In this document: positions 1 to 36,495 of the stretch, piece by piece
Layout: every line of letters starts with the position of its first letter
Position numbering within the stretch: the stretch's first letter is position 1
DNA from: a virus
Virus record (IMG/VR): IMGVR_UViG_3300038825_000871
Coordinates: 1-36,495 of that record
Direction: 5' to 3' (one strand)
Length of the DNA stretch: 36,495 nt
Program-made: the position numbers and the translations under genes
The notes under the pieces: model-generated
The model's database searches: none
Told to the model about the DNA's origin: nothing
The model's input: only the letters and a program-made list of their open reading frames with translations

Positions 1-109
1 TCCAACTTTCTCTTCTATTTTCATCTGCTATCCAACGTGAGTATCTAGACATGTGTATAAACGATTGATATTCTGTAGGTAAATAGTTTCCTCCTAACAA
101 TGATGCCAT
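1..109 (-). CDS. nrdJ: Class II (B12-dependent) ribonucleotide reductase, N-terminal fragment
   Basis: The gene runs off the left edge; only the first 36 codons are visible. The start ATG at 109-107 overlaps the stop of the upstream gene (TAATG). A GGAG lies ahead of it at 118-121. Residues read MASLLGGNYLPTEY, then FIHMSRYSRWIADE and an RRESW segment, which is the typical start of monomeric adenosylcobalamin-dependent ribonucleoside-triphosphate reductases (family knowledge). The enzyme would make deoxynucleotides for phage DNA synthesis in the cytoplasm, which fits its place at the end of the replication operon. The catalytic part is outside the window, so class II rests on the N-terminus alone. 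Confidence 0.75.
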   Translation of the reverse strand, partial: MASLLGGNYLPTEYQSFIHMSRYSRWIADENRRESW

Positions 110-420
110 TATTTTTCTCCATATTCTAATTCTAGTATTAAGTGTGCATAGTGTATAATCTTTATTATATCCTCTGCACCATTCTTATTTCTATGCCGAG
201 AGATGTACTTTATAATATTTCCTTCAAGGAAGTCAAGTTTATTTTTTGATATGTATTCTATAGGCATAATCTCAAAGTCTTTATAATGATCTCCTCCTAC
301 CTGAACATCTGTTGCTTTAGATCCTTTTAATCTCTTTAACTCTTTACTTCTTTTCTCTTCTCTACTCATTCTAGCCATGTACTGCTCATGAGTTTCTCTT
401 TCTGAACTACTACTTATCAT
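109..420 (-). CDS. DUF3310 family phage protein
   Basis: A 103-residue protein. The C-terminal half carries the DUF3310 signature: VGGDHYKD at about residue 41, PIEYI, then LDFLEGNIIKYISRHRNKNG and an AEDI-IHYAHLIL helix. The function of this family is unknown. It is common in phage replication and nucleotide-metabolism blocks, and here it sits directly before nrdJ. The first 40 residues are charged and low in complexity. It overlaps the upstream gene by 11 bases and hands over to nrdJ through TAATG. The family call is firm; no activity is implied. Confidence 0.85.
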   Translation of the reverse strand: MISSSSERETHEQYMARMSREEKRSKELKRLKGSKATDVQVGGDHYKDFEIMPIEYISKNKLDFLEGNIIKYISRHRNKNGAEDIIKIIHYAHLILELEYGEK

Positions 421-730
421 TGTTAAACTTCAATACAGTTATGTTATCTTTATCATACATTTTATCTTTCACCTCTGGTTTTATAATATCTATCTCTCTA
501 AATACAGCAGCTTGCCCATGCATTATAACATCATCTACCTGTGTTTGCAACAACTCCATAAACCCTCGTAGTATAAGGTAGGCTGTAGACACATCAGGTT
601 TATCAGACGTATCATAAGACATAAAGTTTATCATACCATCATCTGTATCTTCCATTACAATGCAATAAGAATCTTTAGGCAATGTATTTTTATACTTATC
701 AAACTTAGCTTTAACACTATCTGTTATCAT
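410..730 (-). CDS. Hypothetical phage protein in the replication operon
   Basis: A 106-residue protein starting MITDSVKAKFDKY. The reading frame is open to 766, but the ATG at 730 is chosen because AAGGAG lies 7-8 bases upstream and because it overlaps the stop of the endonuclease gene as ATGA. The product is acidic and soluble, with an alternating pattern (SYCIVMEDTDDGMINFMSYD) followed by a helix of the type STAYLILRGFMELL. I do not recognise the family. Translational coupling implies co-expression with endonuclease I and DUF3310. Confidence 0.7.
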   Translation of the reverse strand: MITDSVKAKFDKYKNTLPKDSYCIVMEDTDDGMINFMSYDTSDKPDVSTAYLILRGFMELLQTQVDDVIMHGQAAVFREIDIIKPEVKDKMYDKDNITVLKFNNDK

Positions 731-1092
731 TCTAACCACTCCTTTGGTACAAAGCCTTGACACCAAGGGATGTCATATCGTTCACACCACCCACTGTAGG
801 TAGTCTTTGATCCTTTGTACAGTTTGTTATTAGCATTCATAAACAGAAATCGTAAATCTAAATCTGGATGCTGTTTTCTAATTAGTAAATGTTTACCTCT
901 ATCCTGTGATGTAAACAAACCTTTTACCTCAATGTAAAAATCTTGGTCTTCTAGATAAAAATCTGGTGTGTATGTACTGTGCCTTACATAATCAAAATTA
1001 ATTTTCTCATACAAAAAAGGTATTTTATTCTTGGCTAATTGATTAGCTATATCTAATTCAAAATTAGACCTGTATCCATGTGCTCTCTTCAA
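727..1092 (-). CDS. Endonuclease I-like Holliday junction resolvase
   Basis: A 121-residue protein, slightly shorter than T7 gp3 (149). It starts MKRAHGYRSNFELDIANQL. The PD-(D/E)XK active site of the endonuclease I family is visible: E12 in SNFE, D44 in TYTPDFY, and E55-V-K57 in YIEVKG, parallel to E20, D55, E65 and K67 of T7 (known). It would cut branched DNA to resolve recombination and replication intermediates before packaging, and may help degrade host DNA. It overlaps both neighbours through ATGA junctions. Confidence 0.85.
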   Translation of the reverse strand: MKRAHGYRSNFELDIANQLAKNKIPFLYEKINFDYVRHSTYTPDFYLEDQDFYIEVKGLFTSQDRGKHLLIRKQHPDLDLRFLFMNANNKLYKGSKTTYSGWCERYDIPWCQGFVPKEWLE

Positions 1093-1247
1093 GTGTTTTC
1101 TTCCTTATCTTTTGGTAAGTATACCATGTAAAATGAACCACACTTAGGACAAGATAGATTTGTTGACATACAATAGTCTTCCTCTTCTTCTTCCATATCA
1201 TGATCACCACCCCATATAACTTCAGTTCCACAATGCCAACAGTTCAT
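1089..1247 (-). CDS. Small zinc-ribbon protein
   Basis: A 52-residue protein. It begins MNCWHCGTEVIWGGDHDM, then an acidic run of five Glu, and ends with SCPKCGSFYMVYLPKDKE. C3-x2-C6 and C33-x2-C36 form a four-cysteine zinc ribbon. Both ends couple to neighbours as ATGA: the start overlaps the stop of the 138-residue gene, and the stop overlaps the start of endonuclease I. Small zinc ribbons of this kind are frequent in marine podovirus replication operons. They are probably DNA- or protein-binding accessory factors; the partner is unknown. Confidence 0.8.
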   Translation of the reverse strand: MNCWHCGTEVIWGGDHDMEEEEEDYCMSTNLSCPKCGSFYMVYLPKDKEENT

Positions 1248-1660
1248 CGGTCAGGCCTTTTTAATTTTATATCTTTTGGTGGATAAGCATCAAACAATGC
1301 TCCTGATTCCTCTACAGCAAAGTTAAATATTTCTGGGCAGTGCTTCTTCATCTTCTCTAAGTTCTCTGTCCACTCTGCCATGTAGAAACAAACCAATGCA
1401 CCTCTTGTTAATACTCTTTGTACTTTAGTTAAATCTTTAGACAGCAAGTCAATCTTTTGATCGTAATCAAAATCATTCCACATGCCTCCTTCATAGAAAC
1501 TTTTACATACTCTTATAGGAATAGCTGAGAAGTTATTTCTTAACTCTCTTATAATATTTGTACCTCCTTTTTTATCTTCAGAATCTGGGTAAGCATACCA
1601 CACATTATCATTCATATAAATATCTGAAAAGCTAACATCAGTCTGAAAATAGATAGGCAT
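1244..1660 (-). CDS. Hypothetical phage protein
   Basis: A 138-residue soluble protein, beginning MPIYFQTDVSFSDIYMNDNV. It has no signal peptide or membrane segment. It contains several aromatic residues and a helix-rich C-terminus (MAEWTENLEKMKKHCPEIF). The start overlaps by one base the stop of the Cas4-like exonuclease gene, and the stop overlaps the zinc-ribbon start. I cannot assign a family. Its fixed place between two nucleases suggests a recombination or repair accessory role, which is inference only. Confidence 0.65.
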   Translation of the reverse strand: MPIYFQTDVSFSDIYMNDNVWYAYPDSEDKKGGTNIIRELRNNFSAIPIRVCKSFYEGGMWNDFDYDQKIDLLSKDLTKVQRVLTRGALVCFYMAEWTENLEKMKKHCPEIFNFAVEESGALFDAYPPKDIKLKRPDR

Positions 1661-2544
1661 TATATCTCCCGTTTTTTAAGTTTACTATACCATACAGACT
1701 TTGGAAAACGTGCTGTAGACCCTACTTTCCTATGCATAATAGCATTAGGCCAACATGTTTTCTTAAAATCACAAAATCCACAAATACTTGATAGCAATCT
1801 ATTTCCTGTTTTCTTAACACTTTTATCTTTATCTTTGTATGTTTCTTCTGTATCTGTAAAACATCTTTTAAATTTCTCACCACTTAACAAAGCTTTTAAA
1901 TTCTTCTTTGCTAAATCAAGTGCTTCTTTCTTATCTTCTTCTTGTAGTTCTGGAGCTTCACATACTACCCACTCACCACTTGCTTTGTTAATAACTATCC
2001 ACCCACCAAAATCTTTATTCTTTGATTGGCTGTACAGGTATCCTTGAGATATGTATCCAAACACATCATCTTCTTTTATCTTTTTATATCCTCCTAACTC
2101 ACCGAACTTATGATCAAAAGCATAAGGACTTGCAGATTTAATATCCCATACTTTACCATCTATTTCAACATCTAATGTACCAGAGACAGAGTGATTACCT
2201 AACTCTAATTTTACAGCTTCCTGTTCTGATTCTATATTTATACCTGCCGATTTCATTACCAAAATGGCAATAGCTTCGACAAGATCACCAAACATAAAAC
2301 GAACTAAAGAATTGTACTCAAAGTTTTTCTCTGCACCATCTCGTTCCATCTTCTGTTGACACAAAGGTCTACCCAAAGAAGACATACGAGGTCTCCATTT
2401 GCTGTCCTTGTTAGCAAACTGACGTACTACAGATGTAGCACAAGCCTCTTTAAATTCCTCTACAAGTTTGGGATCTAGATCGGCCCCTTCTTTTGAGACA
2501 CGATCTAGAAACCCTTGTACTTTGTGCAGTATAAGATTATTCAT
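1660..2544 (-). CDS. Cas4/RecB-like PD-(D/E)XK exonuclease with Fe-S cysteines
   Basis: A 294-residue nuclease. The core motifs are GDLVEAI (E90), SGTLDVEIDGKVWDIKS (D125, then D134-I-K136) and a Q167-containing YISQGYLY helix, in the order of the RecB/Cas4 nuclease fold. C62 upstream, plus C255, C258 and C264 downstream (CGFCDFKKTC), give the one-plus-three cysteine layout that binds a 4Fe-4S cluster in Cas4 and AddB (known family feature). It probably resects DNA ends for recombination, in the manner of T7 gp6. It overlaps the putative ssDNA-binding gene by 8 bases, which suits a joint role. Polarity cannot be read from sequence. Confidence 0.85.
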   Translation of the reverse strand: MNNLILHKVQGFLDRVSKEGADLDPKLVEEFKEACATSVVRQFANKDSKWRPRMSSLGRPLCQQKMERDGAEKNFEYNSLVRFMFGDLVEAIAILVMKSAGINIESEQEAVKLELGNHSVSGTLDVEIDGKVWDIKSASPYAFDHKFGELGGYKKIKEDDVFGYISQGYLYSQSKNKDFGGWIVINKASGEWVVCEAPELQEEDKKEALDLAKKNLKALLSGEKFKRCFTDTEETYKDKDKSVKKTGNRLLSSICGFCDFKKTCWPNAIMHRKVGSTARFPKSVWYSKLKKREI

Positions 2545-3358
2545 TTACTACGGAGTCATACTCTATTTTTTCTCCAGATGAATGATATGCTTTCATAACA
2601 GTATCATTGTACCCTTTGACAAACTCCATAAATGATCTCATACGAGCATCGTCTTCTTCACTCCATGTCACTGACTTCTGAGGTGTTAGCTCTGCATGGA
2701 AGTAGATGTTTCCACCTTTTTTCTTCCGTACTGAAGACAGTCCAATATTCATAAGCCACATAGGTTGCTTCTGTCTACTGAGACTCTTTAAGCAGTCAGC
2801 TACAGGTGTAAAGTTAGCTCCTTTTGCATACCACACGCAAGGAACGTCTTTGACAGTAGTTTTACTACCATCTTTATTTACAGCATTCTCAAAAGATACT
2901 AGACCGTAAAGATTCTGAGTACATTTAATACTCTTCTGTACAGCCCACTCTGGACTATCTTTTGGCAATGCCTCTAAGGTATTGTAGTCTAATTTCCCAC
3001 ACTTCTTACCTCCTGCAGTGTCATAAAAGTCACTGCCAAAGGAAGGAGCCTGTACTGTTTGGCAAGAGAAAGCACTAGCTTCATTATCCCAAACAAAGTA
3101 GGAATAAGTACGCATAAACACACGCATAGTAGCTTTCTCACCATATACAGGCCCTTCTGGTGGGGTAGTCAGACTGAACCAGCCTCTTGGAAGAGCATTA
3201 CCATCAAAATCTTCTGTAGCATGGTTGATAGCCAGTCTGCTTACAGATGCTTTCGTAGTATTGTGATCCAATTGACCAGTCAGTTTCATCAGCTCCTCTG
3301 TAGAAACCTTATCTAAGTTTTCTGGCAGAGCAGTATCCATTGTGGTTATTTCAGTCAT
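2537..3358 (-). CDS. Putative single-stranded DNA-binding protein
   Basis: A 273-residue protein between DNA polymerase and the exonuclease, a place where T7-like and marine podoviruses often carry the ssDNA-binding protein. The visible pattern is beta-rich with many aromatic residues (ALPRGWFSLTTPPEGPVYG, MRVFMRTYSYFVWD, KGGNIYFHAELTPQ). This would suit an OB-fold, and the last residues are mildly acidic (EKIEYDSVVNE). There is no diagnostic motif, so the function is inferred from position and composition. The start ATG overlaps the polymerase stop (ATGA). Confidence 0.55.
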   Translation of the reverse strand: MTEITTMDTALPENLDKVSTEELMKLTGQLDHNTTKASVSRLAINHATEDFDGNALPRGWFSLTTPPEGPVYGEKATMRVFMRTYSYFVWDNEASAFSCQTVQAPSFGSDFYDTAGGKKCGKLDYNTLEALPKDSPEWAVQKSIKCTQNLYGLVSFENAVNKDGSKTTVKDVPCVWYAKGANFTPVADCLKSLSRQKQPMWLMNIGLSSVRKKKGGNIYFHAELTPQKSVTWSEEDDARMRSFMEFVKGYNDTVMKAYHSSGEKIEYDSVVNE

Positions 3359-5409
3359 GATTTATATATCTCCTTCATGTCTAACCAATTGTTACCTATT
3401 TTAATCTCGATTCCTATCGGCATATCGTAATCAACATTGTATCTTTTCTTACACTCTTCAGGCAAAGACAACATAGCTTCTTTCATTGTCTCTACAGCTA
3501 AATCCTGTTCGTCTGGATGTACATCAATTACAATGGAATCGTGAACCGTATTACATATTATACTCAACATTTGCTTATCTGTCAACAACTTTTTTAACTT
3601 AATTAATGCAATAGGCAGGAGATCGGCTGTAGCAAACCCTTGTACAGGATAATTTTTTATTGCTGTAGAGTTAGATACTCCACCATACCTCATTCTATAT
3701 ACATTACTAAAGTTATAATATCGACCTGATGGAAGTGTAATCCGATTGTATGTGATGGCATCATTCTGTAAAGTCTCATGCCACTGTGCTATCTTACTAT
3801 ACTTCTCTTTAAATGCTCGATAATACTCCATCTGTTTTGGTGTACCTAAGAACCCTCCATACAAAGGCTTAAACGTATCAGCTTTTGCTTCCTGTCTAGA
3901 CACACCCAGCACAGATGCTGTAAACGAATGTACATCAACATCATTTCTGACATCTTCGTACACTTTATTATCCTTTGCTAAAAAGCCGGCAACCCTAAAC
4001 TCTAGCTGGGAATAATCTCCTTCAAGTATATGTCCACCCTCCCATCTGCTAACTACTACCTTACGTACAGGAAACGTACCACCTCGTGGCATGTTCTGGA
4101 AGTTAGGATTCCTAGAAGATAATCTTCCTGTAGAGGTAACACATTGCATATAATGTGGATGGATTCTACGTCTGTCATCTAAACCTTTTTCTATTCCTTC
4201 TATAAAGGTTTTCAAATAAGTTTTAATTGCATTGTATCTTATATAACTTTCCATAAATGTTTTTTGTTCTGGCTTGGCTGTAACTACTAGACCTTCTAGT
4301 GTAGGCCTATCTGTTTTAAAACCATGTACAGTAAGATCTAATGTGCTTCTTGGTTGCATTCCCAACCCTGCAAAATCTCTAGTTTGCCTGTAGACAACAC
4401 CTGTTTTGTTACAAGTTTTACAAATACGTTTTTGTTTGCCTACCGTACCATCTCTCTTCAAGGCAAACTTATATCCTATACCATTACATGCTGTACATCT
4501 TTGCATGACTGTCTTAAACAGAGGCTTAGTCAAACGTACTATACCTTGTTGAAATGCTTGTGCACTCATAGTTTTTGGTCTTCTCTTCTTTCTTGTGTTA
4601 CCTCGTAACTCATAACCTAGATTAAAACTACTAGCCCATTGTTTTTTATTCAGTACAGCCCTAGAAAATATAATCTTAGACCTATCTTCTGGACTGTCTA
4701 GATTGACAGGAGTATCACCCATTAATTTTTTAACCTCACTGTTAAGATACTTTTCTAGTTCCTGTACTTCCTTTGTATAGGTAGCTTTGATTTCAAATAA
4801 ATTTTTAAGACTTATCTGTAACCCGTTGTTCTCTACATCACACAACACATCACAGAACTCATTCATCAAATCATTAGTACTCTTGAGAGAATCAGGCATG
4901 TTACTTAGCTGTGCTTCATATAATTCTTTTGTTATCTGTACATCTGCTTCACCGTACTCCTTGACTATAGACCAAGGTATGCTCTCAAACGATACATTTT
5001 TTTTCATATATTCTTCGATTAAACCAGTTTTCTTTTGTGGCAGTGCATATCGTTCACAGCACTTGGCTAATGACAACGGAACCTTCTCCCCCCCATGCAA
5101 GATATATTCTGCTATCATAGTATCATGAACCTTGCCTGTATAGATAAACCCACAAGCTCGTAACCACTTTAGATCAAATTTTATGTTATGACCTACTAAT
5201 AAATCTGTGTCATCAAGAACACCCTGTAATATGTCTCTAGCTTTTTCTGTAGGCTCTTGCTCTTTGTGATAGAAGCATAAGTAATTCTGTTCATATCCAT
5301 GTATATAACCAACAGACACCAACATGTTTCCTGTATAGGGATCTGCATCTGATTTCTTATCTTCATTTACACTGTATGTTGTTTCTATATCTAACCAAGC
5401 TATTCTCAT
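3355..5409 (-). CDS. polA: Family A DNA polymerase with 3'-5' exonuclease and DnaJ-like zinc insert
   Basis: A 684-residue replicative polymerase. The exonuclease domain shows D7-I-E9, N75-x3-D79 and Y152-x3-D156, so proofreading should be active. The polymerase domain shows motif A DYSQLE (D465-E470), the O-helix R505-x3-K509-x3-F513-x3-Y517-G, and motif C HDS (H623-D624). F513 matches E. coli Phe762. Between the halves, at 305-333, are C-T-A-C-N-G-I-G and C-K-T-C-N-K-T-G, a pair of DnaJ zinc motifs. This arrangement is reported, as I recall, for phage HMO-2011. The insert lies close to where T7 polymerase has its thioredoxin-binding loop, so it may recruit a processivity partner (inference). 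Confidence 0.95.
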   Translation of the reverse strand: MRIAWLDIETTYSVNEDKKSDADPYTGNMLVSVGYIHGYEQNYLCFYHKEQEPTEKARDILQGVLDDTDLLVGHNIKFDLKWLRACGFIYTGKVHDTMIAEYILHGGEKVPLSLAKCCERYALPQKKTGLIEEYMKKNVSFESIPWSIVKEYGEADVQITKELYEAQLSNMPDSLKSTNDLMNEFCDVLCDVENNGLQISLKNLFEIKATYTKEVQELEKYLNSEVKKLMGDTPVNLDSPEDRSKIIFSRAVLNKKQWASSFNLGYELRGNTRKKRRPKTMSAQAFQQGIVRLTKPLFKTVMQRCTACNGIGYKFALKRDGTVGKQKRICKTCNKTGVVYRQTRDFAGLGMQPRSTLDLTVHGFKTDRPTLEGLVVTAKPEQKTFMESYIRYNAIKTYLKTFIEGIEKGLDDRRRIHPHYMQCVTSTGRLSSRNPNFQNMPRGGTFPVRKVVVSRWEGGHILEGDYSQLEFRVAGFLAKDNKVYEDVRNDVDVHSFTASVLGVSRQEAKADTFKPLYGGFLGTPKQMEYYRAFKEKYSKIAQWHETLQNDAITYNRITLPSGRYYNFSNVYRMRYGGVSNSTAIKNYPVQGFATADLLPIALIKLKKLLTDKQMLSIICNTVHDSIVIDVHPDEQDLAVETMKEAMLSLPEECKKRYNVDYDMPIGIEIKIGNNWLDMKEIYKS

Positions 5410-6617
5410 GGCAAATACCTAGCTTTCTGTATATCTATTCGGCAGGTAATTGTACCATGCCAACCAGATAACTTGTTTTTAGACACACATAGATGACGAA
5501 TGTAATCTTCCTCATCTCCAAAGTTTTTACCTATGCCTATAATAATATCAGCTTCGGCTGCTTTTCCTGTCTTGCTGTTCTCTAACATACTGAAATCTAT
5601 CTCCTGTCTATTATGTGCATCATAAGATGCTTGAGATACTGCCCAGAGCATACAGTCATGTCTTTTTGCTATAGCTCTGGAACTTTCGTATACAGCTCTT
5701 AGCTTTTCATCTAATCGTGAGTATGCACCACTGATTGCTACTTTGTCAAGCTGATCTATAAAAATAATATCTGGTTTGTTTATCTCTACAAATTTATCTA
5801 TCTCACGAATAGATATTTCTCTACCCTCTAACATAAATAAATTTTCTTTTATCTGTTTGTCATATATCTCATTGTAAGTCTTAATATTGTCTTTTAACTC
5901 ACTGACATTCTTACCTAAATAGGCACAGAAAACTCTGCCCTTGACCAACCGGCCCGGTTCTTCATTTGCAAAATATGCAACCTTATGTCCTTGTTTTAAA
6001 TATTCTGCAACTAAGTAAGAGCAAAAAGTAGTCTTACCTGTTTCTGGCCTAGCAAAAATAATGCCAAGATTACCCCTGCCTACACCACCAACTCTATCCT
6101 GTAGAGACTCCAACTCAAAATGAAACTCAAAACCTTTTTCATGTGTCTCTAAAAAGTCAGCAACATCATCCTCTACTCGGCTGTAATTTGTGCTGTCCTC
6201 TGGCTGTTTGTTGATAAGTTCATCTACAAGAACTCGTAACCCTTCATAATCACCTTCGTTACCCAACCAAATGTCAGTAGCTTTAGATCCTATCTTCTGA
6301 GCTCTGTCTCTTCTCCAGAAATTTACGATTAAGTCTTGCATCATCTCAGGATTGTCTTGTACATAGTTAGTCAAATCTTTTATAACCAACTCGATAGACT
6401 CTCTAGACGAATCAGGCATAGATGGAAACCTATCCCTGTGTAGCTGTAACAACATCTCTGTTGTCAGATCTTCACCATATTTATCATGTGCAAAAGCAAT
6501 AGTGTCAAACACTGTACCCACACCGTTGGCAAACATCTCTTTACCCACAACGTCACTGGCCTTTTTGTAAAAGGTGTTGTTTAGACATTGTGCTAATATC
6601 TGTTTCTCTATTGTCAT
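5406..6617 (-). CDS. DnaB-like replicative DNA helicase
   Basis: A 403-residue hexameric-type helicase. Walker A is ARPETGKTT at 189-197, the catalytic glutamates are in FANEEP (219-220), Walker B is DIIFID (283-288), and the sensor motif is WAVSQAS around 326-331. The first 150 residues are helical, as in the N-terminal domain of DnaB, but diverged. The primase is a separate gene immediately upstream, unlike the fused T7 gp4. The stop overlaps the polymerase start by 4 bases, so helicase, primase and polymerase are co-translated. The ribosome site is GGGGTAAG. Confidence 0.9.
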   Translation of the reverse strand: MTIEKQILAQCLNNTFYKKASDVVGKEMFANGVGTVFDTIAFAHDKYGEDLTTEMLLQLHRDRFPSMPDSSRESIELVIKDLTNYVQDNPEMMQDLIVNFWRRDRAQKIGSKATDIWLGNEGDYEGLRVLVDELINKQPEDSTNYSRVEDDVADFLETHEKGFEFHFELESLQDRVGGVGRGNLGIIFARPETGKTTFCSYLVAEYLKQGHKVAYFANEEPGRLVKGRVFCAYLGKNVSELKDNIKTYNEIYDKQIKENLFMLEGREISIREIDKFVEINKPDIIFIDQLDKVAISGAYSRLDEKLRAVYESSRAIAKRHDCMLWAVSQASYDAHNRQEIDFSMLENSKTGKAAEADIIIGIGKNFGDEEDYIRHLCVSKNKLSGWHGTITCRIDIQKARYLP

Positions 6618-6644
6618 ACTTACCCCACTACACTAAAAAGTGTT

Positions 6645-7400
6645 CTATTTTAACTCAGCTACTATCTTCTCCTTTGACCAAGTTTTTATATCGTTATCTA
6701 AAAATTTTATGTTCGTTTGCATATGTACACTCAACTCTTTAGCAATGTCAAGTGATTTTTTTGTAGCATCTTTGTCAAGGGCTACCACAGCCAATTTAAA
6801 ATTGTCAACTATATGTGGAATGTGTTCCTGTAGAAGGTTAGTTCCCATGAGAGCAACTCCTGCTTGTCCTGCCATTGTCACTGCACAAGCTGAAGCACAG
6901 TCCTCTACAATTACAGCAACGTCACTTTTGTTCTTGGTTATAAATGGTAACTTAGATGATGCATACCTTTTCCACTTTGGTTTTCTTCCTGTCAGACTTC
7001 TACCCACAGCATCAACTATTGTGTTATCTTTGTATATACAGAAAACACATCTGTCTTCCTTAACATCATACTGTATATTACAGAATCTATTCTTGTATGC
7101 ATGGAGTATATTATTGTCACGAATATAATCCATAGATTTTGGACTTCTCTCTACAGGAATCCATGTTGCTGTCTCTAGGTTAAACTCTATTTCTTGCTTC
7201 GGCTGTTGGTTAGATCTATGTACCATGCCTTGCACTTTTCCACTGATGTTGCAACTAGCATAAAAACAGTTATACAACAGTATGTTATGCTCATTACTGA
7301 CAGAAAAAGAGTTATTATGACCACATACAGGACAATTGCTACGATAAGATAAACCTTCTGGTACAGCCATTGCCTCAATGTAATCACGAATGTCAATCAT
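6645..7400 (-). CDS. DNA primase (zinc-binding plus TOPRIM)
   Basis: A 251-residue primase. The zinc domain has C23-x2-C26 and C45-x4-C50. The TOPRIM core has the catalytic glutamate E166 in VIVEDCAS and the DxD pair D209/D211 in VVALDKDAT. It is close in size to the primase half of T7 gp4 and should make RNA primers for lagging-strand synthesis together with the downstream helicase. It overlaps the upstream nuclease by 8 bases; a 27-base gap separates it from the helicase. TGTCAA hexamers are frequent within it (see findings). Confidence 0.88.
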   Translation of the reverse strand: MIDIRDYIEAMAVPEGLSYRSNCPVCGHNNSFSVSNEHNILLYNCFYASCNISGKVQGMVHRSNQQPKQEIEFNLETATWIPVERSPKSMDYIRDNNILHAYKNRFCNIQYDVKEDRCVFCIYKDNTIVDAVGRSLTGRKPKWKRYASSKLPFITKNKSDVAVIVEDCASACAVTMAGQAGVALMGTNLLQEHIPHIVDNFKLAVVALDKDATKKSLDIAKELSVHMQTNIKFLDNDIKTWSKEKIVAELK

Positions 7401-7881
7401 CTTTTTCCTCAGTTATATGTACAAGCTGTGCTTTGTCAAGTGGTATGTGAAAAAATGGTTCTTTAAGATGAGGTGCATTTGTAAACCTAGAATTTTGTAT
7501 TGTGCCTACAGGAGATTTGTCAACTTCATCTGCATCTATAAACCATGCTTTTTTTAAATCGTAGTCAAACACCACAAATTTAAAATCATGTTTAGGATAT
7601 TTTTCTTTCCAAATATTTATCAATCTTTGTTTTCTCTCAGGGATTCGTATTTCTTTCCACAATGGATTCCATGTACCTTTCCATTGTGTCTTAACTTCAA
7701 CTTCAAAGAAATGTTCTTTATCTTTTTTTGCAGACACATCGAAATTATAATTTTCTACACTTACTATATCTTTATAATTATGTTTATTTAAATAATATAT
7801 CATAGCATCTCTAGCTTTTTTGTCATACATAATGTATTGTAATCTGTCAAACGACCTATTTTTATTTACATGTTTTTTCAT
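7393..7881 (-). CDS. Small PD-(D/E)XK nuclease-like protein, first gene of the leftward operon
   Basis: A 162-residue basic protein. NYNFDVSAKK (D48) followed by FFEVEVKTQW (E62-V-K64) matches the PD-(D/E)XK core found in restriction enzymes and resolvases. The N-terminus is basic (MKKHVNKNRSFDRLQY), as expected for DNA contact. Its start lies about 32 bases after the leftward -10 box, so it is the first product of the operon. It could degrade host DNA, recycle nucleotides or act in recombination. The fold is inferred from one motif cluster. Confidence 0.6.
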   Translation of the reverse strand: MKKHVNKNRSFDRLQYIMYDKKARDAMIYYLNKHNYKDIVSVENYNFDVSAKKDKEHFFEVEVKTQWKGTWNPLWKEIRIPERKQRLINIWKEKYPKHDFKFVVFDYDLKKAWFIDADEVDKSPVGTIQNSRFTNAPHLKEPFFHIPLDKAQLVHITEEKDD

Positions 7882-7913
7882 AAGTAATCCCTGTTAAGTT
7901 AATAATATTAACT

Positions 7914-7941
7914 ATTATACAGCTGACAAAAATCTTGTCAA
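7914..7941 (-). promoter_or_regulatory. Leftward early promoter (sigma-70 consensus)
   Basis: On the minus strand, TTGACA (7941-7936), a 16-base spacer and TATAAT (7919-7914) match both sigma-70 boxes exactly. It drives the replication operon starting at 7881. The -35 box and spacer contain a dyad, TGACA-N7-TGTCA, which would place a repressor on the promoter. Confidence 0.85.
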
Positions 7942-8012
7942 CATATATTTTTTTTATAAAAACTTGCTAGTAATGGAAAAGGTACTAGTAATGGATATAT
8001 TATATAAATAAC

Positions 8013-8040
8013 TTGACAAGATTTTTGTCAGCTGTATAAT
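8013..8040 (+). promoter_or_regulatory. Rightward early promoter (sigma-70 consensus)
   Basis: TTGACA (8013-8018), 16 bases, TATAAT (8035-8040). It is the mirror copy of the leftward promoter, with the same internal TGACA-N7-TGTCA dyad at 8014-8030. The next gene's ATG begins at 8048, only 7 bases after the -10 box, so the transcript would start at or next to the start codon. Confidence 0.85.
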
Positions 8041-8047
8041 AATAATT

Positions 8048-8287
8048 ATGGATGATTTACAAGACGAATTTGAAAGTGAATTAATAGAAATTATTAGTGA
8101 TTATAACACTAAGGGTTTAGGTACCCATGAACAAATATCTATACTTTCTTATTTATGTTTTGAACTTTGTAATAAAATATTTATGGATGTAAGATTTGGG
8201 TATACTCACGTTTTAACCATGCTTATGCAAAGAATAATATTTGACATGAATGACGATCAAGACGATACCAAAAAAATATTGCACTAG
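8048..8287 (+). CDS. Small acidic hypothetical protein, first gene of rightward arm
   Basis: A 79-residue helical protein starting MDDLQDEFESELIEIISDYN and ending in an acidic patch (DMNDDQDDTKK). It has no known motif. It lies right behind the rightward consensus promoter with no room for a ribosome-binding site, so it may be translated from a leaderless mRNA. As the first rightward gene it is a natural candidate for a very early host takeover or regulatory factor (inference from position only). Confidence 0.7.
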   Translation: MDDLQDEFESELIEIISDYNTKGLGTHEQISILSYLCFELCNKIFMDVRFGYTHVLTMLMQRIIFDMNDDQDDTKKILH

Positions 8288-8298
8288 GGAGATGTATT

Positions 8299-8511
8299 AT
8301 GTTTAGTTTTTTATCAGGCATAATCACAGGAATTGTCAAGAATGGATTCCTGTTTTTATTTATTAGAGATAGTGGCAAAAAAGCCGAAAGGAGAAAGAAC
8401 CTTGAGAAATCAAATAAGTTACTTAAAGAATATGAAAAAATCAGTAATCGCAGTAGGGATGTCAAGTCTGTTGTTAGTAGGTTGCGTAGGAAGTCTCACA
8501 GGAGGAAGTGA
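8299..8511 (+). CDS. Candidate inner-membrane spanin (Rz-like)
   Basis: A 70-residue protein with one N-terminal hydrophobic segment (about residues 2-22, FSFLSGIITGIVKNGFLFLF) and then a strongly charged helix (KKAERRKNLEKSNKLLKEYE). AGGGAG precedes the start. This is the plan of an i-spanin, though shorter than lambda Rz (153). The case comes mainly from its partner: the next gene is a proline-containing lipoprotein starting inside this one in another frame, as with Rz and Rz1. It could instead be an unrelated small membrane protein. Confidence 0.5.
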   Translation: MFSFLSGIITGIVKNGFLFLFIRDSGKKAERRKNLEKSNKLLKEYEKISNRSRDVKSVVSRLRRKSHRRK

Positions 8512-8656
8512 TTGTCCTGTATTTCCTTGGCCTCCAGAGAGTGTTGTCAACAAACTAGAGTCTGAAGCAAATGTCAACGCAGAATTTTCTGTGTGGTTAG
8601 CTGAGATTACAGCACATGGAGAGAAGATAGAAGTTTGTCGAGGTGAAGAAGAATGA
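8432..8656 (+). CDS. Candidate outer-membrane spanin lipoprotein (Rz1-like)
   Basis: A 74-residue protein. MKKSVIAVGMSSLLLVGC is a clear lipoprotein signal with lipobox LVGC, and the mature part has a proline-rich stretch (CPVFPWPPESV) typical of o-spanins. The frame is open to 8333, but the ATG at 8432 is chosen because the lipoprotein signal begins exactly there. Its first 80 bases overlap the upstream gene in a different frame, the usual spanin architecture. Together they would fuse the host's inner and outer membranes at lysis, which implies a Gram-negative host. Confidence 0.65.
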   Translation: MKKSVIAVGMSSLLLVGCVGSLTGGSDCPVFPWPPESVVNKLESEANVNAEFSVWLAEITAHGEKIEVCRGEEE

Positions 8657-8814
8657 AATACTATGTCAAAGTTGTAGACGAAGATGAAAATGTAGTTTTG
8701 TCAATCGGTGTCCATAACTTAGATTTGTCAAGACGTTCAGATCAAAAAATGCTTTGTCAACAAATACAAGAAGTATGTCAACATGATGATGAAAAACAGA
8801 TAGAAATGTTTTAA
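8653..8814 (+). CDS. Small hypothetical protein
   Basis: A 53-residue acidic protein starting MKYYVKVVDEDENVVLSIGV, coupled to the lipoprotein gene by an ATGA overlap. It has no recognised family. Its coding sequence is remarkable at DNA level: five TGTCAA hexamers fall in it in different codon phases (Y-V-K, L-S-I, L-S-R, C-Q-Q, C-Q-H). Confidence 0.6.
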   Translation: MKYYVKVVDEDENVVLSIGVHNLDLSRRSDQKMLCQQIQEVCQHDDEKQIEMF

Positions 8815-8815
8815 G

Positions 8816-8844
8816 TTGACAAATATCTTTCGTTGCTCTATAAA
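8816..8844 (+). promoter_or_regulatory. Promoter upstream of the 8877 gene
   Basis: TTGACA (8816-8821), a 17-base spacer and TATAAA (8839-8844) give a near-consensus promoter just after the preceding stop. A second TTGACA at 8860-8865 lies beside the ribosome site AAGGGAG, without its own -10 box. Confidence 0.7.
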
Positions 8845-8876
8845 AAAATAATTATTAATTTGACAAGGGAGAAAAA

Positions 8877-9251
8877 ATGTCAGATAACACATTTATAGAT
8901 TGGTTAGAAACCGAATTAGCAATGAAGGAGAAAGAAGATATGGCTAGAAAAGGAAGAAAGAAGAAAGTACAAGTACCTAGCATTACCGACTTACAGTTAG
9001 TGCTTACGAACCGAGTTAAGAAGCTTGTACAAGAGATTGGGGAAAGTGGAGTAGAGTATATTACTTATTCAGATGTCTCTAAACTTGACAAGGCCTTTGA
9101 TGATGTAGTAGAAGAAGCAAATTTAAAATATCAACAAATGACTATAGAGCATGGTGAAGATAAAGGAACTGTTCACAGAGCATCGTGGCAAGATTTAGTC
9201 AGAGCAGATCACCCTAATATTTATGTGGAGAAAGATGATGATGATGAGTAA
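8877..9251 (+). CDS. Hypothetical charged phage protein
   Basis: A 124-residue protein starting MSDNTFIDWLETELAMKEKE, with a basic run (ARKGRKKK) near residue 28 and an acidic tail ending DDDDE. It is helical by pattern and has no recognised domain. The start is set by AAGGGAGAAAAA. It has its own promoter. The end of the gene is a GAT repeat that overlaps a run of four ATG codons used by the next gene. Confidence 0.65.
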   Translation: MSDNTFIDWLETELAMKEKEDMARKGRKKKVQVPSITDLQLVLTNRVKKLVQEIGESGVEYITYSDVSKLDKAFDDVVEEANLKYQQMTIEHGEDKGTVHRASWQDLVRADHPNIYVEKDDDDE

Positions 9252-9564
9252 GTATCACATCATAGAAAAAGATATTCTGTCAGAGGTTTTATCCTCTTGT
9301 GTACAGGGTAAAATCTTCACAGCAAAATTTGTCAAAAAAGATGGTGAGTTTCGTACTATAAATTGTCGGCTCGGTGTCAAAAAACATCTTAAAGGTGGAA
9401 GGAATTATAATGTTGATGATGCTAATATTACTGTTTTTGATTTAAAGAATAAAGGATATAGAAATATTCCTGTACAGAGACTAGTGGAACTAAACTGTGG
9501 TAACTTGTCAATCCGTAATTGGAATGAAAGTACAAGCAGTGTTATTATGACTGTTGCTGTATAG
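9244..9564 (+). CDS. SH3-fold (DUF2693-like) phage protein
   Basis: About 106 residues: SKYHIIEKDILSEVL, then a beta-barrel-like part with FTAKFVKKDGEFRTINCRLG, VKKHLKGG and ANITVFDLKNKGYRNI. The pattern 'kkdG..R.m..rlgv.khlkgG...vfD...kgyr.i' is that of small phage proteins annotated as SH3 beta-barrel fold or DUF2693 (recalled). Function is unknown. ATG codons at 9235, 9238, 9241 and 9244 are all in frame behind GGAG (9227-9230), so the exact start is ambiguous by up to three residues. A frame from 9223 exists but lacks a ribosome site. Confidence 0.65.
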   Translation: MSKYHIIEKDILSEVLSSCVQGKIFTAKFVKKDGEFRTINCRLGVKKHLKGGRNYNVDDANITVFDLKNKGYRNIPVQRLVELNCGNLSIRNWNESTSSVIMTVAV

Positions 9565-9630
9565 GAGAACGTAAACAGTTCTGGCAAAAACTTCTGTACA
9601 GTAACCAACGAAGTCTGTTTACATAATAGA

Positions 9631-9666
9631 AAAGAGTAGTCTTTAATTAGATTACTCTTTTTTTTT
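9631..9666 (+). terminator. Rho-independent terminator
   Basis: An 11-bp stem, AAAGAGTAGTC (9631-9641) with GATTACTCTTT (9650-9660), has one G-U pair and an 8-base AT loop. Six more T follow at 9661-9666. It closes the first rightward gene cluster. Confidence 0.85.
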
Positions 9667-9729
9667 GCACATAAGGGTTGACAATGTTTTGTAACTGTGA
9701 AAGGGTTATTGTAGAAAAGGAGAATGTAG

Positions 9730-9912
9730 ATGAGAAATATAGACACAATACCTACAGTGCCACGACACATAGTAAGTTTTAAAATATTAGTAGAATGGTC
9801 AGACAATCCTAAACTTGTAGAGTTAGAGAATGAAATGGGTAATTTTTTAGAAAATACTTTTAATGATTGGTTAAGAGAAATTGAAGATGAGGAGAATTTA
9901 GATGAAAAATAA
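9730..9912 (+). CDS. Small hypothetical protein
   Basis: A 60-residue acidic protein: MRNIDTIPTVPRHIVSFKIL, then a helical acidic half ending REIEDEENLDEK. AAAAGGAG lies about 8 bases before the start. It follows a terminator, so it needs a new promoter; TTGACA at 9678 lacks a convincing -10 box. It overlaps the next gene by 11 bases. The family is not recognised. Confidence 0.6.
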   Translation: MRNIDTIPTVPRHIVSFKILVEWSDNPKLVELENEMGNFLENTFNDWLREIEDEENLDEK

Positions 9913-10252
9913 ACCAAATAAACGAAGAAATAAATTAGATAAACATCTAGGATGTCCCTCTTATCCAAACTGTGATGAAGCACCTATGGGTTGTACTGTA
10001 CAGTCGGGAGGGGATGTTGAATGGTACGGCCATAGGGATGACGAAACTATCTACACAGGAGATGCACCTTCTACGGAAGCTACGTTCTATAAGAAGGACA
10101 AGGTATCTGGTGCTACAGTGATAGATTTAGTGATAGACCTATTAAAGAACGGCAAAGTGCAACAAGCTATATGGGAACTAGAAGATCACCGTACTACTGT
10201 ACAGACAGAGGATTTAGACAATCAGGCCTATAGTGAAGGGGAGGGGTATTGA
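9902..10252 (+). CDS. Hypothetical protein with N-terminal cysteines
   Basis: A 116-residue protein with a basic start (MKNKPNKRRNKLDKHLG), then C18, C24 and C31 in a Pro/Gly-rich segment, and a helical second half (ATVIDLVIDLLKNGKVQQAIWEL). Three cysteines could help bind a metal but are not a standard finger. The stop overlaps the next start by one base (TGATG). I do not recognise the family. Confidence 0.6.
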   Translation: MKNKPNKRRNKLDKHLGCPSYPNCDEAPMGCTVQSGGDVEWYGHRDDETIYTGDAPSTEATFYKKDKVSGATVIDLVIDLLKNGKVQQAIWELEDHRTTVQTEDLDNQAYSEGEGY

Positions 10253-10416
10253 TGAATAAACAACATTTATATATGGATGATTTTGAAGATAAAAATGCTT
10301 GGATTAATATATGTAAAATGTTTGGGATATTTTTAGATCAAGATTTAAGATGTTCTAAAACTAATTACATTATTCAAGAAATAAAATTTAAAGCAATTGA
10401 GGTGGTGGGACTATGA
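10252..10416 (+). CDS. Small hypothetical protein
   Basis: A 54-residue protein, MNKQHLYMDDFEDKNAWINI and onward, behind a strong GGGAGGGG ribosome site. It is coupled on both sides (TGATG upstream, ATGA downstream), which argues for a real gene. No domain is recognised; the composition is helical and neutral. Confidence 0.6.
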   Translation: MNKQHLYMDDFEDKNAWINICKMFGIFLDQDLRCSKTNYIIQEIKFKAIEVVGL

Positions 10417-10598
10417 TAACTATGGAATGTGATTACTGTAAGCATGTAGAACACTATGAAGATGAGTGTTCATTTTTTCAAGGTGAAATGTGGGGATTAC
10501 CAGACGATTCTGTCATGTGTAATGCTTGTTTAGAGAAGAAGCCTTGTCCAGATAATGTCCGAAAGTTATATTTAAATGAGGTGGAGAGATTAACATGA
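10413..10598 (+). CDS. Small cysteine-rich zinc-finger-like protein
   Basis: A 61-residue protein. C6-x2-C9 and C36-x2-C39 form a candidate zinc site, with C19 and C45 as extra cysteines (ECDYCKHVEHYEDEC, then VMCNACLEKKPC). It overlaps the next gene by 4 bases. It is likely to bind DNA, RNA or protein through a zinc ribbon; the partner is unknown. It is the second such ribbon protein in the window. Confidence 0.65.
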   Translation: MITMECDYCKHVEHYEDECSFFQGEMWGLPDDSVMCNACLEKKPCPDNVRKLYLNEVERLT

Positions 10599-11107
10599 AC
10601 ATATTCGTACTAGACGAGTGTCCTATACAGTCAGCACAGATGCAATGCGACAAGCACATTGTCAAGATGCCATTGGAAACAGCACAGATGTTATGTTCTG
10701 TATGGCACAGACATGGACAGGGAGATAAAGTGCCTTATAGAGAAGTACACAAAAACCACCCATGTACACTATGGACAGGAGATAGTGCAGAAAACTATGA
10801 GTGGCTATGGCAACATGGTATGGAGTTATGTTTTGAGTACACCAGAAGGTATAACAAGATACATAAATGTCAGCAAGTTATTATGGATTTAGATAAGGTA
10901 CATGCCACTATGTTTCCTGTAGATACTAACGGTACACCACACCCACAGTGTATGCCAGACGAGTATAAATCTACTGAGTTACGTATTCACAGCAATACAG
11001 TTAGGGCATACAGGAGATATTATGTCAACGGTAAAAAGGACATAGCCAAGTGGGAAAAGTCAAGAGCTGTACCCAAATGGTTTACAATGGAAAGTTACAA
11101 ACTATGA
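10595..11107 (+). CDS. Conserved phage protein with CDKH motif
   Basis: A 170-residue protein starting MNIFVLDECPIQSAQMQCDK, then HIVKMPLETAQML and H38/H40. I recognise the pattern 'MNIF.LD..P..aA..cCDKH.VKM..E.aQmL' from many unrelated phages, where it is usually unnamed. The invariant C, D, K and H residues look like an active site, so an enzyme is likely, but I do not know the reaction. The stop is coupled to the next gene by ATGA. Confidence 0.7.
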   Translation: MNIFVLDECPIQSAQMQCDKHIVKMPLETAQMLCSVWHRHGQGDKVPYREVHKNHPCTLWTGDSAENYEWLWQHGMELCFEYTRRYNKIHKCQQVIMDLDKVHATMFPVDTNGTPHPQCMPDEYKSTELRIHSNTVRAYRRYYVNGKKDIAKWEKSRAVPKWFTMESYKL

Positions 11108-11322
11108 CACAGTACAAGCAAGATATATTAGATATAGAAACTGATTTTCAATGTGAGGTAGAAGAATTTGTCAGACAAGATAAAGATTTCAGTGAGATTT
11201 ATGCGTTAGCTATGGAACTTTTGTCAACCGATAAATATAAAGATTTAAAACTAAACGATCAGTATCATGAGAATTGTATATATGATCTTATACAGGAGAT
11301 GTGTGATAGATACCATGGATAA
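11104..11322 (+). CDS. Small acidic hypothetical protein
   Basis: A 72-residue helical protein starting MTQYKQDILDIETDFQCEVE. An upstream in-frame ATG at 11050 is rejected because the 11104 ATG gives the ATGA overlap used throughout this operon. It has no recognised family. It carries TGTCAA and TGTCAG motifs in its coding sequence. Confidence 0.6.
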   Translation: MTQYKQDILDIETDFQCEVEEFVRQDKDFSEIYALAMELLSTDKYKDLKLNDQYHENCIYDLIQEMCDRYHG

Positions 11323-11497
11323 TGAAGAAACTTTGTCAGAATATTGTCAACGAAAATTGTCAGAGAAATATGTTATAGTACCTTATGGAGAACATAATTG
11401 TGCTATATATAATAGAGAGTCAAAACAGTATTTAACTATGTACAGCCACAAAAGAGATGCTGAGAAAGATTTAAAATTTCTTTTAAAAAATAGTTGA
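11315..11497 (+). CDS. Small hypothetical protein
   Basis: A 60-residue protein starting MDNEETLSEYCQRKLSEKYV, with a middle segment YGEHNCAIYNRESKQYLTMY and a basic helix at the end. The start at 11315 overlaps the previous stop by 8 bases. The longer frame from 11267 is unlikely because its extra residues read as a shadow of the upstream gene. The TGA stop is part of a TTGACA at 11494-11499. Confidence 0.6.
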   Translation: MDNEETLSEYCQRKLSEKYVIVPYGEHNCAIYNRESKQYLTMYSHKRDAEKDLKFLLKNS

Positions 11498-11533
11498 CAA
11501 GTATTTTTAGTTGTGATCTAGTTTATATTGGAG

Positions 11534-11604
11534 ATACATTTATAAACACTTATAAAGATATTTGTTATTACAATAAAACACTTATAAAGATATTATAAAT
11601 GTAT
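11534..11604. repeat. Nested inverted and direct repeats in an intergenic gap
   Basis: ATACATTTATAA (11534-11545) pairs perfectly with TTATAAATGTAT (11593-11604). Inside, AACACTTATAAAGATATT occurs twice (11545-11562 and 11577-11594, 32-base period). The gap holds no gene. It may be a binding element for a regulator or an origin-type repeat; there is no clear promoter within it. Confidence 0.75.
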
Positions 11605-11628
11605 TTCTGTACAAACAGGGAGAAAGAA

Positions 11629-11796
11629 ATGAAAAAAACTAAATTACATGAAGTCATTACTGTACAGACTAAAAATGATATAATAAAATTGAATGCACGA
11701 ATTGGTTATCACTTAGGTACAGGAAAGAAAATAGATGTTAAGGTTGTACAAGGTAAAGCAATTATAACTGAGCAGAAGGGAAAGAAACGTGCTTAA
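11629..11796 (+). CDS. Small basic hypothetical protein
   Basis: A 55-residue protein starting MKKTKLHEVITVQTKND and ending in a basic tail (GKKRA). GGGAGAAAGAA sets the start at 11629; the in-frame codon at 11599 has no ribosome site. Short strands and basic ends suggest nucleic-acid binding (inference). It overlaps the next gene by 8 bases. Confidence 0.6.
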   Translation: MKKTKLHEVITVQTKNDIIKLNARIGYHLGTGKKIDVKVVQGKAIITEQKGKKRA

Positions 11797-12544
11797 AGTA
11801 GTTAAAAAGAGTCAGGCTCTTAAAACCACCGATTGTGCTGTAACCTATCGTTCTGGAGATAATGATGTTTTCGGCACTTGTCCGAAACACTGTGCATTAA
11901 ATCCAAACAGCACTATGTCTACAAATAAAATAGACTGGGATTATCTAGATGCTGTATTAGATGCTAAGGTACAAGGTGGCAGATCGTGGACTTATTCTCA
12001 TTTTAAATTTGAGGATATATCTTTAAACAAAAATAAAAACTTTCACTTTAACTTTCTGTACAGGATAAGAGATAGTAAAAACCATACTACTATTAATCGT
12101 TCTACGGATACACTACTCGATGCTCTTGCTGTACATAAGAAGGGTTATCCGACAGTAGTAACTTTGTCAGATAAAAATGTCAGCAAAAACTTTGTTTTAG
12201 ATAGTGTGCTGTTTGTTCGTTGTCCGTCAGAGTATAATAAAAATGTCGGCTGTAACACTTGTGATCTTTGCTCTAGAAAAAATAGAAATTTTGTCATAGT
12301 TTTCTATAGTCATGGTAGTAAAAAGAAATTAGTCGGTGAGGAGGAGCAAGGTGGCTGTTATGGTACTTTTGGCAGAGTGAGATTACAGTGGGAGAATACC
12401 AGAAAAAATGTCAGCAAACCACTATCCGATAAAAATAAATTAAAACAGTTTGTACAGGGATTACCATACGGTACTAATATAAGACATCATATCGTTGGAG
12501 ATATTGGAAAAGAAAATAAGTTAGCTGTACAGAATAAAAAATAA
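11789..12544 (+). CDS. Cysteine-rich phage protein adjacent to DUF932
   Basis: A 251-residue protein starting at GTG behind AGAAGGG. Motifs seen are FGTCPKHCALNP (C-x3-C near residue 31) and, after about residue 150, RCPSEYNKNVGCNTCDLCSR (C-x2-C-x2-C), then VIVFYSHGS. This resembles Cys-cluster phage proteins of the 'TCP..C' type that often sit next to DUF932 genes (recalled, no firm family name). The clustered cysteines suggest a metal or Fe-S site. No radical-SAM CxxxCxxC motif is present. Confidence 0.65.
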   Translation: MLKVVKKSQALKTTDCAVTYRSGDNDVFGTCPKHCALNPNSTMSTNKIDWDYLDAVLDAKVQGGRSWTYSHFKFEDISLNKNKNFHFNFLYRIRDSKNHTTINRSTDTLLDALAVHKKGYPTVVTLSDKNVSKNFVLDSVLFVRCPSEYNKNVGCNTCDLCSRKNRNFVIVFYSHGSKKKLVGEEEQGGCYGTFGRVRLQWENTRKNVSKPLSDKNKLKQFVQGLPYGTNIRHHIVGDIGKENKLAVQNKK

Positions 12545-12556
12545 TTAATAAATAGT

Positions 12557-12584
12557 TTGCATAGTGTTTATTTCTGTATAGAAT
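12557..12584 (+). promoter_or_regulatory. Possible promoter of the DUF932 gene
   Basis: TTGCAT (12557-12562), a 16-base spacer and TAGAAT (12579-12584), ahead of the DUF932 gene in a 65-base gap. The match is moderate. Confidence 0.35.
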
Positions 12585-12624
12585 AAATTAACTTTAACTC
12601 TAACAAGCTATGAAAGGAAACACT

Positions 12625-13650
12625 ATGTTAGATTCAATTAATACTAATGACGTTATGGGAACAAGTACCCATATTTTACCTGAAACTCATGTACATAAAG
12701 ACTTATTCGACTTATCTTTATTTGACTTTGATGTAAAAGAAGTTCCACTTCACTATTATTTTAAAAATAATGACGGAGTAGAAATACAGCATACAGCACC
12801 AAAAAAGAAAGCAATAATTCGTTCCGATACAGGTGAGTTTATAGGCAATCATTCGGAACGTTATAAAACAGTACCCCATTATTCTCTATATAAGAAACAT
12901 GCTGAGAAAGTACAGGAAGTTATGCCGAGTGCTAACTTAGAAATAATAGACCAATCGTGGGATAATGGTGCTAAGGCTAGGAGAACTATACATTTTTTAG
13001 ATCATAGTACGACAGTGAGAGACGGAGACGTAGTTAATCTACGTTCTGATATATTTAATTCTCTAGATGGTGCATGGGCATTTCAAACTTATACAGGTGC
13101 TTACCGTAGTTTGTGTTTAAATACCTTAGTATTCGGTGGTCAATCTATGTATCAAGAGAAAAGAAAACATACAGGTGGCTTGTCCATTTCTGGTGCATTA
13201 GGAAAGGTTAGTAATTCCTTAGATGTATTTGCCAATCAAAGTGAGAAGTTTAAGCTATGGAGCAATATTAAATTAGAAGATAAAACTGTTGCCAATATGC
13301 TAGGTAATACACTGTGTCATAAAAAAAGTAAGACTATAGAATTACAGGATACAGAAACAGGAGCAGTTGATTTAAGAAACATCAATACTAGGCTGTCGGA
13401 TTATCTGTTATATAGATATGAGCAAGAGCAAGGTAAACTTGGTAAAACTCTATGGGCTTTGTACAATGCTGTAACTCATTGGTCTACGCATACTGATGAG
13501 AGTTATGAAAAAATGGATAAAAAAGGTAATGTTACTAATATATCTATGGGTAGAAAAGGGAGCAGTAAAGCTAATGTACAGAAAGAAAGAGAAATAGCTG
13601 TTCGTGATATGTTAGACAGCCGTTATTGGCAAGAGTTGGAGGTGGCATAA
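12625..13650 (+). CDS. DUF932 family protein
   Basis: A 341-residue protein from the ATG at 12625, which has AAAGGA 6 bases upstream; another in-frame ATG at 12610 has no such site. The family pattern is visible: KKAIIRSDTGEFIGNHSERYKTV, then a GDVVNLRSDIFNSLDG stretch, and YRSLCLNTLVFGGQ near residue 165. DUF932 proteins are common in phages and plasmids, and some are called 'phage/plasmid-like protein TIGR03299'. Their function is not established. It is the largest gene of the early arm. Confidence 0.85.
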   Translation: MLDSINTNDVMGTSTHILPETHVHKDLFDLSLFDFDVKEVPLHYYFKNNDGVEIQHTAPKKKAIIRSDTGEFIGNHSERYKTVPHYSLYKKHAEKVQEVMPSANLEIIDQSWDNGAKARRTIHFLDHSTTVRDGDVVNLRSDIFNSLDGAWAFQTYTGAYRSLCLNTLVFGGQSMYQEKRKHTGGLSISGALGKVSNSLDVFANQSEKFKLWSNIKLEDKTVANMLGNTLCHKKSKTIELQDTETGAVDLRNINTRLSDYLLYRYEQEQGKLGKTLWALYNAVTHWSTHTDESYEKMDKKGNVTNISMGRKGSSKANVQKEREIAVRDMLDSRYWQELEVA

Positions 13651-13651
13651 T

Positions 13652-13831
13652 ATGAACTATTTATATTTTATAGCTAGTCTTGGCTTATGTGTCGGTGCTT
13701 TCTATGGCATGTTTGCTATTGCTGATAATTCTCAAGAGCAAATATACTTTCTTGGTGTGTACTCAGTCGGCTTTTGGTTCACTTGTCATTTTGGCAGTCA
13801 TATTATAGAAGATGAGCAGAGGTTGTATTAA
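13652..13831 (+). CDS. Small two-helix membrane protein
   Basis: A 59-residue protein with hydrophobic segments at about 3-24 (LYFIASLGLCVGAFYGMF) and 31-47 (YFLGVYSVGFWFTC), ending in a charged tail (EDEQRLY). The start follows GGAGGTGG. Size and topology would suit a holin or another membrane effector, but no endolysin is nearby, so it stays unassigned. The TAA stop overlaps the next ATG. Confidence 0.55.
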   Translation: MNYLYFIASLGLCVGAFYGMFAIADNSQEQIYFLGVYSVGFWFTCHFGSHIIEDEQRLY

Positions 13832-13914
13832 TGAATATAGTGGCTTTAATTTATCAAATTTGTGTCATTATTATTATTGTCATAACTTTGTACATATTAG
13901 CACATATTTTTTAA
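13831..13914 (+). CDS. Single-helix membrane micropeptide
   Basis: A 27-residue peptide, MNIVALIYQI and then a stretch of Ile/Val ending LYILAHIF: one transmembrane segment and almost nothing else. It is coupled to the two-helix membrane gene by TAATG. Because it is so short the evidence is coupling plus composition only. Confidence 0.35.
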   Translation: MNIVALIYQICVIIIIVITLYILAHIF

Positions 13915-14039
13915 AGAATATTATTAAAAAGTATGATACAATAATATTGTAAATAATTCTCATAAAAATCTAGCATTAAAGCTAGTAGAAATTGAGGTGC
14001 AAAATATGATTTGACTAAACATAAACCAAAAATCTGACG

Positions 14040-14073
14040 GAGTGGTTGTATTAATTTACAGCCACTCTTTTTT
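14040..14073 (+). terminator. Rho-independent terminator
   Basis: GAGTGGTTGTA (14040-14050) pairs with TACAGCCACTC (14057-14067) through one G-U pair. The loop is TTAATT and six T follow. The build is the same as that of the 9631 terminator. Confidence 0.88.
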
Positions 14074-14078
14074 ATTTC

Positions 14079-14107
14079 TTGCCAAGCTGTACAGAATAAT
14101 ATATAAA
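14079..14107 (+). promoter_or_regulatory. Promoter upstream of the 14146 gene
   Basis: TTGCCA (14079-14084), a 17-base spacer and TATAAA (14102-14107), placed right after the terminator. It restarts transcription for the next three genes. Confidence 0.55.
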
Positions 14108-14145
14108 ATAAGTAATTGTAATATAACAGAGAAAGGGTCATAAAA

Positions 14146-14415
14146 ATGGCACAAGATAAAAATAAAACTAACTTAGAACAGAAAGAGACTACTAGCAGAG
14201 AAGAACTATTTATTAAAAGTTTAGATAGTGCAGGCAGAAAAGCATTATATGATTTATATGTTGCTGTAAGTGTAACCAAGGTTAATAACATGGTCGCAAA
14301 GGAACTAGGCTCTAATTTTAGAGGAAGTGAACTTGCTTTATTTAATCTAGGTGTTGTATCTGGAGAGAATAATATAATTAGACAGTTTAAAGCAATTATT
14401 GAAAGGAGTAAATAA
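14146..14415 (+). CDS. Hypothetical helical protein
   Basis: An 89-residue protein, MAQDKNKTNLEQKETTSREE and then helices (SAGRKALYDLYVAVSVTKVNN). AGAAAGGG precedes the start. It is soluble with no known motif. It is the first gene of a three-gene unit set between a promoter (14079) and a terminator (15005). Confidence 0.6.
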   Translation: MAQDKNKTNLEQKETTSREELFIKSLDSAGRKALYDLYVAVSVTKVNNMVAKELGSNFRGSELALFNLGVVSGENNIIRQFKAIIERSK

Positions 14416-14416
14416 T

Positions 14417-14605
14417 ATGATAATATTTCTAAACATATTCTCTTTCTTTCTGGCTGTTTATAGTTTATTCGGCTTAATAATATTACAGCCTGTAATTGAC
14501 GGCAACATGGGATATTATGCAGTGATACATTTTATATGTTTACTTGCTATTCTGGGTGTTGCTGTTGGTCTTTTCTTAATCATTAATATAATAGGAGATA
14601 AATAG
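14417..14605 (+). CDS. Small two-helix membrane protein
   Basis: A 62-residue, almost entirely hydrophobic protein, with segments at about 2-23 and 34-58 and the end IINIIGDK. AAAGGAG at about 14401-14407 selects the ATG at 14417 over the in-frame TTG at 14399. This is a holin-like size and topology; without an adjacent lysin the call stays open. Confidence 0.6.
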   Translation: MIIFLNIFSFFLAVYSLFGLIILQPVIDGNMGYYAVIHFICLLAILGVAVGLFLIINIIGDK

Positions 14606-14968
14606 ATGATAGTTAAAAATATGCTAAGTTCTAGAAGTGGTAAACCTATTGCTAATCAGTTTGTTATAACCGTTGATAATATGGAGATATTCCAGAGTTA
14701 TAAGACTGTTATTGCTGTACGTAGTGCTAACAATCCAGAGGTTGTATTATTAGATTATAATTATAGCTATAGTCCCACAACTAGCAAATACTTGTATCAG
14801 TTCTTGGGTTTTAAAAGAGATATAATCAATAAGAAAGTACAAAATAATAGTATTAGAATAATGGATTTAAACTATAATGCAACGGATACAAGCACAACTT
14901 ATGAGTATAAGACAGCAATGCATAACCTATTCATGAAGTTTATAAACACTGAACATTCTACGGCTTAA
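14606..14968 (+). CDS. Conserved hypothetical phage protein
   Basis: A 120-residue protein starting MIVKNMLSSRSGKPIANQFV, then ITVDNMEIFQSYKTVIAV. The 'RSGK..aNQF.i...n...FQSYks.Ia' pattern is one I associate with small phage proteins of unknown function (possibly DUF8033; not verifiable here). It begins directly after the previous stop and is followed by a strong terminator. Confidence 0.6.
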   Translation: MIVKNMLSSRSGKPIANQFVITVDNMEIFQSYKTVIAVRSANNPEVVLLDYNYSYSPTTSKYLYQFLGFKRDIINKKVQNNSIRIMDLNYNATDTSTTYEYKTAMHNLFMKFINTEHSTA

Positions 14969-15004
14969 CTGTTGCTGTAAATAGGTAAATATCCCCTAGA
15001 AACT

Positions 15005-15040
15005 ACCCCTGTTTAACACTGTTTAAATGGGGGTTTTTTC
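15005..15040 (+). terminator. Rho-independent terminator ending the early arm
   Basis: ACCCCTGTTTAA (15005-15016) pairs with the TTTAAATGGGGGT region (to 15034) over about 12 bp including G-U pairs. Six T follow. It separates the early genes from the control region. Confidence 0.85.
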
Positions 15041-15463
15041 TTGGGTGATTTACTAGGTGCTTTATTAGTAAGTGCTTGTAATATCTAGAGTTTGTATTGG
15101 TTGTATGTTACGCAATCCTTCGGTCTGTAACTAGGTTTTAATTCTATTAAACCAGCTTATAAAATTTGTCAGTCCTAGTTTAATTTAAATATACACACTA
15201 AATTCCAAACCTTTATACTATAGGTGGGTTGCTAAGTTTGTAATTGTGTTAATGGTGAAGGCGTCAAGTTCAATGAAGAAAATTATATATTTTCTGCGAT
15301 ACCCCTGCAAGAGCCACCCCGGGGCCCCAGTACTAGGACATGCAATGTCGACATATTTTTACTAAAATTGGGTCATTAAACTAGATCGGTTGCTGTACGT
15401 AGTTATCCAGTTGCTGTACATAGTTACCTACCTATTAAACCCTCAATCAAAAGAGTTATCTTT
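15041..15463. other. Gene-free control region
   Basis: About 420 bases without a convincing ORF. Visible contents: a hairpin with an apical TTCG at 15107-15131 (GTTAC/GTAAC ends); a second hairpin around 15134-15153 (GGTTTTAAT against ATTAAACC); a GC island CCCCGGGGCCCC at 15317-15328; a palindrome ATGTCGACAT at 15345-15354; and a 17-base direct repeat at 15389-15405 and 15410-15426. No tRNA cloverleaf is visible. A consensus promoter on the minus strand points into this region, so a non-coding transcript is possible. Confidence 0.6.
15389..15426. repeat. Tandem 17-base direct repeat
   Basis: GTTGCTGTACGTAGTTA (15389-15405) recurs with one change at 15410-15426 (period 21). A related TGTTGCTGTAAATAGGTA occurs at about 14969-14986. 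Period and position suggest iterons for a regulator or origin. Confidence 0.7.
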
Positions 15464-15492
15464 ATTATACACCCATATGAGCAATCTGTCAA
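15464..15492 (-). promoter_or_regulatory. Leftward consensus promoter into the gene-free region
   Basis: On the minus strand, TTGACA (15492-15487), exactly 17 bases, TATAAT (15469-15464). Both boxes are perfect. No gene lies within at least 450 bases downstream on that strand. Confidence 0.7.
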
Positions 15493-15538
15493 GTATTATT
15501 TTATTTTTTATTTTTTTTACTATTAAACTAGAAAAAGC

Positions 15539-15566
15539 TTGACAAGTTTAATATACGGTGTATAAT
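15539..15566 (+). promoter_or_regulatory. Rightward promoter of the late/structural arm
   Basis: TTGACA (15539-15544), a 16-base spacer and TATAAT (15561-15566). The predicted start near 15573 coincides with the foot of a leader stem. It is the last strong promoter seen before the structural genes. Confidence 0.8.
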
Positions 15567-15573
15567 AGTATAC

Positions 15574-15645
15574 ATAGGCATAGTTCTATTCAAATTCTCT
15601 CACAACTTATTGGTATAAAAGGAATAGTTAGATGAACCTATGCCT
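15574..15645 (+). other. Long-range stem in the late leader RNA
   Basis: AGGCATAGTTC (15576-15586) pairs with GAACCTATGCCT (15634-15645) through 11 bp and one bulge. It encloses about 47 bases that include AAAGGAATAG and the start of a short ORF at 15633. A transcript from the 15539 promoter would begin at its foot, so it could protect the 5' end or gate translation. Confidence 0.5.
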
Positions 15646-15689
15646 GTTTTATAACAAGTGTACAGCAACAGGAGAAGATCAGTGTTAAA
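15633..15689 (+). CDS. Possible 18-residue leader peptide
   Basis: MNLCLFYNKCTATGEDQC, with AAGGA about 8 bases upstream. It overlaps the following gene's GTG start and partly forms the 3' side of the leader stem. It could be a translated leader that couples or gates the next gene. It is short and carries no homology cue, so it remains tentative. Confidence 0.3.
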
Positions 15690-15852
15690 CAATCCTAACA
15701 AAGCAGATTTAGATAAAGATGGCAAACTTAGTGGCTATGAAAAAAAACGAGGTAAAGCTATAGAAATAGCTATGAGAAAGAAAAAAGCCTACGGTGGTGC
15801 AGTTAAAAAATATGCTATGGGTGGTGGAGTACGAAAGGCTCGTTATAAATAA
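15682..15852 (+). CDS. Small EF-hand-loop protein with basic glycine-rich tail
   Basis: A 56-residue protein from GTG 15682, chosen because AGGAG lies 7 bases upstream; the frame opens at 15658. Residues 9-20, DLDKDGKLSGYE, match the 12-residue EF-hand calcium loop at every key position (D, D, D, G, L, S, E). The rest is basic and ends KKYAMGGGVRKARYK. A similar tail (KQYARGGSTRKVNR) ends the 93-residue protein at 20114-20395. A minor virion or DNA-binding role is inferred. Confidence 0.6.
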   Translation: MLNNPNKADLDKDGKLSGYEKKRGKAIEIAMRKKKAYGGAVKKYAMGGGVRKARYK

Positions 15853-15855
15853 GCT

Positions 15856-16182
15856 ATGGAAACAATTTACTTTGTAGCAACAATACTTATGTGTTTCCAA
15901 GGAGACTGTACAAAGTTTGAGTCAGCTCCGTACAGTAGAGATTTGTCTTTAGAGAATTGTAAGAAAATGCTAACCTACACGTTTCAAACACAGGTAGGCC
16001 CCTATTATGATAAGATTATAGATTTTGATATAGATAAGCCAGAAGAAGTAAAGGTTATGTATGCTGGCTGTGACAAGACAGGAAGAACACCAGAGAATAA
16101 CAGCAACGATTGGAAGATTGTACCAAACGTAGATCCAGAGATATTATATCCAGAAATAAAAGAAAAAGGAACAAGTATATAG
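15856..16182 (+). CDS. Hypothetical protein with hydrophobic N-terminus
   Basis: A 108-residue protein. METIYFVATILMCFQGDC begins with a short hydrophobic stretch that might be a weak export signal or anchor. The rest is soluble with four further-spaced cysteines. It starts 4 bases after the EF-hand gene. The family is not recognised. Confidence 0.6.
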   Translation: METIYFVATILMCFQGDCTKFESAPYSRDLSLENCKKMLTYTFQTQVGPYYDKIIDFDIDKPEEVKVMYAGCDKTGRTPENNSNDWKIVPNVDPEILYPEIKEKGTSI

Positions 16183-16185
16183 AAT

Positions 16186-16599
16186 ATGCAGCATAACGGT
16201 ATACTAGCAGAAAAGAAAAAAGAATTAACAGACAAACAGAAATCGTTTCTGTCTAATCTATTTGATACAGGTGGTAACATCAATTTAGCTTTAGAAAAAG
16301 CAGGGTATAGTAAGACTTCACGAAGCATGGTGTTAAAAACATTATCAGATGAAATATTAGAGGCAGCTAAAACAGAAATGGCTGCACACTCTGTAACAGC
16401 AATACACAGAGTAGTAGAAGGAATGAATGATGTGGGTGAACATCCACGAGCAGAATTAAGATTAAAGGCTGCCCAAACTCTATTAGATAGAGTAGGATTG
16501 GGAAAGCAGGAGAAAGTAGAAATAGAAGGCAAGCTGTTACATGGTGTAGTTCTTATGCCAGCAAAGAAAGCTATGCCAACAGTTACTATAGAAGAGTAA
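16186..16599 (+). CDS. terS: Terminase small subunit
   Basis: A 137-residue protein. KELTDKQKSFLSNLFDTGGN followed by INLALEKAGYSKTSRS is the helix-turn-helix plan of small terminases ('lt.kq..Fl......gn...A...aGYs'). A longer helical middle and KAAQTLLDRVGLGKQEK (oligomerisation) follow. It would recognise the packaging site and feed DNA to the large subunit at 21199. About 4.5 kb of other genes separates the two subunits, a wide separation. Confidence 0.75.
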   Translation: MQHNGILAEKKKELTDKQKSFLSNLFDTGGNINLALEKAGYSKTSRSMVLKTLSDEILEAAKTEMAAHSVTAIHRVVEGMNDVGEHPRAELRLKAAQTLLDRVGLGKQEKVEIEGKLLHGVVLMPAKKAMPTVTIEE

Positions 16600-16600
16600 C

Positions 16601-17311
16601 ATGGGATTTTTAGACAACAGCAACATATTAGAATTGGCTAAAAAGAAAGCTATAGAGGATTATCCTGTAATAGAAAAATATGTAACAGATGAAATAGATT
16701 ATATTTTAGACAATAGGTATGGTTATTCAGAATACTTTTCACCTACAGAAAAAGGGTTTGAAGGAAACGTACCAGAATTTCATAGAAAGAAATTAACTTT
16801 ATCAGGGTCTCCAGCAACAAAACGAATGAAAGCTACAGTAGCTATAAATCCTAAATTTGCAGAAAGAGGTGTAGATCATTTATCAGGAGCTATTGTAGGA
16901 GAAACATTACATCATATGAAGGAGTATGATAAAGGCTGGAAAAAATTGTGGAATAAATTTGATGCAGCTACAAAAAAAGACCCTAAGTATAAAGAGTTTA
17001 ATAGAGGAAGGCAAGCTAAGTATAATCGTCAAAATATGGAAAGATATTCACAACAAGCAAATAGACGAGGGTACGTTGGTACTGAATCAGCTGTACAATT
17101 AGATAAAAGACCTGTAGAAGATTTTATAAAATACTCAGCAAACGATGAATTTATTAGAGCATCTTTATTTTCAGATCATCCCGTAATGGGGGAGTATTTT
17201 GATAAGACTTTTAAAGGAAGTCCGGTAGAACAAAAATATAAAACATATTTTAATGCTTTTAAAAAGTATTTGAATAAACGAAATTTTTTAACAACAACTA
17301 ACAAGGAGTAA
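16601..17311 (+). CDS. Hypothetical protein
   Basis: A 236-residue basic soluble protein. A central helix VDHLSGAIVGETLHHMKEYD resembles the zinc helix of some peptidases, but the HExxH signature is not met, so no protease is called. The C-terminal part is rich in Lys, Tyr and Phe. It lies directly after terS. It may be a virion or packaging protein; this is unproven. Confidence 0.6.
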   Translation: MGFLDNSNILELAKKKAIEDYPVIEKYVTDEIDYILDNRYGYSEYFSPTEKGFEGNVPEFHRKKLTLSGSPATKRMKATVAINPKFAERGVDHLSGAIVGETLHHMKEYDKGWKKLWNKFDAATKKDPKYKEFNRGRQAKYNRQNMERYSQQANRRGYVGTESAVQLDKRPVEDFIKYSANDEFIRASLFSDHPVMGEYFDKTFKGSPVEQKYKTYFNAFKKYLNKRNFLTTTNKE

Positions 17312-17315
17312 TACC

Positions 17316-17390
17316 ATGTGGAAATCACCAATAGTTAAAGAAATATCTGTAGGTCTGGAAATTAACTGCTATGCTTGTGCAGAGATTTAA
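17316..17390 (+). CDS. pqqA: PqqA-like PQQ precursor peptide
   Basis: A 24-residue peptide behind a strong AAGGAG (8 bases from ATG). It begins MWKSPIVKEISVGLEINCY. The tryptophan-proline opening, the 'V.Ei.vG.Ei..Y' body and E15-x3-Y19 match PqqA, whose Glu and Tyr are cross-linked by the radical-SAM enzyme PqqE (with PqqD) and become pyrroloquinoline quinone (known pathway). No pqqB-E gene is in the window, so the peptide would depend on host enzymes. PQQ serves periplasmic methanol and sugar/alcohol dehydrogenases. Length equals typical PqqA (22-26). Confidence 0.75.
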   Translation: MWKSPIVKEISVGLEINCYACAEI

Positions 17391-17399
17391 TAATTAAAC

Positions 17400-17945
17400 A
17401 TGAACAAACTATGCTGTATCTTAATAAGTCTACTAATGTTGCTGTCCGTAAGTGCATTTGCAGCAGATACAGTAACGTCAACTTCATCCACAGTATCAGG
17501 AACAACAACAGTAGATAGAACCCCTAGTACTGCCAATGCTCCATCTGTGGTAATAAATAATCAAGACGTTTGCAGCTTTGCTGCCTCAGCAGCCATACAA
17601 ACACAAGTATTGGGTATAGCCGGTGGAACAGCAATAAGAGATCTAAATTGTGAACGTCTTAAATTATCAAGAGCTTTATATAGAATGGGGATGAAAGTAG
17701 GAGCCATAGCCATGCTCTGCCAAGATGCTAGAATATTCAATGCAATGGAAATGGCTGGCACACCCTGCCCATTCAAAGGAAAAATTGGCTTAGATGCTGC
17801 TAAAGCATGGGCTGAGAATCCTGAGATGAGACCAGATTATGACAAATGGGTTAAAGAGAATGTTACTGATAAAGAAATTACTAAAGAGGAAGCTACCGGC
17901 CTTGGTATTGGCATCGGTGGTATTCTTCTTTTACTCCTTCTCTAG
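17400..17945 (+). CDS. Exported hypothetical protein with C-terminal hydrophobic tail
   Basis: A 181-residue protein. Residues 1-22 are a signal peptide with cleavage after AFA. The next stretch is Ser/Thr-rich, followed by a conserved-looking core with four cysteines (VCSFAAS, DLNCERLKLSRALYRMG, MLCQDARIFNAMEM, GTPCPF) and a C-terminal glycine/leucine membrane segment (GLGIGIGGILLLLLL). It probably sits in the host envelope. Its last ~85 bases also encode the signal peptide of the next gene in another frame. Confidence 0.65.
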   Translation: MNKLCCILISLLMLLSVSAFAADTVTSTSSTVSGTTTVDRTPSTANAPSVVINNQDVCSFAASAAIQTQVLGIAGGTAIRDLNCERLKLSRALYRMGMKVGAIAMLCQDARIFNAMEMAGTPCPFKGKIGLDAAKAWAENPEMRPDYDKWVKENVTDKEITKEEATGLGIGIGGILLLLLL

Positions 17946-19503
17946 TCAAGCTGAGTTACTAACACCGGGGGAAACCTCTGTAGAAGAAACAGTAACTGAG
18001 CATTTAGGTGAAGGACACATTGATACTGTAACAAAGACTACTACAATAATTGAGAACAAAACAACAGGTGATCTTTTAGATAGTAGTACAGGAGTCGTAG
18101 CCACAAGGTACGAGGGTGATATGGATCAGGATTGGGGTGGGCTTGGTCCAGCAAGTATGCTAAATTGTAATGCACATTTTGGTACAGGGACATGTGGTAA
18201 GGGTACATCGTCATCCTTAACTACATTTGACCAGTATGTAGATATAAGTGAGTTTCACATATCAGATGGTGGTGCTCTAGAATGGGAACTTCAAATGTAC
18301 CATTCACAGAATAACACAACAGGATACTTTGAAACTAAAGGATACAGCAATAATGTATTACAATGGGAATCTGGACAGATAAACTTAGAGAACACAGGAA
18401 GTCCAGAAACATTTACAGGAACACAAAATTTTACAGGAGACTTAGATAGAGTTTTTATAAGAGTAGGTGGTAAGAATAATTACTTTTTTGATAACGTAGC
18501 TTACACTGTAAATTATAACGTGATAACAACTACTGTAGAGACATGGGTAGAAATAGTACAGCCGATGCAAATGAATGAGTCTCTAACATTAGAAATGATA
18601 GAAACATACGAAGTAGCATCTCCAGAACAACAACAAGAGATGGATAACATGATGCAAGATATGGACATGGTAGTTCATATTGATTTAGGAACTGCAGAGT
18701 TTGGTCCTGATATGCAAATAGATGACATGTCAATGGATATGCCACAAGATACTATGACAAATATGGATACGATGTTTCAAGATATAGATGTAGGTAACAT
18801 GTCTTTTGATGAAGTAATGCAAGAAGTTGAGGTAGCAGTAGCTGAAATAGAAAATGTAGGCATAGAAGTAGAAACTATTGAAATTAAAATGCCAAATGTT
18901 GAAAAAAGTCCTACAGAAATGAGCACTGAAGGGGGTCCAGAAGACCTTGAGGTACCTACCCAGCCGGAAGATACTAAAGTCTCTGAGAGCTCAACAGAAG
19001 CTCAGGAAACACTAAGTGAAGAAAATGTAGAAGAAAATATACAAGTTTCTGAGAATGTAGTAGAAAAGCCAGTAGTTGAAGAGAAAACAGAGGCAAAAGA
19101 AGAGACTGTACAGGAAGAAGCACCAAAAGAAGAGGTTGCTAAAGAAGAATCTAAAGAAGAAGCTCCTGTAGAAAAAGTAGAAAAGGCAGAAGAACAACCT
19201 AAAGAAGTAGCAGAGAACAAACCTACTAAAGAACAAGTAAATAAACAAGAGAAAGCAAAAAGGATAATGACAGCAATGGCAAGTAGTTATGATCCTGTAG
19301 CACAAATGACAACACTTGCTCTTGTAAATGCATTAGGCCCAGATATTTCTAGCTACAGTAATCAAGTTCCTGTTGTACAGCCATCATGGTATGAAACAAA
19401 AGATATATATCAAAACACTGTACTACCAGATCCTTTAGGAAGTTACATATCAGTTAGCTCAAGTTTACAAATGGAAAAGATGGTAAGTCAACAGTATGAG
19501 TAG
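17860..19503 (+). CDS. Large exported protein: beta-sandwich, Met-rich and Glu/Lys-rich regions
   Basis: A 547-residue protein from the ATG at 17860 (another in-frame ATG is at 17839). It starts with a signal peptide, LPALVLASVVFFFYSF, cleaved after SQA. Residues to about 220 look like a beta-sandwich (ALEWELQMYHSQNNTTGYF, DRVFIRVGGKNNYFFDNVAY). Next is a Met/Asp-rich part (QEMDNMMQDMDM, MSMDMPQDTMTNMD), then a long Glu/Lys/Val/Pro-rich spacer (EEAPKEEVAKEESKEEAP), and a folded end. It may be a surface or envelope protein. It overlaps the upstream gene by 86 bases. Confidence 0.6.
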   Translation: MLLIKKLLKRKLPALVLASVVFFFYSFSSQAELLTPGETSVEETVTEHLGEGHIDTVTKTTTIIENKTTGDLLDSSTGVVATRYEGDMDQDWGGLGPASMLNCNAHFGTGTCGKGTSSSLTTFDQYVDISEFHISDGGALEWELQMYHSQNNTTGYFETKGYSNNVLQWESGQINLENTGSPETFTGTQNFTGDLDRVFIRVGGKNNYFFDNVAYTVNYNVITTTVETWVEIVQPMQMNESLTLEMIETYEVASPEQQQEMDNMMQDMDMVVHIDLGTAEFGPDMQIDDMSMDMPQDTMTNMDTMFQDIDVGNMSFDEVMQEVEVAVAEIENVGIEVETIEIKMPNVEKSPTEMSTEGGPEDLEVPTQPEDTKVSESSTEAQETLSEENVEENIQVSENVVEKPVVEEKTEAKEETVQEEAPKEEVAKEESKEEAPVEKVEKAEEQPKEVAENKPTKEQVNKQEKAKRIMTAMASSYDPVAQMTTLALVNALGPDISSYSNQVPVVQPSWYETKDIYQNTVLPDPLGSYISVSSSLQMEKMVSQQYE

Positions 19504-20110
19504 TGAAATAGAATTTGCAGGGGTTAAGTTTAAAGGAGGCAGACTTGTTGCCATACTTACAGCTTTGAGTACACTCGGTGGAGGAATCTGGGGAGGATTT
19601 GAAGTGTATGGTCGTTGGCAAGCAATGGAAGCTCAGATAGCTGCATATGTGGAGCCTGATCTAAGTGGATTTAACAGAGAGATCGGTGTTATTAACGAAA
19701 CTATAACAGGATTAGAAAAAAGAGTAGAGACAGAACTATTAACATTAAAAGAGTTGTTGACATCTGCACAAGATTCTGCTAGAACTATTAAAACAGATTT
19801 AAAAGCTGACATGTATGGTTTACAAGACTCTATGGATACTATCGTAGAAGATAACAGAGAGCTAAACCGAAACGTATATTCCAAAATAGAAGAAGTTAAA
19901 ATAGGTATGCAAGTTGTTGTTACTGATGCAAGAAACAGTCTTAACGGTTTGATACAACATGCTTCTGATAGATTTGATGCAAAACGTACAGCTATAGAAG
20001 AAGGTGCACAGAGAAGACAAGATTTTTTAACAGACGAAATGAAAAATTTAGAAGAACGATTTGGTACAAAATTACAAAGAGCTTTATCAAATCCATTATC
20101 GGGGCAATAA
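19496..20110 (+). CDS. Membrane-anchored coiled-coil protein
   Basis: A 204-residue protein. A short cytoplasmic start is followed by one membrane segment (about 17-38, LVAILTALSTLGGGIWGGF) and a long heptad-patterned coiled coil over residues 60-195. Its single anchor plus coiled coil resembles spanins or virion anchors, but no lipoprotein partner is adjacent. The start overlaps the previous gene by 8 bases. I recall similar unnamed proteins in marine phages. Confidence 0.6.
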   Translation: MSSEIEFAGVKFKGGRLVAILTALSTLGGGIWGGFEVYGRWQAMEAQIAAYVEPDLSGFNREIGVINETITGLEKRVETELLTLKELLTSAQDSARTIKTDLKADMYGLQDSMDTIVEDNRELNRNVYSKIEEVKIGMQVVVTDARNSLNGLIQHASDRFDAKRTAIEEGAQRRQDFLTDEMKNLEERFGTKLQRALSNPLSGQ

Positions 20111-20113
20111 TCT

Positions 20114-20395
20114 ATGGGTGATCTTACAGTAAAAGGAAACAGAATAAACTATAGTCCAGACGAAGTAAAAGGACTTACATTAAGCAAAGTTATTAAAGCT
20201 GATAACAAAGGTGATGCTATGGCTATATTTAGAAATAGATATGACCTATCTCCTAATACGACATTAGATGTAGATGCTATGAAAAAAGAAGGCAGAGACG
20301 GTAGTATTAATTTTAAAATCACTGCAAGATTTAATAAAGGTGGATATGTAAAACAATATGCTAGAGGTGGCAGTACACGAAAGGTAAATAGATAG
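20114..20395 (+). CDS. Small basic protein with Gly-rich tail
   Basis: A 93-residue protein starting MGDLTVKGNRINYSPDEVKG. The body looks like an alpha/beta domain (DEVKGLTLSKVIKADNKGDAM). The tail KGGYVKQYARGGSTRKVNR mirrors that of the EF-hand-loop gene at 15682. It couples to the next gene by TAGTG. A minor structural role is inferred from the shared tail and location. Confidence 0.6.
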   Translation: MGDLTVKGNRINYSPDEVKGLTLSKVIKADNKGDAMAIFRNRYDLSPNTTLDVDAMKKEGRDGSINFKITARFNKGGYVKQYARGGSTRKVNR

Positions 20396-20562
20396 TGACA
20401 ATATCTGTAGGACCAGAAAATTCAAATTTGTTTTTAAGAGCAATTGAAGCCTATGAAAGAGTAAATAAACAAAAATGTGAAAATTGCACTTGTGAAGATT
20501 GCCAGTGTACAACAGAAAATGAATGTGAGAATTGTGAATGCATGAATACAAATGCAGTTTAG
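20395..20562 (+). CDS. Metallothionein-like cysteine cluster peptide
   Basis: A 55-residue peptide from GTG 20395 (overlapping the previous TAG). A helical N-half (NLFLRAIEAYERVNKQK) is followed by eight cysteines in 22 residues: C28, C31, C33, C36, C38, then C44, C47 and C49, as CxxCxCxxCxC and CxxCxC. This spacing is that of metal-thiolate clusters. Glu/Asp fill the gaps and no Cys lies elsewhere. It would bind zinc, copper or cadmium if folded so. Short length and the GTG start keep confidence moderate. Confidence 0.55.
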   Translation: MTISVGPENSNLFLRAIEAYERVNKQKCENCTCEDCQCTTENECENCECMNTNAV

Positions 20563-20894
20563 TTAAAATAGTAGATGGAGATACAATAGATGTATGCATT
20601 GATCTTGGCTTTAAAGTTACACTCTCAAACGAAAGGGTACGGTTACAAGGAATTAATACACCAGAGTCACGTACAAAGAATAAGGAAGAAAAAGTTCTTG
20701 GATTGGCTGCAAAAGCTAGGCTTAAAGAACTTCTTCCAAAAAATTTTATAGTAAAAACATATAAGGATGAGAAGGGCAAGTTCGGAAGAGTGCTCGGAAT
20801 ACCTTTTGTAGATGGTGTAGATATATGCCAACAGCTTATAGATGAAGGTCATGCTAGAGAATATCATGGAGGGTCAAAAAAACCATGGGTATAG
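20538..20894 (+). CDS. Staphylococcal nuclease-fold (SNase) endonuclease
   Basis: A 118-residue protein. The SNase signature is clear: VKIVDGDTIDVCIDLGF, VRLQGINTPESR with R35 and E43, and KGKFGRVLG with R84, matching the catalytic Arg-Glu-Arg and the calcium Asp (D13/D15 region). There is no signal peptide, so it acts in the cytoplasm or is packaged. It may help degrade host nucleic acid. It overlaps the Cys-rich peptide gene by 25 bases and the next gene by 10. Confidence 0.85.
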   Translation: MHEYKCSLVKIVDGDTIDVCIDLGFKVTLSNERVRLQGINTPESRTKNKEEKVLGLAAKARLKELLPKNFIVKTYKDEKGKFGRVLGIPFVDGVDICQQLIDEGHAREYHGGSKKPWV

Positions 20895-21121
20895 AAAGTA
20901 AAAATAGAACATCTTCTACAGTTCCATTTGGTTATAAGTTATCTGAAGATGAAAAAACATACGAACCTGTAGAGGAAGAGTTAGAATTGTTAGATAAAGC
21001 TTTTGAATATGTACGAACTGTAGGTCCAGCTAAGGCATCTCGATGGTTATCTACAGCTTCTGGGAGAAAAATATCTAATCCGGGATTAACAAAACGTATG
21101 AACAGAGGATTATACCTATAG
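20885..21121 (+). CDS. Small helix-turn-helix protein resembling a recombinase linker domain
   Basis: A 78-residue protein. TVPFGYKLSEDEKTYEPVEE, then ELLDKAFEYVRTVGPAKASR and WLSTASGRKISNPGLTKRM, resembles the 'vPyGY....dg....p.eae.v..if......g...ia..Ln' segment of serine recombinases (Recombinase family, recalled), without any catalytic domain. It probably binds DNA. Its position directly before the large terminase suggests a packaging accessory. Its TAG stop overlaps the terminase frame. Confidence 0.6.
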   Translation: MGIESKNRTSSTVPFGYKLSEDEKTYEPVEEELELLDKAFEYVRTVGPAKASRWLSTASGRKISNPGLTKRMNRGLYL

Positions 21122-21198
21122 AAGACAAAAAGAAAAAACGAGGTAGGCCACCAAAAAAAGAGGGAGAGCCAAAAACTCCTTATAATTGGTCTTCTCGT
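21118..21198 (+). other. Likely N-terminal extension of terminase without an ATG
   Basis: The terminase frame stays open upstream of its first ATG (21199). It encodes EDKKKKRGRPPKKEGEPKTP and then YNWSSR, including an AT-hook core (RGRP). No ATG, GTG, TTG or CTG exists in this stretch. An ATA codon at 21118 overlaps the previous TAG as ATAG and has AGAGG 9 bases upstream; the ATG at 21199 has no ribosome site. A non-standard start is suspected. Confidence 0.45.
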
Positions 21199-22794
21199 AT
21201 GAGAGCCAAACTTGCTACTCAAAAAAAGCTTTCTGCTAAGAAAATACAAGCTGATAAGCTAACAAAGCAGGCAAAAAAAGCTAGAGCAGCATCAAAAAGG
21301 GCTCAGGAGGCATCTAAAAAGGTAGATGATGCATTAAAAGGTAGAGGAAAGTCCGTTGTCACTACAGATGATCTAAAAAACGTACCTAAAGCACTTAGAG
21401 ATCACCTGAAAGACCATGACGTTGTATTTAGACCGAATGAAGGGCCTCAAACTACCTTTTTAGAGTCTCCAGAAAGAGATATATTATACGGAGGAGCAGC
21501 TGGAGGAGGTAAATCATATGCACTTTTAGCTGATGTGCTAAGAGATGCATCAAATCCTAATCATAGAGGGTTGTTGTTAAGAAGAACACTAGCTGAATTA
21601 ACAGAGTTAATAGATAAAAGTAGACAAGTATACACAAAAGCATTTCCCGGTGCAGTATTTAAGCAAGCTAAATCAACATGGGAGTTTCCGTCTGGGGCTA
21701 AAATATGGTTTTCTTACGTAGATGATGACCGAGATGTAACAAGATACCAAGGACAAGCTTTTAATTGGATAGGAATAGACGAAATAACACAATATCCTAC
21801 TCCATACACATGGAATTACCTAAGATCTAGGCTTAGAACAACAGATCCAGCACTTGGTATGTACATGCGTTGCACAGCAAACCCCGGAGGTGTAGGAGGT
21901 TGGTGGGTAAAGAAGATGTATTTAGATCATGCACCACCCGGAGAGCCTTTTTGGGCTAGAGATTTTGATAATGGAGAGATATTAAAGTATCCTCCTAGAC
22001 ATACGAAAGCAGGGGAACCTTTGTTCCTAAGAAAATTTGTTCCTGCAAGATTAACAGACAATCCATATCTGTTTGATGACGGTCAATACGAAGCAATGTT
22101 GATGTCATTGCCTGAAGTAGAAAGAAAGAGACTACTTGATGGAGATTGGGATGTAGCCGAAGGTGCAGCCTTTACAGAGTTTAGTAAAAGTATGCATGTT
22201 TCTGAACCATTTGACATTCCAGAGGGTTGGGCAAGAGTAAGATCAGGTGACTATGGTTACAGCAGCCCTTCTTGTATACTTTGGGGTGCAATAGACTGGG
22301 ATAACAATCTTTGGGTGTATAGAGAACTATATGTTAAAGGATTTACCGGTGAAAGGCTTGGAGATACAATAGCTATGATAGAAAAAGACGATCCACCCAT
22401 GCAATTAGCTGTTTTAGATGCAAGTTGTTGGAACAGAACAGGTCTAGGACCTAGTATAGCAGAAACAATGATAAAAAGAGGTGTAAGATGGATACCATCA
22501 GACAGAAATCGTATGGCAGGAAAGATAGAAGTACACAGAAGGTTAGCTTGTGATGACTATGGAAATCCTCGTGTTCGTGTTTTTTCCACTTGCAATAATC
22601 TTATCAGAACTTTGCCCACGTTGCCTCTGTCTAAGACTAATCCTGAAGACGTTGATACAAAAGCTGACGACCATGCGTATGATGCACTAAGATATATGGT
22701 AATGAGTAGAACTTTAGTAAATGTACATAACACACATAGAATGACAAGGCATACACAAAAATATGAACCCCAAGATCAAGTATTTGGATATTAA
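21199..22794 (+). CDS. terL: Terminase large subunit
   Basis: A 531-residue packaging motor from the first ATG (probably longer; see the entry at 21118). The N-terminal 50 residues are basic coiled helix. Walker A is GGAAGGGKS (98-106), Walker B is FNWIGIDE (to 194-195), and the coupling motif is in CTANPGG. The nuclease domain shows D351 in RSGDYGY, D407 in LAVLDASCW and the late DDHAYDALRY acidic cluster. It pumps and cuts DNA at the portal. The neighbours portal, scaffold and capsid follow in the usual order. Confidence 0.95.
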   Translation: MRAKLATQKKLSAKKIQADKLTKQAKKARAASKRAQEASKKVDDALKGRGKSVVTTDDLKNVPKALRDHLKDHDVVFRPNEGPQTTFLESPERDILYGGAAGGGKSYALLADVLRDASNPNHRGLLLRRTLAELTELIDKSRQVYTKAFPGAVFKQAKSTWEFPSGAKIWFSYVDDDRDVTRYQGQAFNWIGIDEITQYPTPYTWNYLRSRLRTTDPALGMYMRCTANPGGVGGWWVKKMYLDHAPPGEPFWARDFDNGEILKYPPRHTKAGEPLFLRKFVPARLTDNPYLFDDGQYEAMLMSLPEVERKRLLDGDWDVAEGAAFTEFSKSMHVSEPFDIPEGWARVRSGDYGYSSPSCILWGAIDWDNNLWVYRELYVKGFTGERLGDTIAMIEKDDPPMQLAVLDASCWNRTGLGPSIAETMIKRGVRWIPSDRNRMAGKIEVHRRLACDDYGNPRVRVFSTCNNLIRTLPTLPLSKTNPEDVDTKADDHAYDALRYMVMSRTLVNVHNTHRMTRHTQKYEPQDQVFGY

Positions 22795-22798
22795 TTAG

Positions 22799-24883
22799 AT
22801 GGCTAAATTAAACAGTGAAATTTTAGAAGAATTATTATTTCCCAATGGAGTAGAAAATGCTTCAGATACTAATGTATTTATTGAAAAGTTTAAAAATAAA
22901 ACTTTAACAGTAAGAGATGCCTTAATTATACATGCTCAAGATACTGGGATACGTTTTGATCAACGAGAGGTAGCTGCAGATGCTACCACTAAACAAATGC
23001 AAGACATACTTTTAGGTGAAGGAAAAGAAAAACCTACTAGGTCAACAGGATTTGTTACAAAAGTAAAAAAATTTAAAAAAATATTAGACAGTAATTTTTT
23101 TGATGTTACATATGATTTAAATGAATTAAATAAACTTGTAGGAGCAGATATTAAAATTGCTGTTCAAGCAGTAGACGGTTCAACTAAAAAATTTTTTGAT
23201 GATAATAAAACAGCCATTGGTGGTGGAGAAAAGGTAAACTATCCTAGAGATCCTATAACAAAAGTACCTCAAAAAAGAGGTGGAATGGCTTTTGATGAAG
23301 TTCCCCCTCCTAAAAATGTGTGGCCTCAAATTATAGAAGCTACAGAAAATATAGCAAAAGATCCAAAATATGGTCCAGCCTATGCAAAAGCTTTTTTTCT
23401 ATCAGCAATACTTCCTATAAGAGGAAATGATATAACTCAAATGACTGTTAGTAAAAAATTTGCAGCTGGATTAGAAACAGTACGACCTAATTTAGCCATA
23501 AATGCTGATGGGGTATTAACTTTAAGTTTAGAAAGTATGTTAGGTAGAGGGCAAAAAGGATTACCAAGAAGAGTTGTTTTAACTCCTTTTTTAAATAATT
23601 TATTGAGGGCAGATTATGATGATGCTATAAAATCTGGTAGAAATTATTTATTTAATGTAGAAACATTTGATGCTGATGGTAATATTATAAAAGGTAAAAA
23701 CATACTGCCTACAACAACAAAGTTATCTAATGCAGCCAGAGAGTATTTTGTTCCTCTTATGAAAAATTTTGAAGATATATTAGGTAGAGAAGTTGTTGGT
23801 ATAAAAGATTTAAGAAAAATAGCTTCAAGTACTATAGCTATGCATCCTCGTATAAACAATCCAGAAATAGCTATAGAACTATTAGGTCACACAGGAGATA
23901 AAGGTTTTATTAGAGGTGCTAGTAAAATGGCAGCAAGATCTTATTTAAGTAATATTGCTGGTGTAGGTGCAGAAGATAAAATTACAAACGTATTAGCTCT
24001 TTATGAAACTTTAATTGCAGATACATTAGAGTATTCTGATGTTAATGATTTAGCTAGAAATTCTGGAATATCTTTAGCAGACGAAACATTACATATAGAA
24101 AAAGTAGAAGATTTAGGTGAAAAACAAATAACAAGAGTTTTAACAGCTGAAGAAATACAAGATAATGAGAAAAAAAGAAAAGCACAATTAGAACTGTTTT
24201 TATCAAAAAAAGCAAAAGAAGTAGCAGAAACAAAAGTTGCTACTGAAGAAAAACTTATGAAAGCAGAAGAAACAAAAGCAGATAGAAAAAAAAGGTTTGG
24301 AGATAACAATGCTCCTGCAGGGGATAAAATACTAACTAAAAAAAGTCCTTTTTTACAACAAGTAGCAACAATGGCAGGCATTGCCCCAGAAGAACTAGAA
24401 GGTTTAACTGCATCTGAAATAAGAGAAAAAGTAAAGGGAAAAGCTATAAAAGGTGGTACAAAAGGAGCAATAGGTGGTATGGCTGTTTTAGGTTTAGCTT
24501 CATATGGTATTGATCCTGCCGGTGCTGCAGCACAAGATTTAGCCTATGCAGGAACATCGAAAGTAATAGGTTTAGCAGGAGGACCGGGAGTTACTGCAGG
24601 TATGGTAGCAGCAGAATCAGTTACTCCAACAGTAGTTGCAGATGACGTACAAAATCTTGTTTCAGATAAAAACTTTATGGAGATGGGAAGAATTTCTGAT
24701 ATTACTGGAGAAAGTCCTTTAAATGTAGATACAAGAGCACAAGCTTTAACTGATATACAAGATATAGAAGCTCAAGCAAGTAGAGCTACAGAAGGTGGAA
24801 GTTTTGAACATCCACAAATAACAAGAGAAAAGCAAGCCAATCAAGCAAGATTACAAGAACAGTTATCTGAAATTGGTTTTTAA
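22799..24883 (+). CDS. Large protein with tyrosine-recombinase-like domain
   Basis: A 694-residue protein between terminase and portal. Residues about 170-390 follow the tyrosine recombinase catalytic order: R208 in LPIRGNDITQM, K254 in a hairpin-like segment, R339 in IKDLRKIAS, H364 in ELLGHTG and Y382 in AARSYL. The box II His is Lys here. Residues 440-510 are a charged coiled coil, and 555-600 are Gly/Ala-rich and hydrophobic (GGTKGAIGGMAVLGLASYG). The position points to a virion protein rather than a lysogeny integrase. Enzymatic activity is not assured. Confidence 0.6.
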   Translation: MAKLNSEILEELLFPNGVENASDTNVFIEKFKNKTLTVRDALIIHAQDTGIRFDQREVAADATTKQMQDILLGEGKEKPTRSTGFVTKVKKFKKILDSNFFDVTYDLNELNKLVGADIKIAVQAVDGSTKKFFDDNKTAIGGGEKVNYPRDPITKVPQKRGGMAFDEVPPPKNVWPQIIEATENIAKDPKYGPAYAKAFFLSAILPIRGNDITQMTVSKKFAAGLETVRPNLAINADGVLTLSLESMLGRGQKGLPRRVVLTPFLNNLLRADYDDAIKSGRNYLFNVETFDADGNIIKGKNILPTTTKLSNAAREYFVPLMKNFEDILGREVVGIKDLRKIASSTIAMHPRINNPEIAIELLGHTGDKGFIRGASKMAARSYLSNIAGVGAEDKITNVLALYETLIADTLEYSDVNDLARNSGISLADETLHIEKVEDLGEKQITRVLTAEEIQDNEKKRKAQLELFLSKKAKEVAETKVATEEKLMKAEETKADRKKRFGDNNAPAGDKILTKKSPFLQQVATMAGIAPEELEGLTASEIREKVKGKAIKGGTKGAIGGMAVLGLASYGIDPAGAAAQDLAYAGTSKVIGLAGGPGVTAGMVAAESVTPTVVADDVQNLVSDKNFMEMGRISDITGESPLNVDTRAQALTDIQDIEAQASRATEGGSFEHPQITREKQANQARLQEQLSEIGF

Positions 24884-24908
24884 TTAACAACAATAAAAGG
24901 AGAAAACT

Positions 24909-25142
24909 ATGCCTCAAGGTGTAAAAAGTGCTTATAAATCTGGTTATATTATGGGCCAGATGAGTAAACAAGGGGAAATGAACGAAGCTAATGAAAGTTC
25001 ATTATATCGTGAAAAATTAGACTCAAATGTTATGGGTGAAAATTCAGGAGAATTTAAACAATCACAAGATTCTAAAACAGCCGGTACTAAACATACTGGT
25101 GATTTAGGCATGATTATGGGTTCTTCAAAAAGTATAGGTTAA
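24909..25142 (+). CDS. Small hypothetical structural-region protein
   Basis: A 77-residue protein, MPQGVKSAYKSGYIMGQMSK and onward, Ser/Gly/Asn/Met-rich and probably disordered. AAAAGGAG stands 6 bases before the start. It sits directly ahead of the portal gene. No family is recognised. Confidence 0.6.
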   Translation: MPQGVKSAYKSGYIMGQMSKQGEMNEANESSLYREKLDSNVMGENSGEFKQSQDSKTAGTKHTGDLGMIMGSSKSIG

Positions 25143-25159
25143 TAAGTTAGGATAAAAAT

Positions 25160-27271
25160 ATGGATGATCCTATTGATGTATCTGCAGAAATGTCTCCGGA
25201 AGAAGCTCCGGGTTTAGTATCTTTAATAAAAGGAAGATTAAAAGAAGCAGAAGATGGTCGACAAATACATGAGCAACGATGGTTAAGTGCTTATAAAAAT
25301 TTTAGAGGTATTTATGACTCTAGCACACAATATACAAGTACTGAAAAGTCTAAAGTATTTATAAAAATAACAAAGACTAAAGTACTTGCTGCTTATGGTC
25401 AAATTGTAGACATTTTATTTGCTAATAAAAAATTTCCTTTAACAGTAGAGTCTACACCTGTGCCTGAAGGTATAGCTGAGTTTGCTCATTTAAAAACTCC
25501 TTTAGATGATATGCCTACGAGTCCTGTAGGATATGAAGGTGACGGTAGAGAATTACCTCCCGGAGCTACTGAAGCTACTGAACAAATGGATTATTTAGGA
25601 GGATTAGCTCAAGAGTATGAAGGTGCTCCTTTAGCAGAAGGTATGTCTAAAACAGGAGAACCTCAAATATCTCCTGCAGCAGAAACTGCTAGAAGAATGG
25701 AGAAATTAATACATGATCAGTTGACAGGATCTAATGCTATTACAACCCTTAGAAATTCTATATTTGAATCTGTATTGTTAGGCACTGGAATAGTAAAGGG
25801 ACCTTTTACTCATATTAAAACTGTTCACAAATGGGAAAAAGATGAAGAAGGTAGTAAGGAGTATACTCCGTATTATAAAGACATACCTAAAATAGAATCT
25901 GTATCATGTTGGGATTTGTACCCTGATCCTGTTGCTACAAGTATTGATGATTGTGATTATGTTATACAAAGACATAAGATGAATAGAGAACAATTACGTA
26001 ATCTTATGAGTATGCCTATGTTTGACCCTGAAGCTATTAGGGCTGTATTATCAGGAGGAGGAAACTATGTTGATAAATACTTTGAAAGTGTTATAAAAGA
26101 CGATGATCAACAGATGCGTAATTCCAGTGAACGATTTGAAGTATTAGAGTATTGGGGTTGCATTGATTCTGATATATTAGAACAAGTAGGTATTCCCGAT
26201 ACCGGATCAGATCCTTTAGGACAAGTACAGGCTAACATTTGGGTATGTGGTGGACAAGTATTAAGAGCTGTAGTAAATCCATTTATACCAATGCGTATTC
26301 CTTTTCAAATATTTCCTTATGAAATAAGCCCTTACCAAATATGGGGTATAGGCATACCAGAAAATATGGAAGATGCACAGCTATTAATGAATGGTCATGT
26401 TCGTATGGCTATAGACAACTTATCTTTAGCAGGAAACCTTGTATTTGATGTAGATGAAACATCTTTAGTACCGGGTCAAAATTATGATATATTTCCCGGT
26501 AAAGTATTTAGAAGACAATCTGGTGTTACCGGCACAGCTGTAAATGGTATAAAGTTTCCTAATACAGCAGGTGAAAACATACAGATGTACGATAAAGCAA
26601 GGCAACTTGCTGATGAAGAAACTGGTATACCCAGTATAATGCATGGGCAGACAGGTGTTACTGGCACAGGCAGAACAGCAGCAGGCTTATCTATGTTATT
26701 AGGATCAGCCGGCTTATCCATAAAGACTGTTATAAAGAATCTTGATGATCATCTTTTGAAACCAATGGGAGAAGCTTTCTTTCAATGGAACATGCAGTTT
26801 AATGAAGATAATCCAGATATAATTGGTGATCTTGAAATTAAACCAAAAGGGGTGGCTTCTGTAATGCAAAAAGAAGTACGTTCACAAAGATTAACTGCTC
26901 TTTTACAAACAGTTAGTAACCCAATGTTAGCTCCTTTTATTAAAATACCTAATCTAATAAGAGAACTAGCAATATCTCAAGATATAGATCCAGACAGTCT
27001 TGTTAATGATATGAACCAAGCACAGATCTATGCTGAAATGTTAAAAGGAATGCAAAATGCCCAACAAGAACAACAACCAGAATCAGGAGACCCTCAAGCA
27101 ATTGGCACCAATGGTCAACAACCCGGAGGCATGGGAATCCCTTCACAAACTTCTGCAGGGACTACACCTACAGACCTTACAGGGGCTGGTAACGGCACAA
27201 TCGGAGTTGGAGGTGTACCGGCTGCAGGGGAAAGCCAGTTTGCTGGGAATGCTTCTCAACCTGAAGAATAA
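25160..27271 (+). CDS. Portal protein
   Basis: A 703-residue protein in the portal position. The N-terminus (AEDGRQIHEQRWLSAYKNFRG) and body (SVSCWDLYPDPVATSIDDCD, YVIQRHKMNREQL) match the podoviral 'head-to-tail connector' type, as does the PFQIFPYEISPYQIWGIGIP segment. It forms the ring through which DNA is packaged and ejected. The last 70 residues are Gln/Gly/Pro-rich and low in complexity, and the DNA there also encodes another protein in a second frame. Confidence 0.88.
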   Translation: MDDPIDVSAEMSPEEAPGLVSLIKGRLKEAEDGRQIHEQRWLSAYKNFRGIYDSSTQYTSTEKSKVFIKITKTKVLAAYGQIVDILFANKKFPLTVESTPVPEGIAEFAHLKTPLDDMPTSPVGYEGDGRELPPGATEATEQMDYLGGLAQEYEGAPLAEGMSKTGEPQISPAAETARRMEKLIHDQLTGSNAITTLRNSIFESVLLGTGIVKGPFTHIKTVHKWEKDEEGSKEYTPYYKDIPKIESVSCWDLYPDPVATSIDDCDYVIQRHKMNREQLRNLMSMPMFDPEAIRAVLSGGGNYVDKYFESVIKDDDQQMRNSSERFEVLEYWGCIDSDILEQVGIPDTGSDPLGQVQANIWVCGGQVLRAVVNPFIPMRIPFQIFPYEISPYQIWGIGIPENMEDAQLLMNGHVRMAIDNLSLAGNLVFDVDETSLVPGQNYDIFPGKVFRRQSGVTGTAVNGIKFPNTAGENIQMYDKARQLADEETGIPSIMHGQTGVTGTGRTAAGLSMLLGSAGLSIKTVIKNLDDHLLKPMGEAFFQWNMQFNEDNPDIIGDLEIKPKGVASVMQKEVRSQRLTALLQTVSNPMLAPFIKIPNLIRELAISQDIDPDSLVNDMNQAQIYAEMLKGMQNAQQEQQPESGDPQAIGTNGQQPGGMGIPSQTSAGTTPTDLTGAGNGTIGVGGVPAAGESQFAGNASQPEE

Positions 27272-27305
27272 TTATGACGAAATGAAAAAGGAAAGTAATA
27301 GATAA
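27057..27305 (+). CDS. Small helical protein overprinted on the portal 3' end
   Basis: An 82-residue protein starting MPNKNNNQNQETLKQLAPMV, then a compact helical part (NPEAWESLHKLLQGLHLQTL, ELEVYRLQGKASLLGML). AAAAGGA is 7 bases before the ATG. 215 of its 249 bases lie inside the portal gene in another frame. The 'W..l...l......l......ev.rLQG....l..l..l' pattern is that of small proteins downstream of portal in marine podoviruses (recalled). The portal product is low-complexity here, so this frame may be the constrained one. Confidence 0.6.
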   Translation: MPNKNNNQNQETLKQLAPMVNNPEAWESLHKLLQGLHLQTLQGLVTAQSELEVYRLQGKASLLGMLLNLKNNYDEMKKESNR

Positions 27306-27307
27306 TC

Positions 27308-28771
27308 ATGGCTGTAGATACTGAACAAGGATTTTTAGGAAGTCCACCTACTGAAGCATCACCAATATCTGTACAAACAGATTTTGGATTAGGTGAACAA
27401 AGTGCTTTTTTAACAGAAGCAGATGTAGATCCTAGTCAACCTTATCAGGTAACAACTTTTCAAGAAACTATAGCTGCTTCTCCTGCTATCTCTGTAGGAG
27501 GAGGTTATGATCCATATGCTAACGACCTTACAAATATAATATCTCCTTTTACTGATCCAGAACAAATTAGAGAAAGAAGAGAAAAAGAAAAAAAACAAAG
27601 AGAACAAGTTAGAGTTTTTGGGGGAGCAGATCCATTATTTCAATATGAACCTAATTTAAATATAACTTCTCCAGATGTGCCCCAATTTGCTGCAAACGTA
27701 CCTGATCCTTTTTTAGAGTTTTCTCCTACACCAAGAACAGACCTTACTAGAAAAGGCCAAGCATATGGTTTAGAAACAGAAGTAGATGAAGATTATTATT
27801 CAGCAAAATACGATCCTAGAAGACCGGGGATAGACGGACCTACACGAGCTGAAGTAGCAGGAAATATACTTCAAGAATATGGGATGGAAAAGGTTGAAAA
27901 AGCAGGATCAGAACTTGCTGGAGATATGATTACAGATGCATATAAATCATATTTTCCTACTAGGTATCCTTCATCAGCTTTTGGAGGAGGTATGCCAACT
28001 TCTTGGTCAGGAACAGGATATGGAGGAAGCACTTCTAGTGCTGTTGCTACCGGAGGAGCACAAGCTTTACAAACTTCAGGTGCTGGAGTAAATGTATTAG
28101 GACAACCTATGTACGGTAGTACAGCTCCAGCAGGTGCTAGTATGGGTGCAAAAGCATTAGGATATGCAGGAGCAGCTTACGGTCTCTATAATGCAGCAGA
28201 AGCTTGGGGAAACAAAGATTATGCAGGAGCTGTAACAAATACAGCATGGGCTGTAGCATCTGTAAATCCAGCAGCTTTACCCTATGCTATAGGTTTAGAA
28301 GCAATTAGTCAAATTGGAAGAGCTTTTGGTTGGTGGGGAAAGAAGCCAAAACCGGGATTTGGTGGTGCAGAGATAAGATTAAATAAAGAAAATAATAATT
28401 TAGAATTTGAAACAACCTATGGATACAATGGGTTTGATCCTAGCCAAGCAAAACAACATGCAAATCAAGCTGTACAATTTTTAAATGGTTGGTCTAAAAA
28501 GTTTGGAATGAAATTAAATTATGAAAAAGCAAACCAAGCTATAGTTGAAGCAAAAATACGAGGAGGTAACTACCTACGAAGAATAGATGTAAGTCCTTGG
28601 AAAGATGGATCAGGCAGTTCTTCTGAAATGATTGAAAGATGGATAAACTCTGGTGCATATGAAGGTAATCCTACATACTTTAATACAGATCTTGGACAAA
28701 GAGTAGGGTTTTCTTCTCAAGAACAATATGAAAAAGAAGTAAATAAATATGCTAAAAGCATTTTTGGGTAA
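27308..28771 (+). CDS. Putative internal virion protein
   Basis: A 487-residue protein. It starts MAVDTEQGFLGSPPTEASPI. The N-terminal 200 residues are Pro/Asp-rich, the centre is Gly/Ser/Ala-rich with weakly hydrophobic helices (GAKALGYAGAAYGLYNAAEA, AVASVNPAALPYAIGLEA), and the C-terminus is folded. This fits proteins stored in the capsid and ejected with DNA. It lies between portal and the lytic transglycosylase protein. Assignment is by place and composition. Confidence 0.6.
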   Translation: MAVDTEQGFLGSPPTEASPISVQTDFGLGEQSAFLTEADVDPSQPYQVTTFQETIAASPAISVGGGYDPYANDLTNIISPFTDPEQIRERREKEKKQREQVRVFGGADPLFQYEPNLNITSPDVPQFAANVPDPFLEFSPTPRTDLTRKGQAYGLETEVDEDYYSAKYDPRRPGIDGPTRAEVAGNILQEYGMEKVEKAGSELAGDMITDAYKSYFPTRYPSSAFGGGMPTSWSGTGYGGSTSSAVATGGAQALQTSGAGVNVLGQPMYGSTAPAGASMGAKALGYAGAAYGLYNAAEAWGNKDYAGAVTNTAWAVASVNPAALPYAIGLEAISQIGRAFGWWGKKPKPGFGGAEIRLNKENNNLEFETTYGYNGFDPSQAKQHANQAVQFLNGWSKKFGMKLNYEKANQAIVEAKIRGGNYLRRIDVSPWKDGSGSSSEMIERWINSGAYEGNPTYFNTDLGQRVGFSSQEQYEKEVNKYAKSIFG

Positions 28772-28781
28772 AGGAATAATT

Positions 28782-30224
28782 ATGTTAAGTTTACAAGATT
28801 TAGATCATGAGTTCATAGGTAGAGGTGATCCTCATGTAGAATCATTACGTTTAAGACAACAGTATGAACAAAATTTAACACCAGAAGAATTACAAAGATT
28901 AGTAGAAATATCTCCTGTAGTAAATGAATTTATGGCTTTAGATTTTAAAGGAAGAACAGGAACTTTTCCTGAAGGGCAAAGAGACATGGATATAAATCAA
29001 GTTCCTGAAAATGAACAGATGGATTTAGAAGAATATGGTCGTATGAGAGGATTAGATGAAGAGTACATAGACGAAGTTATGACTGGTGTAAATGGTCCAA
29101 AAGAAGTGTTTATGGGAGATGCTCCTCCTGTAAATAAAGCACCTATTATGGGAGATGCTCCTCCTGTAAATAAAGCACCTATTATGGGAGATGCTCCTCC
29201 ACAAGGGTTGGCTTTAGGAACAGATGATTTACAACAACAAGAACAAATACAAGGTATGCCACCTGTACAAGAGGTGTTACCGGGAGCTGGAACAGGGTTA
29301 ATACAAGATCCAATAGATCCAAATGCTTCTCCTGTTGCAGATACAGTACCAATGGATAATGTAGAAGAAGGTTCTGCTATTATAAATGCAGCAGCTGTAA
29401 AAATTGTAGGTTTAAAAGATCTTATGAAAGCTAGAGAAGAAGCTAGGGACATATTACGATCTCAAGGCACCATAATAGATGATGAAAAACAATATCAAGG
29501 AGATGGTGTAGATATAGCTACTTCTAATGGAGAATTTAAATTTAGTGCTAAAGAATCTGAAATAATAGGTAAAGAAACTATAGATAAATGGAATAAAAAA
29601 GGTGAAGCTGAAACCGAAGAAGCTATAGCTAATGAACAAGCACAAAACCCAAATCAAGTAGGTGTTCAACCAGTAATGGGGGCTAGAGAAGGCATGATAG
29701 TAGAAAACCCTCCACCTCCACAACAAAAACCTATTGTTGATAGTACTTTTGTAGATATAATAAAGCCGGCAGTTATACAAGTAGAAAGTACAAATAGACC
29801 TGATGCAGTTAGTAAAAAAGGTGCAGTAGGATTAATGCAAGTAACACCAATAGCTGTAAAAGACGTATTAATTAGAGGAAATAATAAAAAACAACACACA
29901 CCAGAAACTCTTCCTACATGGTTAAAGAAAAATAATTCAGGAGAGTATGATATGAAAGATGCTGAAACAAATAAATGGTTTGGTACACAATATTTAAATA
30001 TGATGTATAAGCAATTTAAAAATCCAGAATTAGCTCTTTTAGCCTATAACTTAGGTCCTTCATCTACACAAGAATGGATAAATAACGGATCAATGTTAAG
30101 CACACTAGGAAAAGAAGCTTTAGAATACGTACCAAAAGTTTATAAAGCATTAGGGAGAACCCCAGAAATTTTTGCAGGAGATAAATATATAAAAGCTTTA
30201 GAAAAAGCTAATAGAAAAAATTAA
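28782..30224 (+). CDS. Internal virion protein with lytic transglycosylase domain
   Basis: A 480-residue protein from ATG 28782 (AAAGGA 6 bases upstream); the frame from 28749 has no ribosome site. The C-terminal SLT domain has catalytic E335 in VIQVESTNRP, then KGAVGLMQVTP and ELALLAYNLGP. It would open peptidoglycan during DNA ejection, as T7 gp16 does. The middle holds a tandem 12-residue repeat (MGDAPPVNKAPI). The central helix DLMKAREEARDILRSQG and the acidic linkers look virion-like. Confidence 0.85.
   Translation: MLSLQDLDHEFIGRGDPHVESLRLRQQYEQNLTPEELQRLVEISPVVNEFMALDFKGRTGTFPEGQRDMDINQVPENEQMDLEEYGRMRGLDEEYIDEVMTGVNGPKEVFMGDAPPVNKAPIMGDAPPVNKAPIMGDAPPQGLALGTDDLQQQEQIQGMPPVQEVLPGAGTGLIQDPIDPNASPVADTVPMDNVEEGSAIINAAAVKIVGLKDLMKAREEARDILRSQGTIIDDEKQYQGDGVDIATSNGEFKFSAKESEIIGKETIDKWNKKGEAETEEAIANEQAQNPNQVGVQPVMGAREGMIVENPPPPQQKPIVDSTFVDIIKPAVIQVESTNRPDAVSKKGAVGLMQVTPIAVKDVLIRGNNKKQHTPETLPTWLKKNNSGEYDMKDAETNKWFGTQYLNMMYKQFKNPELALLAYNLGPSSTQEWINNGSMLSTLGKEALEYVPKVYKALGRTPEIFAGDKYIKALEKANRKN
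29112..29200 (+). repeat. 36-bp in-frame tandem repeat
   Basis: Two exact 36-base copies (29112-29147, 29148-29183) and a partial third (29184-29200), each starting ATGGGAGATGCTCCTCC. They encode MGDAPPVNKAPI repeats in the transglycosylase protein. Exact identity implies recent duplication. Confidence 0.95.
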
Positions 30225-30328
30225 CCTGTACACTAATTCCAGCCACCTAGACTGCCATCTAGCACTGGATAAATCAGCCAATAACGGCCACCCTCAATTC
30301 TGAGGCACTGTAAAGGAGGAATAATAAC
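30225..30328 (+). other. Structured leader ahead of scaffold and capsid
   Basis: 104 bases with no ORF and a higher GC content than its surroundings. CCAG-CTAG-CTAG-CTGG can fold at about 30239-30267, and CCTCA-ATTC-TGAGG at about 30292-30305. No T-tract follows, so these are not terminators. AAAGGAGG leads into the scaffold gene. The element may stabilise or process the capsid mRNA. Confidence 0.4.
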
Positions 30329-31228
30329 ATGGCAAAAAAGAAAACTAACATGCACAACAAGGCTAATGTACTTGAAGAGGACCCAAGAGTAAATATGTTT
30401 AAGGGTAAAGATAGAGTGCTTACAGCCGAAGAGGAAGTAACTGAAACTGAGGACACGTCTGTCGAGGCCACGATGGAAGCCACTCCAGAAGTAGAAAGTT
30501 TTATGGACTCAAAAGACTCAACCCAAGAACCAAATGAAGGTATTAGTGGAGGAGATACAGAAGTACAGTATAAGAAAAGATATGACGATCTTAAAACGTA
30601 CTATGATAAGAAACTGTCTGAATGGAAACAAGAAAAAGAAACTTTAACAGCACAAGCTAAAGTTGCTGAAAAACAAGTTCAATATTCTCCACCAAAGACA
30701 GCAGAAGAATTAGAACAGTTTAAAGAACAATATCCAGATGTATACCAAGTTGTTGAGACAATTTCTCATAAAATGGCTTCTGATAAAGTAGAAGATTTAC
30801 AAGCAAAAATTGGAGAATTAACACAGAGAGAATCTAAGTTAAAAGTACAATCTGCTTATAAACAACTTCTTTCTACTCATCCTGATTTTGATCAAATAAA
30901 AACTGATCCACAGTTTTTAGCATGGCTTGAGCAACAGCCCAAAAGCATTTCTGAAGGTATTACTAAAAACAATACTGATCCTGTTTGGGCAAGTAGGACT
31001 GTTGATTTATACAAAGTGGATGTTGGAATAGACAGGAAACGGAAACCTACTAAATCTAAAGATGCTGCCAAAGCAGTTACTAAGGCTACTAGCCGAGATG
31101 TAAATGTTGGGCAGGGTGATAAGGTTTGGAAGATTTCTGAGATTCAACGACTTAAACCATGGGAGTTTGAGAAGTATGAATCAGAGATTGATCAGGCTAT
31201 GAAGTCTGGTCGTGTTATTAACGAATAA
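30329..31228 (+). CDS. Capsid scaffolding protein
   Basis: A 299-residue acidic protein immediately upstream of the capsid gene, the standard scaffold place. It starts basic (MAKKKTNMHNKANVLEEDP), then has a long Glu-rich disordered part, a coiled coil (KRYDDLKTYYDKKLSEWKQE) and a compact charged end. It has a strong AAAGGAGG ribosome site, as expected for abundant production. It would direct procapsid assembly and then leave. Confidence 0.8.
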   Translation: MAKKKTNMHNKANVLEEDPRVNMFKGKDRVLTAEEEVTETEDTSVEATMEATPEVESFMDSKDSTQEPNEGISGGDTEVQYKKRYDDLKTYYDKKLSEWKQEKETLTAQAKVAEKQVQYSPPKTAEELEQFKEQYPDVYQVVETISHKMASDKVEDLQAKIGELTQRESKLKVQSAYKQLLSTHPDFDQIKTDPQFLAWLEQQPKSISEGITKNNTDPVWASRTVDLYKVDVGIDRKRKPTKSKDAAKAVTKATSRDVNVGQGDKVWKISEIQRLKPWEFEKYESEIDQAMKSGRVINE

Positions 31229-31244
31229 ATAGAGGACAATTAAT

Positions 31245-32201
31245 ATGGCAACAATGGGATTGGCAGCCGGTTATCAGAATTTACCTTCTGGAAATTGGGC
31301 ACCTGCTATATACAGTCAGAAAGTTCTTAAATATTTCCGTAGAGCATCTGTGGTAGAAGCAATTACTAACACAGACTACACTGGAGAAATTGAGAATTTT
31401 GGTGATACTGTAAACATTCTTAAAGAGCCATCAATTACTGTTGCTTCCTATGCTCGTGGCCAAACTGTAAATACACAAACACTTGCTGATGATCAAATTC
31501 AATTAACAATTGATCAAGGCAATTATTTTGCATTTAAAGTGGATGACATCGAGGAAAGGCAGTCTCATGTAAATTGGGAAGCTCTTGCAACTTCTTCAGG
31601 TGCTTATACCTTGAAGAAAGCTTACGACTACAACGTACTTAAAAATATGTATGACAATGCTATTGCATCTACAGGAACTCTTGGTACTCAAGCAACATCA
31701 GCTAACACTGGTGATGAAGTAGCAAATCTTGTAGCTCAAGCAGCAGCTGAGTTAGACAAAAATGATGTACCTGAAGAAAATCGTTGGCTTGTAGCTCCAC
31801 CTCAGTTTTACGAGGTGTTAAGACAAGCTGGCTCTAAAATTATGGATGCATCTGTAATCGGTTCTGGTAGCTCACCATTATTAAATGGTAGAGTAACAGA
31901 CAGACCACTACATGGCTTTGATTTATATCAATCAAATGCTATTGCAGTAGGTTCAACTGGTTCAGCTGCAACACATACATTTGGGTCTTCAAGTACAGCT
32001 GGACAAACAGCAATTCTGTATGGACATATGTCTGGAGTAGCAACTGCTTCACACATTGCTAAAACAGAAGTGATTCGTGATCCAGATAGTTTTTCTGACA
32101 TAGTTCGTGGTCTACACGTATTTGGAAGAAAAGTACTTCGTGGTGAATCAACAACTGGATTCAAAGGTGTATTCAAAGGCCTTATGGATCTGGATTCTTA
32201 A
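31245..32201 (+). CDS. Major capsid protein
   Basis: A 318-residue protein: MATMGLAAGYQNLPSGNWAP, IYSQKVLKYFRRASVVEAIT, then DVNILKEPSITV-type strands and FKVDDIEERQSHVNWE. The pattern is that of the P22-like/HK97-fold coat proteins of marine podoviruses. Position after scaffold and a Met-Ala start support it. Codons here appear more GC-tolerant than in the surrounding genes, as is usual for the most abundant protein. Confidence 0.88.
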   Translation: MATMGLAAGYQNLPSGNWAPAIYSQKVLKYFRRASVVEAITNTDYTGEIENFGDTVNILKEPSITVASYARGQTVNTQTLADDQIQLTIDQGNYFAFKVDDIEERQSHVNWEALATSSGAYTLKKAYDYNVLKNMYDNAIASTGTLGTQATSANTGDEVANLVAQAAAELDKNDVPEENRWLVAPPQFYEVLRQAGSKIMDASVIGSGSSPLLNGRVTDRPLHGFDLYQSNAIAVGSTGSAATHTFGSSSTAGQTAILYGHMSGVATASHIAKTEVIRDPDSFSDIVRGLHVFGRKVLRGESTTGFKGVFKGLMDLDS

Positions 32202-32221
32202 TTTAGAGGGAGTAAATAATC

Positions 32222-32656
32222 ATGGCAACACATGATAAAACCGGTGCCGGTGGCACAACAGGTCATCCTTCTAATGGAAGGACACCTTATTTAGTTGAGA
32301 ATACAGTTGACTTCTCATCTTTCGATCCTGCAGCAAATGATGTCGTACAAATGTTAGACATTCCTGCTGAAACTTTAGTTATCAATGCTGGTATAGAAGT
32401 ATTAACTGCTTCTGCTAGTGGTGTTACACTAGACGTAGGTGACGGAGGAGATGTTGATAGTTATGTAGACGGTTACGATTCTACTTCAACTGGATATGCA
32501 GGTTTAGTGGAAAATGTATCTAACTCAGGAACTGTTTATGGTTCTGCAGATACAATTGACGTTACAGTTCTGGGAGCAACAGACAATGCAAGTAAAGTTA
32601 GAGCTTGGGCTGTTATGTGTGATATTTCAGGCATAGACGAAACTGACCACAACTAA
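32222..32656 (+). CDS. Putative head decoration protein
   Basis: A 144-residue beta-rich protein directly after the capsid. VQMLDIPAETLVINAGIEVL, LDVGDGGDVDSYVDG and ASKVRAWAVMCDISG give the pattern of small phage head proteins with a repeating strand-turn build. It has no charge clusters and no membrane part. Capsid decoration or stabilisation is inferred from location and fold type. Confidence 0.65.
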   Translation: MATHDKTGAGGTTGHPSNGRTPYLVENTVDFSSFDPAANDVVQMLDIPAETLVINAGIEVLTASASGVTLDVGDGGDVDSYVDGYDSTSTGYAGLVENVSNSGTVYGSADTIDVTVLGATDNASKVRAWAVMCDISGIDETDHN

Positions 32657-32669
32657 AATATAACCATTG

Positions 32670-32700
32670 GGTAGGGGGGTTATAGGCTCCCCTGCCTACC
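32670..32700 (+). other. GC-rich hairpin downstream of capsid genes
   Basis: GGTAGG (32670-32675) plus GGGG pairs with CCCC plus CCTACC (32695-32700), a two-base bulge between. No T-run follows. It may reduce read-through or protect the upstream 3' end, so that capsid outpaces the later genes. Confidence 0.5.
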
Positions 32701-32713
32701 ATAAGGATAGACT

Positions 32714-32893
32714 ATGACAGTTTGGAATAAACGATCAACACAAAAAATTGTATCACTAGCACCAAGTATGACTAACGGTGATGCAAGTAAAATAGAGGAC
32801 ATGGAAACTCGTATGAAATCTATTGAACAAAGTTTAAATTTAATACTACAAAAATTAAATAAAGATAGTGAAGGGGAAAATAACAATGGCTAA
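32714..32893 (+). CDS. Small coiled-coil protein
   Basis: A 59-residue protein, MTVWNKRSTQKIVSLAPSMT and then a heptad helix (KIEDMETRMKSIEQSLNLIL). AAGGATAG precedes the start. It overlaps the next gene by 8 bases. It may be a trimer or other oligomer in the neck or head; no family is recognised. Confidence 0.6.
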   Translation: MTVWNKRSTQKIVSLAPSMTNGDASKIEDMETRMKSIEQSLNLILQKLNKDSEGENNNG

Positions 32894-33053
32894 AAGTAAA
32901 AAACCCGGACTATATGCAAACATTCATGCTAAGAGAAAAAGAATAAAAGCAGGTTCTGGAGAAAAAATGAGAAAAGTAGGAGCTAAAGGAGCACCAACTG
33001 CTGCTAACTTTAGACGATCCGCAAAAACTGCAAAGAAGACAAGACGTGGCTAA
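32886..33053 (+). CDS. Conserved small basic phage protein
   Basis: A 55-residue, highly basic protein: MAKSKKPGLYANIHAKRKRI, then KAGSGEKMRKVGAKGAPTA. I recall this 'KKPGLYANIhaKRkRIkaGSGEkMRkpGskGAPt' sequence from many marine phages, always near the capsid-neck block, function unknown. A start at 32868 is possible, but GAAGGGG lies before 32886. The 3' end overlaps the next gene's GTG. Confidence 0.75.
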   Translation: MAKSKKPGLYANIHAKRKRIKAGSGEKMRKVGAKGAPTAANFRRSAKTAKKTRRG

Positions 33054-33327
33054 AACTCCGGCTTGGCAAAGAAAAGAGGGTAAGTCTAAATCCGGTGGAT
33101 TAAACAAAAGAGGAGTAGCTTCCTATAGAAGAGCTAACCCCGGATCAAAACTAAAAACAGCCGTAACAACCAAGCCATCCAAATTAAAAAAAGGATCAAA
33201 AGCAGCTAACAGAAGAAAGAGTTTCTGTGCAAGAATGAGTGGAATGAAAAAGAAATTAACAGGTGCTAAGAAAAAAAGAGATCCTAATTCAAGAATTAAT
33301 AAATCATTACGTAAGTGGAATTGTTAG
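33046..33327 (+). CDS. DUF6321-like basic phage protein
   Basis: A 93-residue protein from GTG 33046. TPAWQRKEGKSKSGGLNKRG, VASYRRANPGSKLKTAVT, then SKAANRRKSFCARMSGMKKK and the end SLRKWNC match a widespread phage family ('AWQRKEGKnp.GGLn.kG..sy', 'RRKSFCaRm.Gm', 'lrkWnC'), known to me as DUF6321. It is very basic, so probably contacts DNA inside the virion. Function is unknown. Confidence 0.75.
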   Translation: MAKTPAWQRKEGKSKSGGLNKRGVASYRRANPGSKLKTAVTTKPSKLKKGSKAANRRKSFCARMSGMKKKLTGAKKKRDPNSRINKSLRKWNC

Positions 33328-33504
33328 ATGAAAGGTGTAAACCATTATAAAAAAGACGGTACTATCCATAGGGGTGGTACACATAAAATGCCTAATGGAG
33401 AGTTACACTCTGGTAAAACGCACGGTAAAAATTCTGTAAGATTATTTCATTACGGTGAATTATCAAAAAAAGCAAAACTAAAAGCAAGAAAACAGTGGGG
33501 ATAA
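33328..33504 (+). CDS. Conserved small basic phage protein
   Basis: A 58-residue protein starting MKGVNHYKKDGTIHRGGTHK, then MPNGELHSGKTHGKNSVRLF and HYGELSKKAKLKARKQWG. The 'HkMpnG.lHsG..H...S..l.h..eLs..ak.kar' pattern is common in marine phage structural blocks. It is rich in His, Lys and Gly. It begins right after the previous stop. Function is unknown. Confidence 0.7.
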   Translation: MKGVNHYKKDGTIHRGGTHKMPNGELHSGKTHGKNSVRLFHYGELSKKAKLKARKQWG

Positions 33505-33508
33505 ACTA

Positions 33509-34609
33509 ATGGCAACAACATATTTAACATTAGTAAACAACGTACTAAACGAATTAAACGAGGCAGAATTAACATCCTCTAACTTTTCTAGTAGCAGAGG
33601 AATACAAACATCTGTGAAAAAATTTGTAGTAAAAGCTATGCATGAAGTATATAACTCCCTATCAGAAATACCTGATCTGTACAAATCTACAAAACAAATT
33701 ACAACTACTGGACAAAGAACATATGCCTTACCATCTTCAGCCTCACCACAAAGTGGCGATCTTGCATACAGAAAAATAGACTGGGATACATTTAGACTTG
33801 TACCAAAAGAGTTAGTAACAAACGGAGAGTTTACATCTAACATAACTGGATGGACTACAGGGGATGGTTCTCCATCTTATACCAGTAGTGGTAATGGTAG
33901 ACTGAACTTAAATGATGCAGCAGCGTACCAATCTATCTCAACAGTAAAGAATACAACATATAGATTACAAGTTAGGGTTATGAGTCCCAACAGTTCTACA
34001 AGCACTTTAGCTATAAAAGTAGGCACCACAGCAAGTGGGGGAGAAGTTTTAAGCACAACAAAATCTGTAGAGAATTTTGGGGAAGGTGCTATTTTAGATA
34101 CAACATTTACAGCAACAACACAAACAACATATATCTATTTTGAAACTGCATCTGGAGTACAATTAGATGTAGACTATGTAAGAATATCTGAAGATATACC
34201 TGTAAAAAAATTAAGATATATGACTTATGATAATTGGAACAGTAAATTTTTAGAAACAGATTTAACTAACTCTGAAGACTCTTTAGGTGTTCCTGATTAT
34301 GTTTATCCCACACAAGACAAGAAGTTTGGCTTATCTCCTGTACCAAATCAAAGCAACTACGAAATACAATACGAATATTGGAAAGTGCATACAGACTTAT
34401 CCGCACACGGGGACACCATGGATCTAGACGATAGGTTTAAATCTGTAATAACTACAAGAGCAAAATACTATGCATATATACTGCGATCTGATCCACAAGC
34501 TGCACAAATGGCTTTAGGAGAGTTTAACAACCAAATGCAGATAATACGAACAGAATACATAAACACTAAAACATATATGACAGATACAAGGATACATGTG
34601 AATGCCTGA
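33509..34609 (+). CDS. Head-tail adaptor (tail tubular protein A-like) with inserted beta domain
   Basis: A 366-residue protein. Residues 1-100 (MATTYLTLVNNVLNELNEAE, AMHEVYNSLSEIPDLYKSTK) and 230-366 (YEIQYEYWKVHTDLSAHGDT, YYAYILRSDPQAAQMALGEF) form the usual ~230-residue adaptor. Residues about 100-228 are an inserted jelly-roll-like domain (LVTNGEFTSNITGWTTGDG, then YRLQVRVMS) resembling carbohydrate-binding modules. The adaptor joins portal to tail. It overlaps the next gene by 8 bases. Confidence 0.75.
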   Translation: MATTYLTLVNNVLNELNEAELTSSNFSSSRGIQTSVKKFVVKAMHEVYNSLSEIPDLYKSTKQITTTGQRTYALPSSASPQSGDLAYRKIDWDTFRLVPKELVTNGEFTSNITGWTTGDGSPSYTSSGNGRLNLNDAAAYQSISTVKNTTYRLQVRVMSPNSSTSTLAIKVGTTASGGEVLSTTKSVENFGEGAILDTTFTATTQTTYIYFETASGVQLDVDYVRISEDIPVKKLRYMTYDNWNSKFLETDLTNSEDSLGVPDYVYPTQDKKFGLSPVPNQSNYEIQYEYWKVHTDLSAHGDTMDLDDRFKSVITTRAKYYAYILRSDPQAAQMALGEFNNQMQIIRTEYINTKTYMTDTRIHVNA

Positions 34610-36140
34610 TAGTTCTTATCAAAAACCTTTTACCGCAAGTTGTGCCGGAGGTCTTATCCTCAACAAAGATGTATTTACCATGCAACCGGGCGAAGCATTA
34701 CAACTGTCTAATTTTGAGCCAGATATAACTGGTGGGTACAGAAGATTAAATGGAACTACAAAATACAATACTACAATCGTGCCACAAGTAGCAACTGCAG
34801 ATGAGAGAATACTACTATCTGTAATATTTAACGGTCTTGTAATTGCAGCAAGAGGTGGCACTGTATATACTGGAACAACAAGTGGCAGTTGGACAAGTAG
34901 AGCTACAAGTAAAGGTACAACGTACACATATGATTTTGACAAGTATAATTATAATGGTACAGATAAGATAATCATTGCTACAGGAGCAGCTGCAGCTTTT
35001 ACCCTTGACACAAGCTACAGTGAAGATATAATAAATGCTACAGGTGGTGGGACAGCTCCTACTAATCCTAAGTTTGTAAAATCTTTTGCTAACCATATGT
35101 TTTACGGTGGCATGTCTAATTCTACCCACTCTGTAATATTCTCTGGACCATTTACAGAAGATGATTTTGACACAGGGGCTGGTGAAATAAAAGTTGGTGA
35201 CGTAGTTACAGGATTAAAAGTTTTCCGTGACGAGTTATTTATATTTTGCCAAAGAAAAATTTATAAAGTAACAGGGACAAGTTCAAGTAACTTTGCACTT
35301 GCCGAGGTAGCAAAAAACGTGGGTACTATAGCCCACCATTCAATACAGGAGTTAGGTGGTGACATTATATTCTTATCTGCAGACGGGATTAGAACAATTG
35401 CTGGTACTACAAGAATTGGTGACGTGGAACTTGGAACTGTATCTAAGCAAATCCAAGACAGAATTAACGACATCACTTATGATAATGTTACCTCTTTAGT
35501 AATAAGAGACAAATCACAGTACCGTTTGTTTTATCCTCTTACCGATGGTTTTGAGGGATCACAAAAAGGGCTGATTGCCACAATTAAAATGAATCCTAAT
35601 GCACAGCAAATGGGTTTTGAGTATGCAGATATAAAAGGACTGAAGGTATCATCTTGTGACTCTGACTATATATCTAACGTAGAAACAGTAATACATGGTG
35701 GCTACGATGGGTATATCTACAAACAAGATTCAGGCAACGTCTGGACAAGAGGTGGGTACTCTAGCAACATTGATGCAACATATCGTTCACCAGATATAAC
35801 AATGGGCGATCCGGGTATTAGAAAAAATATGCAAAGAGTAAATCTTAACTGGAAACCAGAAGGTGCAGTGTCTGCAAGTATGTTTGTACGATATAACTAT
35901 GATGATGTTAATACGCCACAACCTAACGTATTTTCATTAACTACTCAAGGTAGTGGGGCTAACTATGGAGAAGCTATATTTGGTACTTCTGCATTTGGAC
36001 AAGGAGATTTACCAATAACAAGACAAGCTGTAGAAGGCTCTGGCTTTGCTGTAGCATTAAAGATAACAGATACAAGTAGTAACATTCCTTTTTCTATAAA
36101 AGGTTTTGAGCTAGAATTTACACCGGGAGGGAGAAGATAG
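34602..36140 (+). CDS. Tail nozzle protein (tail tubular protein B-like)
   Basis: A 512-residue beta-rich protein after the adaptor. The order of strands (GGLILNKDVFTMQPGEALQL, NFEPDITGGYRRLNGTTKYN, then VVTGLKVFRDELFIFCQRKI and IIFLSADGIRTIAGTTRIG) is that of podoviral nozzle/beta-propeller proteins. It would form the tail tube end and contact the fibres. It has no signal peptide. Confidence 0.78.
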   Translation: MPDSSYQKPFTASCAGGLILNKDVFTMQPGEALQLSNFEPDITGGYRRLNGTTKYNTTIVPQVATADERILLSVIFNGLVIAARGGTVYTGTTSGSWTSRATSKGTTYTYDFDKYNYNGTDKIIIATGAAAAFTLDTSYSEDIINATGGGTAPTNPKFVKSFANHMFYGGMSNSTHSVIFSGPFTEDDFDTGAGEIKVGDVVTGLKVFRDELFIFCQRKIYKVTGTSSSNFALAEVAKNVGTIAHHSIQELGGDIIFLSADGIRTIAGTTRIGDVELGTVSKQIQDRINDITYDNVTSLVIRDKSQYRLFYPLTDGFEGSQKGLIATIKMNPNAQQMGFEYADIKGLKVSSCDSDYISNVETVIHGGYDGYIYKQDSGNVWTRGGYSSNIDATYRSPDITMGDPGIRKNMQRVNLNWKPEGAVSASMFVRYNYDDVNTPQPNVFSLTTQGSGANYGEAIFGTSAFGQGDLPITRQAVEGSGFAVALKITDTSSNIPFSIKGFELEFTPGGRR

Positions 36141-36495
36141 ATGGCTGTTTATACTAGGCAGAGTTCATCAGGAATAGTAGACGGAGGTGTCATTGAGGCA
36201 GTTGATCTAAACAATGAGTTTGACCAACTAGCTGCAGCATTCCTTGCACCAACATTTGGAGTAGGAACATCTGGCACAGACATTGTAATGACATTTGATG
36301 GAGAATCAGCAGATGGTGTTATTACATGGATGGAAGACGAAGACTATTTTAAATTTTCTGATGACATATTATTAGCAACTACAGAAAAGTTACAGTTTAG
36401 AGATACTGCAATTTACATAAATTCTAGTACAGATGGGCAGCTTGATTTAGTAGCAGACACTGAAATACAAATAGCAGCAACTACTGTAGACATAA
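36141..36495 (+). CDS. Tail fibre or related structural protein, N-terminal fragment
   Basis: The frame is open to the right edge; 118 residues are visible: MAVYTRQSSSGIVDGGVIEA, a helix (VDLNNEFDQLAAAFL), then repetitive strands ending DGQLDLVADTEIQIAATTVD. This repeat style is typical of marine phage fibre and tail proteins. GGGAGGGAG precedes the start. Only the beginning is present, so the binding part and function cannot be judged. Confidence 0.65.
   Translation, partial: MAVYTRQSSSGIVDGGVIEAVDLNNEFDQLAAAFLAPTFGVGTSGTDIVMTFDGESADGVITWMEDEDYFKFSDDILLATTEKLQFRDTAIYINSSTDGQLDLVADTEIQIAATTVDI

Follow-up and report, generated by a model that had tools for sequence, protein, structure and literature searches.

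A marine phage genome fragment, here called the window (a 36,495-base virus record with 35.3% G+C, analyzed in full), carries a gene that, judged from its sequence, encodes a genuine PqqA, the precursor peptide of PQQ. We think it very probable that this pqqA is an auxiliary metabolic gene with which the phage pushes the PQQ output of host enzymes. PQQ loads periplasmic dehydrogenases that oxidize methanol and other alcohols in the sea. Each PQQ uses up one PqqA, and PqqB, PqqC, PqqD, and PqqE act repeatedly. Because PqqA is consumed one for one and the enzymes are not, carrying pqqA alone would be the least costly means of raising or sustaining PQQ.

The features of the window that bear on this reading are as follows.

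3355..5409, minus strand: DNA polymerase A (PF00476, PF01612)
16186..16599, plus strand: terminase small subunit (TerS)-like gene (phrog_51, E 8.9e-6)
16601..17311, plus strand: 236-residue protein of unknown function, directly upstream of pqqA (no match in PHROG or Pfam)
17303..17308, plus strand: ribosome-binding site AAGGAG, 7 bases before the ATG, within the end of the upstream gene (from the sequence)
17316..17390, plus strand: pqqA, 24-residue PQQ precursor peptide MWKSPIVKEISVGLEINCYACAEI (PF08042, TIGR02107)
17316..17357, plus strand: leader part of pqqA, residues 1 to 14 (W2, P5, E9, G13), conserved in phages and bacteria (column conservation)
17358..17372, plus strand: codons E15 to Y19 (EINCY), invariant in all related phage copies
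17400..17945, plus strand: 181-residue protein with a hydrophobic N-terminus, directly downstream of pqqA (phrog_20531, unknown function; sequence)
21199..22794, plus strand: terminase large subunit (TerL), placing the phage near HMO-2011-type phages (phrog_979, 1.7e-58)

The open reading frame at 17316 to 17390 on the plus strand comprises 24 codons and a stop, with its ATG at 17316; its length, AAGGAG, E15, and Y19 are exactly as an initial annotation, made from the letters alone, had described them. That annotation had taken the product to be PqqA-like, and a profile check agrees: the peptide scored 24.7 bits with PF08042 (Pfam PqqA; curated cut-off, 21.1) and 30.8 bits with TIGR02107 (NCBIfam equivalog; curated cut-off, 20). 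PqqA was the sole model over its cut-off, and the same PqqA model found nothing above cut-off in any of 14 control genomes. Members of the family are about 22 to 29 residues long and have W and P close to their N-terminus; the window peptide has 24, with W2 and P5, and its E15 and Y19 form the family's E-x3-Y. In known PqqA, PqqE joins the glutamate to the tyrosine, and by analogy E15 and Y19 may be cross-linked in the phage peptide. The leader residues, whose conservation was read from the columns of 80 distinct viral and 59 bacterial peptides, are presumably the part recognized by PqqD and PqqE, as we extrapolate from PQQ biosynthesis in general.

The gene stands apart from pqqBCDE, a linkage that is usual for PqqA and not defining; orphan pqqA copies exist in bacteria. 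In line with the initial annotation, the window gave no match to PqqE or PqqD models and no PqqB or PqqC motif; since the window is a fragment of the phage, it does not by itself establish that the whole phage lacks these genes. A promoter or terminator of pqqA's own was represented in the window by weak consensus matches at most.

pqqA lies on the plus strand two genes after the TerS-like gene and 3.8 kb before TerL. The gene order TerS-like gene, one unknown gene, pqqA, and two genes whose products start with a hydrophobic, signal-like sequence bears out the earlier placement between terS and exported proteins. The window also holds terminase, portal, capsid, and DNA polymerase genes and is thus a real phage genome. 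Its TerL is nearest to those of Pelagibacter phages HTVC103P, HTVC104P, and HTVC115P, CRP roseophages, and SAR116 phage HMO-2011 (46 to 54% identity). Between its exonuclease and polymerase parts, DNA polymerase A has a DnaJ-like pair of cysteine motifs, CTACNGIG and CKTCNKTG, the latter a variant of the DnaJ-like CXXCXGXG motif. A DNA polymerase with a DnaJ-like motif has been described for HMO-2011-type phages in a paper that does not mention PQQ (PMC9038755). TerL kinship and the DnaJ-motif polymerase are both present in the window, with placement in this group by TerL tree only; a published phylogeny of the group uses five core genes and distinguishes ten subgroups. Elsewhere in the window, 17839 to 19503 encodes a 554-residue protein whose N-terminus is signal-like and which contains a long low-complexity stretch rich in glutamate and lysine (no match in PHROG or Pfam), its gene overlapping the end of the gene before it, and 10595 to 11107 is a pyrimidine dimer DNA glycosylase-like gene (PF03013). 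No tRNA genes were found in the window.

Among 80 TerL-related viral records, 21 had a PqqA match over cut-off, many of the remainder being fragments that end short of the pqqA site. All 21 keep G-L/M-E-I-N-C-Y-x-C-A, with pqqA 2.0 to 5.8 kb before TerL, and E-x3-Y, whose conservation had been set beforehand as a test, is invariant in the related phages. In the scan of related phages that the initial annotation had called for, these 21 relatives have the gene, and the isolates HMO-2011, HTVC033P, and HTVC115P gave no match. On a TerL tree whose rows are records covering the pqqA region plus three isolates, pqqA is present in 22 of the 27 rows of the window's HMO-2011-like clade, and three changes suffice to account for it, e.g., one gain and two losses. 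In four relatives (L025, L027, L028, and L036), the flanking sequence is preserved and a cassette of roughly 100 bases, the ribosome-binding site plus pqqA, is cleanly absent. Nei-Gojobori dN/dS ratios on 23 codons, which are rough estimates with a clear direction, were 0.19 for the TerL-defined set and 0.12 for all viral copies; judged from these substitutions, purifying selection acts on phage pqqA. In copies collected with the sequence pattern described below, positions 13 to 22 are partly fixed by the search itself, and the TerL-defined set is the fair one for conservation. A host-like peptide is thus found inside a real phage genome and is kept by selection (dN/dS, 0.12 to 0.19; 22/27 rows), as is expected of an auxiliary metabolic gene.

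The window's type of pqqA extends beyond this clade. A degenerate DNA pattern for GxEINCYxCA collected at least 120 viral stretches, and the alphaproteobacterial-type gene is found in two or more additional phage lineages. In a second group of marine phages, to which the isolates HTVC027P and HTVC023P come nearest, pqqA sits between an upstream portal gene and a downstream GroES-like co-chaperonin gene, with more than 40 loci among the matches listed (including L240, L217, and L248). In T4-like marine phages, it lies beside late transcription regulator and helicase loader genes (gp33/gp59), with about nine loci among the matches listed (including L201, L216, L241, L263, L284, and L291). No pqqB, pqqC, or pqqE motif was seen at the window-type viral loci among the matches listed, and none of 47 whole pqqA-bearing viral records passed the cut-offs for PqqE or PQQ alcohol dehydrogenase. 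The window-type peptide matched none of 50,697 phage records; because the same query matched 25 plasmid records, isolates with the alphaproteobacterial type seem to be absent from that collection.

Cultured phages of Methylophilales carry a second peptide type. Klebsiella-type and Methylophilales-type PqqA queries each matched 12 of the 50,697 records, with the same make-up: nine Methylophilales phages, one metagenomic podovirus, and two bacterial records. The nine (Venkman, P19250A, MEP301, MEP401, MEP402, and four Melnitz records) are all of the Methylophilales phage records found in the collection (9/9); NCBI taxonomy lists further ones. The Methylophilales phages MEP431 to MEP434 were not found in the collection; taxonomy places MEP431 in Pelagivirus, and the best 60 records of a search for Pelagivirus RNA polymerase included no such phage. 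Representatives of the Methylophilales phage peptides score over the TIGR02107 cut-off. The initial annotation knew of no isolate reports; pqqA is in fact present in cultured phage isolates, unannotated, with no gene annotated at the pqqA site on its strand in any of six isolate records examined. The papers searched on these phages contain no mention of PQQ genes. A Methylophilales-type pattern collected at least 120 viral stretches, with no pqqB, pqqC, or pqqE motif among the matches listed. The two bacterial records, named "Acinetobacter phage MD-2021a" (CAKLQF020000010 and CAKLQH020000055), were rejected as phage and look like bacterial chromosome; in CAKLQF020000010, pqqB, pqqC, pqqD, and a radical SAM gene come right after the pqqA match.

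The peptide offers a lead to the host. With one genome per species, the GxEINCYxCA pattern gave 98 stretches, nearly all alphaproteobacterial, and the taxonomy of matching contigs points to marine Alphaproteobacteria, including TMED109. Nearest to the window peptide are low-G+C marine genomes of ∼1.4 to 1.7 Mb, including TMED109 and SP94; the solitary PqqA of SP94 (L098) is identical to it at 22 of 24 residues, and for two viral peptides the whole sequence starting at the tryptophan is the same as in bacterial counterparts. The initial annotation had left the remaining pqq genes to the host, and candidate hosts have them: a complete operon, pqqA-B-C-D-E, was read in order in each of two genomes, and PqqE scored over cut-off in 11 of 12. 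PQQ alcohol dehydrogenase scored over cut-off in 8 of the 12, and all five dehydrogenases read from candidate hosts have Asp-x-Asp at the key site, which we take to mark lanthanide-type enzymes. Within the candidate hosts, the phage peptide is closest to a solitary second pqqA copy that some of these genomes have. Such copies lie away from the operon (L098 4288, L087 3572, L088 6808, L103 7810, and L179 2354); at the loci with genes listed (L087, L088, L098, and L103) they follow a LysR-like regulator gene, and beyond them, where the contig extends, is a transporter-like gene on the other strand. The candidates resemble AEGEAN-169 in G+C and size alone, both agreeing with published values (PMC10308909). 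Phage G+C is 35% and that of the candidate hosts about 30%. The candidate hosts are streamlined marine Alphaproteobacteria in which a pqqABCDE operon and PQQ alcohol dehydrogenases occur; what points to them is the similarity of the peptides and, more loosely, base composition. Across phages, peptide type tracks host, with EINCYxCAE going with alphaproteobacteria and GFEVTMY with Methylophilales phages.

Every refuting condition named in the initial annotation was checked, and none held. Its reading of pqqA is therefore supported, and we infer the following course of events. The phage would provide the PqqA substrate, from which host PqqB to PqqE would make PQQ: host PqqD would bind the phage peptide, host PqqE would join E15 to Y19, and host PqqB and PqqC would finish the cofactor. 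The PQQ would then load periplasmic PQQ alcohol or methanol dehydrogenases, keeping electrons flowing to respiration during infection, from which the phage would benefit. Host-matched peptide types fit the need for recognition by host PqqD and PqqE. As the initial annotation also suggested, pqqA may be expressed late and at a high level and may raise PQQ during infection. Two observations run counter to this explanation: some close relatives are without pqqA, and two copies can already be present in candidate hosts from the nearest group.

A variant with the same chemistry is that the phage copy replaces rather than boosts. The phage would destroy host DNA or messages, host pqqA mRNA would be exhausted first, and the phage gene would only keep PQQ synthesis level. 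The small size of the gene and its position in the late block suit this variant, and replacement of host functions is typical of phage auxiliary genes in general; we regard it as a serious possibility, if one short of even chances, and boost and replacement are inseparable on present evidence. The lack of processing genes alongside pqqA would also suit a substrate analogue that competes for host PqqD and PqqE, lowering host PQQ synthesis and so redirecting metabolism or denying PQQ to neighbors. Such a decoy would be expected to lose its reactive residues sometimes, yet E and Y are retained in all viral copies that TerL or model searches turned up and dN/dS is low, which makes it unlikely; the two viral peptides that match bacterial ones exactly from the tryptophan onward also speak against it.

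Still more improbable is that likeness to PqqA reflects origin only and that the peptide gives rise to a different PqqE-like product or works as a small regulator. Two conserved cysteines in the C-terminal part (CYxCA) might hint at this, conserved cysteines being found in some other ribosomal peptides as well, but the same tail occurs in bacteria, in pqqA genes at the head of pqqBCDE operons, and only the PqqA model scores over its cut-off. For so short a gene in a metagenomic record, a chance open reading frame or misassembled bacterial DNA might be suspected. This is refuted by synteny, selection, and isolates: the gene recurs at one position, flanked on either side by phage genes, in many independent contigs, it is under purifying selection, and it is present in sequenced isolates.

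We return to the reading in which pqqA augments PQQ production by host enzymes. Taking the lineages together, we lean toward the view that phages have repeatedly evolved a general strategy against bacteria that depend on PQQ, namely to carry a cofactor's consumed precursor peptide and leave out the enzymes that process it. On this view, the strategy is found in several unrelated lineages, perhaps six or more, each with a pqqA matched to its host clade, and most or all Methylophilales phages carry a pqqA. If so, a solitary pqqA would allow a host that makes PQQ to be predicted from sequence and may help to assign hosts to many marine viruses that have none assigned. If phages routinely supply the PQQ precursor, infection would directly steer carbon oxidation in abundant bacteria. 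Cultured phage-host pairs with pqqA exist (Venkman, Melnitz, MEP301, and MEP401/402 on OM43 strains). pqqA is too short for usual annotation, and other tiny precursor-peptide genes in phages are worth looking for. As far as the literature shows, it is new that marine phages carry pqqA of the alphaproteobacterial type, that unrelated lineages have acquired this gene repeatedly and without its partner genes, that isolates infecting Methylophilales contain an unannotated pqqA, and that peptide type matches host clade.

Compared with bacterial PqqA, such as that of SP94 (L098), the window peptide keeps W2, P5, G13, E15, and Y19, whereas its gene lies among packaging and late genes with no pqqBCDE beside it. 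HMO-2011-type phages (PMC9038755) share with the window TerL kinship, capsid and portal genes, and the DnaJ-motif DNA polymerase; HMO-2011, HTVC033P, and HTVC115P, the isolates tested, differ from the window phage in giving no pqqA match. The cultured Methylophilales phages (Venkman, P19250A, MEP301, MEP401/402, and Melnitz) likewise carry a solitary pqqA over the TIGR02107 cut-off, but with the GFEVTMY peptide type, in other phage families, and at other genome positions. The initial annotation had allowed that PQQ genes might already have been noted in metagenomes, and this proved right: pqqA appears in a list of virus genes from reservoir sediment (PMC13188868), and a virus-encoded PqqA was proposed as an auxiliary metabolic gene for the Lake Baikal methylotroph virus population VP_266, a freshwater methylotroph virus with methanol dehydrogenase as well (PMC7678222). 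The window differs from VP_266 in that it belongs to a marine HMO-2011-like phage, that its peptide is of the alphaproteobacterial type, and that related records gave no dehydrogenase match; what the two have in common is a virus-encoded PQQ precursor peptide.

Follow-up and report, generated by a model that had tools for sequence, protein, structure and literature searches.

Podoviruses of the HMO-2011 type are dominant and widespread in the sea, and most members of their subgroups I and III carry an integrase gene (int) upstream of the replication module (PMC9038755). Subgroups IV-X are described as having no identifiable lysogeny genes and as possibly obligate lytic (PMC9038755). The phage CRP-3 integrates in tRNA-Met (PMC9038755, PMC6918029); in its genome, int lies at 448-1521, near the replication module, and the portal gene comes directly after the terminase large subunit (TerL) gene. 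Podovirus ejection proteins have been described as very divergent, with low identity and swapped enzyme domains (PMC8954989). In the open-access literature, we found neither a recombinase between TerL and portal in HMO-2011-type phages nor a packaged phage tyrosine recombinase. Here, we describe a gene for a predicted tyrosine recombinase at this place in one such phage.

The window and its late genes

The window is the whole 36,495-bp virus record IMGVR_UViG_3300038825_000871, which by its sequence features is an HMO-2011-type marine podovirus. Its DNA polymerase (3355-5409) bears a CxxCxGxG-type zinc motif (CTACNGIG, with an imperfect second repeat, CKTCNKTG), a feature given for HMO-2011-type phages (PMC9038755). 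Among the matches listed, the best ones of TerL (46-54% identity) and portal (45-53%) were to phages of Pelagibacter, Roseobacter and Puniceispirillum that belong to the HMO-2011 group or lie near it. The features around the gene under study, which encodes the protein P0001, are collected in Table 1.

Table 1. Positions of genes, domains and active-site residues in the window (residue numbers are those of P0001).
Feature	Position	Strand	Basis or conservation
TerL	21199..22794	+	phrog_979, E 1.7e-58
Block divergent between window and L010, flanks highly identical	22795..30224	+	Edges at 22795 and 30225
Tyrosine recombinase with C-terminal extension (694 aa, P0001)	22799..24883	+	ORF, predicted fold, conserved catalytic tetrad
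Core-binding-like helical domain, residues 5-141	22811..23221	+	AlphaFold helices
Catalytic domain, about residues 160-425	23276..24073	+	AlphaFold and structural alignments
R208 (Arg I)	23420..23422	+	70/70 slot proteins; 29/29 in P0001's group
K253 (beta-hairpin Lys)	23555..23557	+	19/23 in 23-protein alignment
R339 (Arg II)	23813..23815	+	69/70 slot proteins; 29/29 in P0001's group
H364 (His III)	23888..23890	+	29/29 in P0001's group
Y382 (nucleophile)	23942..23944	+	29/29 in P0001's group
Long predicted helix, residues 450-500	24146..24298	+	AlphaFold
Gly/Ala-rich weakly hydrophobic stretch, residues 553-646	24455..24736	+	AlphaFold, mostly low-confidence
Small ORF (77 aa) in the recombinase-portal gap of the window's clade	24909..25142	+	ORF list
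Portal	25160..27271	+	PF23899, E 5.8e-23; phrog_332, E 9e-79
487-aa hypervariable protein, candidate ejection or internal protein	27308..28771	+	Divergence equals that of the recombinase
SLT transglycosylase-domain protein, candidate internal virion protein	28749..30224	+	PF01464, E 2e-20

The ORF of P0001 starts after a gap of 4 nt behind TerL and, as the earlier note had it, lies between terminase and portal. It thus sits together with the portal and internal-protein genes, as podovirus ejection genes do. The transglycosylase protein also matched phrog_342, "internal virion protein with endolysin domain" (E 1.4e-7), and the 487-aa protein had no significant match among Pfam and PHROG families. 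A 36-bp tandem repeat lies within the transglycosylase-domain gene (29110-29200). Between 20400 and 32700, sigma-70-like sites were fewer than expected (31, against 40.2 in shuffles), and neither the window nor the 13 phage stretches retrieved contained a tRNA gene.

The only exact inverted repeat of at least 17 nt in the window is a perfect 29-nt repeat at 7913-7941 and 8013-8041, which carries TTGACA and lies in the gap that separates the leftward replication arm from the rightward one; none flanks the structural genes. From its sequence, the region 7905-8049 resembles a symmetric promoter or operator of the divergent type. We rejected the repeat as a target of the recombinase on account of this promoter-like character and its absence from the other loci, few of which reach that region.

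Fold and active site of P0001

P0001 itself matched no Pfam family, PF00589 included, and no PHROG family. The AlphaFold model built from a 70-row alignment had a mean pLDDT of 75.4, with 268 of 694 residues at 90 or above and values mostly above 80 across the first 360 residues. Foldseek by itself gave weak matches to this model (best PDB E 0.032, to XerH, and above 0.001 in both libraries). When its candidates were re-aligned in the PDB, tyrosine recombinases headed the list, with archaeal Xer 4a8e (Z 11.1, rmsd 3.5, 178 residues aligned), Tn1549 Int 6en2 (Z 10.0, rmsd 5.1, 256 aligned) and lambda Int 1z19 (model residues 36-381, Z 9.5, rmsd 5.1, 248 aligned), followed lower down by Cre, XerH, Flp, TopIB and the SroF repressor. 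The recombinase-like domain proposed from the letters alone is therefore borne out by the model, including the superposition on lambda Int, for which an unrelated fold had been named as the refuting outcome.

The earlier note had also counted 170 extra N-terminal residues. This stretch exists, and since the alignments to lambda Int, Cre and XerH begin at model residues 10-36, it is largely a normal core-binding domain and not an addition. In the predicted structure, P0001 is a complete tyrosine recombinase, with a core-binding and a catalytic domain. The coiled coil and the Gly/Ala hydrophobic stretch that had been suspected agree with the helix and the Gly/Ala-rich segment predicted behind the catalytic domain.

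The residues R208, R339, H364 (in LLGH) and Y382 are located where they had been placed before; the catalytic lysine is K253, one residue from the position first assigned, as residue 254 is a glycine. The structural alignments end with model residue 365 opposite XerH 336 and Cre 316, and the nucleophile segment (377-391) was poorly predicted (pLDDT below 50). P0001 and the proteins that resemble it in the N-terminal part form a group of 29, with a mean pairwise identity of 22% and a minimum of 10.5%. As R208, R339, H364 and Y382 are the only invariant columns of this group, the integrase order of residues is not a product of chance. The conservation of R/R/H/Y proposed as a check thus holds among these relatives. 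Arg I and Arg II were each also present in 52 of 52 representatives of clusters at 70% identity. The His II position is K336 in P0001 and varied in the 23-protein alignment (T 12, A 4, K 3, S 3, N 1). His II is usual and not universal in tyrosine recombinases, and TopIB works with R-K-R-H-Y. The active site R208-K253-R339-H364-Y382 is apparently intact, from which catalysis may be presumed, and we consider it highly probable that the protein belongs to the tyrosine recombinases and has kept a conserved, probably working active site.

Slot proteins and block divergence among relatives

Scans based on TerL and portal returned 144 viral-contig loci (L009-L152). In 99 distinct metagenomic contigs with both genes, counted after removal of seven isolate loci, the window itself and duplicates from one contig, the slot between them held an ORF of at least 500 aa in 75, an ORF of 250-400 aa in 14 and neither size class in 10. 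The 250-400-aa ORFs formed a separate BLAST cluster, and the recombinase signature was not seen among them. In 63 of 64 loci, the slot ORF started 2-8 nt past the last sense codon of TerL. There were 94 distinct slot ORFs. Once 15 members of the short family and 9 partial sequences had been set aside, 70 ORFs of 500 aa or longer, with P0001 among them, were aligned; 64 of the 75 large slot ORFs are in this alignment, and the other 11 were identical copies or were not taken in. No such gene was in the slot of isolated HMO-2011-type or related phages (8 loci: L002-L008, L168), and in a sister clade (L065-L085, TerL about 65% identical) the slot held a non-recombinase protein of ~322 aa or nothing large. 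C-terminal tags of the form KGGxV...YAxGGxxRK were common to small ORFs (window about 15700-15852 and 20114-20395) and to the non-recombinase slot proteins of this sister clade (L065, L066, L069, L072 and other ~322-aa proteins).

The 70 aligned proteins had a mean column identity of 13%, and 21 of them matched PF00589 (E up to 0.01), as 21 did phrog_1 "integrase". Clustering by N-terminal similarity gave groups of 29, 15, 8, 7, 7, 2, 1 and 1. The His III column contained H in 44 and Y in 19 proteins and the Tyr column Y in 47, so that the conservation of these two residues holds for P0001's group and not for every slot protein; L089 (group 4) has a lysine at Arg II. The invariants of the 15-member group 1 include Arg I, Lys, Arg II, an arginine 23 residues past Arg II, and Tyr. 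The model of its member L058 (mean pLDDT 67, about 90 in the catalytic region) matched Brujita Int (Z 12.1), Xer 4a8e (Z 11.1), SroF (Z 7.9) and YopR (Z 6.8), and several of the alignments stopped at L058 residue 299-300, opposite lambda Int 333-334, which places this arginine near the His III position. An arginine therefore seems to stand in for His III in the modeled group 1, and some slot proteins may thus be something other than ordinary recombinases.

Close relatives of P0001 were not found by tblastn against 50,697 phage records, nor a related record by megablast of window 12001-36495; a single-sequence scan of viral contigs with P0001 gave 16 pattern matches, none confirmed. Likewise, tblastn with the slot proteins L128, L148, L134 and L061 found none, and PDB searches with a profile from the 23-protein alignment or with the single sequence L148 returned no recombinase.

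The divergence of the slot protein has a sharp left edge. Against L010, the window was ~97% identical through TerL, diverged over the 7.4-kb block of Table 1 and then returned to 79-99% per bin. This block comprises the recombinase at its left edge, the 77-aa ORF, the portal, the 487-aa protein and the transglycosylase; within it, identity was patchy, at 35-93% per 200-bp bin, with 84% of the portal residues identical. When the window was compared with 14 loci, the BLAST match ran through TerL and ended at 22793-22812 in 12, and in loci long enough, nucleotide identity returned near or past the recombinase stop codon. The two exceptions were L010 (slot protein 37% identical) and L166 (74%). 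Between the window and L166, dN/dS was 0.42 for the recombinase, 0.42 for the 77-aa ORF, 0.28 for the 487-aa protein and 0.53 for the transglycosylase, against 0.06 for TerL and 0.08 for portal, the recombinase value being partly inflated by a low dS (0.37, against 0.65 for TerL). Across 23 close loci, the median similarity was 0.02 for the slot protein and 0.03 for the first post-portal protein, whereas TerL and portal reached 0.68. With TerL and portal taken into account, the partial rank correlation between recombinase and first post-portal protein was 0.136 (permutation p 0.04); it was not significant for the last pre-scaffold protein (0.081, p 0.234) or the scaffold (0.072, p 0.207). As the correlation is weak, the case for packaging made below is not rested on co-divergence, and linkage could account for the inheritance of the block.

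The tails of the slot proteins (the last 32%) matched at E up to 1e-6 across different recombinase groups in 28 pairs involving 35 of the 70 proteins, with up to 87% identity over 110 aa, which means that head and tail assort at least partly independently. By this comparison, podovirus ejection proteins are the closest behavioural match to the modularity of the recombinase. Tail hydrophobicity was modest: mean Kyte-Doolittle values exceeded 1.0 in 47 of 70 tails and 1.6 in 2, and no tail exceeded all 50 of its own shuffles. A transmembrane tail is thus unsupported.

Possible roles of the recombinase

Considering these results, the reading we find most plausible, though we hold it tentatively, is the virion-carried recombinase that the earlier note gave as one of two options: P0001 would be a recombinase capable of catalysis that is inherited together with the ejection module, enters the virion and leaves it with the genome. 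The predicted fold and the conserved tetrad support the enzyme part well; packaging, ejection, catalysis and a DNA target are what we infer. The enzyme, whose exchangeable tail is about 270 residues long, would be made from the late structural gene string, and the tail would dock the enzyme onto internal proteins or the portal while the virion assembles. The recombinase would be packaged, then ejected along with the genome, and in the new cell would cut and rejoin a specific DNA site, with the genome that has just come in, a locus of the host or a competing element as candidates. The putative presence in the virion fits the slot position in the late gene string, the co-inheritance of the block with portal and transglycosylase, the raised dN/dS, the exchange of tails and the ejection-protein-like divergence and mosaicism; the lack of a tRNA-type attP near the gene and of PF00589 matches outside the slot ORF in 27 records, both set out below, point the same way. 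Against it stand the sufficiency of linkage, the patchy identity of the block, the modest hydrophobicity of the tails, the arginine of group 1 and the isolates without the gene.

An ordinary phage integrase, stable or transient in its integration, could instead sit in the late gene string in place of the canonical HMO-2011-type int, which we regard as unlikely, if a serious alternative. The catalytic tetrad is conserved, int is present in some HMO-2011-type subgroups, T7-like cyanophages are described as integrating without lysogeny (PMC8776855), and a change of integration site could drive fast divergence. PF00589 was matched in 5 of the 27 records, each time in the slot ORF (assigned by coordinates in G010, G018 and G023 and by ORF size in G002 and G004), so that no second integrase was found by this family outside the slot; the search misses the window's own slot protein, and a second divergent integrase could escape it too. 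Among the three contigs with terminal repeats (G008, G010, G012), G012 falls into the clade whose slot protein has 322 aa, which leaves G008 and G010 as the only apparently complete genomes with a slot recombinase, and both are among the 27 records.

Against an integrase, the canonical int sits near the replication module instead, and a T-arm scan found no tRNA 3' half in the window, G008, G010, G012 or the 94 slot ORFs with 200-bp flanks; in CRP-3, the positive control, it recovered one tRNA end (0.05 expected). The earlier remark that no attachment site is visible accordingly stands for tRNA-type sites and reaches no further. A distant relative with a slot recombinase (G018, 61 kb) has a tRNA-end-like element at 43633 (L161 3633), 18 kb from the gene; ARAGORN calls no tRNA there, and the only PF00589 match of this relative is its slot protein. 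Neither a repressor nor an excisionase was among the best 25 of 73 PHROG matches for 43 ORFs of G008 or the best 25 of 61 for 32 ORFs of the window. In genome contigs, within scans that reach close relatives only, recombinase patterns found no prophage relative, and portal patterns found one 4.1-kb MAG contig. This contig (L169) carries a 66% identical portal in a Winogradskyella MAG and is possibly a misbinned phage.

It is rather improbable that the protein serves the phage's own DNA as a resolvase or an end-processing enzyme that is produced late, beside the packaging motor, to resolve dimers, circularise the genome or process concatemers. Cre and Xer act as resolvases; both are among the structural matches, and the gene is immediately 3' of TerL. 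However, a housekeeping enzyme needs no gene-for-gene replacement between phages with 97% identical TerL, and no conserved site was found, the 29-nt repeat being confined to the window among the few loci that cover its region.

The option of an integrase fold re-used as structure, raised in the earlier note, would make P0001 a catalytically dead DNA-binding regulator or structural part of the virion, in the manner of SPbeta MrpR and phi3T SroF. The model of P0001 does match SroF (9rgl, Z 6.2), as the group 1 model matches SroF and YopR, and His II is not conserved. MrpR is described as lacking counterparts of Arg I, His II and His III (PMC10516654), whereas the slot proteins keep both arginines almost throughout. 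A tetrad that is the sole invariant of so divergent a group strongly disfavours this option, and we consider it very improbable. Least of all do we expect a DNA invertase or a recombinase of the shufflon type that would switch genes such as those for tail fibres, as tyrosine recombinases such as PsrA are described as doing elsewhere, given that no exact inverted repeat of at least 17 nt flanks the structural genes of the window.

P0001 is a divergent, apparently intact recombinase that Pfam and PHROG miss, and three quarters of the contigs have such a large ORF in the slot. Either the lifestyle calls for HMO-2011-type phages need revision, or a recombinase became a virion-delivered tool. In the latter case, these proteins might constitute a new class of phage virion cargo, a possible but doubtful extension: polymorphic site-specific DNA recombinases with interchangeable docking tails, acting at DNA entry and diversifying like weapons or immunity factors, unlike integrases.

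Several known systems share part of this character. XerA/XerH, lambda Int, Tn1549 Int and Cre have, like P0001, a core-binding and a catalytic domain with Arg I, Lys, Arg II, His III and Tyr; P0001 differs in its C-terminal extension of about 270 aa and its late structural gene string, and the slot family differs from classical tyrosine recombinases in K, T, A, S or N at the His II position and in its extreme divergence. The canonical integrase of the same phage group, CRP-3 gp02, lies at another locus, near the replication module, with a tRNA-Met site and with TerL directly followed by portal. MrpR/YopR and SroF are likewise phage proteins that have the tyrosine recombinase fold without being simple integrases, MrpR being described as a repressor that has lost catalytic residues (PMC10516654), whereas P0001 keeps the tetrad. 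The podovirus ejection proteins (T7 gp14/15/16, P22 gp7/16/20) are, like the recombinase, products of late genes with low identity and mosaic enzyme domains; no recombinase domain is among those described in the consulted part of the source (PMC8954989), and P0001 would be present in the virion by analogy. The N4 virion RNA polymerase, an unrelated enzyme, is described as being packaged and ejected with the genome, as we propose for P0001.
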